64,000 nucleotides of DNA from Chroococcidiopsis sp. CCMEE 29 (GTDB lineage Bacteria > Cyanobacteriota > Cyanobacteriia > Cyanobacteriales > Chroococcidiopsidaceae): NCBI RefSeq assembly GCF_023558375.1, contig NZ_CP083761.1, forward strand, positions 2,350,001-2,414,000, in the 5' to 3' direction. Position numbers and translations under genes: made by a program. Positions 1 to 64,000 of the stretch are shown here, in pieces. Every line of letters starts with the position of its first letter. The first letter of the stretch is position 1. The notes under the pieces were generated by a model. It saw nothing but the letters and a program-made list of their open reading frames with translations. It was not told the origin of the DNA and did not search any database.

Positions 1-1254
1 GTATTTTCTTCTTCTTTTAGAAGACTGAAAGATAAAACACAAGTCTTTCCCTTATTTAATAATGATTACGTCCGTAATCGTTTAATCCATAGCTTAGAAG
101 CCTCCTGTGTGGGACGTTCTTTAGGAACGATTGTCGGTGAAGAAATTATTAAAAGACATCAAGAGTTACACAGTCATCAAGATGAATTTAAAAATTATAT
201 TCCTTCTGATTTCGGTGACATTGTAGCTGCTGCTTGCCTAGCTCACGATATTGGAAATCCGCCTTTTGGTCACACGGGTGAAGATGCTATTCAAGAATGG
301 TTTAAGTCAGACAAAGCAGCTAGTGCTTTGAAAGAATTTAACCTTCAGCAAAAAGCAGATTTAACATTCTTTGAGGGAAATGCTCAAGGTTTCAGAATTA
401 TTACCCGAAAAGAGAGGCAAGCCGATCGGATTGGGATGCAGCTAACTTATGCCACTCTGGCAACATTTCTCAAATACCCTAGAGAATCTTTGATCTCGAG
501 CCCAACCTTTCAGCAATACAACGGTAAAAGTACGAAAAAGTATGGTTTTTTTCAAGCAGAAAAAGATGTAGTCAACCAAGTCGCACAGGAAGTTGGTTTG
601 CTACGTCGCGCTCGAAATTCCGCTTGGTGGTGCAGACACCCACTAGTTTTTCTGGTAGAGGCTGCAGATGACATTTGCTACCATATCGTGGACTTAGAAG
701 ATGGATTTCGGATGGGTTATATAACTTATGAAGATACAAAAAGGTTGCTGAGCGAGATTTTAAAGGGAGAAAATCTAAATAACTTAGGATGCGATCGGGA
801 AGACAATATAAAATATTTACGTTCTAAAGCGATTCATAAACTAATTATAGAAGTCAAACAAGTTTTTCTAGATTATGAGCTTAAATTGCTATCTGGAGAT
901 TTCGATCAGCCTTTGACTTCAGAAATTCCGTCTAGTAAGAAATTAGAAGAAATTATTGATATAACTCGGAAGAACGTTTACGAATCCTGTGAAGTGATTG
1001 AGGTTAAAGTAGCAGGTTATGAAGTCCTAGGAGGTTTGTTAGAAGAGTTTGTTACTGCTATCACCAATGACAGTTTATCCAAAAGCTATTTAATCAAGAA
1101 GCTACTACCAAACTTTAAAGAGGAAGATGAAAGGCAGGAGCTTTATCGAAAAATTTTGAAGGTCACAGATTATATTTCTGGTATGACTGATTCTTATGCC
1201 GTTTCGGTTTTCAAGAAAATCAAAGGAATTTCTTTACCACGCGGTGGCAGATAG
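1..1254 (+). CDS. dgt: dNTP triphosphohydrolase (dGTPase, HD superfamily), 5'-truncated by the window edge
   Basis: The enzyme removes triphosphate from dGTP/dNTPs, giving the deoxynucleoside, and so tunes the cytosolic dNTP pool. The reading frame is open from base 1 (residues RRLKDKTQVFPL, then NRLIHSLEAS), so the true start lies upstream of the window; the GTG at 109 is internal. The metal-binding HD tetrad is visible: His in LIHSLEAS (codon 88-90), His-Asp in LAHDIGNPPFGH (244-249), and an Asp in the VEAADDICYH stretch. About 417 residues are in view, close to the full family length of about 440-500. It ends 6 bp before the convergent GNAT gene. Family assignment is firm; substrate preference is inferred. 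Confidence 0.9.
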   Translation, partial: VFSSSFRRLKDKTQVFPLFNNDYVRNRLIHSLEASCVGRSLGTIVGEEIIKRHQELHSHQDEFKNYIPSDFGDIVAAACLAHDIGNPPFGHTGEDAIQEWFKSDKAASALKEFNLQQKADLTFFEGNAQGFRIITRKERQADRIGMQLTYATLATFLKYPRESLISSPTFQQYNGKSTKKYGFFQAEKDVVNQVAQEVGLLRRARNSAWWCRHPLVFLVEAADDICYHIVDLEDGFRMGYITYEDTKRLLSEILKGENLNNLGCDREDNIKYLRSKAIHKLIIEVKQVFLDYELKLLSGDFDQPLTSEIPSSKKLEEIIDITRKNVYESCEVIEVKVAGYEVLGGLLEEFVTAITNDSLSKSYLIKKLLPNFKEEDERQELYRKILKVTDYISGMTDSYAVSVFKKIKGISLPRGGR

Positions 1255-1260
1255 ATTTAG

Positions 1261-1740
1261 CTAAGACAGATCTAACCGCATCTCATTGCTTTCTAAAAAG
1301 CCGAGGCTGGAGTAGACTGGTTTACCTAGAGGCGAGGCATGTAGAATAACTCGCGTGCAGCCGAGCGATTTCAGATAGTTGCACGTCATACGAGTGAGTT
1401 TCTTGGCAAATCCCTGACCCCGGTAAGCTGGCTCAAAATAGACACCCCAGATATAGCCATACTTACGGTATTCCTCTGCGAGCACATGAGGGTAGAGACC
1501 AGCAAAGAGTTGACAACTTGCAGAACCAACCACTCGACCGCTAAATTGGGCAACGAAAGCCTTGTAGCATAGCTCTCGGCGAGCGTAGTCTATGAACTGG
1601 AGCGTAATCTCAAGCCAGTCAGATTGGATAGAGTCAGCAGGAACATCGTTGTCCCGCCACAGCTGATAGAAGTGTTCAGCAATGAGGGAGTCTTCCTGTG
1701 GACTTGCCTCCCTAATGTTGATGTTTTGTTCCGTTAGCAT
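1261..1740 (-). CDS. GNAT family N-acetyltransferase
   Basis: A 159-residue single-domain acetyl-CoA-dependent acyltransferase. The acetyl-CoA pyrophosphate loop is visible as YRGQGFAKKL (R107-A112), preceded by the beta-4 strand IWGVYFEPAYR and followed by the typical C-terminal FLESNEMRLDL strand. The acceptor substrate cannot be read from the sequence. The gene lies 3 bp downstream of dxr on the same strand, so it is probably cotranscribed with it; no isoprenoid role is implied. It converges on the dNTPase gene. Confidence 0.8.
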   Translation of the reverse strand: MLTEQNINIREASPQEDSLIAEHFYQLWRDNDVPADSIQSDWLEITLQFIDYARRELCYKAFVAQFSGRVVGSASCQLFAGLYPHVLAEEYRKYGYIWGVYFEPAYRGQGFAKKLTRMTCNYLKSLGCTRVILHASPLGKPVYSSLGFLESNEMRLDLS

Positions 1741-1743
1741 TGT

Positions 1744-2949
1744 TTAACTCATCGTTGAGATCGAGATCCGGCGATCGCCTCTACTGAGTGCTTGACTTGC
1801 TGCAATCACTTCCTGCCTTGCCCATTGGTCTGCTGCCACAATTTCAGCTAAGGAAGGATTGGGACAGTTATCAGCGGAGTGGCGATCACACACCCGTTCA
1901 ATACAACGGGGAATATCTAAAAATTGAATCTTTTCTTCCAGAAATAGGGCTACTGCTTGCTCATTTGCTGCATTGAGTACAGCTGGCATCGAACCACCTG
2001 CTCGACCTGCTGCATAAGCTAGCTGCATACAAGGATACTTCTGATGATCTGGAGCACGAAAGGTTAAGTTTCCAGCTTTGATCAAGTCCAGCTGTTCCCA
2101 GTCAGTATAGATGCGTTCAGGCCATGATAAGGCATATAGCAGGGGTAAGCGCATATCAGGCCAACCCAACTGAGCTAAGACGGAAGTATCTTGTAGCTCA
2201 ATCAAAGAATGAATAATGCTTTGGGGATGGATTACGATCTCGATGCGATCGTAGTCCAGTCCAAACAGGAAGTGAGCCTCAATAACTTCCAGCCCTTTAT
2301 TCATCAAGGTGGCAGAGTCAATGGTAATCTTGCGACCCATCGACCAGTTAGGATGTTTCAAGGCATCTGCAACTTTTACTTGTGCTAACTTTTCTACCGG
2401 CAAATCCCGGAAAGCTCCCCCAGAAGCTGTGAGCAAAATCCGTCGCAATCCCTCATTTGGAACGCCTTGCAGGCACTGAAATATTGCCGAATGCTCTGAG
2501 TCAGCGGGTAATAGTTTTACACCATGTTTCTCCACCAGGGGCAGAACAACTGGTGCTCCAGCAATCAGAGTCTCTTTATTTGCTAGGGCAATGTCTTTAC
2601 CTGCTTCAATTGCCGCAATGGTAGGCAGCAAACCAGCACAACCAACAATGCCTGTAACTACGGTTTCAGCATTGCCATAACGGGCAACTTCAATCACTCC
2701 AGCTTCTCCAACTACCAGGATTGGTTGGGGATCGAGGTCGGCGATCGCCTGTTTCAGTTCTGGCAGTTTATCTTCTTGGCAAATAGCAGCAATTTCTGGT
2801 CGGAACTGCCGGATCTGCGATACCAGCATTTCTATGTTTCGTCCAGCTGCCAACCCCACAATTCGAAACTGATCGGGGTACTGCGCCACAATATCAAGTG
2901 TTTGAGTACCAATAGAGCCGGTAGAGCCAAGCAGAGTAATTGCTTTCAC
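1744..2949 (-). CDS. dxr: 1-deoxy-D-xylulose 5-phosphate reductoisomerase
   Basis: Second enzyme of the MEP isoprenoid pathway: rearranges and reduces DXP to 2-C-methyl-D-erythritol 4-phosphate with NADPH and a divalent metal. The NADPH loop LGSTGSIG is at residues 7-14 and the metal/substrate acidic pair in [10 protein letters not shown] gives D150 and E152. The flexible lid region ([18 protein letters not shown]) and the helical C-terminal domain are present. At 401 residues it has the normal length. The MEP pathway feeds carotenoid, phytol and quinone tails in cyanobacteria. The 5' side is a long repeat-rich spacer, so dxr probably starts its own transcript. Confidence 0.96.
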
Positions 2950-3030
2950 AATCGTTTAGGAATTAGCAGCAATTCCACTATAAAATTCTTCGGGATCATT
3001 CTTAGCAGCTGTTTGTTCACAATTGGTCAG

Positions 3031-3085
3031 AGGGATTAGGGGTTAGGGTTCAGAGGGATTAGGGGTTAGGGGTTAGGGGTTAGGG
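3031..3085. repeat. GGGGTTA heptamer array (short tandemly repeated sequence)
   Basis: Tandem, slightly degenerate GGGGTTA / GGGATTA units. The complementary array CCCTAAT/CCCTAAC is at 3232-3278, so the pair forms a long inverted repeat. The same heptamer recurs near 32725, 33152 and 41010. Such STRRs are typical of large cyanobacterial genomes. Confidence 0.85.
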
Positions 3086-3088
3086 AAA

Positions 3089-3110
3089 CCCCATGGATAA
3101 ATTCCAGGGG
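3089..3110. repeat. Short palindrome 1 between heptamer arrays
   Basis: CCCC-TGGA, a short AT loop, then TCCA-GGGG: a near-perfect hairpin directly after the first heptamer array. A similar hairpin with the same ATAAAT centre follows at 3173-3195. Confidence 0.6.
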
Positions 3111-3172
3111 ATTGAATCAGGACACCTTGTAGATTCGGCAACAAGCGCTCTCTAGACAATTGTTTGTTTCTC

Positions 3173-3195
3173 AGCCCTAGATAAATCTAGGGGCT
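3173..3195. repeat. Short palindrome 2 between heptamer arrays
   Basis: AGCCCTAGAT and ATCTAGGGGCT arms around a 2-nt loop. It could act as a weak bidirectional terminator or a REP-like element; no U-tract follows on either strand. Confidence 0.6.
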
Positions 3196-3231
3196 TATGA
3201 CCAAAACAGAGGTTAGAGTTTTTTCTTCTTA

Positions 3232-3278
3232 CCCTAATCCCTAATCCCTAATCCCTAATCCCTAACCCCTAGCCCCTT
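3232..3278. repeat. CCCTAAT heptamer array, inverted relative to the array at 3031
   Basis: At least six CCCTAAT/CCCTAAC units, the reverse complement of the 3031-3085 array. Confidence 0.85.
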
Positions 3279-3464
3279 TTTATAGTTAAGAAAGATACGA
3301 ATAGCTTTAATTTCTGTCAAGATTCTGTGAATTTTGGTACGAGAAGATCTATCCTCACAAGTAACTGGTTCAGTTTACCGAACATGACATTAGGGTGCGA
3401 GGTTATCCTACTTTCGTAGTGACGCTGCCTCCGATGCACCTTTTCAACAAGGAGATTTAATCTC

Positions 3465-3698
3465 ATGACACAGGAACACGCTGCCCGATTCTTTAAAGCT
3501 GTAAGGGAAGATGCAGCCTTAAAGGATAGACTCAAAGCAACAACAGACCCAGATAGCTTCCTAAAAATTGCGGAACAACGTGGATATCACTTCACGCTTG
3601 ACGAGCTAGAAAAGCAAATCACTGAAATGTCACATGAGGAGGTTGCATCTGTCATCAATCCGGGAGTGGCACCTCGACGGCACATTATGCCAAGGTAA
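3465..3698 (+). CDS. Nif11-like leader peptide family protein (possible RiPP precursor)
   Basis: A 77-residue protein whose residues 1-60 match the Nif11 leader fold (MTQEHAARFFKAVREDAALK, then a helix DPDSFLKIAEQRGYHFT and LDELEKQI). Nif11 leaders are bound by RiPP-modifying enzymes, but many cyanobacterial Nif11 proteins stand alone with unknown roles. Here there is no double-Gly cleavage site; the tail after the leader is short and basic (NPGVAPRRHIMPR), without Cys, Ser or Thr for lanthionine or azoline formation. A strong AAGGAG Shine-Dalgarno sits 10 nt before the ATG. No modification enzyme or transporter is in the window. It converges on purK with a 14-bp gap. Confidence 0.8.
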   Translation: MTQEHAARFFKAVREDAALKDRLKATTDPDSFLKIAEQRGYHFTLDELEKQITEMSHEEVASVINPGVAPRRHIMPR

Positions 3699-3712
3699 AT
3701 TTACTGATATCC

Positions 3713-5038
3713 TTAGCTTTTCTGCTTGGACCAAATCGATTCAATCTTTTGCGCGTAGGACAAAGACATCTCTAATGTGCTATTGCGCTTCGCGGCGCTG
3801 GCACTTATCTCAGAAGCGGTTTGAGCATCCAGCAAAACGGTAACATGTCCTAACTTCCGTCCTGGGCGAGATTCACTCTTACCATACCAATGGACGTGGG
3901 CTTGCGGAATCTGCTGGATTTGCTGCCGCTGTGGGAGATAATCATCTTGCGAATATTCGTAGCCCAACAGGTTCACCATCACAGCGCCGTCACAGCGGAG
4001 GGCTGGACTGCCCAAAGGCAAGTTACAAACTGCTCGTAGGTGCTGTTCAAATTGAGATGTTTCACAGGCATCCAAGCTAAAATGCCCGGAATTGTGAGTG
4101 CGCGGGGCAATTTCATTCACCAGCACTTTGCCCTCTAGGGTAACAAATAGCTCAATACCAAAGATACCGACTGCTTGCAGACTATTGAGGAGGGTGTGAG
4201 CGATCGCCTCTATTTCTGCTGTCACTTCTGAACTAATATCAGCAGGGACGAAAACACGCCGACAAACCTGCTGTTCTTGTTGAGTTTCCACAATTGGATA
4301 AGTAATAATCTCACCAGTAACAGAACGGGCAGCAATCACTGCTAGTTCCTTCTCAAAGGGAACAAATTCTTCTAATAAAAATAACGGTTGACTTTCTGGC
4401 TGCTTAGTGGTAGTAGATGCTAGTTTGTGCTGCAAAGCTTCGAGATCTTTGATGATGAAGGTACCTTGACCATCGTAGCCATGGCGACGCGCCTTCAGCA
4501 CTACTGGAAAACCCAACAATGTGAGGGGCGAGGGATATTGTTCCAATTCCTCACTTCTTAGTTCTTCTAGGGCAACAAACCTGGGAACGGGCAGTCGCAA
4601 TTGTTTTAAGTAGCAGCGCTGGTGGTATTTATCTAAAAGACGAGACAGCACTTGCAGCCCTGGACGAAAGCAAATGCCTTGCTGTTCTAGGGGTGATAAA
4701 GCTTCTAGGTTAACAAACTCATTTTCAAAAGTAATTACATCACAACGACTCGCCAATGCTGTTGTAGCATTAGCATCATCAACTGAGGCGAAGATGGTTT
4801 CAGAGGCGATCGCCACAGCAGGGTCGTTTGAATTGGGGGTTTGGACGACTAATTCCACACCCAAAGCTTTGGCTGCATCTGCCATCATCCATGCTAGTTG
4901 CCCTCCACCAATCACGCCAACCCGCTTAATTTTGCTGGGTTCATTCTTAGCCGAGTCAATAGTTTTAGTTGTCTCCTGGTGTGTCATTGGTACTTTGTTA
5001 GGCTTGGGTTTGGCAACCGGCTTCCGCTCACTGCTCAT
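3713..5038 (-). CDS. purK: 5-(carboxyamino)imidazole ribonucleotide synthase
   Basis: ATP-grasp enzyme of purine synthesis: carboxylates AIR to N5-CAIR with ATP and bicarbonate. The N-terminal pre-ATP-grasp Rossmann motif VGVIGGGQLAWMMADAA is at about residues 40-56, followed by ATP-grasp signatures (VVLKARRHGYDGQGT; LLEEFVPFEKELAVI; VNEIAPRTHNSGHFS). At 441 residues it is about 40 longer than usual because of a lysine/proline-rich N-terminal extension; a start at the internal Met18 would give a more typical protein. Its 5' end is 12 bp from the divergent FkbM gene, so the two promoters must overlap the coding regions. Confidence 0.93.
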   Translation of the reverse strand: MSSERKPVAKPKPNKVPMTHQETTKTIDSAKNEPSKIKRVGVIGGGQLAWMMADAAKALGVELVVQTPNSNDPAVAIASETIFASVDDANATTALASRCDVITFENEFVNLEALSPLEQQGICFRPGLQVLSRLLDKYHQRCYLKQLRLPVPRFVALEELRSEELEQYPSPLTLLGFPVVLKARRHGYDGQGTFIIKDLEALQHKLASTTTKQPESQPLFLLEEFVPFEKELAVIAARSVTGEIITYPIVETQQEQQVCRRVFVPADISSEVTAEIEAIAHTLLNSLQAVGIFGIELFVTLEGKVLVNEIAPRTHNSGHFSLDACETSQFEQHLRAVCNLPLGSPALRCDGAVMVNLLGYEYSQDDYLPQRQQIQQIPQAHVHWYGKSESRPGRKLGHVTVLLDAQTASEISASAAKRNSTLEMSLSYAQKIESIWSKQKS

Positions 5039-5050
5039 GTTCTTGGTGAT

Positions 5051-5905
5051 ATGCAGAAAAATCTGGTGATTTTTATTTGGAGCAACCTTTTACGCATCAT
5101 AGTTAAATCAATTTCTACTTTAACAGGTAGAGGCGGAGGGAAGTTTGCTAAACTAATGCCGCCAGATCAAAATTATCTGGTTAAAAACTATTGTGGGATT
5201 TATCAGTTCAATGTTAATACTACTTATCCAATGGAGTCTGCTATTTGGCTCAGTGGTGTTTATGAAGCTGTCACAACAAAGTTTTTACGCAAAGTTATGC
5301 GTGAGGGAGATGTCTTTTTAGATATTGGGGCTAATTGTGGTGCACTCACATTAGTGGCTGCCAGTGCGATCGGCAAAGGGAAAATATATGCCTTTGAACC
5401 GGGTCAGACAGTTCGCGATCGGTTGCAAGCAAATATAGATTTAAATCCTCAACTAAAAAATATTGTCCAGGTTTTACCGCTGGGATTGGGGTTAACAACA
5501 GGCAAACTACTGTACCACGAAGACCAAAATTATAAAGGGAACGGGGGGCTATTTGGCTCTCAGGGCATTCCAGTAGATGTAGGTTCTCTAGATGAATGGG
5601 TAGCTCTAGAAAAAATAGACAAGATAGATGCGATCAAAATTGATGTTGAGGGGATGGAGTATGAGGTTCTTGTCGGCGGCAAATCAACTTTGGAGAAATA
5701 TCATCCAATCATTTATTTTGAAACGCTACCAATTTTCTTTGAAAATAAGTCCTATACCATTAAAACAATCTACGAATTTCTGACTTATTTGGGTTATCGG
5801 GTTGTTAGTCCAACAAAGCCGCACGAGCAAATACCCTTTAATGGACCTTATCCGGCTAATTCAGTAGCGATTCATTCAAGCCGAGCAGATAGATTGAAGC
5901 TCTAG
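5051..5905 (+). CDS. FkbM family SAM-dependent methyltransferase
   Basis: A class I methyltransferase of the FkbM family, which O-methylates sugars or polyketide-like acceptors; the substrate here is unknown. SAM motif I is DVFLDIGANCGALTLVAA (about residues 87-104), then YAFEPGQTVRDRLQANI, and the family-typical IDAIKIDVEGMEYEVLVGG followed by PIIYFE. I place the start at ATG 5051, giving 284 residues; the open frame reaches 4898, but that stretch overlaps purK in antisense and looks non-homologous. There is no convincing Shine-Dalgarno. Confidence 0.85.
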   Translation: MQKNLVIFIWSNLLRIIVKSISTLTGRGGGKFAKLMPPDQNYLVKNYCGIYQFNVNTTYPMESAIWLSGVYEAVTTKFLRKVMREGDVFLDIGANCGALTLVAASAIGKGKIYAFEPGQTVRDRLQANIDLNPQLKNIVQVLPLGLGLTTGKLLYHEDQNYKGNGGLFGSQGIPVDVGSLDEWVALEKIDKIDAIKIDVEGMEYEVLVGGKSTLEKYHPIIYFETLPIFFENKSYTIKTIYEFLTYLGYRVVSPTKPHEQIPFNGPYPANSVAIHSSRADRLKL

Positions 5906-5944
5906 CCAGAAAAGTTTTAAGGGCAGCTTTTATTAGCCGTTGGC

Positions 5945-6436
5945 TTAGCGACATCCTAAGGAATAACGAGTCTGAACGCCTGTCTTCGGATTTACTCCGC
6001 TCGCTCGTTGGCATAACTCTTTGATTTGGGCACGATCAAGAATCGCATCACTGAAATCGGCACCTGTAATATCTGTACCATCGAAGACTGAGCGCAATAA
6101 AATTGATTCCACTAAAATTGCATCGCTTAAATCGGCTCCAGTGAAGTTTACTTGATCTGCCATGGCATTAGTTAAATTTGCTCCGTGCAGATTTGCCTGG
6201 GTCATCACAGAAGCACTAAAAACTGTTCCCTGTAAGTCAGCACTAACAAAGTTAGCTAGTTCCATGTTGGCGTTGGAAAATTCAGATGCTCTTAGAGTTT
6301 GACCAGAAAAGTCTCGTCCTTTCAACTCCGCATTACTAAATGACAGGGGAGGAGGATAGTCTGACGCCTGTACAGGTAAAGCCCAACTAAATACAATAAT
6401 CACCAGAAAGAAAGCTGCCAATTGTCGCCAAAACAT
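5945..6436 (-). CDS. Secreted pentapeptide-repeat protein
   Basis: 163 residues. An N-terminal signal peptide (MFWRQLAAFFLVIIVFSWAL, probable cleavage after VQA at residue 24) is followed by about 18 A(N/D)LxX pentapeptide repeats that should fold as a right-handed quadrilateral beta-helix. Two cysteines near the C-terminus (LCQRASG, SLGCR) could form a disulfide in the lumen or periplasm. Cyanobacteria have many such proteins, several in the thylakoid lumen; the role is unknown. Monocistronic by context. Confidence 0.82.
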   Translation of the reverse strand: MFWRQLAAFFLVIIVFSWALPVQASDYPPPLSFSNAELKGRDFSGQTLRASEFSNANMELANFVSADLQGTVFSASVMTQANLHGANLTNAMADQVNFTGADLSDAILVESILLRSVFDGTDITGADFSDAILDRAQIKELCQRASGVNPKTGVQTRYSLGCR

Positions 6437-6547
6437 GGTGCAAGAGTGTGGTTTATTAAATAAATGCTGTTTTTAAGCTTACCGCATCTAAATTCGGGCT
6501 CGAATGACACACTTACGTTCAAGTTCTAATTGAAGAGGGAAAAACTC

Positions 6548-6892
6548 ATGCCACAATTTTTGTTGACTTGGCTTGTTACAGCAATTTCACTCGCGATTAC
6601 TGCTTACATAGTCCCTGGCTTTGCTGTTAGGGATTTTGGGGCGGCATTGATTGCAGCCGTTATCCTAGGTCTGGTTAATGCCATAGTCAAGCCGATTTTG
6701 GTAATTTTGACGTTGCCGCTGACGATTATCACTTTAGGACTGTTCCTATTTGTTGTTAATGCGATAACCATCTGGCTGGCAGGATTGCTGACACCCGGTT
6801 TTGATGTTGCCGGGTTGCTACCAGCTTTGCTGGGTTCAATTGTTCTGACTTTGGTTGGAAGTGTAATTAGCTTGTTGGTTGATCGAGTTTAG
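6548..6892 (+). CDS. PF04020-type (phage holin 4_2 family) small membrane protein
   Basis: 114 residues with four hydrophobic segments (FLLTWLVTAISLAITAYIV; ALIAAVILGLVNAIVKPIL; TLGLFLFVVNAITIWLAGLL; LLPALLGSIVLTLVGSVISLL). The conserved VNAIVKPIL and ITLGLFLFVVNA stretches are typical of this widespread bacterial family, which is holin-like by name only. A TTG 18 bp upstream is also in frame, but the ATG at 6548 is preceded by AGAGGG at ideal spacing and is preferred. The 3' end overlaps the convergent CbiG-CobJ gene by 26 bp. Confidence 0.85.
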   Translation: MPQFLLTWLVTAISLAITAYIVPGFAVRDFGAALIAAVILGLVNAIVKPILVILTLPLTIITLGLFLFVVNAITIWLAGLLTPGFDVAGLLPALLGSIVLTLVGSVISLLVDRV

Positions 6893-8852
6893 TAGATGAA
6901 TCTGACCCAAAACCTAAATAGCCGCGTGGGGTAATCATCCAATTGGCGTGAGTGCGGGTGTGGGAATTGCCAATCAGCACTGTAGTCAGCATATCGATTG
7001 GAACATCAAGGAATTTATCCAGTGTGGTGAGGATAATTTGTTCGTCTTGACGGTAGGCAGAGCGGACGATCGCTACAGGTGTGTTGGGGTCACGGTGTTG
7101 CAGAAAGATGTCTCTGGCAAGGGTCAGTTGCTGGATGCGAGTTTGCGATCGCGGATTATAAAGCGCCGTGACAAAATCAGCCTCGGCTGCTGCGGTTAGG
7201 CGCTTTTCAATCGTCTGCCAAGGTGTGAGTAAATCACTCAAGCTGATAGCACAAAAGTCGTGCATCAGGGGTGTACCTACACGGGCGGCGGCAGCTTGTA
7301 AAGCAGTGATCCCAGGAAATAGCTGGACGCGTGGAGTTTCACCATCCCAAGCTTGAGCCTGTAGCTCTTCGAGTACTAATCCAGCCATGCCGTAGATGCC
7401 GCTGTCGCCAGAAGAAACTACAGCTACAGTCAAACCCCATTCAGCTAGCTCGATCGCCCGTTGGGCGCGTTGGCGTTCCTGAGTAATCGGTAGCGCTTCC
7501 ACAATTTGACTGGGTTGCAGTAGGGGAGTAATCAGCTGAATATAAAGCGAGTAACCAATCACCGCATCCGCAGAGGACACGGCAGTTTGGGCAGATGGAG
7601 TCATTTGATCTAATTGTCCGGGTCCTGTGCCAACCAGCAATAGTTGCCCGGTGCGACCCGTGTATTCTTGCTCAGCTTGAGCGATCGCTATTGTTACAGC
7701 ACCTGGTTGCCCTTGGGATCTAAAAATTTGTTTGGGAACCAGGAGAGGATTTTGGATTTTGGATTCTTTGCTGCTTGCACAGAGGGCAGCCGCTTCAGCA
7801 ACGCTGGGCGTTCCAACTTCTGCCTCAACAACTGCTGAGGGGTTGGGTACAGCAATGGAACGGAGGAAATCGGCGGGAAAGGTGCGTAAAGGCAAGTTAC
7901 GGTCACGGCACAACTCCACTAACCCAACTTCATCGGCTTTGAGATCAATCGTGGCAATTCCAGCGATCGCACCTTCTGCTAGTTGATGCTCTCGACACAC
8001 CTGCTGCATCGCTGTTTCAATCAGCTGCCGCGATGTTCCCCGCTCACAACCGATTCCCACCCATAACACTCGTGGATGCCACTGAACTTGAGGAAGGGGC
8101 GAGGGGGAGCGAGTGCGTTGCGGGGGTTCCCCCCGTTGTAGCAACTCGCGTCGAGGGGCGAGGAGCGAGGGTTTTATTTTGGGGCTGATCCAGATACTAG
8201 CTTTTGGCACAGAAGATGAGGAACTAGAATTGAGCATCCAAAATTTAGAATATTCATCCCCTGACCCCTGATCCCTGAGCCCTGACCCCTGAGTTTGCCA
8301 GAGGGTAGAGCCTGCTTCCTGAATGACTTGCACCATTTCACCACGAGCGATCGCCGCACTTACCTCAGTCCAATCTCCCTCACCTCTATGCCAACCAAAC
8401 GGAACGCCCAGCAGATCGATGGCAGGACGTCCCAGTCCAGATGAAGCGCTAGTTAGGACTGGTGTTGCGCCGATGATTTTTGCAATTAACCCTGCCAACC
8501 GATCGGCTCCACCCTGATGACCACTACATAAGCTAATCACAAACTGACCCGCCTCATCTACCACAACAACAGCTGGATCAGAAGATTTGTGCTGCAACAG
8601 GGGTGCAATCAGCCGTACTACTGCTCCCGTTGCTAAACAAAACACAAAAGCTCGGTGATTATGCCAAAGGTGAGCCAAATGAGCTTTGAGGGAATCTGGA
8701 TATTGCACTCCCTCAACATCCGTCAACGATTCTGGCACCCAAAGGGTTGTACCGGAGTACTGACAAAGTAACTGTAGCTTTTTGGCCCCGCCAGGTGTAG
8801 TAGCGATCGCCGCCAACGGTTGAAACGCTTCCAACAAAACCATCAACCTCAA
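6867..8852 (-). CDS. cobJ: CbiG-CobJ fusion: cobalamin biosynthesis protein / precorrin-3B C17-methyltransferase, with repeat-derived inserts
   Basis: A bifunctional corrin-ring enzyme. Residues 1-185 and 258-355 are CbiG (cobalt-precorrin-5A deacetylase) N- and C-terminal parts. Residues about 400-645 are the SAM-dependent CobJ/CbiH methyltransferase, with the GTGPGQLDQMT SAM loop and VVSSGDSGIYGMAG. The fusion is common in cyanobacteria. Unusual are two inserts: about 188-258, encoded by a GGGTCAG-type repeat (8258-8293) and a palindrome (8109-8149), reading as a Ser-rich then Arg/Pro-rich linker; and about 359-370, encoded by a TTTTGGA repeat. All stay in frame and fall between domains, so the enzyme may still work. 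It is separated from upstream ndhB by a terminator. Confidence 0.9.
   Translation of the reverse strand: MRLMVLLEAFQPLAAIATTPGGAKKLQLLCQYSGTTLWVPESLTDVEGVQYPDSLKAHLAHLWHNHRAFVFCLATGAVVRLIAPLLQHKSSDPAVVVVDEAGQFVISLCSGHQGGADRLAGLIAKIIGATPVLTSASSGLGRPAIDLLGVPFGWHRGEGDWTEVSAAIARGEMVQVIQEAGSTLWQTQGSGLRDQGSGDEYSKFWMLNSSSSSSVPKASIWISPKIKPSLLAPRRELLQRGEPPQRTRSPSPLPQVQWHPRVLWVGIGCERGTSRQLIETAMQQVCREHQLAEGAIAGIATIDLKADEVGLVELCRDRNLPLRTFPADFLRSIAVPNPSAVVEAEVGTPSVAEAAALCASSKESKIQNPLLVPKQIFRSQGQPGAVTIAIAQAEQEYTGRTGQLLLVGTGPGQLDQMTPSAQTAVSSADAVIGYSLYIQLITPLLQPSQIVEALPITQERQRAQRAIELAEWGLTVAVVSSGDSGIYGMAGLVLEELQAQAWDGETPRVQLFPGITALQAAAARVGTPLMHDFCAISLSDLLTPWQTIEKRLTAAAEADFVTALYNPRSQTRIQQLTLARDIFLQHRDPNTPVAIVRSAYRQDEQIILTTLDKFLDVPIDMLTTVLIGNSHTRTHANWMITPRGYLGFGSDSSTKLDQPTS
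7748..7765. repeat. TTTTGGA repeat inside the CbiG-CobJ gene
   Basis: GGATTTTGGATTTTGGATT, read on the minus strand as the peptide SKIQNP in the linker between the CbiG and CobJ domains. The same unit is at 10615, 34868, 39002 and 41031. Confidence 0.75.
8109..8149. repeat. GC-rich palindromic element (family B) inside the CbiG-CobJ gene
   Basis: Arms GCGAGT/ACTCGC, GTTGC/GCAAC and CGGGGG/CCCCCG nested around a short loop, 41 bp. A related palindrome lies at 34897-34937, also inside a gene. The minus-strand translation is in frame: RRELLQRGEPPQRTRS. Confidence 0.8.
8258..8293. repeat. CCCTGAC heptamer array inside the CbiG-CobJ gene
   Basis: Five degenerate CCCTGAC/CCCTGAT/CCCTGAG units, translated on the minus strand as QGSGLRDQGSGDE in the CbiG insert. 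Confidence 0.8.
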
Positions 8853-8883
8853 TAAAAAAACGCCCGACCGTATTCGTCAGGCA
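8853..8883 (-). terminator. Rho-independent terminator of ndhB
   Basis: On the minus strand a 7-bp stem (GCCTGAC / GTCGGGC, one mismatch, 7-nt loop) is followed by seven U residues. It lies 53 bp after the ndhB stop and immediately before the CbiG-CobJ start, so it should insulate the two genes. Confidence 0.8.
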
Positions 8884-8935
8884 ACTTGCTAACTTTAATC
8901 TATCCTTCGCGCGCTTTGCGTCTTCGCGGTTCAAA

Positions 8936-10534
8936 TCAAATATCAGCTTTTGAATCAACCATTGGCTGAGCTTGATTCACATTGCTGAGTGTTGGTAGGG
9001 GTGCAAGGTCTTGCACCCCTACCGTACCCACTACCGTTGGTTGCAACATTGGTGTGTTGGCAATGGAATTATTAGCCAACGTAAATAATGGGTTAGACAG
9101 AATTCCCGCCAAGGAAGTGGCAATCAAGGATAACACCAACCCCACTTGTAAAGGCCGCATTCCAGGTAAATTCCAACGCAGTTCTGGATAGTTCTTCACG
9201 GCGTCAGACATTTCTTGCGGCTCTTTGACTACCATCATCCTGACTACACGGATGTAGTAGTAAATTGAAACCACTGTGGTAATTAATCCCAGCAAGACCA
9301 AACCGTAAAGCCCTGCTTGCCAACCAGCCCAGAACAGGTAAATTTTGCCGAAGAAACCAGCTAGCGGCGGAATGCCTCCTAAAGAAAGCAGGCAAATACT
9401 TAAGCAAAGTGTCAAGAGTGGATCTTTTTGATACAGACCCGAGTATTCACTAATCTGGTCAGTTCCTGTACGTAAGGTGAACAGAATTACGCAGCTAAAG
9501 GCACCCAGGTTCATGAACAGGTAGACCAAGAGGTAGAATACCATGCTGGCATAACCTGCCTCAGTTCCAGCCACCAGTCCAATCATCACGAACCCAGCTT
9601 GAGCGATCGAGGAATAAGCCAGCATTCGTTTCATACTGGTCTGAGCTAGGGCAACAGCGTTACCCAAAATCATACTCAGAACGGCAAGGGCGGTGAAGAC
9701 AAACTGCCACTCGCTAATTAGCAAGGGGAAGGCTGTAGTGAGGAGACGAATGGCGAGGGCAAACCCCGCTGCTTTTGAACCGACAGATAGGAAAGCAACA
9801 ACTGGGGTGGGTGAACCTTCGTAAACGTCTGGTGTCCACTGGTGGAAAGGGGCAGCAGCAATTTTGAAGCCAATGCCCGCGATTACGAATACAAGGGCGA
9901 TGACCAGACCCAGGGATTGTTCGGCGTTGGCGATCCCAACTGCGATCGCACTCAGTTGCGTTTGACCTCCCGATAGACCATACAGTAGGGAAACCCCATA
10001 CAGGAAGATAGCTGTACTGGAAGCTCCAACTAGCAGGTATTTCAACGCTGCTTCATTCGAGCGCGGATCGCGTTTTGTGTAGCCTGTCAGCAGGTAGGAG
10101 GAGATACTGAGGGTTTCTAGGGAGATAAAAATTGTCACTAGCTCGTTAGCCCCCGATAGGAACATTCCCCCGAGCGTGGCGGTAAGCAAAATAGCAATGA
10201 ATTCTGCCAAGGCTGTACCGCTTTGCTCTATATAGCGAATCGACATCAAAATGGTTACAGCGGCAGACAGGGCAATAATGCCGCGAAACACAATACTGAG
10301 GTCATCACTATTAAAGCTACCCAGGAAGGCAACTGGACTGCTAGTATCCCATTGAAAGTAGAGGGCACTAACGGAGGCAAGAAGACCCGCGATCGCCGCA
10401 TAAGGAACCCAGCGAGAGGAACTACGCCCTCCAATCAAGTCACCAACTACAACAACCAAGAGAGTCAGGATGATTATTCCCTCTGGTAATATCGTCCCAA
10501 CATTCAGCTGGGCTGCAAGATTGGCAAAATCCAT
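8936..10534 (-). CDS. ndhB: NAD(P)H-quinone oxidoreductase subunit 2 (NDH-1 subunit N)
   Basis: Proton-pumping-type membrane subunit of thylakoid NDH-1, used in respiration, cyclic electron flow and, in variant complexes, CO2 uptake. About 14 hydrophobic helices; the antiporter-like core has the conserved Lys/His stretches [19 protein letters not shown] and [16 protein letters not shown]. 532 residues, slightly longer than the usual 520. The C-terminal tail ([17 protein letters not shown]) is partly encoded by a perfect 30-bp palindrome at 8994-9023 and has no conserved function. Single gene, with its own terminator downstream. Confidence 0.96.
8994..9023. repeat. Perfect 30-bp palindrome inside the 3' end of ndhB
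   Basis: Two 14-nt arms (GGTAGGGGTGCAAG and its complement) around a 2-nt centre. It is read through in frame as [11 protein letters not shown] near the NdhB C-terminus. The GTAGGGG/CCCCTAC ends resemble the start of the palindromes at 38713, 38795, 38877 and 51605. Confidence 0.85.
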
Positions 10535-10614
10535 ACTTTTTATAAGTTTTGGTTATTAGGCATAGAGACTGACTGTGTTAATTGTATTGTCTCTCAGATC
10601 GCAAGCTAGCACTT

Positions 10615-10643
10615 TTAGATTTTAGATTTTGGATTTTGGATTG
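10615..10643. repeat. TTTTGGA repeat upstream of ndhB
   Basis: Four units of TTTTAGA/TTTTGGA between psaB and ndhB. It lies in the presumed ndhB leader or promoter region. Confidence 0.7.
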
Positions 10644-10698
10644 ATAAACTTTACCTACTTGTAGCTTGCCGAGATGAGACTAACTGAGCTGAAATCAA

Positions 10699-10728
10699 AA
10701 AATCCCCCACCTGCAGGTGGGGGATTTT
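10699..10728 (-). terminator. Strong bidirectional terminator downstream of psaA-psaB
   Basis: A perfect inverted repeat with 15-nt arms (AAAATCCCCCACCTG and its complement), CCCCC/GGGGG core and A/T flanks on both sides. On the minus strand it lies 37 bp after the psaB stop and ends in a U-tract, so it should end the psaAB transcript. Confidence 0.88.
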
Positions 10729-10764
10729 ATTTAATTACCTACACTACTAAATTCAGCAATCTCA

Positions 10765-12993
10765 TTAGCCAAATTTTCCAGCAGTTGAGGCAATTAGGAA
10801 GGCGGCGTAGGTAAGGACATAGCCAACTGTAAAGTGAACTAGACCCGTTAACCACCCTTGGACGATAGACAATGCTACAGGCTTGTCCTTAAAGCGAGCC
10901 AAGTTCGCTAGTGGCGTACGCTCGTGCGCCCAGACTAGAGTTTCGATTAACTCTTGCCAGTAACCTCGCCAGGAGATCAAGAACATGAAGCCGGTTGCCC
11001 AAACCAGGTGTCCGAATAGGAACATCCAGGACCAGACCGCCAAGTTATTCATGCCATAGGGGTTGTAACCATTGATCAACTGAGCCGAGTACAGCCAGAG
11101 GTAGTCGCGCAGCCAGCCCATGAGGTAGGTAGAAGACTCATTGAACTGAGCTACGTTGCCTTGCCAGATACCTAGATGCTTCCAGTGCCAGTAGAAAGTG
11201 ACCCAACCAACGGTGTTGAGCGCCCAGAATATGGCGAGGAAGAAGGTCTGCTCCCAAGAGGATGTTTGGCAGGTACCGCCCCGACCTGGACCATCGCAGG
11301 GGAAGGTGAAGCCAAAGTCCTTCTTATCTGGAAACAGCTTGGAACCACGGGCATCCAACGCACCCTTGACACAAATCAGGACGGTGACGTGTATACCCAG
11401 GGCGAACGCATGGTGTACCAGGAAGTCACCAGGACCGATGGTCAAAAACAGGGAGTTGGTGGTGTTGTTGATGGCATCCAGCCAACCTGGTAGCCAAACA
11501 TTACCATAGTTGGGATAGGCTGTGAAAGCCACACTGTCGGGGTTCGACAACAGGACATTCATGCCGTACAGCACCTTACCGTGAGAAGCTTGAATGAACT
11601 GGGCAAATACCGGCTCAATCAAGATTTGTTTTTCAGGTGTGCCGAAAGCAACCACGACATCGTTGTGGACATACAGACCGAGGGTATGGAAGCCCAAGAA
11701 CAGCGACACCCACGATAAGTGCGAGATAATCGCTTCTTTGTGCTTCAGTACTCGATCTAGTACATTGCCTTTATTTTGCTCAGGGTCGTAGTCACGTACC
11801 CAGAAGATGCCGGCGTGGGCAAACGCACCTACCATCAGGAACACAGCAATGTACTGGTGGTGGGTATAAAGCGCTGCCTGGGTTGTGTAGTCCTGCCCTA
11901 TGAAAGCATAGGGAGGTAAGGCATACATGTGCTGCGCTACTAGGGAAAGAGCAGTCCCTAGCGCTGCCAGGTGTATAGACAACTGGAAGTGCAGCGAGTT
12001 GTTATAGGTGTCGTACAGTCCCTGGTGAGGCAGGTTGAACTGTCCTTCAGTTTGGACGCCAAAGAAGTTCTTGGCATTCAGCATTTCTTTGATGCTGTGA
12101 CCAATACCGAAGTTGGTGCGATACTGGTGACCCGCAATGATGAAGATCACGGCGATCGCTAGGTGGTGATGCGCCATATCCGTCAGCCACAGAGACTGTG
12201 TCTGAGGATGGAACCCACCTAGGAAGGTCAGAATCGCATTCCCTGCACCTTGAGCTGTACCGAACACATGATCGGCCGTATCCGGGTTGGCAGCGTAAGC
12301 ACCCCAGTTACCTGTGAAGAATGGTCTCAATCCCTCTGGATGGGGAAGGGTGGTTAGGAAGTTATCCCAACCTACGTGCTGTCCGCGAGATTCGGGAATA
12401 GCAACGTGAACCAAGTGACCAGTCCAAGCCAAAGAACTAACCCCAAACAAACCTGCCAAGTGGTGGTTCAGCCGAGGCTCAGCACTCTTAAACCAGGACA
12501 GGCTAGGGCGAAACTTTGGTTGCAGGTGCAGCCAACCAGCGAACAAGAACAGTGCTGCTAGTAGCAGCAGGAACACTGCACCCTGATACAGGTCATTGTT
12601 CGTCCGCATACCGATGGTGTACCACCAGTGGTAAACACCTGAGTAAGCAATGTTGACCGGATAGTTAGCGCCCCCTTGGGTGAATGCATCGATTGCCGGT
12701 GCGCCGAATTGGGGGTCCCAAATCGCGTGGGCGATGGGACGGACATTCAACGGATCTTTAATCCATTGTTCAAAGTTACCTTGCCAGGCGACATGGAACA
12801 GGAGGCTGGATGTCCACAGGAAGATGATTGCCACTTGAGCAAAATGAGTACCGAAGATCTTTTGGTAAAGATTCTCCTCGGTCATGCCATCGTGGCTTTC
12901 GAAATCGTGAGCCGTAGCAATCCCGTACCAGAGGCGACGTGTTGTCGGGTCCTGAGCAAGATCCTGGCTAAATTTTGGAAATTTTGTTGCCAT
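10765..12993 (-). CDS. psaB: Photosystem I P700 chlorophyll a apoprotein A2
   Basis: Core reaction-centre subunit of photosystem I in the thylakoid membrane. With PsaA it binds P700, the A0/A1 cofactors and the FX cluster, moving electrons from plastocyanin or cytochrome c6 to ferredoxin. 742 residues with 11 membrane helices. The FX-ligand loop [17 protein letters not shown] is present with both cysteines, and the His-rich antenna helices ([20 protein letters not shown]) are typical. It follows psaA by 82 bp on the same strand, forming the conserved psaAB operon. Confidence 0.98.
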
Positions 12994-13075
12994 AGGTTTA
13001 GTGAATCCTCTTCCATTTAGCCATCAGCTATCAGCTTTCAGCTTATGACTAATTACTGACGCTGACGGCTGAATG

Positions 13076-15334
13076 CTAACCTACCGAAATTATGCGCGCC
13101 TCGAAGAACGCCCATATAGTGACGATCGCTCCAAAGAGGTAGTGAGCTACCCCTACAGCCCGACCTTGAATAATGCTCAGAGCGCGTGGCTGAACGGATG
13201 GTGCAACCTTCAGCTTATTGTGTGCCCACACGATGGACTCGATCAGCTCTTGCCAGTAGCCGCGACCACTGAACAGGAACATGAGGCTAAATGCCCAAAC
13301 AAAGTGAGCGCCCAAGAATATCAAGCCGTAAGCTGATAGCGCTGTACCGTAGGACTGAATGACTTGTGCCGATTGAGCCCATTGGAAGTCACGCAACCAA
13401 CCGTTGATCGTGTTGGCACTCATACCAAAGTTACCACCCGTGATATGAGCAATGGTTCCGTCTGGGTCGATAGTTCCCCACACATCCGACTGCATCTTCC
13501 AACTGAAGTGGTAAACCGCGATCGCAATTGTGTTGAACATCCAGAACAGACCCAAGAACACATGGTCCCAACCAGATACTTGGCAAGTACCACCTCTACC
13601 CGGTCCATCGCAGGGGAAGCGGAAGCCCAGATTTGCCTTATCTGGAACTAACCGCGAGCCGCGGGCAAATAGGAAGCCCTTCAGTAAAATCAGGACCGTG
13701 ACGTGAATTTGAAATGCGTGGATGTGGTGGATCATAAAGTCCGCCGTACCCAACGCCATTGGCATCATGGCAATTTTGCCACCTACCGCAACAATTCCAC
13801 CGCCCCAGACGTAGCTTACAGGCTCTAGCTGGTTAGGAGCAGTTGAACCGGGAGCTAGGGTCTGAATGTTTTGCACGAACTGAGCAAACACAGGCTGCAA
13901 CTGAATCGCCGTATCCGAGAACATGTCTTGGGGGCGACCGAAAGCTTGCATCGTGTCATTGTGGACGTACAAGCCAAAGCTGTGGAAGCCAAGGAATATA
14001 CACACCCAGTTCAAGTGAGAGATAATCGCATCGCGATGACGGAGCACTCGATCAAGTACGTTATTTTGGTTCACTGCCGGATCGTAATCCCGCACCATAA
14101 AGATGGCAGCATGAGCCGCTCCACCGACGATCAAGAAGCCGCCAATCCACATGTGGTGCGTGAATATGGACAACTGTGTAGCATAGTCAGTCGCCAAGTA
14201 CGGATACGGAGGCATCGCGTACATGTGGTGTGCCACGATGATGGTCAGGGAACCTAGCATGGCAAGGTTAACTCCCAACTGAGCATGCCAGGAGGTTGTT
14301 AGGTTTTCATAGAGACCTTTGTGACCGTCGCCTGTGAACGGACCTTTGTGGTTCTCTAGAATTTCCTTGATGCTGTGACCGATGCCCCAGTTAGTCCGGT
14401 ACTGGTGACCGGCAATGATGAACAGCACAGCGATCGCCAGGTGGTGATGCGCTGTATCTGTTAACCACAAGCCACCCGTTACCGGGTTCAAGCCGCCTTT
14501 GAACGTGAGGAAGTCGGCATACTGACCCCAGTTCAATGTCCAGAAGGGAGTTAACCCTTGGGCAAAACTGGGATACAACTCTGTCATCAAGCTACTGTTC
14601 AAGATGAACTCTTGGGGTAAGGGGATGTCCCCTGGGGCTACCCCAGCATCTAATAGCTTGTTAATCGGCAGAGCAACGTGAATTTGGTGACCTGCCCAAG
14701 CTAGGGAACCTAGACCAAGTAAACCAGCCAAGTGGTGGTTCAGCATCGACTCCGCATTTTGGAACCATTCCAGTTTGGGAGCGCGCTTGTGGTAGTGGAA
14801 CCAGCCAGCAAACAGCATAAGAGCCGCCATCACCAAGCCACCAATGGCAGTGCAGTAAAGCTGGAATGTATTTGTAATGCCAGCAGCCCGCCAGATATGA
14901 AAGAGACCGGATGTAATCTGAATGCCGCGGAAGCCACCGCCAACATCACCATTTAAGATTTGTTGGCCAACAATGGGCCAAACAACTTGAGCACTAGGCT
15001 TAATGCCTAACGGGTCGGTTAGCCAAGCTTCGTAGTTTGAAAAACGAGCACCATGGAAATACATACCGCTCAGCCACAGAAAAATCACGGCCAATTGACC
15101 GAAGTGAGCGGCGAATATCTTCCGGGATATATCTTCTAAGTCACTCGTATGAGTATCAAAATCATGGGCGAGGGCGTGTAGGTTCCAAATCCAGGTGGTG
15201 GTTTTGGGACCTCTAGCTAAGGTGCGGTCAAAATGACCTGGTTTAGCCCAAAGCTCAAATGAGGTGGGAACCGGGTCCTTATCGACAATAACCCTTGCCT
15301 TTTTTTCCTCTCGCTCCGGAGGACTAATCGTCAT
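13076..15334 (-). CDS. psaA: Photosystem I P700 chlorophyll a apoprotein A1
   Basis: Partner of PsaB in the photosystem I heterodimer; ligates P700, A0, A1 and half of the FX cluster. 752 residues, 11 membrane helices, FX loop [17 protein letters not shown], and antenna helix [27 protein letters not shown] Shine-Dalgarno sits 11 nt before the ATG. First gene of the psaAB operon. The 473-bp 5' region is AT-rich and holds an inverted repeat at 15603-15627 that may be a regulator site. Confidence 0.98.
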
Positions 15335-15807
15335 TTAGACTCTCCTCTCTAGACAAGGAACCAAGAGCGGTTAATATCACTAGCTGTCTTCGGGTTAAGT
15401 TAACCAATCTACCTACTTCAGAATTTTCCTGGAGCAGTCAGCGAAGACCGCTTGCGGAAATTGCTTTCTGATGAATTATAAAATCTTGTTTGGCTTACTA
15501 TTGAGGGTTTGTTAACAATAATTCAAAATCGCTGGATGGTAAGCAGATTCTGGTATCTAAGTTCAAGCCACTTGGTAAAAAGTCAAGGGGTTATTTATAT
15601 AATTTACAAAACTCTATAATTTGTAAAACTTAGGTGCAAATGAGATGAACTGCGATAGGTATTTTACAAAAACACGCTTTTTTATTACTGCCAAATGTAG
15701 TGCTAAGCTTCCGTTTGGATGGTAAGCACCAGCGCGTAAGATACTAAGATGGACGGCTTAAGCACAGAGTAGAAAATTTTAATGTCGTAGTTTAGGAGTG
15801 TAACTGG
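15335..15807. promoter_or_regulatory. Divergent psaA / lipoprotein control region
   Basis: 473 bp of AT-rich non-coding DNA between two divergent genes; psaA upstream regions are long and light-regulated in cyanobacteria. I found no clear pair of HLR1 (RpaB) direct repeats by eye. TTACAAAA-type motifs occur at 15603, at 15620 (inverted) and near 15662. Confidence 0.6.
15603..15627. promoter_or_regulatory. Candidate operator: inverted repeat TTTACAAA-N9-TTTGTAAA
   Basis: Perfect 8-bp arms with a 9-nt AT-rich spacer, in the psaA upstream region. The dyad fits a dimeric regulator site; the binding protein cannot be named from sequence. Confidence 0.5.
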
Positions 15808-17121
15808 GTGTTTGGCAGAAATAGGCGGCAAAAGATTGCCAAAGCTGTAATTACTTCTTTAGTGACAGGTGTTCTGCTTTTTAGTCTGATCGGTTGTGGC
15901 GATCGCTTCACACAGCCAGGTAGTGGTCTTGGCGCCGCCACCCCAATTGGAGCTCGCAGCACCAGTACGGCTCAATCCGGCAATATCTCAGAAGTTTCCC
16001 CGCCGGCAGTCATTCAACAGTTGCGTCAAGCCTTGGAAATCTACCAGCCTCAAGTGGCTATTTTGGGTCCTCAACCGGATGAGATCCTCCAAGACAACAC
16101 AGTAACGGCACGATTTCAGGTTCAAGATCTACCCATCTTCAAAAATCCCGACCTGGATATGGGACCTCACCTGCACGTTATCTTGGATAACCAACCCTAC
16201 ATAGCCGTTTATGACCTGAACCAACCTCTAGTCTTTCCAGACTTAGCTCCTGGTACTCATACTCTGCGAGTCTTTGCCTCCCGTCCTTGGCATGAGAGCT
16301 TCAAGAACGAAGGAGCATACGCTCAAACAACATTTCACATTTTCACCAAAACCGACGATAACAACCCCGAGCCAGCCCAGCCCCTACTAACTTACAGCCG
16401 TCCCAAAGGTAGCTACGGGGCAGAACCAATTCTGCTGGACTTCTACTTGACCAATGCCCCACTGCACCTGGTTGCCCAGGAAAATTCAAAGGATGAAATA
16501 GCGGATTGGCGCATTCGCTGCACGATTAATGGTAGTAGCTTTGTCTTAGATCGCTGGGCACCGATTTACCTCACAGGCTTTAAGCAAGGTAAAAACTGGG
16601 TGCAGCTAGAGTTTCTGGATGAACAGGGAAACCCGGTCAAAAACACTTTTAACAACACTGTACGAGTTATCACCTACGAACAGAAAGGTCGAGATACCCT
16701 CTCGAAGCTAGTGAGAGGCGAACTTTCAGCCGATGAAGCACGAGGCATTGTAGATCAGAATGCTGCCAAAGTTCCAGAGGCAACACCTGCACCGACACCA
16801 AGCCCAACGCCTTCAGCAGAAACAACTCCGGTACCCGTACCTAGTGAAGAGAAAGCGGCGGAACCTGAAGTTGAAAAAGAGCTAGATCAAGCAGATACAA
16901 AAGAATTCAAGCAACCAGAAAGACAAAAATCTCCCAGTTTCTTTAATCGCTTCCGCCGTCCAGATGCCATGCCATCTCCTAGCTTGCCACCCACACTTCC
17001 AGAAATCATTGATGCTCCTTCTTCTGAACTTGTAGCACCTGAGGCAGTTCCTCAACCAGATTCAGCTCAACCAGAGTCAGAAAATCTGACAACCGATTCA
17101 GCTGCACCCAAACCAAAATAG
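15808..17121 (+). CDS. Conserved cyanobacterial lipoprotein with a Pro/Glu-rich C-terminal tail
   Basis: 437 residues starting at GTG 15808, with AGGAG 9 nt upstream. A signal peptide ends in the lipobox LIGC (Cys30). Residues about 60-300 form a conserved beta-rich region (GPHLHVILDNQPYIAVYDLN; PGTHTLRVFASRPWHESF) of the type found in cyanobacterial proteins of unknown function. Residues about 310-437 are a low-complexity tail rich in Pro, Glu, Ala and Thr. Likely membrane-anchored and facing the periplasm or lumen. Divergent from psaA; no function is claimed. Confidence 0.8.
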   Translation: MFGRNRRQKIAKAVITSLVTGVLLFSLIGCGDRFTQPGSGLGAATPIGARSTSTAQSGNISEVSPPAVIQQLRQALEIYQPQVAILGPQPDEILQDNTVTARFQVQDLPIFKNPDLDMGPHLHVILDNQPYIAVYDLNQPLVFPDLAPGTHTLRVFASRPWHESFKNEGAYAQTTFHIFTKTDDNNPEPAQPLLTYSRPKGSYGAEPILLDFYLTNAPLHLVAQENSKDEIADWRIRCTINGSSFVLDRWAPIYLTGFKQGKNWVQLEFLDEQGNPVKNTFNNTVRVITYEQKGRDTLSKLVRGELSADEARGIVDQNAAKVPEATPAPTPSPTPSAETTPVPVPSEEKAAEPEVEKELDQADTKEFKQPERQKSPSFFNRFRRPDAMPSPSLPPTLPEIIDAPSSELVAPEAVPQPDSAQPESENLTTDSAAPKPK

Positions 17122-17199
17122 ATATCAAAGAAATATTTCTCCCTTAATTAAGGTCTCTAGTTATACTGCCTCACCCATGTTTTTTGGGTAAAAGATGTA

Positions 17200-18801
17200 T
17201 CAACTTAATTGAGCAACTAGTTGATTTTGTAACAGTGTTTGATTTGTTAGTAAGTCTTCGACTGTTATTCGCAAAAAGCGTTGTTCATCAACTTGAAACA
17301 GGACTTTAATTCGATCGCTACCAGGATAGCCAGGTGGTGTTAACTGAGCAATTGTCCTGGCACTATCCCGATCATTAAGCGGTTGCACCTGGTTTTGACC
17401 CTGATCAATCCGACGTGTAATCAGCCGATCGCCATCAAAATAAACTTCTGTCCCGCCTGTTTCAGCACCGAGTTCTCCGACAATTAATTCAATACTGGGC
17501 TGATTTTCTACTGATGCCCCTAAGATTAATTCCACCGAGTTAGTCATCGGGTAAGGCTGCCCAGTTTTAATCAAAGGATGCCAGTTATGGCGATGATTCC
17601 GCCGATCCCAATAGCGGATGCCATAACTGTGGTAAAGAAAATCTTTCACTTCTACGCCTTGACTCAGCTGAAGCGCACCTTGCGCGATCGCTTCAAACGG
17701 ACGTTCACACCGAATTTTTTCCGGCTCAAAATACTGTTGCACCCAATTTTGTACAGCTGGCATTTGTGCTGTACCACCAACCAACAACACAGCACCAATA
17801 TCTGCCACTTCTAACCCTTGCTGCCGTGCTTGTTGCAACAACTGAGTCATAGACTGATCTAATTGGTTAAAAAAGGAGTGTTCTTTGAGGATAGTTTCCA
17901 GTGTGTCGCGATCTAATTCCAGTTCGTAACTCTCAAAAGTTTCATCGTTAAAGTAAACTTCACTTGCCTGGAACTGCGAAGATAGCTGAATCTTTAACCG
18001 TTCTGCCAGTCGCATAGTCAACCCAGTTGCTGCCAATCCTTGCTTTGCAGCAAAGTAATCAACTATCCAGTTGTCAATATCAGAACCCCCCAAGTTTTGC
18101 CCTGCTTTTGCCAGAACACGGGCAGTTTGCACCTTCTGTCCCGACTTTTCAGCCAGCGACTTTTGACCCCATTTAAGCAGAAAACCCAACGGCTTTTTCC
18201 CTGCTTGAAGGCTGCTATCCAGTCGGACAATAGACAGATCTAGGGTCCCCCCGCCGAAGTCAAGCACTAGCAGAACTTCTTGGTCTGCCATACCATAGCC
18301 CAAGGCAGCTGCTGTAGGTTCATCTAATATCCGCACCTGCTCTACCGGTAATGATTGGCACACATTACCCAACCAATAACGGTAGGCTTCAAAGCTATCT
18401 ACGGGTACGGTTAATATCAAAGACTGATCCACATCAGGAGTTTCAGCTTCCAGTTTTTCAATCAGCTGGTGCAGGAACCATTGCCCAATCTGCTCAAAGG
18501 AGACAATCTGTCCATCCAGTTCTGGCAAGAAACCCTGAATATCTGCACCAATTCCCCGCTTAAAGCTACGAAAAAATCGCGGTTCGCTTGTAATGTCAAG
18601 ACCGCGATCGCGCACAGCTTGCCCCACTACTACTTTCCCCATTGAGGCATCTTCAACATAAAGCAGACTAGGAATTAAAGGCGGATTCTGAGCCAGCTGA
18701 TGCGACAAACCGGGTAAACTTAAAGTTTCTGGCTGCTGCGTAACTGGATTCCAACGCGCTATACAAGTGTTGCTAGTGCCAAAATCAATTGCGATCGCCA
18801 T
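17200..18801 (-). CDS. Hsp70/DnaK-like ATPase lacking a standard substrate-binding lid
   Basis: 533 residues. The actin-like ATPase domain is complete: phosphate 1 IAIDFGTSNTCIARW (residues 3-17), connect/phosphate 2 VLLVLDFGGGTLDLSIV, and adenosine motif AVLLVGGTAQMPAVQNWV. After about residue 390 only a short beta-rich section follows (VELILGASVENQPSIELIVGE, RFLRITVEDLLTNQ); the helical lid of canonical DnaK (about 640 residues) is absent. Probably a specialised chaperone-like ATPase, not the housekeeping DnaK. It converges on the lipoprotein gene. Confidence 0.88.
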   Translation of the reverse strand: MAIAIDFGTSNTCIARWNPVTQQPETLSLPGLSHQLAQNPPLIPSLLYVEDASMGKVVVGQAVRDRGLDITSEPRFFRSFKRGIGADIQGFLPELDGQIVSFEQIGQWFLHQLIEKLEAETPDVDQSLILTVPVDSFEAYRYWLGNVCQSLPVEQVRILDEPTAAALGYGMADQEVLLVLDFGGGTLDLSIVRLDSSLQAGKKPLGFLLKWGQKSLAEKSGQKVQTARVLAKAGQNLGGSDIDNWIVDYFAAKQGLAATGLTMRLAERLKIQLSSQFQASEVYFNDETFESYELELDRDTLETILKEHSFFNQLDQSMTQLLQQARQQGLEVADIGAVLLVGGTAQMPAVQNWVQQYFEPEKIRCERPFEAIAQGALQLSQGVEVKDFLYHSYGIRYWDRRNHRHNWHPLIKTGQPYPMTNSVELILGASVENQPSIELIVGELGAETGGTEVYFDGDRLITRRIDQGQNQVQPLNDRDSARTIAQLTPPGYPGSDRIKVLFQVDEQRFLRITVEDLLTNQTLLQNQLVAQLS

Positions 18802-18904
18802 TCAGCAAAGTTGATCAACTAATAAACAATTCTCTAAATTCAAGCCGATGCAAATTTTATCTTATTTCTCTGCTATCAACTTCCCCCGTGAGTGAGAAAT
18901 GGGA

Positions 18905-18951
18905 AAGCAGGGGGAGCAGGGGAGGCAGGGGAAGCAGGGGAAGCAGGGGGA
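18905..18951. repeat. GCAGGGGAA short tandem repeat
   Basis: Five GCAGGGG(G)A units between the Hsp70-like gene and uvsE. The same unit appears near 21357, 41054, 42352, 48019 and 50334. Confidence 0.8.
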
Positions 18952-18989
18952 GATTAAATTATTTATCCTTTAGCCTTCAGCCTTCATCC

Positions 18990-19970
18990 TTACCTTAGCC
19001 ACTCTGTTTGTAAACGTGCGATCGCTTGTTCCTTTGCTTTCGCTTCGATTTCAATCCAAGGTGCTTCCCTATAGACACTCGGCATAAGAGTGATAAGTTC
19101 ACTATGCTGTCTGTCATTGAAAGCTTTCTCACCGTTAGAAATATGGACTAACTGCCACTCTGGGTTTGTCCACGTCGATCGCGCTGCATAAAACATCTCT
19201 GTTACAGAAGGATGATCGTAACTGGTGAGTCCTTCATGGCAAATATGGTGATGAGCATCAAACACCATTGGTACATTGGTGCGCTGGCAGATTTCTAATA
19301 TCTCACTTGCACTATAAGCGTATTCATCATTCTCAAAAGTCAGACGGTTGCGGATCTCCTCTGGCAGTTCACTGACTACTCTTACAAGTTGCTCTGCGCG
19401 CTGTGATTTGCCACCATGAATGTTCATTAATGACCAGGGCGATCGCGGTAAGCCTAACAAGTCAAATGTCTGGGCGTGCCGTGCCAAAATTTTGATACTA
19501 TTTTGCACGACTTGCAACGAATCAGAACTAAGGACAACATACTGATCCGGGTGGAGCACCATCCTGATTCCCAACTGATGCGATCGCTGCCCAATTTGGG
19601 CTAAATCCGCCCTCATTTCCTCTAAAATCTGCGTGCCAATTTCGTCTTCCATATCACTCAGCGGAAAGAGTCCAGAGGGAATGCGGTAAAGCTGAATTTG
19701 GTGCTGCTGACAAAAAGATAATGCCTCATCCAGGCGATTTAAATTATTAAGGTAAAGCTCTTTCAGGGTAGTTTCACGTTCAGCCTCACTTAGTTTCAAG
19801 TAGCGCGTCCGGGTCATCGTCCGAAAGCGAATTTCTTTTGAGAACGTGATGCAAACAAGACCTAAATGGGGGCGATCGCCTAGCGTCTCGGTTCCTGTTT
19901 CCCGAATAGGAGATTCACTTGTGGGTAGTAATTTTACCTTCTTTTGATTATTCAGCTGGACTGGTGTCAT
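18990..19970 (-). CDS. uvsE: UV damage endonuclease
   Basis: Nicks DNA 5' of UV photoproducts and other lesions to start alternative excision repair; TIM-barrel metalloenzyme of the UvdE family. Characteristic stretches include LGLVCITFSKEIRFRTMTRTRYLKLSE, IRMVLHPDQYVVLSS, LMNIHGGKSQRAEQLV, LTFENDEYAYSASEIL and VFDAHHHICHEGL, which carry the His/Glu/Asp metal ligands. 326 residues, typical length. It has its own promoter in the 620-bp upstream spacer. UvdE is patchily distributed, frequent in desiccation- or UV-tolerant bacteria. Confidence 0.93.
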   Translation of the reverse strand: MTPVQLNNQKKVKLLPTSESPIRETGTETLGDRPHLGLVCITFSKEIRFRTMTRTRYLKLSEAERETTLKELYLNNLNRLDEALSFCQQHQIQLYRIPSGLFPLSDMEDEIGTQILEEMRADLAQIGQRSHQLGIRMVLHPDQYVVLSSDSLQVVQNSIKILARHAQTFDLLGLPRSPWSLMNIHGGKSQRAEQLVRVVSELPEEIRNRLTFENDEYAYSASEILEICQRTNVPMVFDAHHHICHEGLTSYDHPSVTEMFYAARSTWTNPEWQLVHISNGEKAFNDRQHSELITLMPSVYREAPWIEIEAKAKEQAIARLQTEWLR

Positions 19971-20039
19971 GAATAACTAATTTACCCTCCGTGGAATTTT
20001 ATCTGTTTTTCTCGTGACCGTTTTCTTAATTGTGTACTG

Positions 20040-20277
20040 AGGTACTGTCATACGCACCTACCACTGAGTAGAGACCTAATTGCTCGATGCAGCTTCTAAG
20101 CAAGTATGTAGTATCTAAAGCAAGAAATAGAATTGGCAAAGGAGTGTTTCTACTTTTTGGCTTCTCTATTTCGGCTGAATATTTGTCCTATCTTGTGGTG
20201 GACGATAGATAAAACGCTACATGTTCTTAGGCATAAAATCACTCTACTTATCTTTCCTAAGGGGGGTGATTTTTTTT
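20040..20277 (+). ncRNA. Candidate small RNA ending at the orphan terminator
   Basis: Proposed only because a good terminator follows about 240 bp of sequence that lacks an ORF. Internal pairing is possible (for example CCTATC/GATAG near 20190-20215). It matches no RNA family I know; the 5' end is a guess. Confidence 0.3.
20235..20277 (+). terminator. Orphan rho-independent terminator
   Basis: Stem AAAATCACTC / GGGTGATTTT with an inner CTTA/TAAG pairing, followed by a run of eight T on the plus strand. No plus-strand gene lies upstream before the dyad. Confidence 0.75.
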
Positions 20278-20536
20278 ACGCCTGTCAATGGAAGTATTTT
20301 GAAGATTAACTAAATTTAGCTCAGAATGGGGTTTTTTAGTCAATCCAGTCGTTTGGCACGTAAGGCTAAGTGCCTAGAATTACCGCGAGTAAAGCATTGC
20401 TGCCTCACAGTGCTAATTACTTAATGGAAAAAATGTCAAGCACCTGAAATACTTCTTTAGAATAATGGCAGGGGAAAGAGACATTTCTTAACCTGTAATG
20501 CAATAGGGAGTGCAAGGCGTTAGACCAAAGTCCTGA

Positions 20537-20584
20537 AGCCCCTGAATTACTACTTAATGGCTATCTCATTGACTAATAGGGGCT
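20537..20584 (+). promoter_or_regulatory. Leader hairpin before the small ORF at 20591
   Basis: AGCCCCT (20537-20543) pairs with AGGGGCT (20578-20584), extended by GAATTA/TAAT. The 3' arm holds the only G-rich, Shine-Dalgarno-like sequence before the ATG at 20591, so the structure could hide it. Confidence 0.45.
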
Positions 20585-20590
20585 GAAATC

Positions 20591-20809
20591 ATGAATGACC
20601 AGCAATCATCAGATACTACAATCTTTTTGGACAACCTCAAGAACGGCATTTGGTTTCTAAGGACTTCATCTTGGCTATTCGGCATCACTGATAGAAGTAT
20701 TGCTTCCTTATCAGATGGATACCTATCTGCTTTAGATATGGTTCAATTATTTACAGCTTCCTTCTTCTTTGTGAGTTGGCTGTTTTTAAAGCCGACATCG
20801 AGGGTTTAA
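20591..20809 (+). CDS. Small hypothetical protein with hydrophobic segments
   Basis: 72 residues; I do not recognise it. A hydrophilic start (MNDQQSSDTTIFLDNLK) is followed by two hydrophobic stretches (GIWFLRTSSWLFGI and MVQLFTASFFFVSWLFL), which suggest a small membrane protein. It is 31 bp upstream of the deaminase gene on the same strand. Evidence is only the ATG, the leader hairpin and the context; it could be chance. Confidence 0.4.
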   Translation: MNDQQSSDTTIFLDNLKNGIWFLRTSSWLFGITDRSIASLSDGYLSALDMVQLFTASFFFVSWLFLKPTSRV

Positions 20810-20840
20810 GGCTTTTAGGCAATCGTCAGGAAATTGCAGC

Positions 20841-21350
20841 GTGAGTATCGGGAAGCCGACAGCAAAAGATGAAGAAATGATGGAGCAAGCGATCGCTGAG
20901 GCGCAAGCAGCAATCGACAATGGGAAAGCAGGAGTGGCAGCGCTCCTGCTGTGGCAAGATGAGATTCTGGCGATCGCTCACAATATGCATGTAGAGACAG
21001 GCGATATTACAGCACACGCTGAAATGGTAGTGCTAAGAAAAGCAGCTAAACGCCTTGATCAGATGAGCGAAGCACAAAAGCCAGACTTGACGCTTTACTC
21101 AACCCTCGAACCTTGCCTAATGTGTCTGTCAGCGATTTCGTTTGTTGGCATCAAGCGAGTTGTTTACTCGGCGCTTACCAAAGATGCCAAGGCAGAAGAT
21201 ATGGTAGCCAAAGGTATTACTGCCGACACCATTAATCCACTACTAATAAGAGGACAGATGGAGTTAGTCTCAAGCGTTAAGCGCGAACAAGGTATAGACT
21301 TACTGAGACAAATGGGGAAGAACTCTTCTTCACTCAAAGAATACCCTTGA
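20841..21350 (+). CDS. Zinc-dependent nucleoside/nucleotide deaminase (CMP/dCMP deaminase family)
   Basis: 169 residues. Zinc-site motifs are complete: HAE (H59-E61, the Glu being the proton shuttle) and PCLMC (P91-C95). The family includes tRNA adenosine-34 deaminase, guanine deaminase and cytosine deaminase; the wider spacing and the C-terminal part suggest a free-nucleobase or nucleoside substrate rather than TadA, but this is not decisive. The start is GTG 20841 with AGGAA upstream. It converges on glycerate kinase. Confidence 0.85.
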   Translation: MSIGKPTAKDEEMMEQAIAEAQAAIDNGKAGVAALLLWQDEILAIAHNMHVETGDITAHAEMVVLRKAAKRLDQMSEAQKPDLTLYSTLEPCLMCLSAISFVGIKRVVYSALTKDAKAEDMVAKGITADTINPLLIRGQMELVSSVKREQGIDLLRQMGKNSSSLKEYP

Positions 21351-21383
21351 GTCAGCTGGGGGAGCAGGGGAAGAGAGTAGTAT

Positions 21384-22541
21384 TTAGGAGGTAAGTTTTT
21401 GACCTATCAAAATCGAACGGGTGACACGCTCAGCTGCATTAGTTACAAGTTCAGGTGCATTGGCAATCGCATCACCAAGCGTACAAGGTGCATCTAAGAT
21501 GCTCTCAAACGCATCGATCCCGTGTTCAAAATTTACGTTTGCATCTTTACCAATTGTTCCTGCTAAGGCAATAACTGGTAGCTGGTATTTCTTGGCACGT
21601 CGTGCTACCTCGGCGGGGATTTTGCCTCGTGGTGTTTGGAAGTCAATGCTACCTTCAGCGGTAATAACTAGATCGGATTCACTGAGCAAACTATCAATTT
21701 CTAGATATTGCATCACGATATCGTAACGCGGGTGCAGCTTAGCCCCCAAAAAGGCGTGCAACCCGGTACCCAATCCCCCAGATGCACCACTACCAGGCAT
21801 TTCCCGCACGTCAATTCCTAAATCTCTTTCAACTAGAGCAGCATAATGATCGAGGGCTGCTGCTAGCTGCTCCACAATTTCAGGTGATGCGCCTTTCTGA
21901 GGACCAAAAACTCGCGCCACTCCTTTCGGTCCGCACAGTAGATTATGCCAGTTACAAGCTACATCAATTTGCACTTGCTGCAAGCGCGGATCGCGATCGC
22001 TTAACTCAATGTGCTTCAACCTTGCCAATTCACCGCCACCCCTGCCTAACTCCCCACCCGCTGCATCCAACAGCTGCACACCCAGCGCTTGAGCCATCCC
22101 AGCGCCGCCATCATTTGTGCCAGAATCACCACAACCGATCAGCAGGCGTTCAGCCCCAGCATCCAGTGCAGCTTTAATTAATTCTCCAACACCATAGGTA
22201 GTCGTTACGAGAGGATTACGAACTTCGTGTGGCACCAGTCGCAAACCCGCTGCTGCTGCCATTTCTAGCACAGCTGTTTTGATCTTAGTGTTACCCAAAA
22301 ATCCATAGTGTGAGTCAACAGGCTGTCCCACAGGTCCCGTCACGGTTACATGGTGCAAAGTGCCGTCCGTTGCTGCTACCAATGCTTTGGTAAAGCCTTC
22401 GCCGCCGTCTACTAGTGGTGCTTTGTGGATTTGAGCATCAAGCAAGACTCGTAAAATACCCGTTTCAATACAATCGGCTACCTCATCTGCTTCCAGGCTT
22501 TCTTTGAATCCTGACGGAGCTATCAAAATACGTAAACTCAT
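21384..22541 (-). CDS. Glycerate kinase (GlxK/GarK family)
   Basis: Phosphorylates D-glycerate to 2- or 3-phosphoglycerate. The start MSLRILIAPSGFKESLEADEVA and the motifs APLVDGGEGF, GCGDSGTNDGGAGMAQALG and PGSGASGGLGTGLHAFLGA are diagnostic. 385 residues, normal. In a cyanobacterium it would close the photorespiratory glycerate route; glcF for the first step of that route is at 57215 in this window, although unlinked. This family usually makes 2-phosphoglycerate, unlike the plant GLYK enzyme. Confidence 0.93.
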   Translation of the reverse strand: MSLRILIAPSGFKESLEADEVADCIETGILRVLLDAQIHKAPLVDGGEGFTKALVAATDGTLHHVTVTGPVGQPVDSHYGFLGNTKIKTAVLEMAAAAGLRLVPHEVRNPLVTTTYGVGELIKAALDAGAERLLIGCGDSGTNDGGAGMAQALGVQLLDAAGGELGRGGGELARLKHIELSDRDPRLQQVQIDVACNWHNLLCGPKGVARVFGPQKGASPEIVEQLAAALDHYAALVERDLGIDVREMPGSGASGGLGTGLHAFLGAKLHPRYDIVMQYLEIDSLLSESDLVITAEGSIDFQTPRGKIPAEVARRAKKYQLPVIALAGTIGKDANVNFEHGIDAFESILDAPCTLGDAIANAPELVTNAAERVTRSILIGQKLTS

Positions 22542-22638
22542 AACACCTCAGCAATTAAGTTGCTAAAAACACGATCTCCATTTGGCAAGGAGTTGGGGAA
22601 GTCCAAATATTGCCTCAAAGCACTACTCACTTCTTCGG

Positions 22639-24123
22639 TCATTCACGCAACGGCAATTGAATCTGAATGTAGGTGCCTTGACCAAGTTCGCTATCAATTG
22701 CAATCTGACCGCCGTGCTGCTCAATCACCGCTTTTGTGAGTGCCAGCCCAACACCAGCACGCTTACCCTGTGCAGTTTTGATAGTTGTAGTTAAAGCCCG
22801 CTCGATCAATGGCTGCTTGATGCCTTTACCGTTGTCAGCCACTTCGATTCGTAATGCCGTTGCATCAGCAGTAACGGTTGTCCTGACTCCTAAACGACCG
22901 CCCTGTTCTGGCAGCGCCGCCAGAGCATTACGCACCAATTCACTCAGCACCTCGCGCAGCTTGAGCCGATCAACAACCGCATAGCTGACATCCGGTGCAA
23001 TATCTAACTCGATGCTAATGCCACGCTCGATCAATTCAGCTTGAAAACGCAGTAGCACTTCGTAGAGCAGCGCCCGGATATCGGTACGCGCTAAATTCAG
23101 ATCTAAAGGAAAGCCGAACTCAGTCATCCGTGCCACTGCTTGCAAAAGCAAATCGAGCTGATCGACCAACGCCTGCTTGTGTTTGGCAAGCTCTTCAGCG
23201 TCACCCACCCCATTGCTTTGACTCAACTGGGTAACTCGCGATCGCAGTTGAGCCACTAGCCGATGCAGCGTCACGCGCGATGGCAGATTCTGCCAAGTGG
23301 AGTCCTTCCCATCCCCATCACTGGTAACACCAACTGGGACAGCTGCCAGTCCTGCTACCTGTTGACGCTCTCCCATAGCTTCGACCATGCGATTGAAAGC
23401 TTTGCTAATTGCCCCGATTTCGTCCGCGCGTTCCTCATCTAAATGACGTTGCAGGTTGCCCCGTGCCACATCGTCTAAAGCCTGCTCCACTTCTCGCAGC
23501 GGTGCAAACAAGTCAGAAGCGAGATAAGCTGCTAACAGCAATATCAGCGAGATGGTGCCGAAAGCAGCAATCGCCAGAACCAGTTGAGCCGTTTGCCTAG
23601 TGTTCTGAGTTTGCCCCCTAATCACGCTGCGGTTTTGTTGGTCGGAAGCAACTGCCTGCTCAGTTAACTTCTGAAATTGGGCAAAATCTTTGGCTTCCAG
23701 TTCCTCTTCCATTAATGCAAAAGCCCGATCGCGGCGACCTGCCTCTACTAAGGCGAAGGCTGCACGGGCATCTTTCACCACTTTTACGTAGGCGTTGCGG
23801 ACTTGCTGTACTTGTTTGCGTTCGGCATCAGTATCGGCTAAGCCTGCCCAGCGCTTAAAGTCTTCCTCGGCTGGCTTCAGGGATGCCTCAAACTCTTGTT
23901 GGGCATCTGGATCGTCGCTCAGAATAGCGTCCGGTACTTCTTTAAAGGCACGAAAGGTTGCCGCCCGCACACTTTGGAGCAGCAGACTACGCTGGTAATG
24001 CTCCTGAAGATTCTGTTCGGTGATTTGCCATTGGGCGATCGCCCACACTGTTACGCCAGCTGTTGCTAATGCTAGCAAAGCCAAACCGCCAAAGGTAGTC
24101 AACAGTTTTCGTCGCAAGTTCAT
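22639..24123 (-). CDS. Membrane sensor histidine kinase with HAMP and an atypical dimerisation domain
   Basis: 494 residues: TM1 about 8-31, an extracytoplasmic four-helix-type sensor about 32-175, TM2 about 178-202, HAMP about 203-256 (DDVARGNLQRHLDEERADEIG), a helical linker, then a HATPase_c domain with N box LSELVRNALAALP, G1 VADNGKGI and G2 GVGLALTKAVIEQHGG. I cannot find the usual H-box (His-Glu/Asp-x-x-Thr-Pro) between HAMP and the ATPase; the helices there hold only isolated His residues (TLHRLVAQLRS, LAKHKQALVDQ). No response regulator is adjacent. The signal is unknown. Confidence 0.85.
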   Translation of the reverse strand: MNLRRKLLTTFGGLALLALATAGVTVWAIAQWQITEQNLQEHYQRSLLLQSVRAATFRAFKEVPDAILSDDPDAQQEFEASLKPAEEDFKRWAGLADTDAERKQVQQVRNAYVKVVKDARAAFALVEAGRRDRAFALMEEELEAKDFAQFQKLTEQAVASDQQNRSVIRGQTQNTRQTAQLVLAIAAFGTISLILLLAAYLASDLFAPLREVEQALDDVARGNLQRHLDEERADEIGAISKAFNRMVEAMGERQQVAGLAAVPVGVTSDGDGKDSTWQNLPSRVTLHRLVAQLRSRVTQLSQSNGVGDAEELAKHKQALVDQLDLLLQAVARMTEFGFPLDLNLARTDIRALLYEVLLRFQAELIERGISIELDIAPDVSYAVVDRLKLREVLSELVRNALAALPEQGGRLGVRTTVTADATALRIEVADNGKGIKQPLIERALTTTIKTAQGKRAGVGLALTKAVIEQHGGQIAIDSELGQGTYIQIQLPLRE

Positions 24124-24186
24124 AAGAGTGAGGGGGTGAATTCCCTGTCAATTCGCAGATGATACGTTTTTAATAATTCTCAACGC

Positions 24187-25713
24187 CTACAACTTCAGAC
24201 CAATCCAGCGCCAGTAACCGTAGTAGAACAATACGATCAGCCCCAAGTGAACCAGCAGTAGCACAGAGCTAAGACGCAGTAAATCCGTTGGCTTATAGGT
24301 TTCTCCTTCTAGTTCCTGAAACATCAACAAAGCCTTGGAACTTACTGGAAAGGTGAGACAATAATCCATACCAACGGTACTGATAAATAACACAGCAGTC
24401 GGATTCAGCTGCAAACTGTTGCCTAGATATAACAGTGCTGGTACTAATGCCACAGCCCGCGCTGTATGAGAGGTCATATATATGTGTGAGGTAAGCGAGA
24501 TTAACGTCAGCACCAGCAAAATCAATAACTGGGATTCAGTACCAACAATGCCGCTAACCGCAAACAGTTGATTGATAATCCATTCAGCTGCATCTGACTC
24601 AATCAGTTCCTCTCCCAGCACTAAGGCGGCACCTACAAATAAGATCAGATTCCACGAAACTGCCTTAAGTCCATCCTTCCAACTTATTACCCCGATACCA
24701 GGTGCAGTGAGTACGAGCGCGCCTATTACTGTTACAGTGGCAATCTCCAGCCCATGCCAGCTTTCTGTGAGCCACAATGCTACCATCACTAGCACCACAA
24801 TTAGTGTTGTCCGTTCAGCTTTAGAAAAAGGCTTTTGTTTTTGTTGAGGGATCTGTAGTTGGCGGTTGAGGTGATTCTTGTCTAAAAATAGGCACATAAT
24901 CACCCAGCATGAGATGTAGCTTGCGACAATTCCGAACGGTAACCCGTAAAGCGCCCATTGGGCATACGATAGTTTTACATCTGCAATTTCGTCTAGTAAG
25001 TCATTAGCAATCAGGTGTGAACCTGCACCAATCAGTGTAGAAATTGTGGCGACCAGAATTACAGTTGGCATCAACAATGCCATCGCACGGGTAATGCGGC
25101 GATCATCTGCGGCATTGGCAATGCTACGAAAGACTGGAATGACGACTGCGGCTCTGCCAGATGTCGAAGGAATAATAAAAGACAGTGGAATCAGCATTGT
25201 CGTCAGTAGCCAGAATACACTGCCGACAGTACGCGCTTGGGCGACAACAAGCTGAGTCAGTCTTGCTGCCAAACCAGTTTGTTGCACTGCTCCGCCTAGC
25301 ACAAAAGCACCAATCATTAGCCAAATCACATCCGATTCCAGCGCTTCATAGAGTGCTTCTTGATCACTACCACCAGACAGAATCAGCAGCATCACTGTTA
25401 CCAGAGCAACGTAAGCTGCATTGAGTGACGTTGTTGACCACAAAATTACTGCCAGTGCAAAGGCAAATAGTGACAACCGTGCTGCTGTTGGCAACGAGGT
25501 TGGTAGTAAAACAGCAATGCCAGCGATAACCGTCAGCGTCAGTGGCAGTACCGCATCTACAACCCAGCGCCACCGCCGTTGGCGTGGAGTGGAAGTCGGT
25601 CTTAGCGAAGTTTTTTTGAAGGAGGTCTGCTTTCCTTCAAATCTTGCCCAAATGCTTGTCTCCCTTAGTTTATCTGTGACAGGTACAGTTTTTGTGGCAG
25701 AAGATTTGCTCAT
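24187..25713 (-). CDS. SLC13/DASS family permease
   Basis: 508 residues with an N-terminal basic cytoplasmic tail of about 50 residues, then about 11-12 hydrophobic helices. The divalent-anion:sodium symporter signatures are IIPSTSGRAAVVIPVFRSIA and the C-terminal repeat TSHTARAVALVPALLYLG, each holding a substrate-binding Ser/Thr-containing loop. Substrates in the family are dicarboxylates, sulfate or related anions; the specific one cannot be read. It is 63 bp upstream of, and on the same strand as, the HAMP histidine kinase, so the two may form a transport-sensing pair. Confidence 0.88.
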   Translation of the reverse strand: MSKSSATKTVPVTDKLRETSIWARFEGKQTSFKKTSLRPTSTPRQRRWRWVVDAVLPLTLTVIAGIAVLLPTSLPTAARLSLFAFALAVILWSTTSLNAAYVALVTVMLLILSGGSDQEALYEALESDVIWLMIGAFVLGGAVQQTGLAARLTQLVVAQARTVGSVFWLLTTMLIPLSFIIPSTSGRAAVVIPVFRSIANAADDRRITRAMALLMPTVILVATISTLIGAGSHLIANDLLDEIADVKLSYAQWALYGLPFGIVASYISCWVIMCLFLDKNHLNRQLQIPQQKQKPFSKAERTTLIVVLVMVALWLTESWHGLEIATVTVIGALVLTAPGIGVISWKDGLKAVSWNLILFVGAALVLGEELIESDAAEWIINQLFAVSGIVGTESQLLILLVLTLISLTSHIYMTSHTARAVALVPALLYLGNSLQLNPTAVLFISTVGMDYCLTFPVSSKALLMFQELEGETYKPTDLLRLSSVLLLVHLGLIVLFYYGYWRWIGLKL

Positions 25714-26231
25714 CTTTACTCCTGGTCAGAAAGCGAGTCAAAAGTGGCATTCCGTGGTGGCTTGCTATTTCTGTCACCCAGTGAGTGCAGATTAATTACC
25801 TAAATTTAACCAAAAAATAACTTTGCCTTAAGCTTATAGTTTTAATGCAAGTGAGTGCCAAGCGCAAGGAGAACGATTAATTGCGGCATCATTGCTAATT
25901 TTGTTACATTCATTTACTCGTAATTTCTTTCACCGCAGCAAGGCTTCTGATTGTTAAATTTTAAACCTAAATTTTTCTGTACCACACTTAATCTAAGTGT
26001 GAGAATCACAAATAATGAAGCAAGTTTTCGTTTCCTACTCCTAATTTCGACTTTTTTCCTAGAAATCACCTCAGTTATATTCTCTGTAGTAAAAGTTAAA
26101 GCAGTGCCGAAAAATGCTGAAACTACTAAAACTCAGAGCAAAATTTGATGTAATAAATTACACAATTCAAATATCAGGTTTAAATGGCAGTAACGCTCTG
26201 ACCAAGACCACCCAATTGAGACACGGACTCG
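25714..26231. other. AT-rich intergenic region before the porin fossil
   Basis: 518 bp. It holds the promoter side of the SLC13 gene. A 65-codon TTG-start open frame at 25951-26148 is AT-rich and unlike any family I know; I do not call it. No repeat or RNA is seen. Confidence 0.5.
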
Positions 26232-26441
26232 ATGAGCCAGGTCACTTCAGTTTCCGAGCTTTCTGATGTACAGCCTAGTGATTGGGCATTGCAAGCACTA
26301 CAAGCTCTATTGGAGTGTTACGGCGCGATCGCTGGTTACCCGGATCGTGCTTTTAGAGGAAACAGGGCGATGTCACGCTACAAATTTGCTCGGTACTGAA
26401 ACTCTGCGCTTGAGTAGATCAACGAGTTGATTGCTAGTGGT
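26232..26441 (+). pseudogene. Fragment of an SLH-domain iron-uptake porin
   Basis: Reading from ATG 26232, the translation MSQVTSVSELSDVQPSDWAL and later YPDRAFRGNRAMSRYKFA match the start of cyanobacterial SLH/OprB-type outer-membrane porins. After FARY there are in-frame stops at the positions where the family reads AAGLNACLERINELIASG; the INELIASG remnant is still visible. Homology ends at about 26441, so more than 400 residues are missing. A TGA also interrupts the frame five codons before the ATG. Confidence 0.75.
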
Positions 26442-26459
26442 CCGCAAACTTTAAAAATT

Positions 26460-26993
26460 TCACCTTGCTCGTCGCTCCGGGTCGCGATGGGTTTTGGATT
26501 CATAAGTAATGACACTTATACTGCCGTCAGCCTCCATATACGCCGCCTTGACCTGAGCTAAGTTATCTACCCCTTGCTGGCGCAACTGGCTCATCAATTC
26601 ATCCTCTGTAATCAACTCTCGGCGTAGGTTGCGGTGGAACGTATGACCATTCTTCACTAGCGGCAAAGGCGGAGGATTCAGCAAGCGCTGAAAGGCTGGA
26701 AATTGGTAACCAAGCCAGTTGAGAAAGTAGCTCCAGAAAATCACAGTTCCTACCAAAATCACTCCTTCTGTGATTGAGGTATAGTTGCTTGCCATTGCAT
26801 TCTGGGCTGCTTCAGCGAACAACACAACTACAAGCAGATCGGCAATTCCGAGCGTGCTTAGTTGTCGGGTGGGGACGAGGCGTAAAACTGAAAAAAGTAC
26901 CAAGTAAACCAGCGACGCGCGGATAATCAGTTCAGCGATAGGAATACTGGGAACAAACAGTTCCTTCCAATTAATATTGAACCATGTGTCCAT
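26460..26993 (-). CDS. DUF421 (YetF-type) membrane protein
   Basis: 177 residues: two or three N-terminal membrane helices (IAELIIRASLVYLVLFSVLRLV; EGVILVGTVIFWSYFLNWLGY) and a soluble YetF-like domain (LLNPPPLPLVKNGHTFHRNLRRELITEDELMSQLRQQGVDNL, then VKAAYMEADGSISVI). Family members sit in the cytoplasmic membrane and are often stress- or sporulation-linked in other phyla; the biochemical role is unknown. Its stop lies about 20 bp from the porin remnant. Confidence 0.85.
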   Translation of the reverse strand: MDTWFNINWKELFVPSIPIAELIIRASLVYLVLFSVLRLVPTRQLSTLGIADLLVVVLFAEAAQNAMASNYTSITEGVILVGTVIFWSYFLNWLGYQFPAFQRLLNPPPLPLVKNGHTFHRNLRRELITEDELMSQLRQQGVDNLAQVKAAYMEADGSISVITYESKTHRDPERRAR

Positions 26994-27123
26994 CAGCTTT
27001 TTGTTTTATCTTTATTTCTGCAATTCCATTGCTCAAATCAACGATATCAGGGTTACTAAAAGCGGCATCCTGCTAGGACTAGAGTAGCTTATAGCACACA
27101 CAAATCAGCGATCGCACTCAGTT

Positions 27124-28224
27124 TTATTGCATCTGTCGCAAGACTTGTCGAATTTGTTCTGCAGGCACTTGATCGGTTACGGTTACTGCACCAATCTGGT
27201 TAGGGAGGACAAATCGCACTCGCCCCGCCTTGACTTTCTTATCGGTTTGCAAGGAGTCTATAATCGCTTCGATATCTACCCCAGCTGGTAGTTGCGTGGG
27301 CAGCCCAGTTTTTTGAATTAGAGCTAGCTGACGCTCTTGCGCTGCTTGTTCCCATAACTGAAGGTTAACAGCCAACTGACCTGCTGCTACCATGCCGATC
27401 GCCACTGCTTCACCATGATTAACTACACGATAACCAGTCAAGCTTTCAACCGCATGACCAATCGTATGCCCATAGTTAAGAATTGCCCGCAGTCCAGCTT
27501 CTTTTTCATCCTTACCGACAACATCAGCTTTAGCTTGACAGGAACGGGATAGAATTTCTTGCAATAAACCTGTGTCTAGGTAGCGAAGTTGATCCAGGCG
27601 ATCGCTCTGTTCCATCTGGATAAACAACTGGGCATCCCAAATGATGCCATACTTGATTACCTCTGCCATTCCAGCTCGAAACTCCCGCACAGGCAGCGTG
27701 TTCAATACCTGGGGGTCAACTAAAACCAGTCGCGGCTGATGGAATGCTCCAATCAGGTTTTTGCCTTGGGGATGATTGACACCGGTTTTACCCCCAATCG
27801 CCGCATCAACCATCGCCAACAGTGTGGTTGGCACTTGCACAAAGTTAATGCCACGCAGCCAAGTAGCAGCAGCAAAGCCAGTCATGTCCCCAATTACACC
27901 CCCACCCAAGGCAACCATTGTTGAGGAGCGCTCCAGGCGGTTTTCTAGCGCTGCGTCATAAAGTTTTTGGATTGAGGTGAGGGTTTTGTAGCGTTCACCT
28001 GCTGGAATAGTGCAGCGATTAACTTCAAAGCCAGCCGATTGGAGGGAGGCGATCACTCGCTCACCGTAGTGCCGAAAAATTGCCGGATTGGAAACCACCA
28101 AGACTTTTTTACCCAAATTCAGGTTGGCGATCAATTGACCAAGTTGATCCAGCCCCTGGGAGGCGATCGCAATGTCGTAAGACTGTTGCGGTAAATTTAC
28201 ACGAATAACCGAATGCATGCTCAA
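27124..28224 (-). CDS. aroB: 3-dehydroquinate synthase
   Basis: Second step of the shikimate pathway: DAHP to 3-dehydroquinate, using NAD+ and a divalent metal. Recognisable stretches are [58 protein letters not shown] (metal Glu) and [12 protein letters not shown] (metal His). 366 residues, standard. Divergent from petL across 88 bp. Confidence 0.96.
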
Positions 28225-28312
28225 CCCCTAATCAAAGCTCCACCCGTCGGCTGTATTCTACTCCACTTGATGTTTCAATAGTTTTAGTAGTGGATTCTCG
28301 TGGAATATAAAA

Positions 28313-28408
28313 ATGTTTGGAGTAATAGCTTACATAGTTATCTTGGCTGGCTTTTTTGCCCTCGCTGTGGGGCTGCTGTTTGGTCTGCGTGCTGTCAAGT
28401 TAATCTAA
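28313..28408 (+). CDS. petL: Cytochrome b6f complex subunit VI (PetL)
   Basis: A 31-residue, single-helix protein (begins MFGVIAYIVILAGFFALAVG, ends GLRAVKLI). The pattern - a short polar start, one hydrophobic helix, then a LFGLRxxKxx end - matches cyanobacterial PetL, a peripheral small subunit that stabilises the thylakoid b6f dimer. The gene is short and easily missed. It lies alone between divergent aroB and a convergent radical SAM gene, followed by a hairpin. The Shine-Dalgarno is weak (GTGGA). Confidence 0.85.
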   Translation: MFGVIAYIVILAGFFALAVGLLFGLRAVKLI

Positions 28409-28420
28409 CGAGGATGGGGT

Positions 28421-28442
28421 GATAGGGAGAATTTACCCTATC
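28421..28442 (+). terminator. Hairpin downstream of petL
   Basis: GATAGGG / CCCTATC stem with an 8-nt loop, 12 bp after the petL stop and between convergent genes. There is no clear U-tract, so its strength is uncertain. Confidence 0.55.
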
Positions 28443-28464
28443 TCCTCACTCCTCACTGAATGAA

Positions 28465-30060
28465 TTAACTGACCAAAGCATTCGATTTGACGGTTTGATT
28501 CACCTCAGACTGCTGAGCCTGCAGTTCTGCCTCTGCTGCCAGAAACTCAGTCAATTGACTTTCAATCTGGTTGCGTACAATCTGGCGATACTCCAAGAAA
28601 TGCTCGTTATGGGCACAGACGGTAATGTAATGCTCCCATACTGCCGGGTTACGTTTGAGGATGCTGAATAGGTGGTGCCAAAACTTCCAGCGGGTACTAC
28701 GTTTGAAACCTTGTCGCCAAACAACAATCAGTAGTGCTCGTAGATCCACCCAAGTTGGTAGCTTGAAGGGGGCTTTGCACTTTGGTGCGCCTAGGATCAG
28801 AAAACAGCGATAGTTTCGATCCAAGAAGCGATGAGCATCGTACAACTCCCAGAACGCCTCGACATATTCCCTAGCAATGTCTTCTAGGGGTCTAGTGGGG
28901 ATAAAGTTCATTAAAGTCGTCTGGTTGATGTTGCCACCTTTACCCCGCAAACGCCCTTCTTTTTCCAGTCGATGCCACAGAGCAGTGTTCGGTAGAGCTT
29001 GTAGCATAGCGAAGGTAGTGGTAGGAATTGCTGTTTGTTCAGCAAACCGAACAATGCGATCGCCTGAACCAGATTTTTCCCCATCAAAGCCGATAATAAA
29101 CCCAGCCATCGGTCGCAACCCCGCCCGCGTGATTGCTTCTACTGACTCTGCCAGAGAACTGCGAGTATTTTGGAATTTCTTTGTCAGCTGCAAACTTTCT
29201 TCATCTGGTGTTTCAATCCCCAGAAACACTGCATCAAAATTGCACTCCACCATCAGATCCATCAATTCTGGATCTTGGGCGAGGTCAACAGAGGCTTCGG
29301 TATTAAATCGGAAAGGATACTTGTGTTCTGCTTGCCAGATTTTTAGCTGTTTAAGCAACAACTTAACATTTCGCTTGTTACCGATGAAATTATCATCTAC
29401 CATGAATACACCGCGCCGCCAACCCAGTTCGTACAGATAATCCAACTCTGCTAACAGCTGTGCTGGGGTTTTAGTTCGAGGCTTACGACCATAGAGAACA
29501 ATAATGTCGCAGAATTCGCATTGAAACGGACACCCCCTAGAAAACTGGATTGACATAGAATCGTAGGCATCAAATTCCAACAAGTCAAAGCGAGGAACGG
29601 GGGTTGTTGTCACATCTGGTTTTTCTGTGGTGCGGAAAATGCCACTGGTGTCGCCTCTTTGAATTGCCTCTACAAACATTGGCAGGGTAATTTCCCCTTC
29701 ATCCAAAATTAGATAATCAGCCCCAGCTGACAAAGCTTCGTCAGGAACAGATGTTGGGTAGGGACCACCCACGGCAACCCGTTTGCCGCGCTGTTTTGCT
29801 ACCCTGATTTGGTTTAATAAGTCTTCTTTCTGGACAATCATGGCAGAGAAAACTACCACATCTGCCCATGCCCATTCTTCTTCTGTGACTGCCCTGATGT
29901 TGCGATCCACCAGCTTGAACTCCCATTCTTGGGGCAAAATGGCAGCGACTGTAACCAAACCCAAAGGTGGTAACAAAACTTTGCGATTAACTAATTCCAA
30001 GATTTTTTCGTAAGACCAAAAGGTTTTGGGAAAGAGAGGATAAACCAGTAAAACTCGCAT
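28465..30060 (-). CDS. B12-binding-domain radical SAM protein
   Basis: 531 residues. An N-terminal cobalamin-binding Rossmann-like domain (residues about 1-145: MRVLLVYPLFPKTFWSYEKI; VAVGGPYPTSVPDEAL) precedes the radical SAM core, whose 4Fe-4S ligands are C177, C181 and C184 in RGCPFQCEFCDI. A C-terminal region of about 150 residues follows, typical of the group with a DUF4070 tail. Members include methylases and ring-forming enzymes; the substrate is unknown here. The canonical B12 DxHxxG motif is not evident, which is usual in this group. Genome context gives no pathway. Confidence 0.88.
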   Translation of the reverse strand: MRVLLVYPLFPKTFWSYEKILELVNRKVLLPPLGLVTVAAILPQEWEFKLVDRNIRAVTEEEWAWADVVVFSAMIVQKEDLLNQIRVAKQRGKRVAVGGPYPTSVPDEALSAGADYLILDEGEITLPMFVEAIQRGDTSGIFRTTEKPDVTTTPVPRFDLLEFDAYDSMSIQFSRGCPFQCEFCDIIVLYGRKPRTKTPAQLLAELDYLYELGWRRGVFMVDDNFIGNKRNVKLLLKQLKIWQAEHKYPFRFNTEASVDLAQDPELMDLMVECNFDAVFLGIETPDEESLQLTKKFQNTRSSLAESVEAITRAGLRPMAGFIIGFDGEKSGSGDRIVRFAEQTAIPTTTFAMLQALPNTALWHRLEKEGRLRGKGGNINQTTLMNFIPTRPLEDIAREYVEAFWELYDAHRFLDRNYRCFLILGAPKCKAPFKLPTWVDLRALLIVVWRQGFKRSTRWKFWHHLFSILKRNPAVWEHYITVCAHNEHFLEYRQIVRNQIESQLTEFLAAEAELQAQQSEVNQTVKSNALVS

Positions 30061-30376
30061 GTCTTTTTAAACCTCCTCTTGTGATTGCTAGTCTAAGCTG
30101 ACTTGATTAAGCCTAGTTGACTTTTCCAAGGCAGTTGTAGTTTCCTGATTAATTGACGAATAAGCTTGAGCTGGAAAGTATGGCAAGAATTGTATTTGAT
30201 CGATCTACACATGGTACAGGGACAGCATGGCTAGCCTTAGCTTACACCCTGTAGCCGTTTCAGCCATACACCTAGGTGGCAAGCATCGTAGGTGTTGATA
30301 GACAGGAGGTGGTGAATAGTATCAGTATCTTGTTCTCAAGCTTCTCAAGACTAGCTGTAAATAAATTGAGCTAAAT
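30061..30376. other. Intergenic region upstream of the DUF2142 gene
   Basis: 316 bp between divergent genes. A strong AGGAGGTGG at about 30305 precedes a GTG-start frame of only 20 codons that ends just before the DUF2142 ATG; this could be a leader peptide or chance. No other feature seen. Confidence 0.4.
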
Positions 30377-31747
30377 ATGAAGAGAAATATCTTTAAATTC
30401 ATTCTGCCTGAAAATGCGATTGTTGTCATAGGAATAATATTTGGAATTTTATTTATACTAATTACTCCTCCTTTTCAAGCTCCTGATGAGTACAACCATT
30501 TCTATCGTTCTTTCCAAGTATCGGAACTGCGTGTAGTAGCAGAAGCGCACCAATATAGAACTGGAGGATTTTTGCCAGAGAGCCTTGTAACTACTGCCCA
30601 AAAAGTATCTAATGGTATACCCGCCCACCCCGAAATTAAGCAGAACATAGAAGATATTTTCTCACTGCTTAATTTACCTCTTGAAAGTAGTAGGGTTTTT
30701 GTAGATTTCTCGAATACTTCTCTCTATTCTCCTGTTCCTTATTTACCTCAGGCTATAGGCATAGCGTTGGGACGAATTATCGGTATGTCCCCTATACTAC
30801 TTATGTATATGGGTAGAAGCTTGAACCTGTTTACTTGGATATTTCTTATTTATCTTTCTATTAAAAATTCTCCTTTATTTAAATGGTCTTTGTTTTTATT
30901 AGCATTATCTCCTATGTCCTTGTTCTTGGCGTCATCTCTCTCAGCAGATGCCGTGACAAATGGATTGTCATTTCTGCTTATTTCTGTTTTTTTAAACTAT
31001 ACCTTTGAACAGAAAATAATAAATAAAGTTGATATTTCTATTGTATTCTTTATTTCTATACTATTATCCCTTTCCAAGCTGGTTTATTTTCCTTTGGTTT
31101 TTTTGTACCTATTAATACCAGTAAAAAAAATTGGAAGTAGAAAAAAATATTTTACAATATTTGCTTTGTTAGTTTTAACGACTGTGGCTGCATTTGTCTT
31201 GTGGTGGTTATTTTCTATAAAAGATAAAGCACAAATCCCACCCATTCCTAATGTTTCACTAAGAGACCAGCTACTTTTTATTCTTACGAATCCTCTAAAT
31301 TTTATAAAAGTAATTTCAAATACTATATCTGTATATGGATATATGAAACTAGAGGAATTTGTCGGCAAACTAGGGTGGTTAGATACACATTTGCCGACGT
31401 TTCACTTCCAATTATACTTATTAATGTTGTTGTTTGTTTCCTTTGTTAGTAAGCAGAAGAATATAATAATGGCTTTCAAGCAAAGGATTATTATTCTTGC
31501 TACCTTACTGCTGAATGCAATGTTTATTGCTACTATCCTATATCTCGCTTGTACGCCTGTAGGGTGGAGTAGAGTTGAATGCTTCCAAGGGAGATACTTT
31601 ATACCTCTATCTCCTCTTTTGTTTTTATTATTTTATAACGGCAAAATTAATTTCAATACAAGTAAATTTAGTATATTTATAATCGCCTATTCCATATTTT
31701 CGTTAGCTTTAACAGCATCTGTGCTGTTGCAGCGGTATTATGTATAG
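30377..31747 (+). CDS. DUF2142 family polytopic membrane protein
   Basis: 456 residues with about 11-12 hydrophobic helices. The family-typical N-terminal segment is PPFQAPDEYNHFYRSFQVSE, and C-terminal stretches include GRYFIPLSPLLFLLF. Such proteins resemble GT-C glycosyltransferases and occur near polysaccharide genes; activity is unproven. Base composition is clearly AT-richer than the flanking genes, with many poly-T runs, which suggests recent acquisition. No polysaccharide cluster surrounds it. Weak Shine-Dalgarno. Confidence 0.82.
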   Translation: MKRNIFKFILPENAIVVIGIIFGILFILITPPFQAPDEYNHFYRSFQVSELRVVAEAHQYRTGGFLPESLVTTAQKVSNGIPAHPEIKQNIEDIFSLLNLPLESSRVFVDFSNTSLYSPVPYLPQAIGIALGRIIGMSPILLMYMGRSLNLFTWIFLIYLSIKNSPLFKWSLFLLALSPMSLFLASSLSADAVTNGLSFLLISVFLNYTFEQKIINKVDISIVFFISILLSLSKLVYFPLVFLYLLIPVKKIGSRKKYFTIFALLVLTTVAAFVLWWLFSIKDKAQIPPIPNVSLRDQLLFILTNPLNFIKVISNTISVYGYMKLEEFVGKLGWLDTHLPTFHFQLYLLMLLFVSFVSKQKNIIMAFKQRIIILATLLLNAMFIATILYLACTPVGWSRVECFQGRYFIPLSPLLFLLFYNGKINFNTSKFSIFIIAYSIFSLALTASVLLQRYYV

Positions 31748-31754
31748 TAAACTG

Positions 31755-32720
31755 CTAATTTCGCTTAACCTCTGGATATCTACCAGGAATCCCACTAATT
31801 TTTAAAACATCACTGAGGGTCGCACAGTAGTTTGGCAACCCAAAGCTAGCTGGGTTGATTATGTTTTCGTAAGTAAAATGCCGATAGTTCAAACAGAACC
31901 GATCCCAAGCAGCCATTTGAATGCGAAACAAAACAATCAACAGGTTTGCTAATGATAGAGACAGAGGAGTGCGAAAGTAAACTTTTTTATTCAGATAGGC
32001 GCAAACCTCGTCTACTGCCTGGTTTACAGTCAACCGCTTTTGACCTAAAACAAAGGAACGCGACTGATTGCGGTCTGGGGGATTACCAATTAAGTATTGT
32101 ACTACTGGGGCAATGTCTCGTCCGTGGATAAAGTGGAAACTACCGTCGGCTTGGAAAAAGCGAATTAAGTTAATCCATTTTGTTACTTCTGGTAAGCCAG
32201 CGGAAAGATGAGAATAAGGTTTTTGGGCATCGCCTCCCAGTACCAAGGTAGGAAAGAGAACAGTGATTTGGGGAGCGATCGCTAGTTTCGACAATTGCTG
32301 TAAGCATTCATACTTGGAACGAATATAGTCAGTACCAATTTCGCCTGCTTCCTTGAGTAAATTGTGATGGCGATCGAGAACACTAGCAGTAGAAAAATAA
32401 ATTACCTGCTGACATCTGGCTGGATCGAGCAGGTTTAATAATTCAATTGTCTTATTGACATTGATCTCAAATATGTCTGCACCACCCCAAACAGTAGCTG
32501 CTAAAACAGCAACGTCTACAGTTTTAAGCAAGTCAGCAAACTGCTCAATTCCATGCATATCACCTTGCAGCACAGTAACGCCTGGGCGATACTGGGTATC
32601 CACTTGCAGTTTCTTCGGATTCCTGACCAGTAAATATAGCTCGTAATCAGTTTCCTGAATCAATGCTTCACTAAGATAGTGACCAATGCAGCCACTTGCG
32701 CCAGTTATTAAAATTCGCAT
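31755..32720 (-). CDS. NAD(P)-dependent epimerase/dehydratase (extended SDR)
   Basis: 321 residues. The Rossmann motif ITGASGCIGHYLSEAL is at residues 4-19. Further SDR elements are LQGDMHG, VAVLAATVWGGADIFEINV and VIYFSTASVLD. The usual YxxxK active site appears as YIRSKYECLQQL (Y132, K136). Substrates in the family are nucleotide sugars or flavonoid-like ketones; not assignable here. It converges on the DUF2142 gene with 7 bp between. Confidence 0.85.
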   Translation of the reverse strand: MRILITGASGCIGHYLSEALIQETDYELYLLVRNPKKLQVDTQYRPGVTVLQGDMHGIEQFADLLKTVDVAVLAATVWGGADIFEINVNKTIELLNLLDPARCQQVIYFSTASVLDRHHNLLKEAGEIGTDYIRSKYECLQQLSKLAIAPQITVLFPTLVLGGDAQKPYSHLSAGLPEVTKWINLIRFFQADGSFHFIHGRDIAPVVQYLIGNPPDRNQSRSFVLGQKRLTVNQAVDEVCAYLNKKVYFRTPLSLSLANLLIVLFRIQMAAWDRFCLNYRHFTYENIINPASFGLPNYCATLSDVLKISGIPGRYPEVKRN

Positions 32721-32724
32721 GAAG

Positions 32725-32747
32725 AGGGGTTAGGGTTTAGGGGTGGG
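32725..32747. repeat. GGGGTTA heptamer array between the epimerase and four-helix-bundle genes
   Basis: Three to four degenerate GGGGTTA units. The inverted CCCTAAC array is at 33152-33173, so the four-helix-bundle gene is bracketed by inverted heptamer arrays. Confidence 0.75.
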
Positions 32748-32789
32748 TTTTTTGTTAAAATATATACAAACAAGAAAAATAATACTGAG

Positions 32790-33164
32790 ATGAAGGTTAG
32801 TAGTTTTCGAGACTTGCGGATTTGGCAAGTTGGGATGGAATTAGCGGTTGAGGTATATCATCTAACTCAGAAATTCCCAAAGCAAGAAATATATGGATTG
32901 TCATGCCAGATACAGAGAGCTGTAATTTCTATACCCTCTAATGTGGCAGAGGGTCATGCAAGAGATTCAACCAAAGAGTTTCTCCATTTTCTTTCAATAG
33001 CACTAGGTTCCTTGTTTGAACTAGAAACTCAACTGCTTTTAGCAGGTAGATTAGGATACCTGGCTCAGAAGGATTTAGAGATTGTTCTATCGAAAACAGA
33101 AGAAATTGGCAGAATGATTAGGGGATTACAGAAGTCGTTAAAAGCAAAGCTCCCTAACCCCTAA
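32790..33164 (+). CDS. Four helix bundle protein (23S rRNA intervening-sequence/S23 family)
   Basis: 124 residues of the diversity-associated four-helix bundle family: [20 protein letters not shown], then [40 protein letters not shown] and [18 protein letters not shown]. Family members form pentamers and are often found in rRNA intervening sequences or with accessory elements; the function is unknown. The C-terminus (KLPNP) and the TAA stop are encoded by a CCCTAAC heptamer array (33152-33173). The 3' end overlaps the convergent hemE by 4 bp. Confidence 0.88.
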
Positions 33165-33173
33165 CCCCTAACC
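33152..33173. repeat. CCCTAAC heptamer array at the ends of two convergent genes
   Basis: Three CCCTAAC units. The array contains the TAA stop of the four-helix-bundle gene (33162-33164) and the TAG stop of hemE (complement of 33161-33163). Confidence 0.85.
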
Positions 33174-34213
33174 TTGAGTTGCTTTGCCGTTTCAAAGAAG
33201 AACGCTACATTTTCTTCGGGAGTGTTGGGGAGAACGCCGTGACCGAGATTTAGAATATGTCCTCGGTTACCAGCTTTACGAACAGTGTCATAGATGCGAT
33301 CGCGGATAAACTCTTTGGAACCAAACAATACTCCTGGATCGAGATTTCCCTGAACTTTGATATCCTTCCCTAATCTAACCCGTGCCTCTGCCATATCAAC
33401 TGTCCAGTCTACGGTGACAATATCGGCACCAGACTTTGCCATTCTCTCCAGCAAACCTGCACTACCACTGACAAGCAGAATCAGGGGCGTATCTGGATGG
33501 GTCTGTCTAACTTGCTGGAACACACGTTGCTGATAGGGTAGAGCAAACGTTTCATAATCTTGAGGACTCAGCTGACCTGCCCAAGAATCAAACATCTGAA
33601 CAACTTGGGCACCGCAGTCAATTTGGTAGCGGACATAGACTGCGATCGCATCAGCCAATTTTCCTAGCAGTTGATGCAGCATCACGGGGTCTGAGAACGC
33701 CATGCCTTTGATGTTGGAGTAGGTTTTTGAGCCCTTTCCTTCCACTGCATAAGCCGCTAACGTCCACGGCGCACCTACAAAGCCTAGCACCGCCGCTTTG
33801 TCTCCCACTTCTTGCCGCAGTTCCTGCAAAATTTCTTTGATAAACGGCAGGGACTCTGCGGGTTCTAGAGGGCGTAGCCGATCAACTTGTGCTTGGCTGC
33901 GAATCGGCGAGTCAATAATTGGTCCCTTGCCTTCAGCGATGTCCATTTCAATACCCAAGCCGGGCAACGGTGTGACAATATCTGAAAATAGAATGACTCC
34001 ATCTGGCTGGAACGCTTTCCAAGGTTGAAGTGAAATCTCAATCGCAACTTCTGGTATTTCTGAGCGATCGCGAAATGAAGGATACTTATCCCGCAACTCC
34101 CTATAAGCTTTCATATAGCGACCAGCTTGTCGCATCATCCATACGGGCGGACGTTCTAACACTTCACCACGAGTAGCCCGCAGCAAGTAGGGAATTTGGG
34201 TTGAAACGGTCAT
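33161..34213 (-). CDS. hemE: Uroporphyrinogen decarboxylase
   Basis: Decarboxylates the four acetates of uroporphyrinogen III to coproporphyrinogen III on the route to haem and chlorophyll. Signatures [34 protein letters not shown] and [19 protein letters not shown] are present. 350 residues, typical. The last codon and stop are supplied by a heptamer array, so the C-terminus (LKVRG) may differ from the ancestral one. The LD-carboxypeptidase gene is 27 bp upstream on the same strand. Confidence 0.96.
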
Positions 34214-34240
34214 TTAACTGTTTTACCTTAATTTAATTTT

Positions 34241-35269
34241 TTATGCATCTGCTAGCTTATCATTCTCAGATTGCCCTGTTTTGGCAAACTTCAAGCTTAA
34301 GGTTCCCTGATCGCCATCCAAAGTTGCCTGTATACCAACTGGTAAAGCAGCATTGGAACCATCGTGACCAAAAGGCAGATTGGAGACGATGGGAATATTC
34401 AAATCACCCAGGCGATCACTTAGCACTTCCTCAATGGTCAAGCTAGAGATATTGGGCGGAGCTTCGCAGCGGCTAAAGCGCCCTAATGCTATTCCTCTGA
34501 CTTTGGAAAACGCACCACTTAAGCGCCATTGCGTCAATAGTCTATCGATGCGATAGGGAGCCTCTGTCACATCTTCCAAGGCAAGAATAACATCATCCAA
34601 GCCAGGTTGGGCTCGGGTACCGAGTAGATGGGTGGCAACTGTAAGATTAGCTGGTAGCAGCATACCGGTAGCGATGCCGCCACCCCAGCCTACACCCTCA
34701 AGCGGGGGTAAGGGGCGACCTTCTACCAGATCAAATAATCGTTGAATTGACCAATCTGGCTCAGAGGCAAGCGTTGTCAGCACCGGACCATGAATGCCCG
34801 AAATACCTTCTAGGCTGAGGCTCCAGAGTAGACAAGTAATGTCAGAAAAGCCAATGAGCCACTTGGAATTTTGGATTTTAGATTTTGGATTTTGGAGCCA
34901 CTTGCGTGCGGGGGTCCCCCCCGTTGAGCAAAGTGGCGTGATTTTGGATAGTTCTGTTTCCTGTTTTGTTTGCCAAGTCCAGTCTTCTAGGATTCTGGCG
35001 CTGCCGTAACCGCCTCTGGCGCAGAGGATGCCGCGACATTTTGGGTCTTTCCAAGCGCTAAGTAGCTGATGGCGGCGGGTTTCATCTGTCCCAGCTAAAT
35101 AGCCCCAGCGGTCATCAATATCTGGGCTAAGTTCTACTTGGTAGCCGCGTGATCGCCAAATCTCCACTCCTTGCTGGAAGGTATCCCATTCTCGCAAACC
35201 ACCGCTCGGAGCAATTACCCGAAGCAAGTCACCAGGTTTTAAAGGCAGTGGAGGTTGGCAGTATTTCAT
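34241..35269 (-). CDS. Murein LD-carboxypeptidase (peptidase S66) with a repeat-derived insert
   Basis: Releases the terminal D-Ala from L,D-linked murein tetrapeptides during peptidoglycan recycling. S66 features are GGLREWDTFQQGVEIW, ILCARGGYGSARIL, GFSDIT (nucleophile Ser about 142), LALEDVTEAPYRID (Glu) and LPFGHDGSNAAL (His). 342 residues, about 35-40 longer than related enzymes, because residues about 100-136 are encoded by a palindromic element and a TTTTGGA repeat (34868-34937). The insert lies just before the nucleophile motif but does not break the frame. Probably cotranscribed with hemE. Confidence 0.88.
   Translation of the reverse strand: MKYCQPPLPLKPGDLLRVIAPSGGLREWDTFQQGVEIWRSRGYQVELSPDIDDRWGYLAGTDETRRHQLLSAWKDPKCRGILCARGGYGSARILEDWTWQTKQETELSKITPLCSTGGTPARKWLQNPKSKIQNSKWLIGFSDITCLLWSLSLEGISGIHGPVLTTLASEPDWSIQRLFDLVEGRPLPPLEGVGWGGGIATGMLLPANLTVATHLLGTRAQPGLDDVILALEDVTEAPYRIDRLLTQWRLSGAFSKVRGIALGRFSRCEAPPNISSLTIEEVLSDRLGDLNIPIVSNLPFGHDGSNAALPVGIQATLDGDQGTLSLKFAKTGQSENDKLADA
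34868..34896. repeat. TTTTGGA repeat inside the LD-carboxypeptidase gene
   Basis: Four degenerate TTTTGGA/TTTTAGA units, read on the minus strand as QNPKSKIQNSK. It abuts the palindrome at 34897. Confidence 0.8.
34897..34937. repeat. GC-rich palindromic element (family B) inside the LD-carboxypeptidase gene
   Basis: Nested arms GCCACT/AGTGGC, TTGC/GCAA and CGGGGG/CCCCCG in 41 bp, the same architecture and length as the element at 8109-8149. Confidence 0.8.
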
Positions 35270-35348
35270 TTCTTAATTTCGCGGTCTAGAGTCAAAATAG
35301 TAAGCTCTAATTTTAGAATGATCGAAATATGACTGTAGGGAACGAAAC

Positions 35349-36026
35349 ATGACCAATGCATCCTATCTTTTTCTGGCTGGAGCTAGTCGAGGTGTTGGGC
35401 GAGAAATCGCCAATTGCCTGACCCAACAACAGCTTAAGGTGAAAGCACTTTTGAGAACAGACGCGGCTCGAGCCGAATTGGAGGCAATGGGAATTAAGAT
35501 TGTCCTCGGAGATGCCTTGAAGGTTGAGGATATTGAAAAGGCAATGCTGGGGGATGAACCAGTCCACGCAGTCATTAGTACAATTGGTGGTTTACCCAAG
35601 GATGGAGCGAGGGCAGATTATCTTGGTAATAAAAATTTGATTGATGCCGCTGTGAAAGCTGGAGTACAAAAGTTTATTTTGGTTTCTTCGATTGGCAGTG
35701 GGAATAGCGCTGTTGCTTTACCTCCCCAAGCTTTGGAAACACTGGGTCCAGTTTTAGCTGAGAAGGAGAAAGCCGAGCAGCATTTAATTGCTAGCGGACT
35801 GACTTACACGATTATTAGACCTGGCGGACTGAAGTCTGAGCCAGCAACTGGCAACGGAATTCTCACCGAAGATCCGCGAATTGCCGGAACAATCCATCGC
35901 GCGGATGTAGCGCAGTTAGTTTGCCGTTGCCTAAATTCTGACCGAGTTAATAATAAAACTCTTTCAGCGGTCGATCGGCAGATGATTTATGGTCAACCAG
36001 AGTTTGAAGAACTTAGCCTAACTTAA
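35349..36026 (+). CDS. NAD(P)-binding SDR protein (atypical, NmrA-like)
   Basis: 225 residues. A Rossmann motif is at the start (FLAGASRGVGREIANCL), then VLGDALKVEDIEKAM, HAVISTIGGLP and KFILVSSIGSG. Late stretches (TYTIIRPGGLKSEPATGNGIL; IHRADVAQLVCRCL) match plant and cyanobacterial atypical SDRs related to Tic62/YwnB. The Tyr-x3-Lys catalytic pair is not obvious, as expected for this group, so it may bind NADPH without being a classical dehydrogenase. It converges on clpB. Confidence 0.85.
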   Translation: MTNASYLFLAGASRGVGREIANCLTQQQLKVKALLRTDAARAELEAMGIKIVLGDALKVEDIEKAMLGDEPVHAVISTIGGLPKDGARADYLGNKNLIDAAVKAGVQKFILVSSIGSGNSAVALPPQALETLGPVLAEKEKAEQHLIASGLTYTIIRPGGLKSEPATGNGILTEDPRIAGTIHRADVAQLVCRCLNSDRVNNKTLSAVDRQMIYGQPEFEELSLT

Positions 36027-36041
36027 GAAAACATCTGTGCT

Positions 36042-38684
36042 CTAATTGTTGTGGGATAAGGAAGAATGGGCGTAGGCTTTAGCTTGACGAGTGAAGGAGA
36101 GGCTACCATCACTGTAATCAACTAGAATGCCATCGCCGCCAGTGAAGGTTCCCTCTAATAATTTCGTTGCCAGTGGATTTTCTAGTTGTCGCTGGATGGC
36201 ACGCTTGAGCGGACGAGCGCCATATACTGGGTCGTACCCCAGATCAGCTAAGTAATCTTGGGCTGCTGGCGACAGCTCCAGAGTAATTTTTTGTTCAGCC
36301 AGCACTTGTTGCACTCGCTTGAGTTGAATGCCAACGATTTGCCGCAGTTCGCTGCGATTAAGGGTGTGGAAGAGAATAATGTCATCCACGCGATTAAGAA
36401 ATTCTGGGCGGAAGTGCGATCGCAATGCCTCCACTACTCGTTTCTGCATCAGCTCATATTTTTCATCGTCACCGGATACATCCAGAATATATTCACTACC
36501 GATATTACTGGTCATAACAATGACAGTATTGCGAAAATCAACGGTTCTGCCTTGAGAATCAGTAATCCGTCCATCATCCAGCACTTGGAGCAAGATGTTG
36601 AATACATCCGGATGCGCCTTTTCCACTTCGTCTAGTAGCACGACTGAGTAGGGACGGCGGCGGACAGCCTCGGAGAGTTGACCGCCTTCTTCATAGCCTA
36701 CATATCCCGGTGGCGCTCCCACTAAGCGGGAAACCGAGTGTTTTTCCATGTACTCTGACATATCTAAACGCACCAGGGCATCCACAGAATCAAACAGAAA
36801 CTGAGCTAAGGCACGGGCTAACTCAGTTTTTCCCACTCCCGTCGGTCCCATAAAGAGGAAAGAACCAATTGGGCGACCGGGATCTTTCATTCCAGCTCTA
36901 GCGCGGCGAATAGCGGCAGCGACAGCGGTTACTGCTTCGGATTGACCGACAACTCGTTCGTGCAGGTGGCTTTCGAGTTGCAGCAATTTCTGCCGTTCAG
37001 ATGCTAGTAGCCGATTGACTGGAATTCCTGTCCATTTAGCAACAATTTCCGCAATGTCGGCTTCAGTCACTTCTTCGCGCAGCAGAGTAGAACCACGCGC
37101 TTGAATTTCTAACAGCAGAGTTTCTTTAGCTTCGCGATCGCGTTGCACTCCTTCCAACTGTCCATACTTCAGCTTTGCCGCTGTATTGAGGTCGTATGCC
37201 CGTTCTGCCTGCTCAATTTGTACCCGCAGTTGATCTTCTTGTTTTTTCAAGTCACTAATCGCGTCTAATAGCTGCTTTTCGCCTTGCCACTGCGAGTTCA
37301 ACTGCTGCTGTTGGTTCGTTAAATTGGCAATTTCTTGCTCAATTCCTTCTAAGCGCTCTCTAGTTGTGGCAGTGCGCTGATCTTCCCCAGCTAAAGACAG
37401 CTTTTCCATTTCTAGCTGCATCAACCGCCGATCGATGGCTTCTAATTCAGCTGGCTTGGAGGTGATCTCCATCTTGAGCTGAGCTGCAGCCTCATCCACT
37501 AGGTCAATTGCTTTATCTGGCAAGAAGCGGTCTGCAATGTAGCGACTAGAAAGACTAGCAGCTGCCACCAGTGCAGAATCTGTAATCTTGACACTGTGAT
37601 GTACTTCGTAGCGTTGTTTGAGACCACGCAGAATTGAAATAGTCGTTTCAACTGTCGGCTGATCGACATATACCTGCTGAAATCGGCGTTCTAAGGCAGC
37701 ATCTTTTTCAATGTACTTGCGGTATTCATCCAGAGTAGTTGCCCCAATACAGCGCAGTTCTCCTCGTGCCAACATTGGTTTGAGTAAATTTCCCGCATCC
37801 ATCGCCCCCTGGGTAGTGCCGCCTGTACCAACAACCGTGTGTAATTCGTCAATGAACAGTACAATCTGACCGTTAGACTCAGTGACTTCCCGCAGGACAG
37901 ATCGGAGGCGATCTTCAAATTCTCCCCGGTATTTGGCACCAGCAATCAAACTACCCATGTCGAGGGCAATCAGCTGACGGTTTTTGAGGGATTCCGGGAC
38001 ATCGCCGTTAACGATACGCTGGGCTAAACCTTCGGCGATCGCCGTTTTCCCTACCCCTGGCTCACCAATTAATACCGGATTATTCTTGCTGCGACGGGAC
38101 AAAACTTGAATCACTCGGCGGATTTCCTCATCCCGTCCAATCACTGGATCGAGCTTCCCAGCTTTTGCCTGTTCTGTCAGATCTCGACCATACTTTTCCA
38201 GGGCTTCATAACGCGACTCTGGGGTTGCGTCTGTTACTTTTTGGCTACCTCTGACGGCTTTGATGGCAGTCTCTAACTTTGCCTTATCTAGGTCGAACCC
38301 TTTAATCAACCGCCGACCAACTCGTTCATCCTCTGCAAACCCTAGGAGTAAATGTTCAACCGAGATGTAGCCATCCTGCATAGTTGCTTTAGCTGCATCT
38401 GCCCGGTCTAGCATCACATCTAAATTCCGCCCCAAATAGAGTTGATCGCTCTTGCCAACTTTGGGCTGACGTTGGGTAAAAGCTTCAAGTTGCTGTGTCA
38501 ATCGGGCTGAATCAACTCCAGCTCGACTCAGGATGCGATTAGCTAGTCCATTTTGTTCTAATAGGGCGATCGCTAAATGCTCGACTTCTAGATGCTGTTG
38601 TTGAAAGCGACGGGCTACATCCTGAGATTGTGCGATTGCTTCCCAGGCTTTATCTGTGAACTTGGTAGGGTCAGTGGGCTGCAT
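36042..38684 (-). CDS. clpB: ATP-dependent disaggregase ClpB
   Basis: Hsp100 chaperone that threads aggregated proteins through its hexameric ring together with DnaK. Domains in order: N-terminal Clp-N repeats (about 1-150), NBD1 with Walker [14 protein letters not shown], the long coiled-coil M domain (about 400-530), NBD2 with Walker [13 protein letters not shown] and Walker [12 protein letters not shown], then the C-terminal D2-small domain. 880 residues, full length. Starts at ATG 38684; upstream lies a tandem palindromic repeat array rather than an obvious heat-shock operator. Confidence 0.96.
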
Positions 38685-39050
38685 CTTCGAATAGTTTTGA
38701 GTTTTGTATTTGGTAGGGGCGGGTTTTCCGAATTATCTGTGTGACTACAGGTATATCTGATAAACCCGCCCGTACAGAGTTAAGTTTTGATTTGGTAGGG
38801 GCGGGTTTTCCGAATTATCTGTGTGACTACAGGTATATCTGATAAACCCGCCCGTACAGAGTTAAGTTTTGATTTGGTAGGGGCGGGTTTTCCGAATTAT
38901 CTGTGTAACTACAGGTATATCTGATAAACCCGCCCGTACAGATTTCTAAATTTTAGAGTTAAATTTCTGGCGAGCGTGCCTTAATCAGGGGGCAGGGGAG
39001 AAATCCAAAATCTAAAATCCAAAATCCCCTCGCTCCTCACCCTTGCTATA
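38685..39050. other. Intergenic region clpB-gloA made largely of repeats
   Basis: 366 bp: three tandem 82-bp repeat units (38712-38941), a GGGGCAGGGG patch (about 38988) and a TTTTGGA repeat in inverted orientation (39002-39027). The clpB promoter must lie within or beside these repeats. Confidence 0.75.
38712..38941. repeat. Tandem array of three palindromic elements (family A), 82-bp period
   Basis: Units start at 38712, 38794 and 38876. Each holds a 63-bp imperfect palindrome (38713-38775, 38795-38857, 38877-38939) beginning GTAGGGGCGGGTTT and ending AAACCCGCCCGTAC, with a 19-bp spacer. Copies 1 and 2 are identical over the palindrome; copy 3 has one G-to-A change in the middle. Related single copies are at 45772-45835 and 51605-51669. 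Confidence 0.93.
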
Positions 39051-39482
39051 TTACTGGGATACCAGTTGTTCAGATTTCGCTTCGTCCCCAGATTTTCTAG
39101 AACTGAGCTGGATCAGCTCTACTTTATAGCCATCTGGATCTTCCACAAAGGCAATCACCGTCGAACCGTGTTTCATTGGTCCTGGCTCCCGCACCACTTT
39201 ACCACCACGAGCTTTAATTTCTTCACAAGTGGTGTAGATATCATCTACCCCAAGGGCAATGTGACCATAAGCATTACCCAAGTCATACTGATCTACACCC
39301 CAGTTATAGGTCAGCTCTAAGACAGTATGGTCAGACTCATCACCATAACCGACAAACGCTAAGGTAAATTTGCCCCCTGGGTAATCTTTCTGCCGAAGTA
39401 ATTTCATCCCTAGGAGCTCACAGTAGAACTTAAGAGATTCTTCTAAGTTGCCGACGCGCAGCATAGTATGTAGTAATCGCAT
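39051..39482 (-). CDS. gloA: Lactoylglutathione lyase (glyoxalase I)
   Basis: Converts the methylglyoxal-glutathione hemithioacetal to S-lactoylglutathione. The four metal ligands of the Ni/Zn enzyme are all present: H5 ([10 protein letters not shown]), E56 ([11 protein letters not shown]), H74 (YGHIALGV) and E122 (YKVELIQL). 143 residues, typical. Divergent from eno across 232 bp. Confidence 0.93.
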
Positions 39483-39606
39483 TTTGCCACTCCAAATATT
39501 CCTTCACTTTTTCTAATTGTAGAGAAGTGATAGATTGCGTCACTGCCTGGCGCGCCGCGCCTTGGTGACTAAACAAATCCACAGATGTTTTTAAAGTCAC
39601 ACTTGA

Positions 39607-39641
39607 AAGCCTGTTGAACCCCTATCCTAACTATCAGGCTT
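39607..39641. promoter_or_regulatory. Hairpin in the eno upstream region
   Basis: AAGCCTG and CAGGCTT arms with a 21-nt loop, about 75 bp before the eno start. It may lie in the eno 5' leader; no known RNA family recognised. Confidence 0.35.
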
Positions 39642-39678
39642 AACCATTGCTTCAAGGAATCGAGTAAGGAATAGTTAA

Positions 39679-41004
<1,326 letters not shown>

Positions 41005-41112
41005 GGGCGAGGGGTTAGGGGTTAGGGGATTTTGGATTTTGGATTGAATTTTCTCCCCCTGCTCCCCCTGCTTAAGAAAGCTCCCCCTGCCTCCCCTGCT
41101 CAAGAAAGGCTC
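41005..41112. repeat. Cluster of three repeat types between eno and argC
   Basis: GGGGTTA heptamers (about 41010-41029), TTTTGGA units (41031-41045) and inverted GCAGGGGGA units (about 41054-41112) follow each other directly after the eno stop, between convergent genes. Confidence 0.8.
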
Positions 41113-41123
41113 GCCCCTAGTTC

Positions 41124-42182
41124 CTAAGGATAAAACCCCACTTGCGGCAATCCCAGGGTTTCGTCCCAACCCATCATTAAGTTCAAACACTGGATGGCTT
41201 GACCTGCCTGACCTTTGATCAAGTTATCAATTGCCGACATCACGATCACCCGACCAGTACGCGGGTCAACTTCAATTCCGATGAAACAAAAGTTATTGCC
41301 GCAAGCCCACTTGGTTTGAGGATAGACCCCGCTATCGCATACAGTCACCCAAGGAGAGTTGCGATAGAAGGCAGTATAGATTGTGATCAAGTCATCTCTG
41401 ATCAAACCGGGATCGCGCAGTGTAGCATAGACAGTTGCCAAAATTCCGCGCACCATCGGGATTAGGTGGGGCGTGAATTGTACAGTAACTTCGTGACCCG
41501 CTAAGTCACTACAAATCTGCTCAATTTCCGGTGTATGGCGGTGACGACCAACACCATAGGCTCCAAGGGAATTATCTGCTTCGGCTAATAATAACCCAGT
41601 TTTAGCCTGCCTTCCGCCTCCTGAAGTGCCCGATTTAGCGTCAATAATGGCGGTTTCTGGTACTATTAATCCTTGCTTCAACAGGGGTGAGAGTGCTAGC
41701 AGACTGGCAGTAGGATAGCAGCCAGGGCAGCCAATTAGCTGGCTTTCGGCAATGCGATCGCGGTACAGTTCTGGTAAACCATAAACAGCTGTTGCTGCCA
41801 CACTTTCGTCGGTTCGCTGTTTGCCGTACCAGGCTTGGTAAGTTTCCAGATTAGCAAAGCGGTAGTCGGCGGAAAGATCTAGTACCTTACATCCTTTCTC
41901 AACCAGTATCGGTGCTATCTCACAAGCAAGGCCATTCGGCAGAGACAGAAATACCACCTGACAGCGGGCGGCAATTTTTTCTGGGTCTACTGGCTCTATT
42001 CGTTGGTTAACACGATGAGCTAGATGCGGGTATAATTCCGAGAAAGGCTTGCCTGCGCTGCTCTCGCCGCCTAAATAAACAAGTTCGACCCCTGGATGAT
42101 CCATCAGGAGTCTTACCAATTGCACACCGCCATAGCCCGACGCGCCAACAATTCCAACCGATACGCGTCCTATATCGCCCAT
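41124..42182 (-). CDS. argC: N-acetyl-gamma-glutamyl-phosphate reductase
   Basis: Third step of arginine synthesis: NADPH-dependent reduction of N-acetylglutamyl phosphate. The NADPH loop [18 protein letters not shown] is at the N-terminus and the catalytic Cys is in [11 protein letters not shown]. The C-terminal domain ends VGFYP. I place the start at ATG 42182 (352 residues), with AAGGGA 9 nt upstream. The frame stays open to 42329, but that extra 49-codon stretch is repeat-like and not part of the family. Confidence 0.94.
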
Positions 42183-42351
42183 GATGCTCAATCCCTTAAT
42201 GCGCTTGTGGTTGATGCAGAGGTGAGGGGGAAGTGAGGAGACAGGAGACAAGAGACAGGGGACAAAAGGATGAAAGATGAAGGATGAATTTGTAATTTTC
42301 TCCATCTCCCCATCGCCCGTAATCCCCACTTGGTGGGAACCCCGAGTTCCT

Positions 42352-42397
42352 CATCTTCCCCTGCTTCCTCTGCTTCCCCTGCTCCCCCTGCTTCCTA
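42352..42397. repeat. Inverted GCAGGGGAA short tandem repeat between argC and ribBA
   Basis: CTTCCCCTGC / CTCCCCCTGC units in the 230-bp divergent spacer. Confidence 0.75.
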
Positions 42398-42598
42398 ACT
42401 CCCCTCTTAGTCATAATGGTTTGGCTTTCGCTGCATTGTAGTACTAAAACTCATATTTGGTTGCAGCAAAATTTTCCATTTTTTTCTGCTCCTGTCCCTA
42501 GTCTCTGTTCCCTAGCTTTTATTGCCAGTCAAACGGGCTACAATCGGAAACAAGAGTACTTTAAAAATCTTTACGGTTCTTTCACTTTAACTGAATCT

Positions 42599-44296
42599 GT
42601 GCAGCAGCCTAAAACCCCATCAACCCAACCTTTTCAGTTTGACTCAATAGATGCCGCCATAGCAGACCTGAAAGCCGGTCGCTCAGTGGTAGTAGTTGAT
42701 GATGAAAGCCGGGAAAATGAAGGTGACTTGATTTGCGCTGCCCAGTTTGCCACGCCGGACATGATTAATTTTATGGCGGTGTATGCACGGGGGCTGATTT
42801 GTCTAGCAATGACAGGCGATCGCCTGGATGAACTTGACCTACCCTTGATGGTCAGCAACATTCCTGAAAGCCATAATACTCCTTACACCAACCAAACCGC
42901 CTTTACCATCAGTATTGATGCTGCGTTCCACCTGGGCGTCACGACAGGAATCTCAGCAGAAGACAGGGCGCGAACCATTCAGGTTGCCATTAACCCAGCT
43001 ACAAAACCTTCGGATTTGCGCCGTCCAGGTCACATCTTCCCTATCCGTGCCAGAGAGGGAGGAGTGTTGAAAAGAGCAGGACATACCGAAGCAGGTGTTG
43101 ATCTAGCTAGACTGGCTGGGCTGTACCCCGCTGGAGTAATTTGTGAAATTCAGAACCCTGATGGTTCAATGGCGCGATTGCCACAGCTGATCGAATATGC
43201 AAAAGTCCACAACCTAAAAATTATCAGCATTGCAGATTTAATTAGCTATCGTCTCAGGCACGACCGCTTTGTTGTCCGCGAAACAGTTACTAATCTGCCC
43301 AGCGAGTTTGGTAACTTCCAAATTTATGCTTACCGCCATATGCTGGATAATACCGAACACGTTGCCATTGTTAAGGGTAACCCAGCGGAATTCGAAGACC
43401 AACCAGTGATGGTACGTATGCACTCGGAATGCCTCACTGGTGATGCTTTGGGGTCTTTGCGCTGCGATTGTCGGATGCAATTACAAGCAGCTTTGAAAAT
43501 GATTGAAAACGCAGGTAAAGGTGTGGTGGTTTACTTGCGGCAGGAAGGGCGTGGGATAGGACTGGTGAATAAGTTGAAAGCCTACTCGTTACAGGATATG
43601 GGGCTGGATACAGTCGAAGCCAATGAGCGCTTAGGCTTCCCTGCTGATTTGCGGGATTATGGTATGGGGGCGCAAATGCTGAATGATTTGGGAGTACATA
43701 AGATTCGCCTGATTACCAATAATCCGCGTAAGATTGCTGGGTTGAAGGGCTATGGTTTGGAGGTGGTGGATCGAGTGCCGCTACTGATTGAAGCAACTTC
43801 CTACAATTCCATCTATCTGGCAACGAAGGCGCAAAAGCTAGGTCACATGCTGTTGCAGACTTATCTCGTGACTGTAGCGATTCACTGGCAGGATGAACTA
43901 TTGTCAGTAACTGAACGCTACGAGCGGCTGGAGAAACTGCGGCATTTAGCGAGTAACTATTACCTACTGTTGCAGGAAGAAACGCGACCAGTAGCGATCG
44001 CTCTGTTCGCTCAACCATCTTTGACTGTTCACTTAGGGTTTGATCAGCCCCATATTGCTGCTGCTGATTGGTATCGACAAGAAAACCATCCCTATGTCCA
44101 AGCGATCGCCCAAATTCTCGATCACCTAGCAAGCTGGACATCTGTTCGACGATTAGAATTTTTGGTTTCTACTGGTGTTGATCCCCTAAGCAGTTTGCAA
44201 GTGCAGTTGGATCGCCACCACTTCCCGAAGCATACGGTGCCTTCATCAGTTTGCGACCAATTAGAAACACAAAAAATTTACAGCTTTGGTGATTAG
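42599..44296 (+). CDS. ribBA: Bifunctional DHBP synthase / GTP cyclohydrolase II
   Basis: Both entry enzymes of riboflavin synthesis in one chain: DHBP synthase (RibB) makes the 4-carbon unit from ribulose 5-phosphate, GTP cyclohydrolase II (RibA) opens GTP. RibB motifs are [20 protein letters not shown] and [11 protein letters not shown]; the RibA zinc site is [20 protein letters not shown], with [12 protein letters not shown] further C-terminal stretch of about 110 residues is common in cyanobacteria. I propose GTG 42599 (565 residues), which matches the usual N-terminus; the frame is open to ATG 42416, but those 61 codons look non-homologous. No clear Shine-Dalgarno at either start. Confidence 0.9.
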
Positions 44297-44358
44297 CAAT
44301 AAGGTTAAAGTTACAACAATAGTCCATGTAATGTCTTCATGGAAAAGTTTTTATTTGG

Positions 44359-45257
44359 TTAACTCACTATGCCTGGTGCTGACTGAACAATTTCTCTAAT
44401 CACCTCAAGGAATGCCTGCAAAACAGATGATGTCTCGTCTTGCTGCCAAACTGCTGCTAAATTCACCTGGGAGACAGGTGTACCGAGATTCGTGTAAACG
44501 ACTCCCGCTCGACAAATGTTACGAATCGAGGCTGGTGCTAAAGAGACTCCCATACCTGCTGAAACTAAACCGAGAATCGTTTGTTTCTGGCTCGCTTTCT
44601 GAACAACTTTTGGGCTGAAGCCAGCTTGCTGAAACAGAGTAATGCATTGATCGTAATAACCAGGTTCTAAATGACGCGGCACAAGAATAAACGGTTCATT
44701 AGCTAGTGCGGATAGTGCCAATTCTGGTTCTTTTGCCAGCAAATGTGTTTCCGGTAAAACTACTACCAATGGCTCTTGCAGGAGCAGTTCAACCACCACA
44801 GATTTGTCATTCACAGGCGGGATCATTAAACCAAGGTGGATTTGTTTTTCCTGAAGTGCCTGAATTTGAACACTTGTGGCATTTCCTCTAGATTGAGTTC
44901 GACTTGGGGAAACCGTTTTCGAAAGGTTTGGAGCACTTTTGGCAGCACGTTATAGGTGGCAAACCCAGAAAATCCGATTGATAGTTGTCCAATTTCTCGT
45001 GCAGCTTGTCGCGCCTTCTCCATCGCCTGATCTGCTTGCCAGAGAAGTTGACGCGATTCCTCAAAGAACACTTTTCCTGCATCTGTAAGCTGAATGCGAC
45101 GCTTGGTGCGATGGAACAAAGACATCCCCAACTCTGCTTCAAGTTGGTAAATCTGTTGACTGAGCGGTTGTTGAGTCATATGAAGCCGTTCTGCGGCTCG
45201 ACCAAAATGCAGTTCTTCTGCAACCATCACAAAGTACCGAACGTGCCGCAGTTCCAT
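44359..45257 (-). pseudogene. LysR-family transcriptional regulator with a frameshift
   Basis: Two overlapping frames make one LysR protein. The first (from 45257, MELRHVRYFVMVAEELHFGR) carries the winged HTH and reads to LNLEEM at about 44880. It then runs in the wrong frame to a stop at 44826. The next frame resumes with TSVQIQALQEKQIHLGLMIP and continues with the substrate-binding domain to 44359. A single indel at about 44878-44880 explains it. Unless it is a sequencing error, only a DNA-binding fragment would be made. It is divergent from a truncated ketol-acid reductoisomerase gene. Confidence 0.85.
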
Positions 45258-45311
45258 TTGAATGTTTTAAATGTCAATTCTGTACGAAAAACGTGTTGGA
45301 CAGTGAAATGA

Positions 45312-45692
<381 letters not shown>

Positions 45693-45771
45693 GCTAGGAG
45701 GATGCTAAGGAAAGCTGATTTAGAACCGGATCTGAGTTCAGCAAATCTCAAGACTTCTCATCTTCATTTCT

Positions 45772-45835
45772 GTACGGACGGGTTTATTAGATATATTTAC
45801 GATTGATACAGGCAATTCAGTTAAACCCGTCCCTA
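45772..45835. repeat. Single palindromic element of family A at the trpE 3' end
   Basis: Starts GTACGGACGGGTTTA, ends TAAACCCGTCCCTAG; 64 bp, same length and layout as the 63-bp units at 38713 but with a diverged centre. Its right end supplies the trpE stop codon (complement of 45833-45835). Confidence 0.8.
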
Positions 45836-47350
45836 GCTTGAGCGTAAACAGCGAATTGCCTCTAAAAGTCCTCTAGCTTTATTCAGTGTTTCTTCGTATT
45901 CTTTCTGGGGATCGGAATCGGCTACTAAACCAGCACCGGCTTGGACGGTAACGGTATGGTTGCGGACAACCATTGTGCGGATGGCGATCGCACTATTCAA
46001 CTGTCCCTCAAAGTCGTAGTACCCATAAGCTCCTGAATACACACCGCGACGGCAGTTTTCAAGCTCATGAATAATTTCCATTGCCCGAATCTTAGGTGCG
46101 CCGCTGACGGTACCCGCTGGGAAACAAGCTTTGAGTAAATCCCATGCAGTTTTATCAGGTGCGAGTTCTCCCACCACATTACTCACAATATGCATCACAT
46201 GAGAGTAGCGCTCTATCATCATTAATTCATCTACTCTCACCGTGCCACTTTTACAGACACGTCCTAAGTCATTCCGTCCTAGATCAACTAACATGACGTG
46301 TTCAGCAATTTCTTTGGGGTCTTTCAGCAACTCCTCAGCCAAAGCTGCATCTTCCTGTGGTGTCTTACCCCGTGGACGTGTTCCGGCGATCGGGCGTACT
46401 GTTGCCACAATGCTACCCAACGGATCGCGTTCTGCCTTGACCATCACCTCAGGACTGGAACCGATGATTTGCCAGTCATTGAAGTGAAAGTAAGCCATGT
46501 AAGGCGAGGGGTTGATTAGGCGCAGGGAACGGTAAAGAGCAAAGGAGTCACTCGTGTATTCTGCTTTGAGTTGCTGGGAAAGGACAACTTGAAAGATATC
46601 TCCAGCCTTGATGTAGGCTTTTGCCTTTTGGACATTAGCACAGAACTGTTCGCGTGAAATGTTACTGGTATAAGGCAATTCTGGGCTATTAACAGCAGAT
46701 GGGGGAGTCCATTGTAAAACAGTGTCTTGATTGGAAAGAGGTAGCTGAAGTTTGCTGACAAGCTGAGTTACTCGATCGCACGCTTGTTGGTACGCTTGCT
46801 TGAGACTAACTTGGGGATCGCGCAGATCGGCATAGGCGATCGCCCAAATTTTGCGTTTTACTTGGTCAAAAATCAGCAGCTGGTCTACCTGCATCCACAA
46901 TCCATCAGGTAAATCCGTTTCAGTCGCTGCATGAACTGGAACACGAGATTCAATCCACTGGATTAATTCATAACCCCAGAATCCAAACAATCCGCCAATT
47001 CCGGGTGGTAGTTGCGGTAACTTGACTGGACGAAAAGGTTGCAGGCATTGGGCTAACGTTGTAAATGGGTTGCCCTCAAACACGACCTCTGAGCCATCCC
47101 GCTGCGTTTGCTTAGTGCGATTTCCCTTAGCTTCCAATATCCAAAGTGGATCGCAGCCTAGAAAACTATAGCGTCCCACTTGCTCCCCGCCTTCCACCGA
47201 TTCTAAAAGAAAGCTATAGGGCTGTCCGGCACAGACCTTATACCAAGCAGATACTGGCGTATCTAAGTCTGCTACCCATTCTTGGTATACCGGAACAAAA
47301 TTGCCCTGCTGAGCCAGGGCGGAAAACTGAGAAAAATCAGGAAAAATCAT
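45833..47350 (-). CDS. trpE: Anthranilate synthase component I
   Basis: Makes anthranilate from chorismate, the first committed step to tryptophan, with a glutaminase partner (TrpG) not seen in this window. Chorismate-binding signatures: FQVVLSQQLKAEY, GSSPEVMVKAERD, RPIAGTRPRGKTPQEDAAL, ELLKDPKEIAEHVMLVDLGR and FPAGTVSGAPKIRAME. 505 residues. The upstream gene psaD is 111 bp away on the same strand. No trp leader peptide was noticed. Confidence 0.92.
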   Translation of the reverse strand: MIFPDFSQFSALAQQGNFVPVYQEWVADLDTPVSAWYKVCAGQPYSFLLESVEGGEQVGRYSFLGCDPLWILEAKGNRTKQTQRDGSEVVFEGNPFTTLAQCLQPFRPVKLPQLPPGIGGLFGFWGYELIQWIESRVPVHAATETDLPDGLWMQVDQLLIFDQVKRKIWAIAYADLRDPQVSLKQAYQQACDRVTQLVSKLQLPLSNQDTVLQWTPPSAVNSPELPYTSNISREQFCANVQKAKAYIKAGDIFQVVLSQQLKAEYTSDSFALYRSLRLINPSPYMAYFHFNDWQIIGSSPEVMVKAERDPLGSIVATVRPIAGTRPRGKTPQEDAALAEELLKDPKEIAEHVMLVDLGRNDLGRVCKSGTVRVDELMMIERYSHVMHIVSNVVGELAPDKTAWDLLKACFPAGTVSGAPKIRAMEIIHELENCRRGVYSGAYGYYDFEGQLNSAIAIRTMVVRNHTVTVQAGAGLVADSDPQKEYEETLNKARGLLEAIRCLRSS

Positions 47351-47394
47351 GTTTCTATTTTAGGGATGAAGACCAGAGACTAAAGACTGAGAAC

Positions 47395-47430
47395 TATTCC
47401 CTAGCCCCTAGCCTCTAGCCTCTAGGCCCT
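47395..47430. repeat. CCCTAGC/CCTCTAG heptamer array between psaD and trpE
   Basis: Four to five degenerate CCCTAGC, CCTCTAG units in the psaD-trpE spacer. Confidence 0.65.
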
Positions 47431-47431
47431 C

Positions 47432-47461
47432 GGTTAAGCGTCGTGAGATTGAGCGCTAACC
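47432..47461 (-). terminator. Possible weak terminator after psaD
   Basis: GGTTAAGCG and CGCTAACC arms form an imperfect hairpin immediately after the psaD stop on the minus strand. It lacks a U-tract. Confidence 0.35.
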
Positions 47462-47911
47462 TTAATCTTCGATGGATGTTGGTTCTGGAGAGTCGTAAGG
47501 AGCAATACCGCTAAATTTCAACTTAGCAGGAGCTGGGTTCCTGCCAATATTGCGGTCTACATAACGCACCATCGGACGACCTTCATTCACCTTTTCTGGG
47601 AAGACACCATCAGCCGGATGAATCATGTGGGTTTCCCCGTTTGGATAAATTCGGTAGATTTTGTAATCCGTTATTTTGAACTTCGCCCGGAGTTGCTGAC
47701 CGCCCAGAGCAATACCATGCTCTTTACGAGATAGGTACAGCAGGTTTTTGCCTTGCCGCATGATGGCAGTGCCACCAGTTGGCATTTCAAACGCTTGCTC
47801 CTTGGGGCTAGTCCAGGTGATAGCGTACTTTTCTTCTCGCGCTGCTTTGGTCAGCAAGCCGCCAGTGCTGCCACCGAATATAGGGGTTTGTCCAGAAAGT
47901 TCTTCTGCCAT
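47462..47911 (-). CDS. psaD: Photosystem I reaction centre subunit II
   Basis: Stromal/cytoplasmic extrinsic subunit that docks ferredoxin and holds PsaC on photosystem I. The sequence is strongly typical: [60 protein letters not shown] and [20 protein letters not shown]. 149 residues, slightly longer at the C-terminus than the common 138-142. Unlinked to psaAB at 10.7-15.3 kb, as usual in cyanobacteria. Confidence 0.97.
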
Positions 47912-48041
47912 AAATTAGCTCTCTAAACGTTTTTAGGGCATCGTATCACCGCGATCGCTCTTCGACAGCAACTATGTTGGAAACTGTTACAGTTCTAGAC
48001 GCTAGGAACTTGAAATTTAGCTTCCCCTGCTCCCCCTGCGC

Positions 48042-50093
48042 TTAGCTATTCTCAACAATTGGAATCGTGAAGTGGAACTTACTGCCTCTGTCTTTACCCG
48101 CTGACTCCGCCCAAATTTGGCCGTTCCAACCATTAACAATCTGGCGGCAAATCGCTAAGCCTAAACCAGTGCCACCTGTGGTGCGTCGCAGCGCGCCTTC
48201 TTCTTGATAAAACCGATCGAATACCACTTCTAGAAGGTTGGGTTCAATACCGCGCCCTGTGTCGGCGACAGTAACTTCCAGCACAGTACCGTCGTTGCAG
48301 TGAGCCTCAATACAGATCTTTCCCTGTTTAGGTGTAAATTTGCAAGCATTGTCTAGCAGTTTGGAGAGTAATTCTACTAACCAATCGCCATCTACCCTAA
48401 CTAACGGGAGGTGTTCTGGCAATTTAGTGATGACTTGCGGCAGCGCTTCATTTGAGGAGCGGATGCGAATGCGGCTAATTGCAAGCTCGACACACTCTTC
48501 TAGAGATAACAATTCTGGATGCCATTGTACCCGACCACTTTCTAGATTAGAAAGAGTGAGAAAATCTTGGACTAGTTTCCGCATCCGATCGGAGTCGGCT
48601 AGGGCTGTATCCAGCATCACCTGCCGCACCTCTAGGGGCATATCCGGTTCGTTAGCGAGACTTTCCAAGCAGACTTGGATAGTAGAAAGTGGGGTACGCA
48701 GTTCATGACCAGTAATTGCAATCAAATTGCTGCGGGTGCGGTCAAGCGCTTCTAACTGCTGGTTCAAGTCTTCCAGGTTAGCGTAAGCTTCGGCTTGAAT
48801 CAAAGCTGCTCCCACCTGAGTGGCGATCGCTTCTACCAGCGACAATTCATCTGCCTGCCACTGGCGCGGATTAGGGCCACAATGATGCAACTCCACCATG
48901 CCCAATAACTTGCCCTGATAAATGATTGGCACCATCAACCAGGAACGAATGGCAAAAGCGCTAGCGATCGCTTGAAGAGTCTTAGAGCTAGTAACGCGGG
49001 AGTCGGCTTGAGTGTCAGCAACGTAAATGTGCTCTTGCTGTTGTACAACTTCCTGAAACAGAGGATTGTTTTGTAACTGCCAAGTTTGCCCTGCCAAAGA
49101 TTGAATTCCTGAAATCAAAAACTCATGACTAACTGTAGTCGTCGCATCACTTGCTTGTGCTCGGTAAATCAAACATCGACAAGCAGAGAGCGCCTGTCCC
49201 ACTTCTTGTACTGCAACTTTAAAAATTTCCTGGGGATGCAGGGGTTGACCTGTGTGATTACCCCGCCGGATCGCTGTGGTAATTGAATTTACCAGACGCT
49301 CTTTCCGTTCCTGGGAAGCGATCGAGCGGTAGGCTTTGAGTAATTTATACTGACCCGCTTGCAGGTAAGTCATTAGCCGCTGGACGAAGGGGTCAGTATC
49401 AATGTTATAAAATCCTAGCTCTCGCTTACTGTTCGCAGTGCGATTTGCTGGTTTTGAGGGTAAAGATGAGCGCTCCCTTGCTTTTTGGGTCTTACCATTC
49501 CGCTTCTGAGGGCGCGAAAGTCCAAAATTATTGCGAGCAAGCTCGATTTTAGCTGCCAACTCGGGTCTGTAAATTAAAATTCGCTCCAGTAATAATTCAG
49601 CTGCAAAGCGGCTGACATGATGTGCGGAAGTCCAAATTCCTTCAAACTGGCGAGTTGGATCTGTATCAAGAGCGGTGGGTAGATCTGGTGAGGACTTTAA
49701 TACTGCCATGCCTTTGCGCTCCCGACAAATCAAACAAGTGGTATAGTTCTGCCCAATTACCACTAAATGCCATTCCTGACTGAGTGGATCGCCTGGGTCA
49801 AACGCCACTGTTTCATAGCTGTTGGAAGCATTAGTGAAATCTGTTTCTGGTGCCGCTAACACATAAACTTGATTGCTGCGTTGGGCAATCCGTTTGTAGC
49901 GATGGGCTTCTTGACGATAGAAATGTTCGCGTTGGAAGCTTGCAATCAGTAGGGGCTGGTCTAAAGAAGAAGCCAGCACTTGGTCTTCCATCGCGTGAGA
50001 CAGCGCTGTTAAAGAAGCCTTGAAATAAACTTGGGGCCGCAGTTGGGGTACGGCCTGTAGCAGATCACTCAGCACGGAAGTCGAAATGCTCAT
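48042..50093 (-). CDS. DICT-GAF sensor histidine kinase
   Basis: 683 residues, soluble. Residues about 1-200 form a DICT sensory domain (a fold coupled to light or stress two-component proteins in cyanobacteria). A GAF domain covers about 280-440. The HisKA domain has an intact H-box IAITGHELRTPLSTIQV. The HATPase_c has N box LLDNACKFTP, G1 VADTGRGIEP, F box FDRFYQ and G2 GGTGLGLAICRQIV. No chromophore-binding Cys was identified in the GAF domain. No response regulator is adjacent. Same strand as psaD but 130 bp apart. Confidence 0.9.
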   Translation of the reverse strand: MSISTSVLSDLLQAVPQLRPQVYFKASLTALSHAMEDQVLASSLDQPLLIASFQREHFYRQEAHRYKRIAQRSNQVYVLAAPETDFTNASNSYETVAFDPGDPLSQEWHLVVIGQNYTTCLICRERKGMAVLKSSPDLPTALDTDPTRQFEGIWTSAHHVSRFAAELLLERILIYRPELAAKIELARNNFGLSRPQKRNGKTQKARERSSLPSKPANRTANSKRELGFYNIDTDPFVQRLMTYLQAGQYKLLKAYRSIASQERKERLVNSITTAIRRGNHTGQPLHPQEIFKVAVQEVGQALSACRCLIYRAQASDATTTVSHEFLISGIQSLAGQTWQLQNNPLFQEVVQQQEHIYVADTQADSRVTSSKTLQAIASAFAIRSWLMVPIIYQGKLLGMVELHHCGPNPRQWQADELSLVEAIATQVGAALIQAEAYANLEDLNQQLEALDRTRSNLIAITGHELRTPLSTIQVCLESLANEPDMPLEVRQVMLDTALADSDRMRKLVQDFLTLSNLESGRVQWHPELLSLEECVELAISRIRIRSSNEALPQVITKLPEHLPLVRVDGDWLVELLSKLLDNACKFTPKQGKICIEAHCNDGTVLEVTVADTGRGIEPNLLEVVFDRFYQEEGALRRTTGGTGLGLAICRQIVNGWNGQIWAESAGKDRGSKFHFTIPIVENS

Positions 50094-50555
50094 GACTGTC
50101 TTTCTTGCTCAATGCACCTGAGTGTCCAGCCGCTTCGCTGTTATAGCCATCTGAAAACTGGGTTTTTTCCACCGCATAGTTATATAGTTAGCGTGCTCTT
50201 AGCAGAACCAGAAGGTCAGCCAGCGATTGCTTGCATGAATGTCCCTATATCAACTTATCCTACCGAAAGGATGATGGCTTCCAATCTGAAAACTGCCAAT
50301 TTCATCCTAAATAGTGCCTATTACTAAGTAAGAGCAGGGGAGGCAGGGGGAGAAACTATAAATTGGGGTAACTTGAGCTACTATGCTGGAGATTAACCCT
50401 CTGAAGTTGTGAACCTACAGTCGTTGCATCCGTCAAGTGGTATATCTCCTACTAAACGATGATGGAAATATTCTGTCTATTTCAATCCAAAGCGCTGGTG
50501 TCTCGACTTTAAGGTCAGTTCAGCCACTTTCATTACTACTTCTGTATCTCTAGAA
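50094..50555. other. Intergenic region between the DICT kinase and the glycosyltransferase
   Basis: 462 bp between divergent genes. It contains a GCAGGGG repeat at about 50334-50352. A 71-codon open frame at 50112-50327 lacks a ribosome site and homology. Nothing else recognised. Confidence 0.5.
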
Positions 50556-51581
50556 ATGAAAATTGCCCAGCTTGCTCCCTTATGGGAGCGTGTTCCACCC
50601 TTTCGCTACGGCGGTATTGAATTAATTGTCAGTTTGCTGACTGAGGAATTAGTCAGGCGCGGTCATGATGTTACGTTGTTTGCCTCTGGTGATTCAATCA
50701 CTACAGCAAAGCTGAAATCAGTACACGACCAAGCTCTACGGCTAGATCTTAGTATTAAAGAGCCAGGACTCTATGAGCAAATGATGCTCTTTGAAGTCTA
50801 TAACAACGCGCATCATTTCGATATTATTCACTCGCATGTTGGCTGTGCTGGCCTTCCTTATACTAGTTTTGTCAAAACGCCAACAGTGCATACAATGCAC
50901 GGCATCTTTACACCCGATAACGAAAAGATGTTCCGCTGCTTTGCTTGGGAACCCTACATCAGCATTAGCCAGGCACAACGAGAACCCCGGTTAGGCTTAA
51001 ATTATGTCCATACCGTTCATAACGGCATCAACACCTCCGTCTATCCGTTTCAACCTCAACCGACGCAACCAGCTTACTTGGCTTTCGTGGGACGGATATC
51101 TCCAGAAAAAGGACCAGAAGAGGCAATCAAAATTGCTCGTGCTGCTGGCTTACCATTGAAAATGGCGGGTAAGGTTGATGCTTTTGATCGAGTTTATTAT
51201 CGAGAACAGATTGAGCCTCTAATTGATGGTGAGCAGATCCAGTACCTGGGTGAAGTTTCCCACGAAAAGAAAGTTCAGTTACTAGGTGGAGCCACTGTCA
51301 CCCTGTTCCCCATCACTTGGCGAGAGCCTTTTGGTTTAGTAATGATTGAGTCAATGGCAACGGGTACACCTGTAATCGGGATGGGACTTGGCTCTGTACC
51401 AGAAATCATTGTTCATGGTAAGACAGGCTTTGTCTGCCACTCCTTGGAACAAATGATTGAGGCGATTCCAGCGGCAATCAAATTAGACCGCCCGACTTGT
51501 AGAGACTATGTTCTAAGCAATTTTAGTGTTCAGTCGATGACCGATGAGTATGAAAAGGCTTTCCAGATGGTGTTAGAGTAA
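50556..51581 (+). CDS. GT4-family glycosyltransferase
   Basis: 341 residues with the GT-B fold. The N-terminal donor/acceptor loop is WERVPPFRYGGIELIVSLL. The C-terminal nucleotide-sugar site has AFVGRISPEKGPEEAIKIAR, EPFGLVMIESMATGTPVIGM and SVPEIIVHGKTGF; the catalytic-type E-x7-E motif (EPFGLVMIE) is intact. Retaining transferases of this group build glycans, trehalose-like sugars or glycolipids; the acceptor is unknown. The next gene on the strand (454 bp downstream) is a glycogen-debranching-type glucosidase, and this pair recurs in cyanobacteria. Confidence 0.88.
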   Translation: MKIAQLAPLWERVPPFRYGGIELIVSLLTEELVRRGHDVTLFASGDSITTAKLKSVHDQALRLDLSIKEPGLYEQMMLFEVYNNAHHFDIIHSHVGCAGLPYTSFVKTPTVHTMHGIFTPDNEKMFRCFAWEPYISISQAQREPRLGLNYVHTVHNGINTSVYPFQPQPTQPAYLAFVGRISPEKGPEEAIKIARAAGLPLKMAGKVDAFDRVYYREQIEPLIDGEQIQYLGEVSHEKKVQLLGGATVTLFPITWREPFGLVMIESMATGTPVIGMGLGSVPEIIVHGKTGFVCHSLEQMIEAIPAAIKLDRPTCRDYVLSNFSVQSMTDEYEKAFQMVLE

Positions 51582-52035
51582 AGCGCTTAAACTTGAACAA
51601 CAGAGTAGGGGCGAGTTTACCAATAACTTCAATTTCCCGCAGCCTATACTTAGGCAAACCCGCCCATACAACACCAAACCTAGTATAAAAACTTCTTTGT
51701 AGTGAAAATAAATATTTTGTATAATAATTTTAATTATGTTTACAATATTTTATGTATTCGCAGCAACTGTGTTGACTCCAGTAAAGTGAAAAACTGAATG
51801 TTGAAATGGGGTTAACGGCAACAGCAAAAATCAGAGTCCAGAATTAAAATTTTTGTCATGCACAAATTAATAAATTTTTCAGCCTACGCTTGGAGCAAAA
51901 GCTGTAAGGGGCATCCTTATCAATTTTAAGAATTTAGTATAGGTATTTTCACTTAGAAAGGGTTGTTGACCCCCTTACAGTGTGAATGCTCGTAATAGCA
52001 AAAGAACACTAAACTCCTGAAGTGGAATCTTAGGC
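51582..52035. other. Intergenic region with a family A palindrome and AT-rich promoter-like DNA
   Basis: 454 bp. A palindromic element is at 51605-51669; then an AT-rich stretch with TATAAT-like sequence (about 51719-51726), probably the start of the glucosidase transcript. Confidence 0.55.
51605..51669. repeat. Single palindromic element of family A
   Basis: Starts GTAGGGGCGAGTTTA, ends AAACCCGCCCATAC; 65 bp, related in length, ends and inverted layout to the three-copy array at 38712. Confidence 0.8.
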
Positions 52036-54276
52036 ATGAAACCAGATGTGCTAATGACCTCGGATAGGCTTGATCTAGACGGTAAAACTTTTGTTCCTGC
52101 TGAACAATTACCTATCGCAGAATGGCCCTCTGTTGTGAGCGAACAACCTCAACCAACGCTGACAATCAAAGATGATGACTTGTTTTTAGTGACGGACACA
52201 GTGGGCAACATTTCTGGCTGTTTAGGGGATGACCGTGTAGCCAGCATGGGTTTGTTTTGCAGTGATACTCGGTTTCTGAGTCGGCTAGAGTTGCAGATTG
52301 AAGGGCGATCGCCCGTGTTACTCAGTAGTACGGCAGAGAAAGGATTTTTACTCTCAATTTTGTGTACTAATCCTACTGTCGAAGAGCGCCTGCAAGCTGA
52401 AACACTGGGAATTCGGCGAGAAATTGCTCTGGGGGGAGCGCTGTTTGAAGAACTGGAAATTTCCAACTACAGTACTAGCCCTGTTAGCGTTGAACTGAGT
52501 ATCAGCTTTAATGCAGATTTTGTCGATTTGTTTGAAATCCGAGGCTTTAACCGGGAGAAACAAGGCAAACTCTTACGCTCGATTCCCAAAGAAACGGCAC
52601 CAGAACGACAAACGGATCAGCTGATACTCGCTTATCAGGGTCTAGATGGCTCATTAATGGAATCTCACATCTATTTCCAACATTGCAAACCAGACTACTT
52701 CAAGGGTTACACAGCGATTTGGCAATTGGATTTGGGTTCTCATGAAACCCAGAAGTTGGGCTATCGGCTCAATATGTTGATAAACAACCAGCCTACCTCT
52801 AAAATAAGCGCTCCTATAACCTTGGCACAGGCTAAGGCAGCTGAATTGTTGGAGGAGCAACATTGGTGTCAACAAATTACTCGAATTCGCTCAGATAAAG
52901 CCACCTTTAATCAAGTGATTGATCGGGCTGAGCAAGACATGTATTTGATGCGCCAGTCTTTTGGCAAGCTGAACACCGTTTCAGCGGGGGTGCCGTGGTG
53001 TTCAACATTGTTTGGTCGAGACTCGCTAATCACTGCCTCGCAAACACTAATGTTGACCCCCACACTCGCTAGAGAAACACTGCTCTTATTAGCCGCATAC
53101 CAAGGTAAAACTGATGATGAGTGGCGGGAAGAAGAACCGGGCAAAATTTTGCACGAGCTGCGGTTCGGGGAAATGGCTCGCTGCTACGAAATCCCCCACA
53201 CGCCCTACTACGGCACAATTGATGCCACACCCCTGTGGCTCATGCTCTATGCAGAATACTACGCCTGGACTCATGACCAGGAAACCCTAGAAGTATTATG
53301 GCCTAACGCCTTAGCAGCAATGGATTGGATTGACCGCAACTGCCAAAAAACAGGCTATTTGGCATATCTGCGCAAATCTCAGCGCGGTCTGCTTAACCAG
53401 GGATGGAAAGATTCTGGCGACTGTATTGTCAACCGCAAGGGTCAGCTGGCAACCGGACCAATTGCCCTATGTGAAGTACAAGCGTATGTATACGCGGCAA
53501 AAGTGCGTCTGGCAGAAATTGCCCGGATGAAGAAGCGAATTGACCTGGCAGACAGGTGGCAAGAGGAGGCAAGAAATCTTAAAGTCAATTTCAATCGTGA
53601 CTTCTGGATGGCAGACCAGGATTTCTGCGCTCTAGCCCTGGATGGAGAAGGTAAACAGGTAGACAGTATTACCTCGAATCCAGGCCAGTGTCTAAATTTC
53701 GGCATTTTTACACCAGAGAAAGCCTACAGGGTGGCGGAACGGCTGCGGGCACCTGATATGTTCAATAATTGGGGCATTCGCACGTTGAGCAGTTTGTCAC
53801 CCGCTTATAATCCAATGGGCTATCATATTGGTTCGGTCTGGCCGCACGACAATTCGATAATTACGATGGGGTTGCGATCGCTTGGACTAATCGATCAGGC
53901 TTTGGAAGTCTGCCAAGGCTTACTCGATATGACGCTAAAGCAACCTTATCAGCGACCCCCAGAACTGTTTTGCGGCTATGAGCGCAACGGAGATAATGCA
54001 CCTGTTCAATATCCGGTTGCCTGTAGTCCCCAAGCTTGGGCAACTGGCACTATCTTCCACCTGTTGCAAATGATGGTGAATTTGGTACCTGACACCCGGA
54101 ATAATTCCTTGCGGATTATCGACCCCGCTCTACCAAAGTCGATCAATCATCTTTCAGTGCAAAACTTGCGCGTTGGTTCCACCCTGCTCGATCTGGAATT
54201 TGAGCGTTTTGGTAGCACTACAGCCTGTCGCGTTGCTAAAAAAAGGGGTAATCTTCGGGTTGTGATTGAAGCTTGA
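52036..54276 (+). CDS. Amylo-alpha-1,6-glucosidase-type protein (glycogen debranching domain)
   Basis: 746 residues. The N-terminal beta domain (about 40-270; LFLVTDTVGNISGCLGDD, MGLFCSDTRFLSRLEL) precedes an (alpha/alpha)6-barrel typical of amylo-1,6-glucosidases (AGVPWCSTLFGRDSLITASQ; LNQGWKDSGDCIVNRKG; HIGSVWPHDNSIITMGL; ELFCGYERNGDNAPVQYPVA, the last holding probable catalytic Glu). Its natural substrate in cyanobacteria is unclear: glycogen branches or small glucosides. It is cotranscribable with the upstream GT4 gene. Confidence 0.9.
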   Translation: MKPDVLMTSDRLDLDGKTFVPAEQLPIAEWPSVVSEQPQPTLTIKDDDLFLVTDTVGNISGCLGDDRVASMGLFCSDTRFLSRLELQIEGRSPVLLSSTAEKGFLLSILCTNPTVEERLQAETLGIRREIALGGALFEELEISNYSTSPVSVELSISFNADFVDLFEIRGFNREKQGKLLRSIPKETAPERQTDQLILAYQGLDGSLMESHIYFQHCKPDYFKGYTAIWQLDLGSHETQKLGYRLNMLINNQPTSKISAPITLAQAKAAELLEEQHWCQQITRIRSDKATFNQVIDRAEQDMYLMRQSFGKLNTVSAGVPWCSTLFGRDSLITASQTLMLTPTLARETLLLLAAYQGKTDDEWREEEPGKILHELRFGEMARCYEIPHTPYYGTIDATPLWLMLYAEYYAWTHDQETLEVLWPNALAAMDWIDRNCQKTGYLAYLRKSQRGLLNQGWKDSGDCIVNRKGQLATGPIALCEVQAYVYAAKVRLAEIARMKKRIDLADRWQEEARNLKVNFNRDFWMADQDFCALALDGEGKQVDSITSNPGQCLNFGIFTPEKAYRVAERLRAPDMFNNWGIRTLSSLSPAYNPMGYHIGSVWPHDNSIITMGLRSLGLIDQALEVCQGLLDMTLKQPYQRPPELFCGYERNGDNAPVQYPVACSPQAWATGTIFHLLQMMVNLVPDTRNNSLRIIDPALPKSINHLSVQNLRVGSTLLDLEFERFGSTTACRVAKKRGNLRVVIEA

Positions 54277-54289
54277 ACCATAATAGTAG

Positions 54290-54315
54290 GGGTCAGGGGT
54301 CAGAGGTCAGGGGAA
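54290..54315. repeat. GGGGTCA heptamer array
   Basis: Three to four GGGGTCA/GAGGTCA units just after the glucosidase gene; the reverse-complement family of the CCCTGAC array at 8258. Confidence 0.7.
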
Positions 54316-54507
54316 GATGGTTCTACAAACGAATATCTGCATGTACATTCCTCCCCTGCTGCCTTTGCTTCTCTACCTGTCTGCCTGACACATCTTTATG
54401 AACCCTTGGTAAATCAAGTTCGACAGGTTAAGGAACGAATGCGAGAGAACCAAATTTGGTCATAGAAATCACCTGAAAATTGCTAAACCATTCAGCTACC
54501 CCCGCCT

Positions 54508-54648
54508 ATGTTCAGCTTAGAAGAACTCTTCTGCGCCGTCGATGACTTCTGCCAGACCTGTGAACCGCGCTGGCAACAGCAACTGCTCAAGCACGGATTA
54601 TAGACGCGCAACCGAGCACGACAACTGCGTCTGAGCGAAATCATGACG
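54508..54648 (+). pseudogene. IS982-family transposase remnant (N-terminus only)
   Basis: From ATG 54508 the translation begins MFSLEELFCAVDDFCQTCEP and continues RWQQQLLKHGL, then a TAG (54601) where the family has Gln, then TRNRARQLRLSEIMT. This is the start of an IS982 transposase. It breaks off at 54648 exactly where the AAC(3)-I gene remnant begins on the other strand. No IS982 end repeat was found nearby. Confidence 0.75.
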
Positions 54649-54887
54649 GATGTATATCTTGCTGCGCTGCTGCTTGAACTTTTTCAGCTCGTAGGCCGCG
54701 ATGCCGCCGACGACCTCACTGCTTATCAACGCAGTGAGCGCGATGAAGTAGTCACTGCCGAGCAGTCGCTGGAGATACGCTGCATTAGGTCGGTTCCCAC
54801 TATAGGTGTCCACTTCATTGAAGACTTCACCGAAAGTCGCTAACAGGGCTTCCATCAAAGCGACGTCATCAGGTGTAAGTTGGCGAA
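54649..54887 (-). pseudogene. Truncated AAC(3)-I-type aminoglycoside N-acetyltransferase
   Basis: Reading 54887 to 54649 gives IRQLTPDDVALMEALLATFG, then YSGNRPNAAYLQRLLGSDYF and GGIAAYELKKFKQQRSKIYI, a clear match to the GNAT group of AAC(3)-I enzymes (intact length about 150-175). The acetyl-CoA loop and C-terminal half are lost at the IS982 junction. A TGA lies two codons before the homologous start, so the original ATG is also damaged. An in-frame Met at 54858 leaves 86 residues. It sits directly behind an attC-like site. Confidence 0.78.
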
Positions 54888-54916
54888 TGCTTCAAGACAC
54901 GGGCAACTCCTAAGCA

Positions 54917-54999
54917 GCATAACGGCATAGTTGAGCGGCGACCGACCAACGTGAAACGAAGAAGAAGGCTTTTTTCGCCGCTCCAACGCAGTGTTAGGT
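54917..54999 (-). other. Integron attC-like recombination site
   Basis: On the minus strand: R'' ACCTAAC (54999-54993) fits RYYYAAC; then a 5-nt spacer, GTTG, one extra G, and AGCGGCG; a variable centre; then CGCCGCT, CAAC, a 6-nt spacer and R' GTTATGC (54923-54917), one base off GTTRRRY. The TAAC/GTTA and GTTG/CAAC pairs, the unpaired spacers and the single extrahelical G are the hallmarks of folded attC hairpins. 83 bp is within the attC size range. It lies after the GNAT gene (stop 55102) and before the AAC(3)-I remnant, on the same strand. Confidence 0.7.
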
Positions 55000-55101
55000 T
55001 GCTCTTCACCCGACTGTTCCAAATACCTATCCCTCTTGACTGCTATACTGCTGTGCTTAAATACAGCCGAAAATTTCTTGATTTGTGGTACCCCTTGATC
55101 T

Positions 55102-55602
55102 CTATAAGGCGCGTTCGATCATGATTTCGTCTACATATCTCCCGTTGATCTTTGCGTGTCTTTGCGCCGTTCCAATGATACGAAAACCTTGGCTGAGATA
55201 GGTTGCTAATGCTGCTGTATTATCCGCACGGACATATGCAAATAGCTTCTCGTATCCCTTGCAACGAGCGGCTTCAAACGCAGCTTTGAACAGACTTCTA
55301 CCAATACCTTGTCGCCGACATGAGAGAGATACATAAGTTCCAATTACTCCTACATGATCGAAGGCACAAGTGTAGGTAGCAAATGGTTCTATATTTTGAA
55401 ATCCTACGATTTCTTGTTTATGGCGACAAACAGCTACATGAAATATGCCACGTTGAGGAAAACGCAAAATAAATTCTTGTTCAGCTTCTACGGAGAACGG
55501 GGTAGTTAGTACTGTATATGCTCCAACTTCAATGATCGGGTTTAGTATGGCTAAAATCGCTTCAGCGTCATCGAGTTGAGCGGCTCGAATTAGCAGATCC
55601 AC
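55102..55602 (-). CDS. GNAT family N-acetyltransferase, probable gene-cassette cargo
   Basis: 166 residues, intact. GNAT features: start LLIRAAQLDDAEAILAILNP, beta-4/beta-5 GVIGTYVSLSCRR and acetyl-CoA loop RRQGIGRSLF. The closest general type is the phosphinothricin/amino-acid acetyltransferase group (ILNPIIEVGAYTVLTTPFS). An AGGAGGTGATT-like Shine-Dalgarno precedes the ATG. Its stop is 103 bp before an attC-like site on the same strand, so gene plus attC have cassette geometry. Substrate unknown; acetyltransferases are frequent integron cargo. Confidence 0.88.
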   Translation of the reverse strand: MDLLIRAAQLDDAEAILAILNPIIEVGAYTVLTTPFSVEAEQEFILRFPQRGIFHVAVCRHKQEIVGFQNIEPFATYTCAFDHVGVIGTYVSLSCRRQGIGRSLFKAAFEAARCKGYEKLFAYVRADNTAALATYLSQGFRIIGTAQRHAKINGRYVDEIMIERAL

Positions 55603-55718
55603 TCAATCACCTCCTTCATTAAGGAACTTCCTTGTCAGGAAATATGCTAAACCAAAAATCCTAAACCTTACTAATACCTCCCTGGAACAAGATATTATCG
55701 ATGCCCTGAAAATCCCGT

Positions 55719-55925
55719 CTACCAACAATGCACCCTAACGGCAAAGATGAGCACCAATCGACGCGGCAACACGGCAATATAATCTGTTTGTGCCAAAATG
55801 ATTGGCGCTAACAGAAAACTCGGCACCGTAAATGCCACCCGTCGCTTTAATCCCACTTCCGCCCAAATATCATCAACAAAGCCAGAAGCATCTCTACGCG
55901 AAATCAATAATTGTGGTGTTTCTGC
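55719..55925 (-). pseudogene. LysR-type regulator C-terminal fragment
   Basis: Translation on the minus strand reads AETPQLLISRRDASGFVDDI, then AEVGLKRRVAFTVPSFLLAP and ILAQTDYIAVLPRRL. This matches the end of a LysR substrate-binding domain. The HTH half is absent and the reading continues into unrelated codons (LIFAVRVHCW). Not related in position to the LysR pseudogene at 44359. Confidence 0.7.
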
Positions 55926-56093
55926 AAAAGTTTCTAGGGTTGTTTATTGTTGATATCAACGCCGTACCGCAGCCACATATATTTCGCACTCTAAACTTTA
56001 GTTATTTCTATTGTGAATACCTGCCTTTACTGATAAGGACTTCGCGCTAAGATTATTCAAAGCACTGCGATCGCACAATCCCATATAATACTT

Positions 56094-56417
56094 TTACTCG
56101 TCAAGTAATACTCGAAAATCCCAACAACCCACTTCTTCCAAGCAAAGATAACTGGGTCTGACGGCATCATTCAAAACCAAGTTTTTCTCATCCGTATCCT
56201 TCAGGAGTTCTGCAACAAAAACAAGAGTGTTCAATCCTGCTTTTACGCCATCGGTATAATCCTGCAAGAGGTTTTGAACAGATTTAATCCCCTTCCACGC
56301 GTTGAGCTTTTTGAGCGTATCTTTCACCACTTTGCGGTCGAGTTCGTCTGGTAACTATTCGAGCATACTGGTTTGTTGCTGGACTTTATTCAGCCGCCTG
56401 ACGCGATCGTGACATTC
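56094..56417 (-). pseudogene. Unrecognised coding fragment with an internal stop
   Basis: The frame reads ECHDRVRRLNKVQQQTSMLE, then a TAG (56357-56355), then LPDELDRKVVKDTLKKLNAW and 60 more residues to a stop at 56094. The sequence on both sides of the stop looks like one helical protein (basic, Leu/Lys-rich), so I think it is a decayed gene. I do not recognise the family. From GTG 56330 a 78-residue piece remains open. Confidence 0.45.
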
Positions 56418-56648
56418 TCAGGCAATCGCATTTTCTGATTTACAAACTGTGTTTGTAAATGCAGTTTTTAGTAAATACGAAAGCTCTTTAAAAGCTTTTA
56501 TGTTACACCATCTGGCAATGTGAGCACATTCATTAAGTGGGTGCTCTTATGCCAAACTCAATAATGGCAGGGTTATATATTTTCTATGGGCGCTATCAAA
56601 GCGATTCCAGGCATTGCATAATAAAGGGAGGAAGTGAGGCTAAATCCC

Positions 56649-57212
56649 ATGCAATGTCCTGAGTGTAGTTCATCCTATATTCGAAAAAATGGACAACGAC
56701 GCGGTAAGCAAAATCACATTTGTGTCGATGGCGGTCGTTAGTTTATTGATAATTATGAATCGCCTCAAAAGTACAGTGACTTTGTCAAACGTGAGTGCCT
56801 CAATAATGTATGTGAATGGCATGGGATTTAGGGCAATCGAACGAGTCAAGGGGGTGCATCACACTACGATCATTTATTGGGTCAAACAAGTCGCACAAAG
56901 CCTGCCGGACACCTACGATCCACAGACCATTCCCCAAGTCGGTGAACTTGACGAGTTGGAAACATTTGTCAGAGCAAAAAAAACAAAATCTGGCTGTGGA
57001 CAGCACTAGACCATTTCAGTGCAGGCATTCTGGGCTGGGTGTTGGGTGATCTTAGTGGGGAGACGCTTCAACCGTTGTGGGCAATTGTGGAAGCCTGGAA
57101 GTGTTACTTCTATGTCACCGATGGTTGGAGCGTATATCCAAGCTTTATCCCACCAGCAGATCAGATTGTCAGTCATCCCATCATTCAGCAACGCCGAAAA
57201 AACTATAACTAA
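56649..57212 (+). pseudogene. IS1-family transposase remnant
   Basis: From ATG 56649: MQCPECSSSYIRKNGQRRGK, zinc-ribbon start of an IS1 transposase, with a Cys-to-Gly change (VDGGR) and a TAG. A frame change at about 56800 leads to MYVNGMGFRAIERVKGVHHT, TIIYWVKQVAQSLPDTYD and VGELDELETFV; another at about 56980 to IWLWTALDHFSAGILGWVLG and WSVYPSFIPPADQIVS. Homology stops there, about 70-80 residues short of the end. Frameshifts exceed the single programmed shift of IS1. The left end may be near 56540 (GGTGCTCTTATGCC). Confidence 0.82.
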
Positions 57213-57214
57213 CG

Positions 57215-58585
57215 ATGCAAACTTCAGAAACTCCTTTAAACCATCTATCTAATTCAACTCCCGCTACACTAAAAAATTTGAGCGGCTTTGACGATCGTCA
57301 TCCTCCCGATCCAAAGCTGATTGATACTTGTGTTCACTGCGGGTTTTGTCTTTCTACTTGTCCCAGTTACCGGGTGATTGGTAAAGAAATGGATTCTCCG
57401 CGGGGTCGAATCTATCTGATGGACGCTATCAACGAAGGTGAGATTGCCCTAAACACTGCTACAGTGCAGCATTTTGATTCTTGCCTTGGGTGTCTTGCCT
57501 GTGTCACCACTTGTCCATCTGGTGTACAGTACGACAAGCTGATTGCTGCTACTCGTCCGCAAATTGAGCGGAATTACCCGCGGAGTTTGCCAGAAAAGCT
57601 GTATAGAAGACTCATTTTTTCTGTCTTTCCCTATCCCAATCGACTACGTTTGTTGTTAGTTCCCTTGCTGGTATATCAAGCATTAGGCTTGCAAAAACTA
57701 GTCCGCGCTACTGGGTTACTCAAGCGGTTCTCTCCTCGATTGGCAGCAATGGAATCAATTCTGCCAAAAATTTCACTCAAATCTTTCTGGGATAGTCTCC
57801 CAACTGTGATTCCAGCTCAAGGTGAGCAGCGCTACCGTGTAGGCATGATTTTAGGTTGCGTGCAACGGCTGTTTTTCTCACCCGTGAACGAAGCAACGGT
57901 GAGGGTTCTAACCGCAAATGGCTGTGAAGTAGTTATTCCTAAAACTCAAGGTTGTTGTGCAGCACTACCGCACCACCAGGGACAAGAGGAGCAAGCAAAA
58001 GCCTTAGCTAGACAGATGATTGATAGCTTTGAAAACAGTGGTGTGGATGTCATTATTATCAATGCAGCTGGCTGTGGTCATACATTGAAGGAATACGAGC
58101 AGCTGTTGCAAGATGACCCAGACTATCGGGAAAAGGCAAAGAAATTTGCTGCTAAGGTAAAAGATGTCCAAGAGTTTTTAGCAACAGCTGGGTTAACTAC
58201 GCCACTTTCACCGCTGGCTGATAAACCGCTAACTTTGGTGTATCAAGATGCCTGTCATTTACTGCACGGACAAAAAATTAGCGTGCAACCGCGTCAGTTA
58301 TTGCGACAACTACCAGGCGTGCAACTGCGGGAACCAATTGATGCAGCTTTGTGTTGTGGCAGTGCAGGTGTTTACAATATGCTGCAACCAGAAGTAGCCG
58401 ATGAATTAGGTCAGCAAAAAGTCCAAAATTTGCTGAATACGGGTGCTGATTTAATTTCGTCTGCTAATCCGGGTTGTACTTTGCAAATTACCCAGCATTT
58501 GCGGTTGCAAGGTAAAAAAATTTCCATCATGCATCCGATGGAGTTGTTAGATTATGCGATTCGCGGGGTGAAGCTCAAAACCTAG
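57215..58585 (+). CDS. glcF: Glycolate oxidase/dehydrogenase iron-sulfur subunit
   Basis: 456 residues. Two 4Fe-4S motifs near the N-terminus (CVHCGFCLSTCPSYR; CLGCLACVTTCPSG) and two CCG-type cysteine-rich domains (GCCAALPHHQGQEEQAKALA; ALCCGSAGVYNMLQPE) identify GlcF, the electron-transfer subunit of glycolate dehydrogenase (with GlcD/GlcE), the first step of photorespiratory glycolate removal. GlcD is not in this window. The ATG is 2 bp after the IS1 remnant and has no clear Shine-Dalgarno, so its native upstream region may have been replaced. Confidence 0.92.
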   Translation: MQTSETPLNHLSNSTPATLKNLSGFDDRHPPDPKLIDTCVHCGFCLSTCPSYRVIGKEMDSPRGRIYLMDAINEGEIALNTATVQHFDSCLGCLACVTTCPSGVQYDKLIAATRPQIERNYPRSLPEKLYRRLIFSVFPYPNRLRLLLVPLLVYQALGLQKLVRATGLLKRFSPRLAAMESILPKISLKSFWDSLPTVIPAQGEQRYRVGMILGCVQRLFFSPVNEATVRVLTANGCEVVIPKTQGCCAALPHHQGQEEQAKALARQMIDSFENSGVDVIIINAAGCGHTLKEYEQLLQDDPDYREKAKKFAAKVKDVQEFLATAGLTTPLSPLADKPLTLVYQDACHLLHGQKISVQPRQLLRQLPGVQLREPIDAALCCGSAGVYNMLQPEVADELGQQKVQNLLNTGADLISSANPGCTLQITQHLRLQGKKISIMHPMELLDYAIRGVKLKT

Positions 58586-58883
58586 AGAGATTTGGGGCAG
58601 AATTAGCTAAAGCTGTAATGGAACCGCACTTGGGTGAGCGATCGCGCTCTACGTTCGGCTGCCAATCAGCCAGATGAACCGCCCCACGAGCCAGGCTACA
58701 ATCGCGTAAGCCACAATAGCAACTAGAGAGTTTATGTCAAACACTTGCCTACCAAGTTCTGGGGTGCCGAAAAGATTGTCGAACGGTGCAACAAACGGAC
58801 TTGAAAGATTGTAGATGAACTGGGCAAATTCGTTATCTGGGTTAGCACCGAACAGGAGTAACAGCACTCGTAATATACTTCTC

Positions 58884-59477
58884 CTAAATAGGGCATGAAC
58901 AGTAGCCATACATAAAGGCTTTAGGAAAGTCAAAGGTTTGCAGATGAGTCAGCAAGTGAAACAGGAGCTTGACGGACCTAAATTTGTGGCATAGCCTAGC
59001 ATACTTGCGGATAAACTGTTTGGCTTGCAACCAGATGTCTTCGACAGGATTTTGTTGGGGGGCATTGGGAGCCAGTCGAATACAGGTGATCTGCCACTCG
59101 TCTTGGGGAAGGTCTGCATTCACCTGAGCCAGGAACTGCTGCACCTTACCTGAGCGATGGTAGCTGGCTCCATCCCAAATCAGGATCAACCGAGTGGATG
59201 CGCCATAGCAGGTCTGGAGATACTCCACAAATGCAATCGTATTGTCTTCATTGCCTGCACTGTACTCTTGCACAACGAAATTCTTGGTTAGATAATCCAG
59301 CGCTCCATAGTAGGTCTGCCGTTGCTTAGTTGATTTGACCTCGATATCCACCCGTTGATTGCGTCGGCTCCATCCATAGCCACAGATATCTCCCCACAGC
59401 AAATGGCATTCGTCCAGAAACATTACTCGCACTTGACCACTGGCAATCGCGGCCTGCCACTGCACCAGTAACTCCAT
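58884..59477 (-). CDS. IS630 transposase, catalytic (DDE) half
   Basis: 197 residues from ATG 59477, in frame upstream to the slippery site. DDE residues: Asp in MFLDECHLLWGD, Asp in LILIWDGASYHRSG and Glu in NAPQQNPVEDIWLQAKQF. Expressed as a fusion with the upstream HTH half through a frameshift at a run of eight A (complement of 59486-59493). It cuts and re-joins DNA at TA sites. The last residues read into the inverted repeat. Confidence 0.88.
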   Translation of the reverse strand: MELLVQWQAAIASGQVRVMFLDECHLLWGDICGYGWSRRNQRVDIEVKSTKQRQTYYGALDYLTKNFVVQEYSAGNEDNTIAFVEYLQTCYGASTRLILIWDGASYHRSGKVQQFLAQVNADLPQDEWQITCIRLAPNAPQQNPVEDIWLQAKQFIRKYARLCHKFRSVKLLFHLLTHLQTFDFPKAFMYGYCSCPI

Positions 59478-59938
59478 GATTTCAGTTTTTTTTCCTCCAC
59501 TTGCGTCTCATCTTTGTCCGGGTGGGCCGAGTGAGACTTCTTCCAACTGAATCCGGCTTGCTTGAGTAAAGCGTAGTAGCTCTGATAAGAGCGATAAACG
59601 ACCCCGTAGGCGTCCTCAATCTGCTGAACTACCTCTTCGAGCAGCCACGCGTCCTTTTGTGCCAACCACTGCAGAATCTCTTGCTTTTGCTGAGGGTTGA
59701 GATAGCCCTGCGTTCCCCAGTAGTTCAATTTGAGGCCTTCAACCCCATTCGCCTCGTACCGCTGACAACAAGTTGTGACAAACCCAAGCGAGACTTGCAG
59801 CACATCTCGGATTTCCCGATAGGTATGACCTCGCTGGCTCATCTGGACTGCCAGGGCACGTTTGAGTTCACGAGGGTTACGATTGCTTTGGATAAACTGT
59901 TCAAGGGTATCCATCAGGTCCTTAGCATCATCTCTCAA
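59423..59938 (-). CDS. IS630 transposase, DNA-binding (HTH) half
   Basis: 171 residues. Two HTH units: MSQRGHTYREIRDVLQVSLG with FVTTCCQRYEANG, and a Winged-helix_33-like second domain (LNPQQKQEILQWLAQKDAWL; VYRSYQSYYALLKQAGFSWK). The 3' part after the A8 run (KSWSYWCSGRPRLPVVKCE) is out of the transposase frame, as expected for programmed frameshifting in this family. Confidence 0.88.
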   Translation of the reverse strand: MRDDAKDLMDTLEQFIQSNRNPRELKRALAVQMSQRGHTYREIRDVLQVSLGFVTTCCQRYEANGVEGLKLNYWGTQGYLNPQQKQEILQWLAQKDAWLLEEVVQQIEDAYGVVYRSYQSYYALLKQAGFSWKKSHSAHPDKDETQVEEKKLKSWSYWCSGRPRLPVVKCE

Positions 59939-60224
59939 GGTTCCTGCTCATTCTAATGCCTGTTCAAAAACTATTTGAGATGGCTATAACAGTAGCAGCG
60001 CCAGCGCCCCAGTCAGGTAGTAAATCACCTGCACTATCCGGCTAATGGCAGCGTTCCGGTTGGCGGCGGCAACACGGCGCTCCTCTTCTTGGAGTCGAAG
60101 TTGCTCATCGCGTTGGTTGTGGTCATCGTACATTTTCCCCCTCCACTTCAACATTCGAATTTGCCTTCACTTGCTGAGTGAAGGCTAATACTGAGTTTTT
60201 GCCACACAACCTTTTATACTCCAA

Positions 60225-61592
60225 TTAAAGTGGAACTGGGATATTTGCCTTTTGACGTTGACCGGTTGCAACTAACCACTTACCACTAGAGGGTGCTAAG
60301 GTAAAGCCACGGCGTATAGGTTTGACTGAACTTTTATCAGCAAACGCTAGTTGCCACCTCAACAGCACCTTTGCCAAGACCAGTTTCATTTCAAACTGTG
60401 CTAATGCCATACCCAGACAGCGGCGGCCGCCTCCCCCAAACGGTAGGTATTCATAAGGGGAAAATTGCCGTTCTAAAAATCGCTCTGGCTTAAACTGATT
60501 AGATTCTGGATAAATATCCTCGCGCTTATGGGTTAAATAGATACAGGGAGCCAGAACCGCACCAGGAGCAAACTGGTAGCCCATAATCTCTATTGGTGAT
60601 TTGACAACTCGTCCGAAGGTAATAAAAAGAATCGGGTACATTCTTAGAGTTTCCTGACAGACAGCCGTGAGATAGGGTAGTCTGGCAATAGCGCTGGGAT
60701 TTGGGTTTTCACCGAGGCTGTCAAGTTCTTGCAGCAGCTTATCAAGTATCCCCGGTACGTGGTGAACAGAGTACAATGCCCAAGCCAAAGATGTTGCTGT
60801 GGTTTCGTGACCAGCTACCAGGAGTGACAGCAACTCATCATGTAACTCGGCATCTGTCATTGGCTGACCTTTTTCGTCACGGGCAGACATCATCAAGGTC
60901 AGGATATCTGTACGAGATGGGTCTGCGTTGTCTCGCCGTTCCTGAATCTCAGCGTAGAGGAGTTTGCTAATTTGCTGCTGGCGATGCATAAAGCGTCCCC
61001 ATGGACTCCACGGGCCTAAATCTTGTTGCAGTATGGGAAAGAAGAGTAAGCTGGCACCCAACGGAGAACCAGTCACATTTAGCATTGAACTCAGGAGTGG
61101 GATTAGGTGTTCGTAGCGCTGTCCCTCATGCAAGCCAAATACCGCTTGTAAGATTACTCTTAAGGTAATGTCTTCCATAACTGCACGGACTGAGAAGGGT
61201 TTGCCTACAACCCACTGGCTTGTTACTTGGTCGACGATATCGCAAATCAACTCTCCATAAGCCCGCATCCGTTCTCCATGAAAAGGAGGCGTTAAGAGCT
61301 GGCGTTCTCTGCGGTGGCGCTCGCCGTCCATCAACATTAAGGAATGCTCTCCGAGCAAAGGCTTGGCAATTCGGTTGGACGGTCCAGAGTCAAATTGCAT
61401 CGGCTCGGTAGTAAAAATCTCCTTAATTGCCTGTGGGTTGCTGAAGAGTACGTAGGGAGGCAAGTTACCCCACCGCGCCGTAAAGCATTCCCCATAGCGT
61501 TGGGCAGATGTTTCCAAATATTCCAATGGTCTAGCAATCCACTGGAGTAGTTGTAAAAATCGTGGAGTTCGTGGACCATCAGGTAGTTTCAT
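60225..61592 (-). CDS. Cytochrome P450, CYP110-like
   Basis: 455 residues, class I bacterial monooxygenase. I-helix oxygen-activation motif LVAGHETTATSLAWAL, K-helix ExxR in ETLRMYP, meander ERFLERQFSPYEYLPFGGG and haem-ligand Cys in FGGGGRRCLGMALAQFE. The N-terminus KLPDGPRTPRFLQLLQWIAR PLEYLE is typical of the CYP110 family of cyanobacteria, several of which oxidise fatty acids, alkanes or terpenes. No terpene synthase or redox partner is nearby. It follows a paralogous P450 by 43 bp on the same strand; the two are probably cotranscribed and arose by duplication. Confidence 0.92.
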   Translation of the reverse strand: MKLPDGPRTPRFLQLLQWIARPLEYLETSAQRYGECFTARWGNLPPYVLFSNPQAIKEIFTTEPMQFDSGPSNRIAKPLLGEHSLMLMDGERHRRERQLLTPPFHGERMRAYGELICDIVDQVTSQWVVGKPFSVRAVMEDITLRVILQAVFGLHEGQRYEHLIPLLSSMLNVTGSPLGASLLFFPILQQDLGPWSPWGRFMHRQQQISKLLYAEIQERRDNADPSRTDILTLMMSARDEKGQPMTDAELHDELLSLLVAGHETTATSLAWALYSVHHVPGILDKLLQELDSLGENPNPSAIARLPYLTAVCQETLRMYPILFITFGRVVKSPIEIMGYQFAPGAVLAPCIYLTHKREDIYPESNQFKPERFLERQFSPYEYLPFGGGGRRCLGMALAQFEMKLVLAKVLLRWQLAFADKSSVKPIRRGFTLAPSSGKWLVATGQRQKANIPVPL

Positions 61593-61635
61593 AAAAGCTT
61601 TTGAGGATCGTAACTGGAGGGGAGCGAGGGATAGT

Positions 61636-63027
61636 TCACACGTTGCTAGAGCTTAACTGGGGCTTTTGAGAACTCTCAGATCGTTGCCCATTTAGAACCA
61701 AACGCACACTAGAGGGAGCTGAAACCAAACCACGGCGTAAAGGTCGCACTGGACGGTTATCAGCTAGTGCCATTTCAAAGCGTGACAGAATCTTGGCGAG
61801 TACAATTTTCATTTCAAACTGAGCAAATGCCATACCAATACAGCGCCGACTACCAGCGCCAAAAGGCAAATATTCATAGGGAGAAAATTGCCGTTCTAGA
61901 AACCGTTCTGGCTTAAACTGTTTCGGCTCTGGGTATACATCTTCCCGCTGATGGGTGAGATATATAGAGCCAATCAAAACGGTTCCCGGATCTAGCTGGT
62001 AACCGATCAGCTCGCACGGTGATTTCACCACCCGTGGGAAAGTAAGCATCCCGATTGGGTAAATCCGCAGTGTTTCAGAGCAGACAGCATTGAGATAGGG
62101 TAATCGTAAAATAGCGCTCGCCTCTGGGTGATCTCCCAAGCAATCGAGTTCCTGTAGCAGTTTGTCACGCACCTTTGGCAACTTGTGAATCCAGTACAAT
62201 GCCCAAGTGATAGCAGTTGCCGTAGTTTCGTGACCTGCGAGCAAGAGTGTCATCAACTCATCACGTAACTCCACATCCGTCATCAGCTCATCCGCCTGAT
62301 CGCGAGCACACATTAGTAAGGCGAGGATGTCTGTGCGAGAGGAGTCGAGTTGGTCTCGGCGTTCCTGAATTTCAGCATAGAGAAGTTGGTCAATTTGCTG
62401 CTTTTGACGTATAAAGCGACCCCACGGACTCAATGGGCCTAGATCCTGTCGCAGGATCGGAAAATAAAGCATGCTAACACTCAAGGGAGAACTCGTCACA
62501 TTTAGCAGTGAATTGAGGAGTTCCTCCAACTGTTGGTAGCGCGGTCCTTCAGTTAAGCCAAACACAGCACGCAAGATCACCCGCAGGGAAATCGCTTGCA
62601 TAGAATCTCGGACTGCAAAGGGTTGACCGATCTTCCATTGACTAATTATTTGCTCGGTGATGTTGCTAATCAACTCTCCATAAGTCCGCATCCGTTCTCC
62701 ATGAAATGGGGGCATCAGTAGCTGGCGCTGACGCCGATGGCGATCGCCGCTCAGCGTGATCACAGAATGCTCTCCCAGAAAAGGCTGAAATAGTTGGTTT
62801 AAGCTTGTATCACCGGGAGCGTCAAATTCTTTTGAATCTGAACTTAAAATCTGCTGAAGCGCTTGAGGATTGCTAACGAAAACAACAGGGGCAAAATTCT
62901 TACTCAGTGGCACTGTGAATATGTCGCCATATTTACGGGCGCAGGCATCCATAAATGAAAATGGACGAGCAATCCAGTGGAGCATTTGCAGCAGTGGTAG
63001 CGTCTGCGGACCATTAGGTAGTGTCAT
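61636..63027 (-). CDS. Cytochrome P450, CYP110-like (paralogue)
   Basis: 463 residues with the same layout: LPNGPQTLPLLQMLHWIARP N-terminus, I-helix LLAGHETTATAITWAL, ExxR in ETLRIYP, haem loop FGAGSRRCIGMAFAQFE. It is clearly homologous to the downstream P450 along its whole length, with a slightly longer tail. Substrate unknown. First gene of the pair; it diverges from the antiporter gene with 174 bp between. Confidence 0.92.
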   Translation of the reverse strand: MTLPNGPQTLPLLQMLHWIARPFSFMDACARKYGDIFTVPLSKNFAPVVFVSNPQALQQILSSDSKEFDAPGDTSLNQLFQPFLGEHSVITLSGDRHRRQRQLLMPPFHGERMRTYGELISNITEQIISQWKIGQPFAVRDSMQAISLRVILRAVFGLTEGPRYQQLEELLNSLLNVTSSPLSVSMLYFPILRQDLGPLSPWGRFIRQKQQIDQLLYAEIQERRDQLDSSRTDILALLMCARDQADELMTDVELRDELMTLLLAGHETTATAITWALYWIHKLPKVRDKLLQELDCLGDHPEASAILRLPYLNAVCSETLRIYPIGMLTFPRVVKSPCELIGYQLDPGTVLIGSIYLTHQREDVYPEPKQFKPERFLERQFSPYEYLPFGAGSRRCIGMAFAQFEMKIVLAKILSRFEMALADNRPVRPLRRGLVSAPSSVRLVLNGQRSESSQKPQLSSSNV

Positions 63028-63201
63028 AAAGCCTTTATACAGAAAGTTTTTTATTATTTATCACGAACCTAAGCTAGCAAAGGTACAAGCGGAAGGTGTA
63101 GCGCCTTTAACAAATCTACCCAAAGGGGATTTAGAGCCAGCAGCAATCTCAGTAAACTCTCGAAACAGCCCCTTACTAAACTTCTTAAAAATGCGATCGC
63201 T

Positions 63202-64000
63202 ATGCATGTAGATATTTATATTCTTGACCTGCTGGTTATTGGTCTCCTCTTGCTCCTGGTCACTTTAGGGTCAGGCTGGATTGCGCGATGGCCGCTTTCC
63301 TATGCCCAAATTTACTTACTTGTTGGGATCATTCTGGGTCCTTATGGTTTCCATCTGATTCAATTGCGACCTAACGCAGAGTTTCTGGAGCGGCTAACGG
63401 AATTTGTTGTGATTGTCTCTGTGTTTAGCTGCGGGCTCAAAATGAATCGCCCCCTAACTTTGCGTGCTTGGAATTCAACGGCACGGCTGATTGGTTTCCT
63501 GATGCCGATCTCCATCTTTGCGATTGCGGCAGTAGGTCATTGGCTGTTAGGGCTAGGTTGGGGAGCCGCCATTTTGCTGGGAGCAATTTTAGCACCAACC
63601 GATCCAGTATTAGCCTCAGATGTCCAGCTGACTAATATCAAAGATAGGGATGAGTTGCGATTTGCCTTAACCTCTGAAGGCGGGTTGAACGATGCGCTGG
63701 CCTTTCCGTTTGTCTATTTTGGGCTCCACTTGCTAGAGGATAGCAACTGGCAAAACTGGTTTAAACAATGGGTTGCTGTTGACTTAATCTGGGCGATCGC
63801 TGCTGGAATCGTCATGGGAATTCTAGTACCTAAGGCAATTGTTTGGATTGACCAGTACCTTCAGAAATTCCGTGCTATGGATGAGCTTTTGGAGGATTTC
63901 GTTGCCCTCAGTACTATTTTGCTGACCTATTCTTTAACAGAAGTTGTGAACGGTTATGGATTTATCGCCGTTTTTGTCGCCGGGATTGTGGTACAGCGTA
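63202..64000 (+). CDS. Na+/H+ antiporter (CPA1/NhaP-type), 3'-truncated by the window edge
   Basis: The open frame from ATG 63202 reads MHVDIYILDLLVIGLLLLLV, then SYAQIYLLVGIILGPYGFHL and later LGAILAPTDPVLASDVQLTN and EGGLNDALAFPFVYFG. These match the Na_H_Exchanger domain: the conserved PTDPV, then the ND motif (GGLNDALAF) that carries the ion-binding Asp. About 266 codons are in view; the C-terminus lies beyond 64000. Role: cytoplasmic pH and sodium balance. Confidence 0.88.
   Translation, partial: MHVDIYILDLLVIGLLLLLVTLGSGWIARWPLSYAQIYLLVGIILGPYGFHLIQLRPNAEFLERLTEFVVIVSVFSCGLKMNRPLTLRAWNSTARLIGFLMPISIFAIAAVGHWLLGLGWGAAILLGAILAPTDPVLASDVQLTNIKDRDELRFALTSEGGLNDALAFPFVYFGLHLLEDSNWQNWFKQWVAVDLIWAIAAGIVMGILVPKAIVWIDQYLQKFRAMDELLEDFVALSTILLTYSLTEVVNGYGFIAVFVAGIVVQR

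Follow-up and report, generated by a model that had tools for sequence, protein, structure and literature searches.

Integrons, CALINs and SALINs in cyanobacteria

In the usual integron layout, intI is divergent from the attC array. Integrons were reported from Cyanobacteria (PMC8618304, PMC2426708), and an attC model for this group was published (PMC8352920). CALINs were found to be widespread and may come from off-target insertion, loss of intI or rearrangement (PMC8618304, PMC9024848), whereby IntegronFinder 2 identified on average almost 6 attC sites per CALIN (PMC9024848). SALIN is likewise an established term (PMC12690207), and PMC12444791 and PMC12901181 cite insertion at attG sites, which are non-classical targets. 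Cyanobacterial integrons, CALINs and SALINs are hence already described; the literature searched, itself incomplete, yielded no report of attC relics being dispersed in cyanobacteria.

The locus considered here resides within a window of 64 kb, this being the whole stretch of DNA that was analysed, and was initially suggested to lie in a cyanobacterial chromosome; the host is a cyanobacterium. It is very probably a chromosomal integron relic, in which a GNAT acetyltransferase cassette with its attC site precedes a truncated AAC(3)-I gene that was probably the next cassette. With CALINs and SALINs the locus has in common that attC and cargo are found with degraded neighbours and no functional intI in cis, but in this single genome 43 sites are distributed over 28 places, with two replicons being involved. 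Sedentary chromosomal integrons of cyanobacteria resemble it in having an attC array divergent from intI (C1:2428853-2436402 in this genome, C1 being the chromosome) and in the site sequence class, which is common with family members having an intact IntI, whereas here intI is cut to 36 residues and the catalytic arginine is lost. Class 1 integron cassettes (aac(3)-I, aadA and OXA cargo) are like it in attC architecture and in the kinds of cargo carried (an AAC(3)-I remnant at this locus; at other attC sites of the genome, APH-like genes and a class D beta-lactamase), but the unstructured centre is longer here (~40 nt), intI1 is lacking and the locus is not on a resistance plasmid.

Table 1. 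Window coordinates of the cassette pair, its attC boxes and the left flank
Feature	Position	Strand	Basis
LysR regulator fragment	55740..55892	-	NF050187 2.8e-5
Intact GNAT acetyltransferase, cassette cargo, 166 aa	55102..55602	-	ORF; Pfam Acetyltransf_1 5.1e-15
GNAT 3' untranslated stretch to attC	55003..55101	-	conserved with G388:C24, 92% over 398 nt
attC site	54916..55000	-	covariance model R1 and sequence
R'' box ACCTAAC	54999-54993	-	sequence
R''-L'' spacer ACTGC, 5 nt		-	sequence
L'' box GTTGGAGCGGC	54987-54977	-	sequence
L' box GCCGCTCAAC	54939-54930	-	sequence
L'-R' spacer TATGCC, 6 nt		-	sequence
R' box GTTATGC	54923-54917	-	sequence
AAC(3)-I pseudogene	54649..54915	-	NF033083; alignment to Nostoc sp. 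C057

The attC site

The original prediction described an attC-like palindrome with ordered boxes, unpaired spacers and one extrahelical G, and both the sequence and a covariance model (R1) agree with this description. The boxes are inverted in the order R''-spacer-L''...L'-spacer-R' and carry the conserved AAC/GTT core, whereby the L''/L' stem (GTTG-G-AGCGGC versus GCCGCT-CAAC) leaves one extrahelical G (54984/54983) in L'', the kind of base that gives strand choice; the pair adjoining this base covaries across 21 cyanobacterial sites. The crossover is predicted to fall between G54923 and T54922. The centre between L'' and L' comprises ~37-40 nt and is unstructured, and since this is so, the single-strand folding energy is no better than that of shuffles (z -0.53 and -0.82). 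Upon folding, the expected stem is predicted but with an energy not above that of shuffles, and a second cyanobacterial attC in the same genome likewise folds weakly (z -1.1). A box-and-stem detector, which also picks out clinical attC sites on resistance plasmids, scored the window site with 10.5, a score reached by ~0.03 matches per 64 kb upon dinucleotide shuffling of the whole window.

Model R1 was trained with 21 attC sites coming from the array of this genome, one lone site and cyanobacterial relatives, many of the latter sites adjoining IntI genes, while the window site was excluded. Within the R1 alignment the assumed stem is paired in 86% of cells, a value which drops to 30-38% when the stem is slid by one column; both-side changes occur in 14 of 20 pairs, and the covariation score lies above that of 500/500 shuffles. 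An attC model match had been proposed as a check of the palindrome, and R1 identified the site with 52.7 bits and an E-value of 6.9e-12 (R1 E-values are rough, coming from a short calibration) as the sole match in the 64 kb. Clinical attC sites were unseen in training and served as test, and their MAFFT alignment, in which the 3' arm was misaligned, was not used for the model. The plasmid sites of cmlA1 (36.3 bits), aadA1 (33.5 bits), aadA2 (30.8 bits), lnuF and aac(6')-Ib were recovered at the correct place and on the correct strand, and R1 therefore recognises attC rather than a local repeat. Judged by its sequence, the palindrome separating GNAT and AAC(3)-I is a true attC, an integron recombination site for which recombination by IntI is predicted.

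The GNAT gene and the AAC(3)-I remnant

Both genes were found as initially described. The GNAT gene is intact and nearest to ArsN1/PAT-type N-acetyltransferases, albeit below any cut-off (NF040503 85.9 bits, cut-off 170), and, as in a gene cassette, it is a single ORF on the same strand as attC, ending 101 nt before it. In another genus of the same family (G388:C24) the GNAT gene, the stretch 3' of it and attC up to L'' (the 5' half, R''-L'') are conserved with 92% nucleotide identity; homology then breaks inside attC, and what comes next is a cassette with another acetyltransferase gene and a complete attC. No attC was identified with a second copy of the gene in that genome (G388:C67, 92%), nor with three more distant copies at 70-75%, and because such homologues exist, the GNAT gene is not always a cassette. 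GNAT homologues devoid of the palindrome had been named beforehand as evidence against an attC, and the outcome was divided, as the G388:C24 copy keeps half of the site while G388:C67 and the distant homologues are without it. As dN/dS amounts to 0.25 versus the close G388 copy and to 0.12-0.19 versus the three distant copies, purifying selection acts on the gene, which probably still functions.

On the left, homology of the LysR fragment ends within one base of the GCC/GTTAGG junction at 55739, whereas LysR homologues run past this point; 55738/55739 is the candidate left edge of the GNAT cassette, with the LysR homologues (47-48%) being too diverged to place the junction to the base. Both cassette edges would lie at G^TT, the right one being supported by the G388:C24 and Nostoc comparisons and the left one being deduced from the LysR break.

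Beyond attC, homology to a plasmid gene of Nostoc sp. C057 begins 7 nt past the crossover. The AAC(3)-I remnant matches NF033083 with 88.3 bits (cut-off 200) over model positions 12-84 of 145, carries a frameshift near the start codon and lacks ~40% at its 3' end, homology to its plasmid relatives stopping at about 54634-54649. The gene is dead. A suspected IS982 remnant at 54508-54648 (+), for which no NCBIfam match was obtained, may have caused the truncation. The AAC(3)-I piece was likely a cassette too; its own attC is gone.

attC sites, integrase remnant and cassette movement in the genome

Similar sites elsewhere in the genome had been anticipated, and R1 identified ~42 of them besides the window site. 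Altogether, 43 attC sites at E<1e-3 (6 of which were R1 training sites) are found on chromosome C1 and the 673-kb second replicon C2, corresponding to 28 loci if same-strand sites within 4 kb of each other are counted as one locus; most loci carry one attC. With at least two attC sites being the mark of a CALIN, the array of 6 sites at C1:2431646-2436402 (+), 26.6 kb from the window pair, is one. Cargo located just upstream of the sites includes acetyltransferases, a glutathione-transferase-like gene, methyltransferases, MarR and LysR regulators, a PIN toxin with antitoxin, an APH-family kinase, a nucleotidyltransferase and a class D beta-lactamase. The latter (OXA-type, 289 bits, cut-off 250) lies directly before a lone attC (C1:5292798-5293776). 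At C1:4894392-4894561 two attC sites share an overlap of 16 nt and enclose no gene; this may be a cassette whose cargo was lost.

Using an IntI model, no intact intI was identified in the genome, nor a functional intI with the IntI-specific insert, as a complete integron would possess. The only IntI-like piece (C1:2428853-2428963 (-), 36 aa) is 86% identical to intact cyanobacterial IntI and has HTFRHSF changed to HTFCHSF, with the catalytic Arg being replaced by Cys. It adjoins the 6-site array, from which it is divergent, and locates outside the window, 24 kb from the pair. The observation that no integrase was in view hence holds for the window but not for its surroundings, where the decayed relic resides. 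The remaining tyrosine recombinases that the IntI model picked up were of Xer/phage type, without the IntI insert, and were rejected. Within the same family, full-length IntI is present in four genomes (G395, G387, G392, G391) and broken copies in three (G005, G396, G397); as intact and broken IntI thus occur side by side, integrase loss is recurrent. G396 further possesses 44 attC sites at E<1e-4 along with its broken IntI pieces, and is hence a second genome in which attC is massively scattered.

Two cassette units were found to be duplicated. A GNAT cassette of 689 nt has copies at C1:63182-63870 and C2:67088-67776 that differ by 5 mismatches, whereby the left end reads TTATGCGG in both copies with unrelated flanks; on the right both end at the R' core GTTA, and beyond it they diverge. 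At its left junction the C2 duplicate reads A^TT, not G^TT, which counts against the relic explanation. The start of a toxin-antitoxin cassette (420 nt at 99.5%) is shared by C1:2433205 and C1:4156308; it begins at R', the attC site before it is a different one at each place, and the flanks diverge from the crossover outward. Judged from their ends, these two duplicated units are the trace that would be expected of IntI-driven cassette movement, and since they occur twice at 99.3-99.5% with ends at the attC crossover, cassette movement was fairly recent. The C2 copy (C2:67040-67820) is bordered by TACATAAC and TTATGTA, which form an inverted repeat resembling a small attC-type target.

Origin of the cassette pair

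The suggested course of events assumes that, while IntI was active in the lineage, single-stranded folded attC hairpins recombined at G^TT, and that active IntI moved cassettes, some of them to places outside the main array. Subsequently, the integrase would have decayed to the 36-residue fragment, whereupon the 43 attC sites of the 28 loci would have become fixed in place. The GNAT gene may be retained today since its product is useful, while attC would now be idle in cis and usable by an IntI arriving from elsewhere. The pair would have arrived either by off-target insertion or as the remainder of a longer array. The window holds one attC with no intI nearby, which corresponds to a SALIN, and not the two or more sites of a CALIN; as only this one attC is present, the pair is a SALIN or the rump of an array. 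An attC cluster lacking an integrase, as originally proposed, was thus borne out as an integrase-less relic but not as a cluster, the multi-site CALIN being located 26.6 kb off.

That the palindrome arose by chance or belongs to an unrelated repeat family (MITE, REP element) would be in keeping with the folding energy and with an Rfam scan of 53,000-57,500, in which no family matched, but is extremely improbable considering the R1 match obtained with a model built without the window site, an order of boxes and a bulge that match clinical attC, the covariation of the stem, cargo typical of cassettes and the association of attC with IntI across genomes. More weight, though still little, is given to the GNAT gene being a resident with only attC or a cassette fragment dropped behind it, so that the pair never moved as a cassette. 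GNAT copies without attC exist, and a parallel is given by the methyltransferase before the lone attC at C1:1049915, which is family-wide and, in the relatives examined, is not followed by an attC; these relatives gave no clean empty site for this attC, because they carry the flanking esterase and methyltransferase in different places. This explanation is nonetheless distinctly unlikely, as GNAT gene, 3' stretch and half of attC are common to G388:C24, where another gene comes next, as would be expected of one cassette residing in two arrays, and as identical cassette units occupy two places elsewhere in the genome.

Given an integron relic, the pair may have come from off-target insertion at a non-attC site of the attG type instead of being an array remainder. 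Insertion at attG-type sites was reportedly shown for E. coli by Loot et al. in 2024. This sub-case of the relic is possible, if somewhat doubtful: most of the 28 loci have one attC, the LysR homology ends close to GTTAGG and the E. coli precedent is cited in PMC12444791 and PMC12901181, but two successive cargo genes suggest an array, the far side of LysR was not found behind the AAC(3)-I piece and no empty site was found. As no relative having the same locus without the insertion was found, precise insertion at the window locus is putative. Going further than the relic itself, the integron of this family might be effectively distributed, with cassettes scattered singly on the chromosome and second replicon by off-target insertion, persisting and moving after local integrase loss via in-trans integrases that come and go. 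This idea is rather unlikely; if true, the whole genome and not one array would be the cassette store.

Spread among cyanobacteria and neighbouring features

The genome-wide scatter of attC without integrase is unusually widespread and more interesting than the window pair. At least one attC was identified in 45 of 60 relatives (R1, E 1e-4) and, across 386 cyanobacteria, in at least 83 (R1, E 1e-6), the site counts of the latter survey being lower bounds as scoring covered at most 11 candidates per genome. An IntI over the family cut-off was found in 22 of the 386, integron relics thus being far commoner than integrases in cyanobacteria, and attC presence tracks IntI (17/22 genomes with IntI versus 66/364 without, p 1e-8). 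With these data, a lone palindrome was confirmed as an integron site from raw sequence, and whether the attC scatter stems from off-target insertion or array decay becomes testable. Old cassette stores of this kind, with the AAC(3)-I remnant and the class D beta-lactamase, point to environmental carriers of resistance-type genes.

Several further features were recognised in the window. The glycosidase-like gene at 52036-54276 has a Chroococcidiopsidaceae MAG protein as its closest named relative (80% over the full length), which makes this the probable family of the host. At 56610-57172 a transposase-like remnant is located which is 74% identical to C1:2424412-2424973 in the same genome, and at 58884-59938 (-), as read from the translation only, two overlapping ORFs resemble one split IS630-type transposase.
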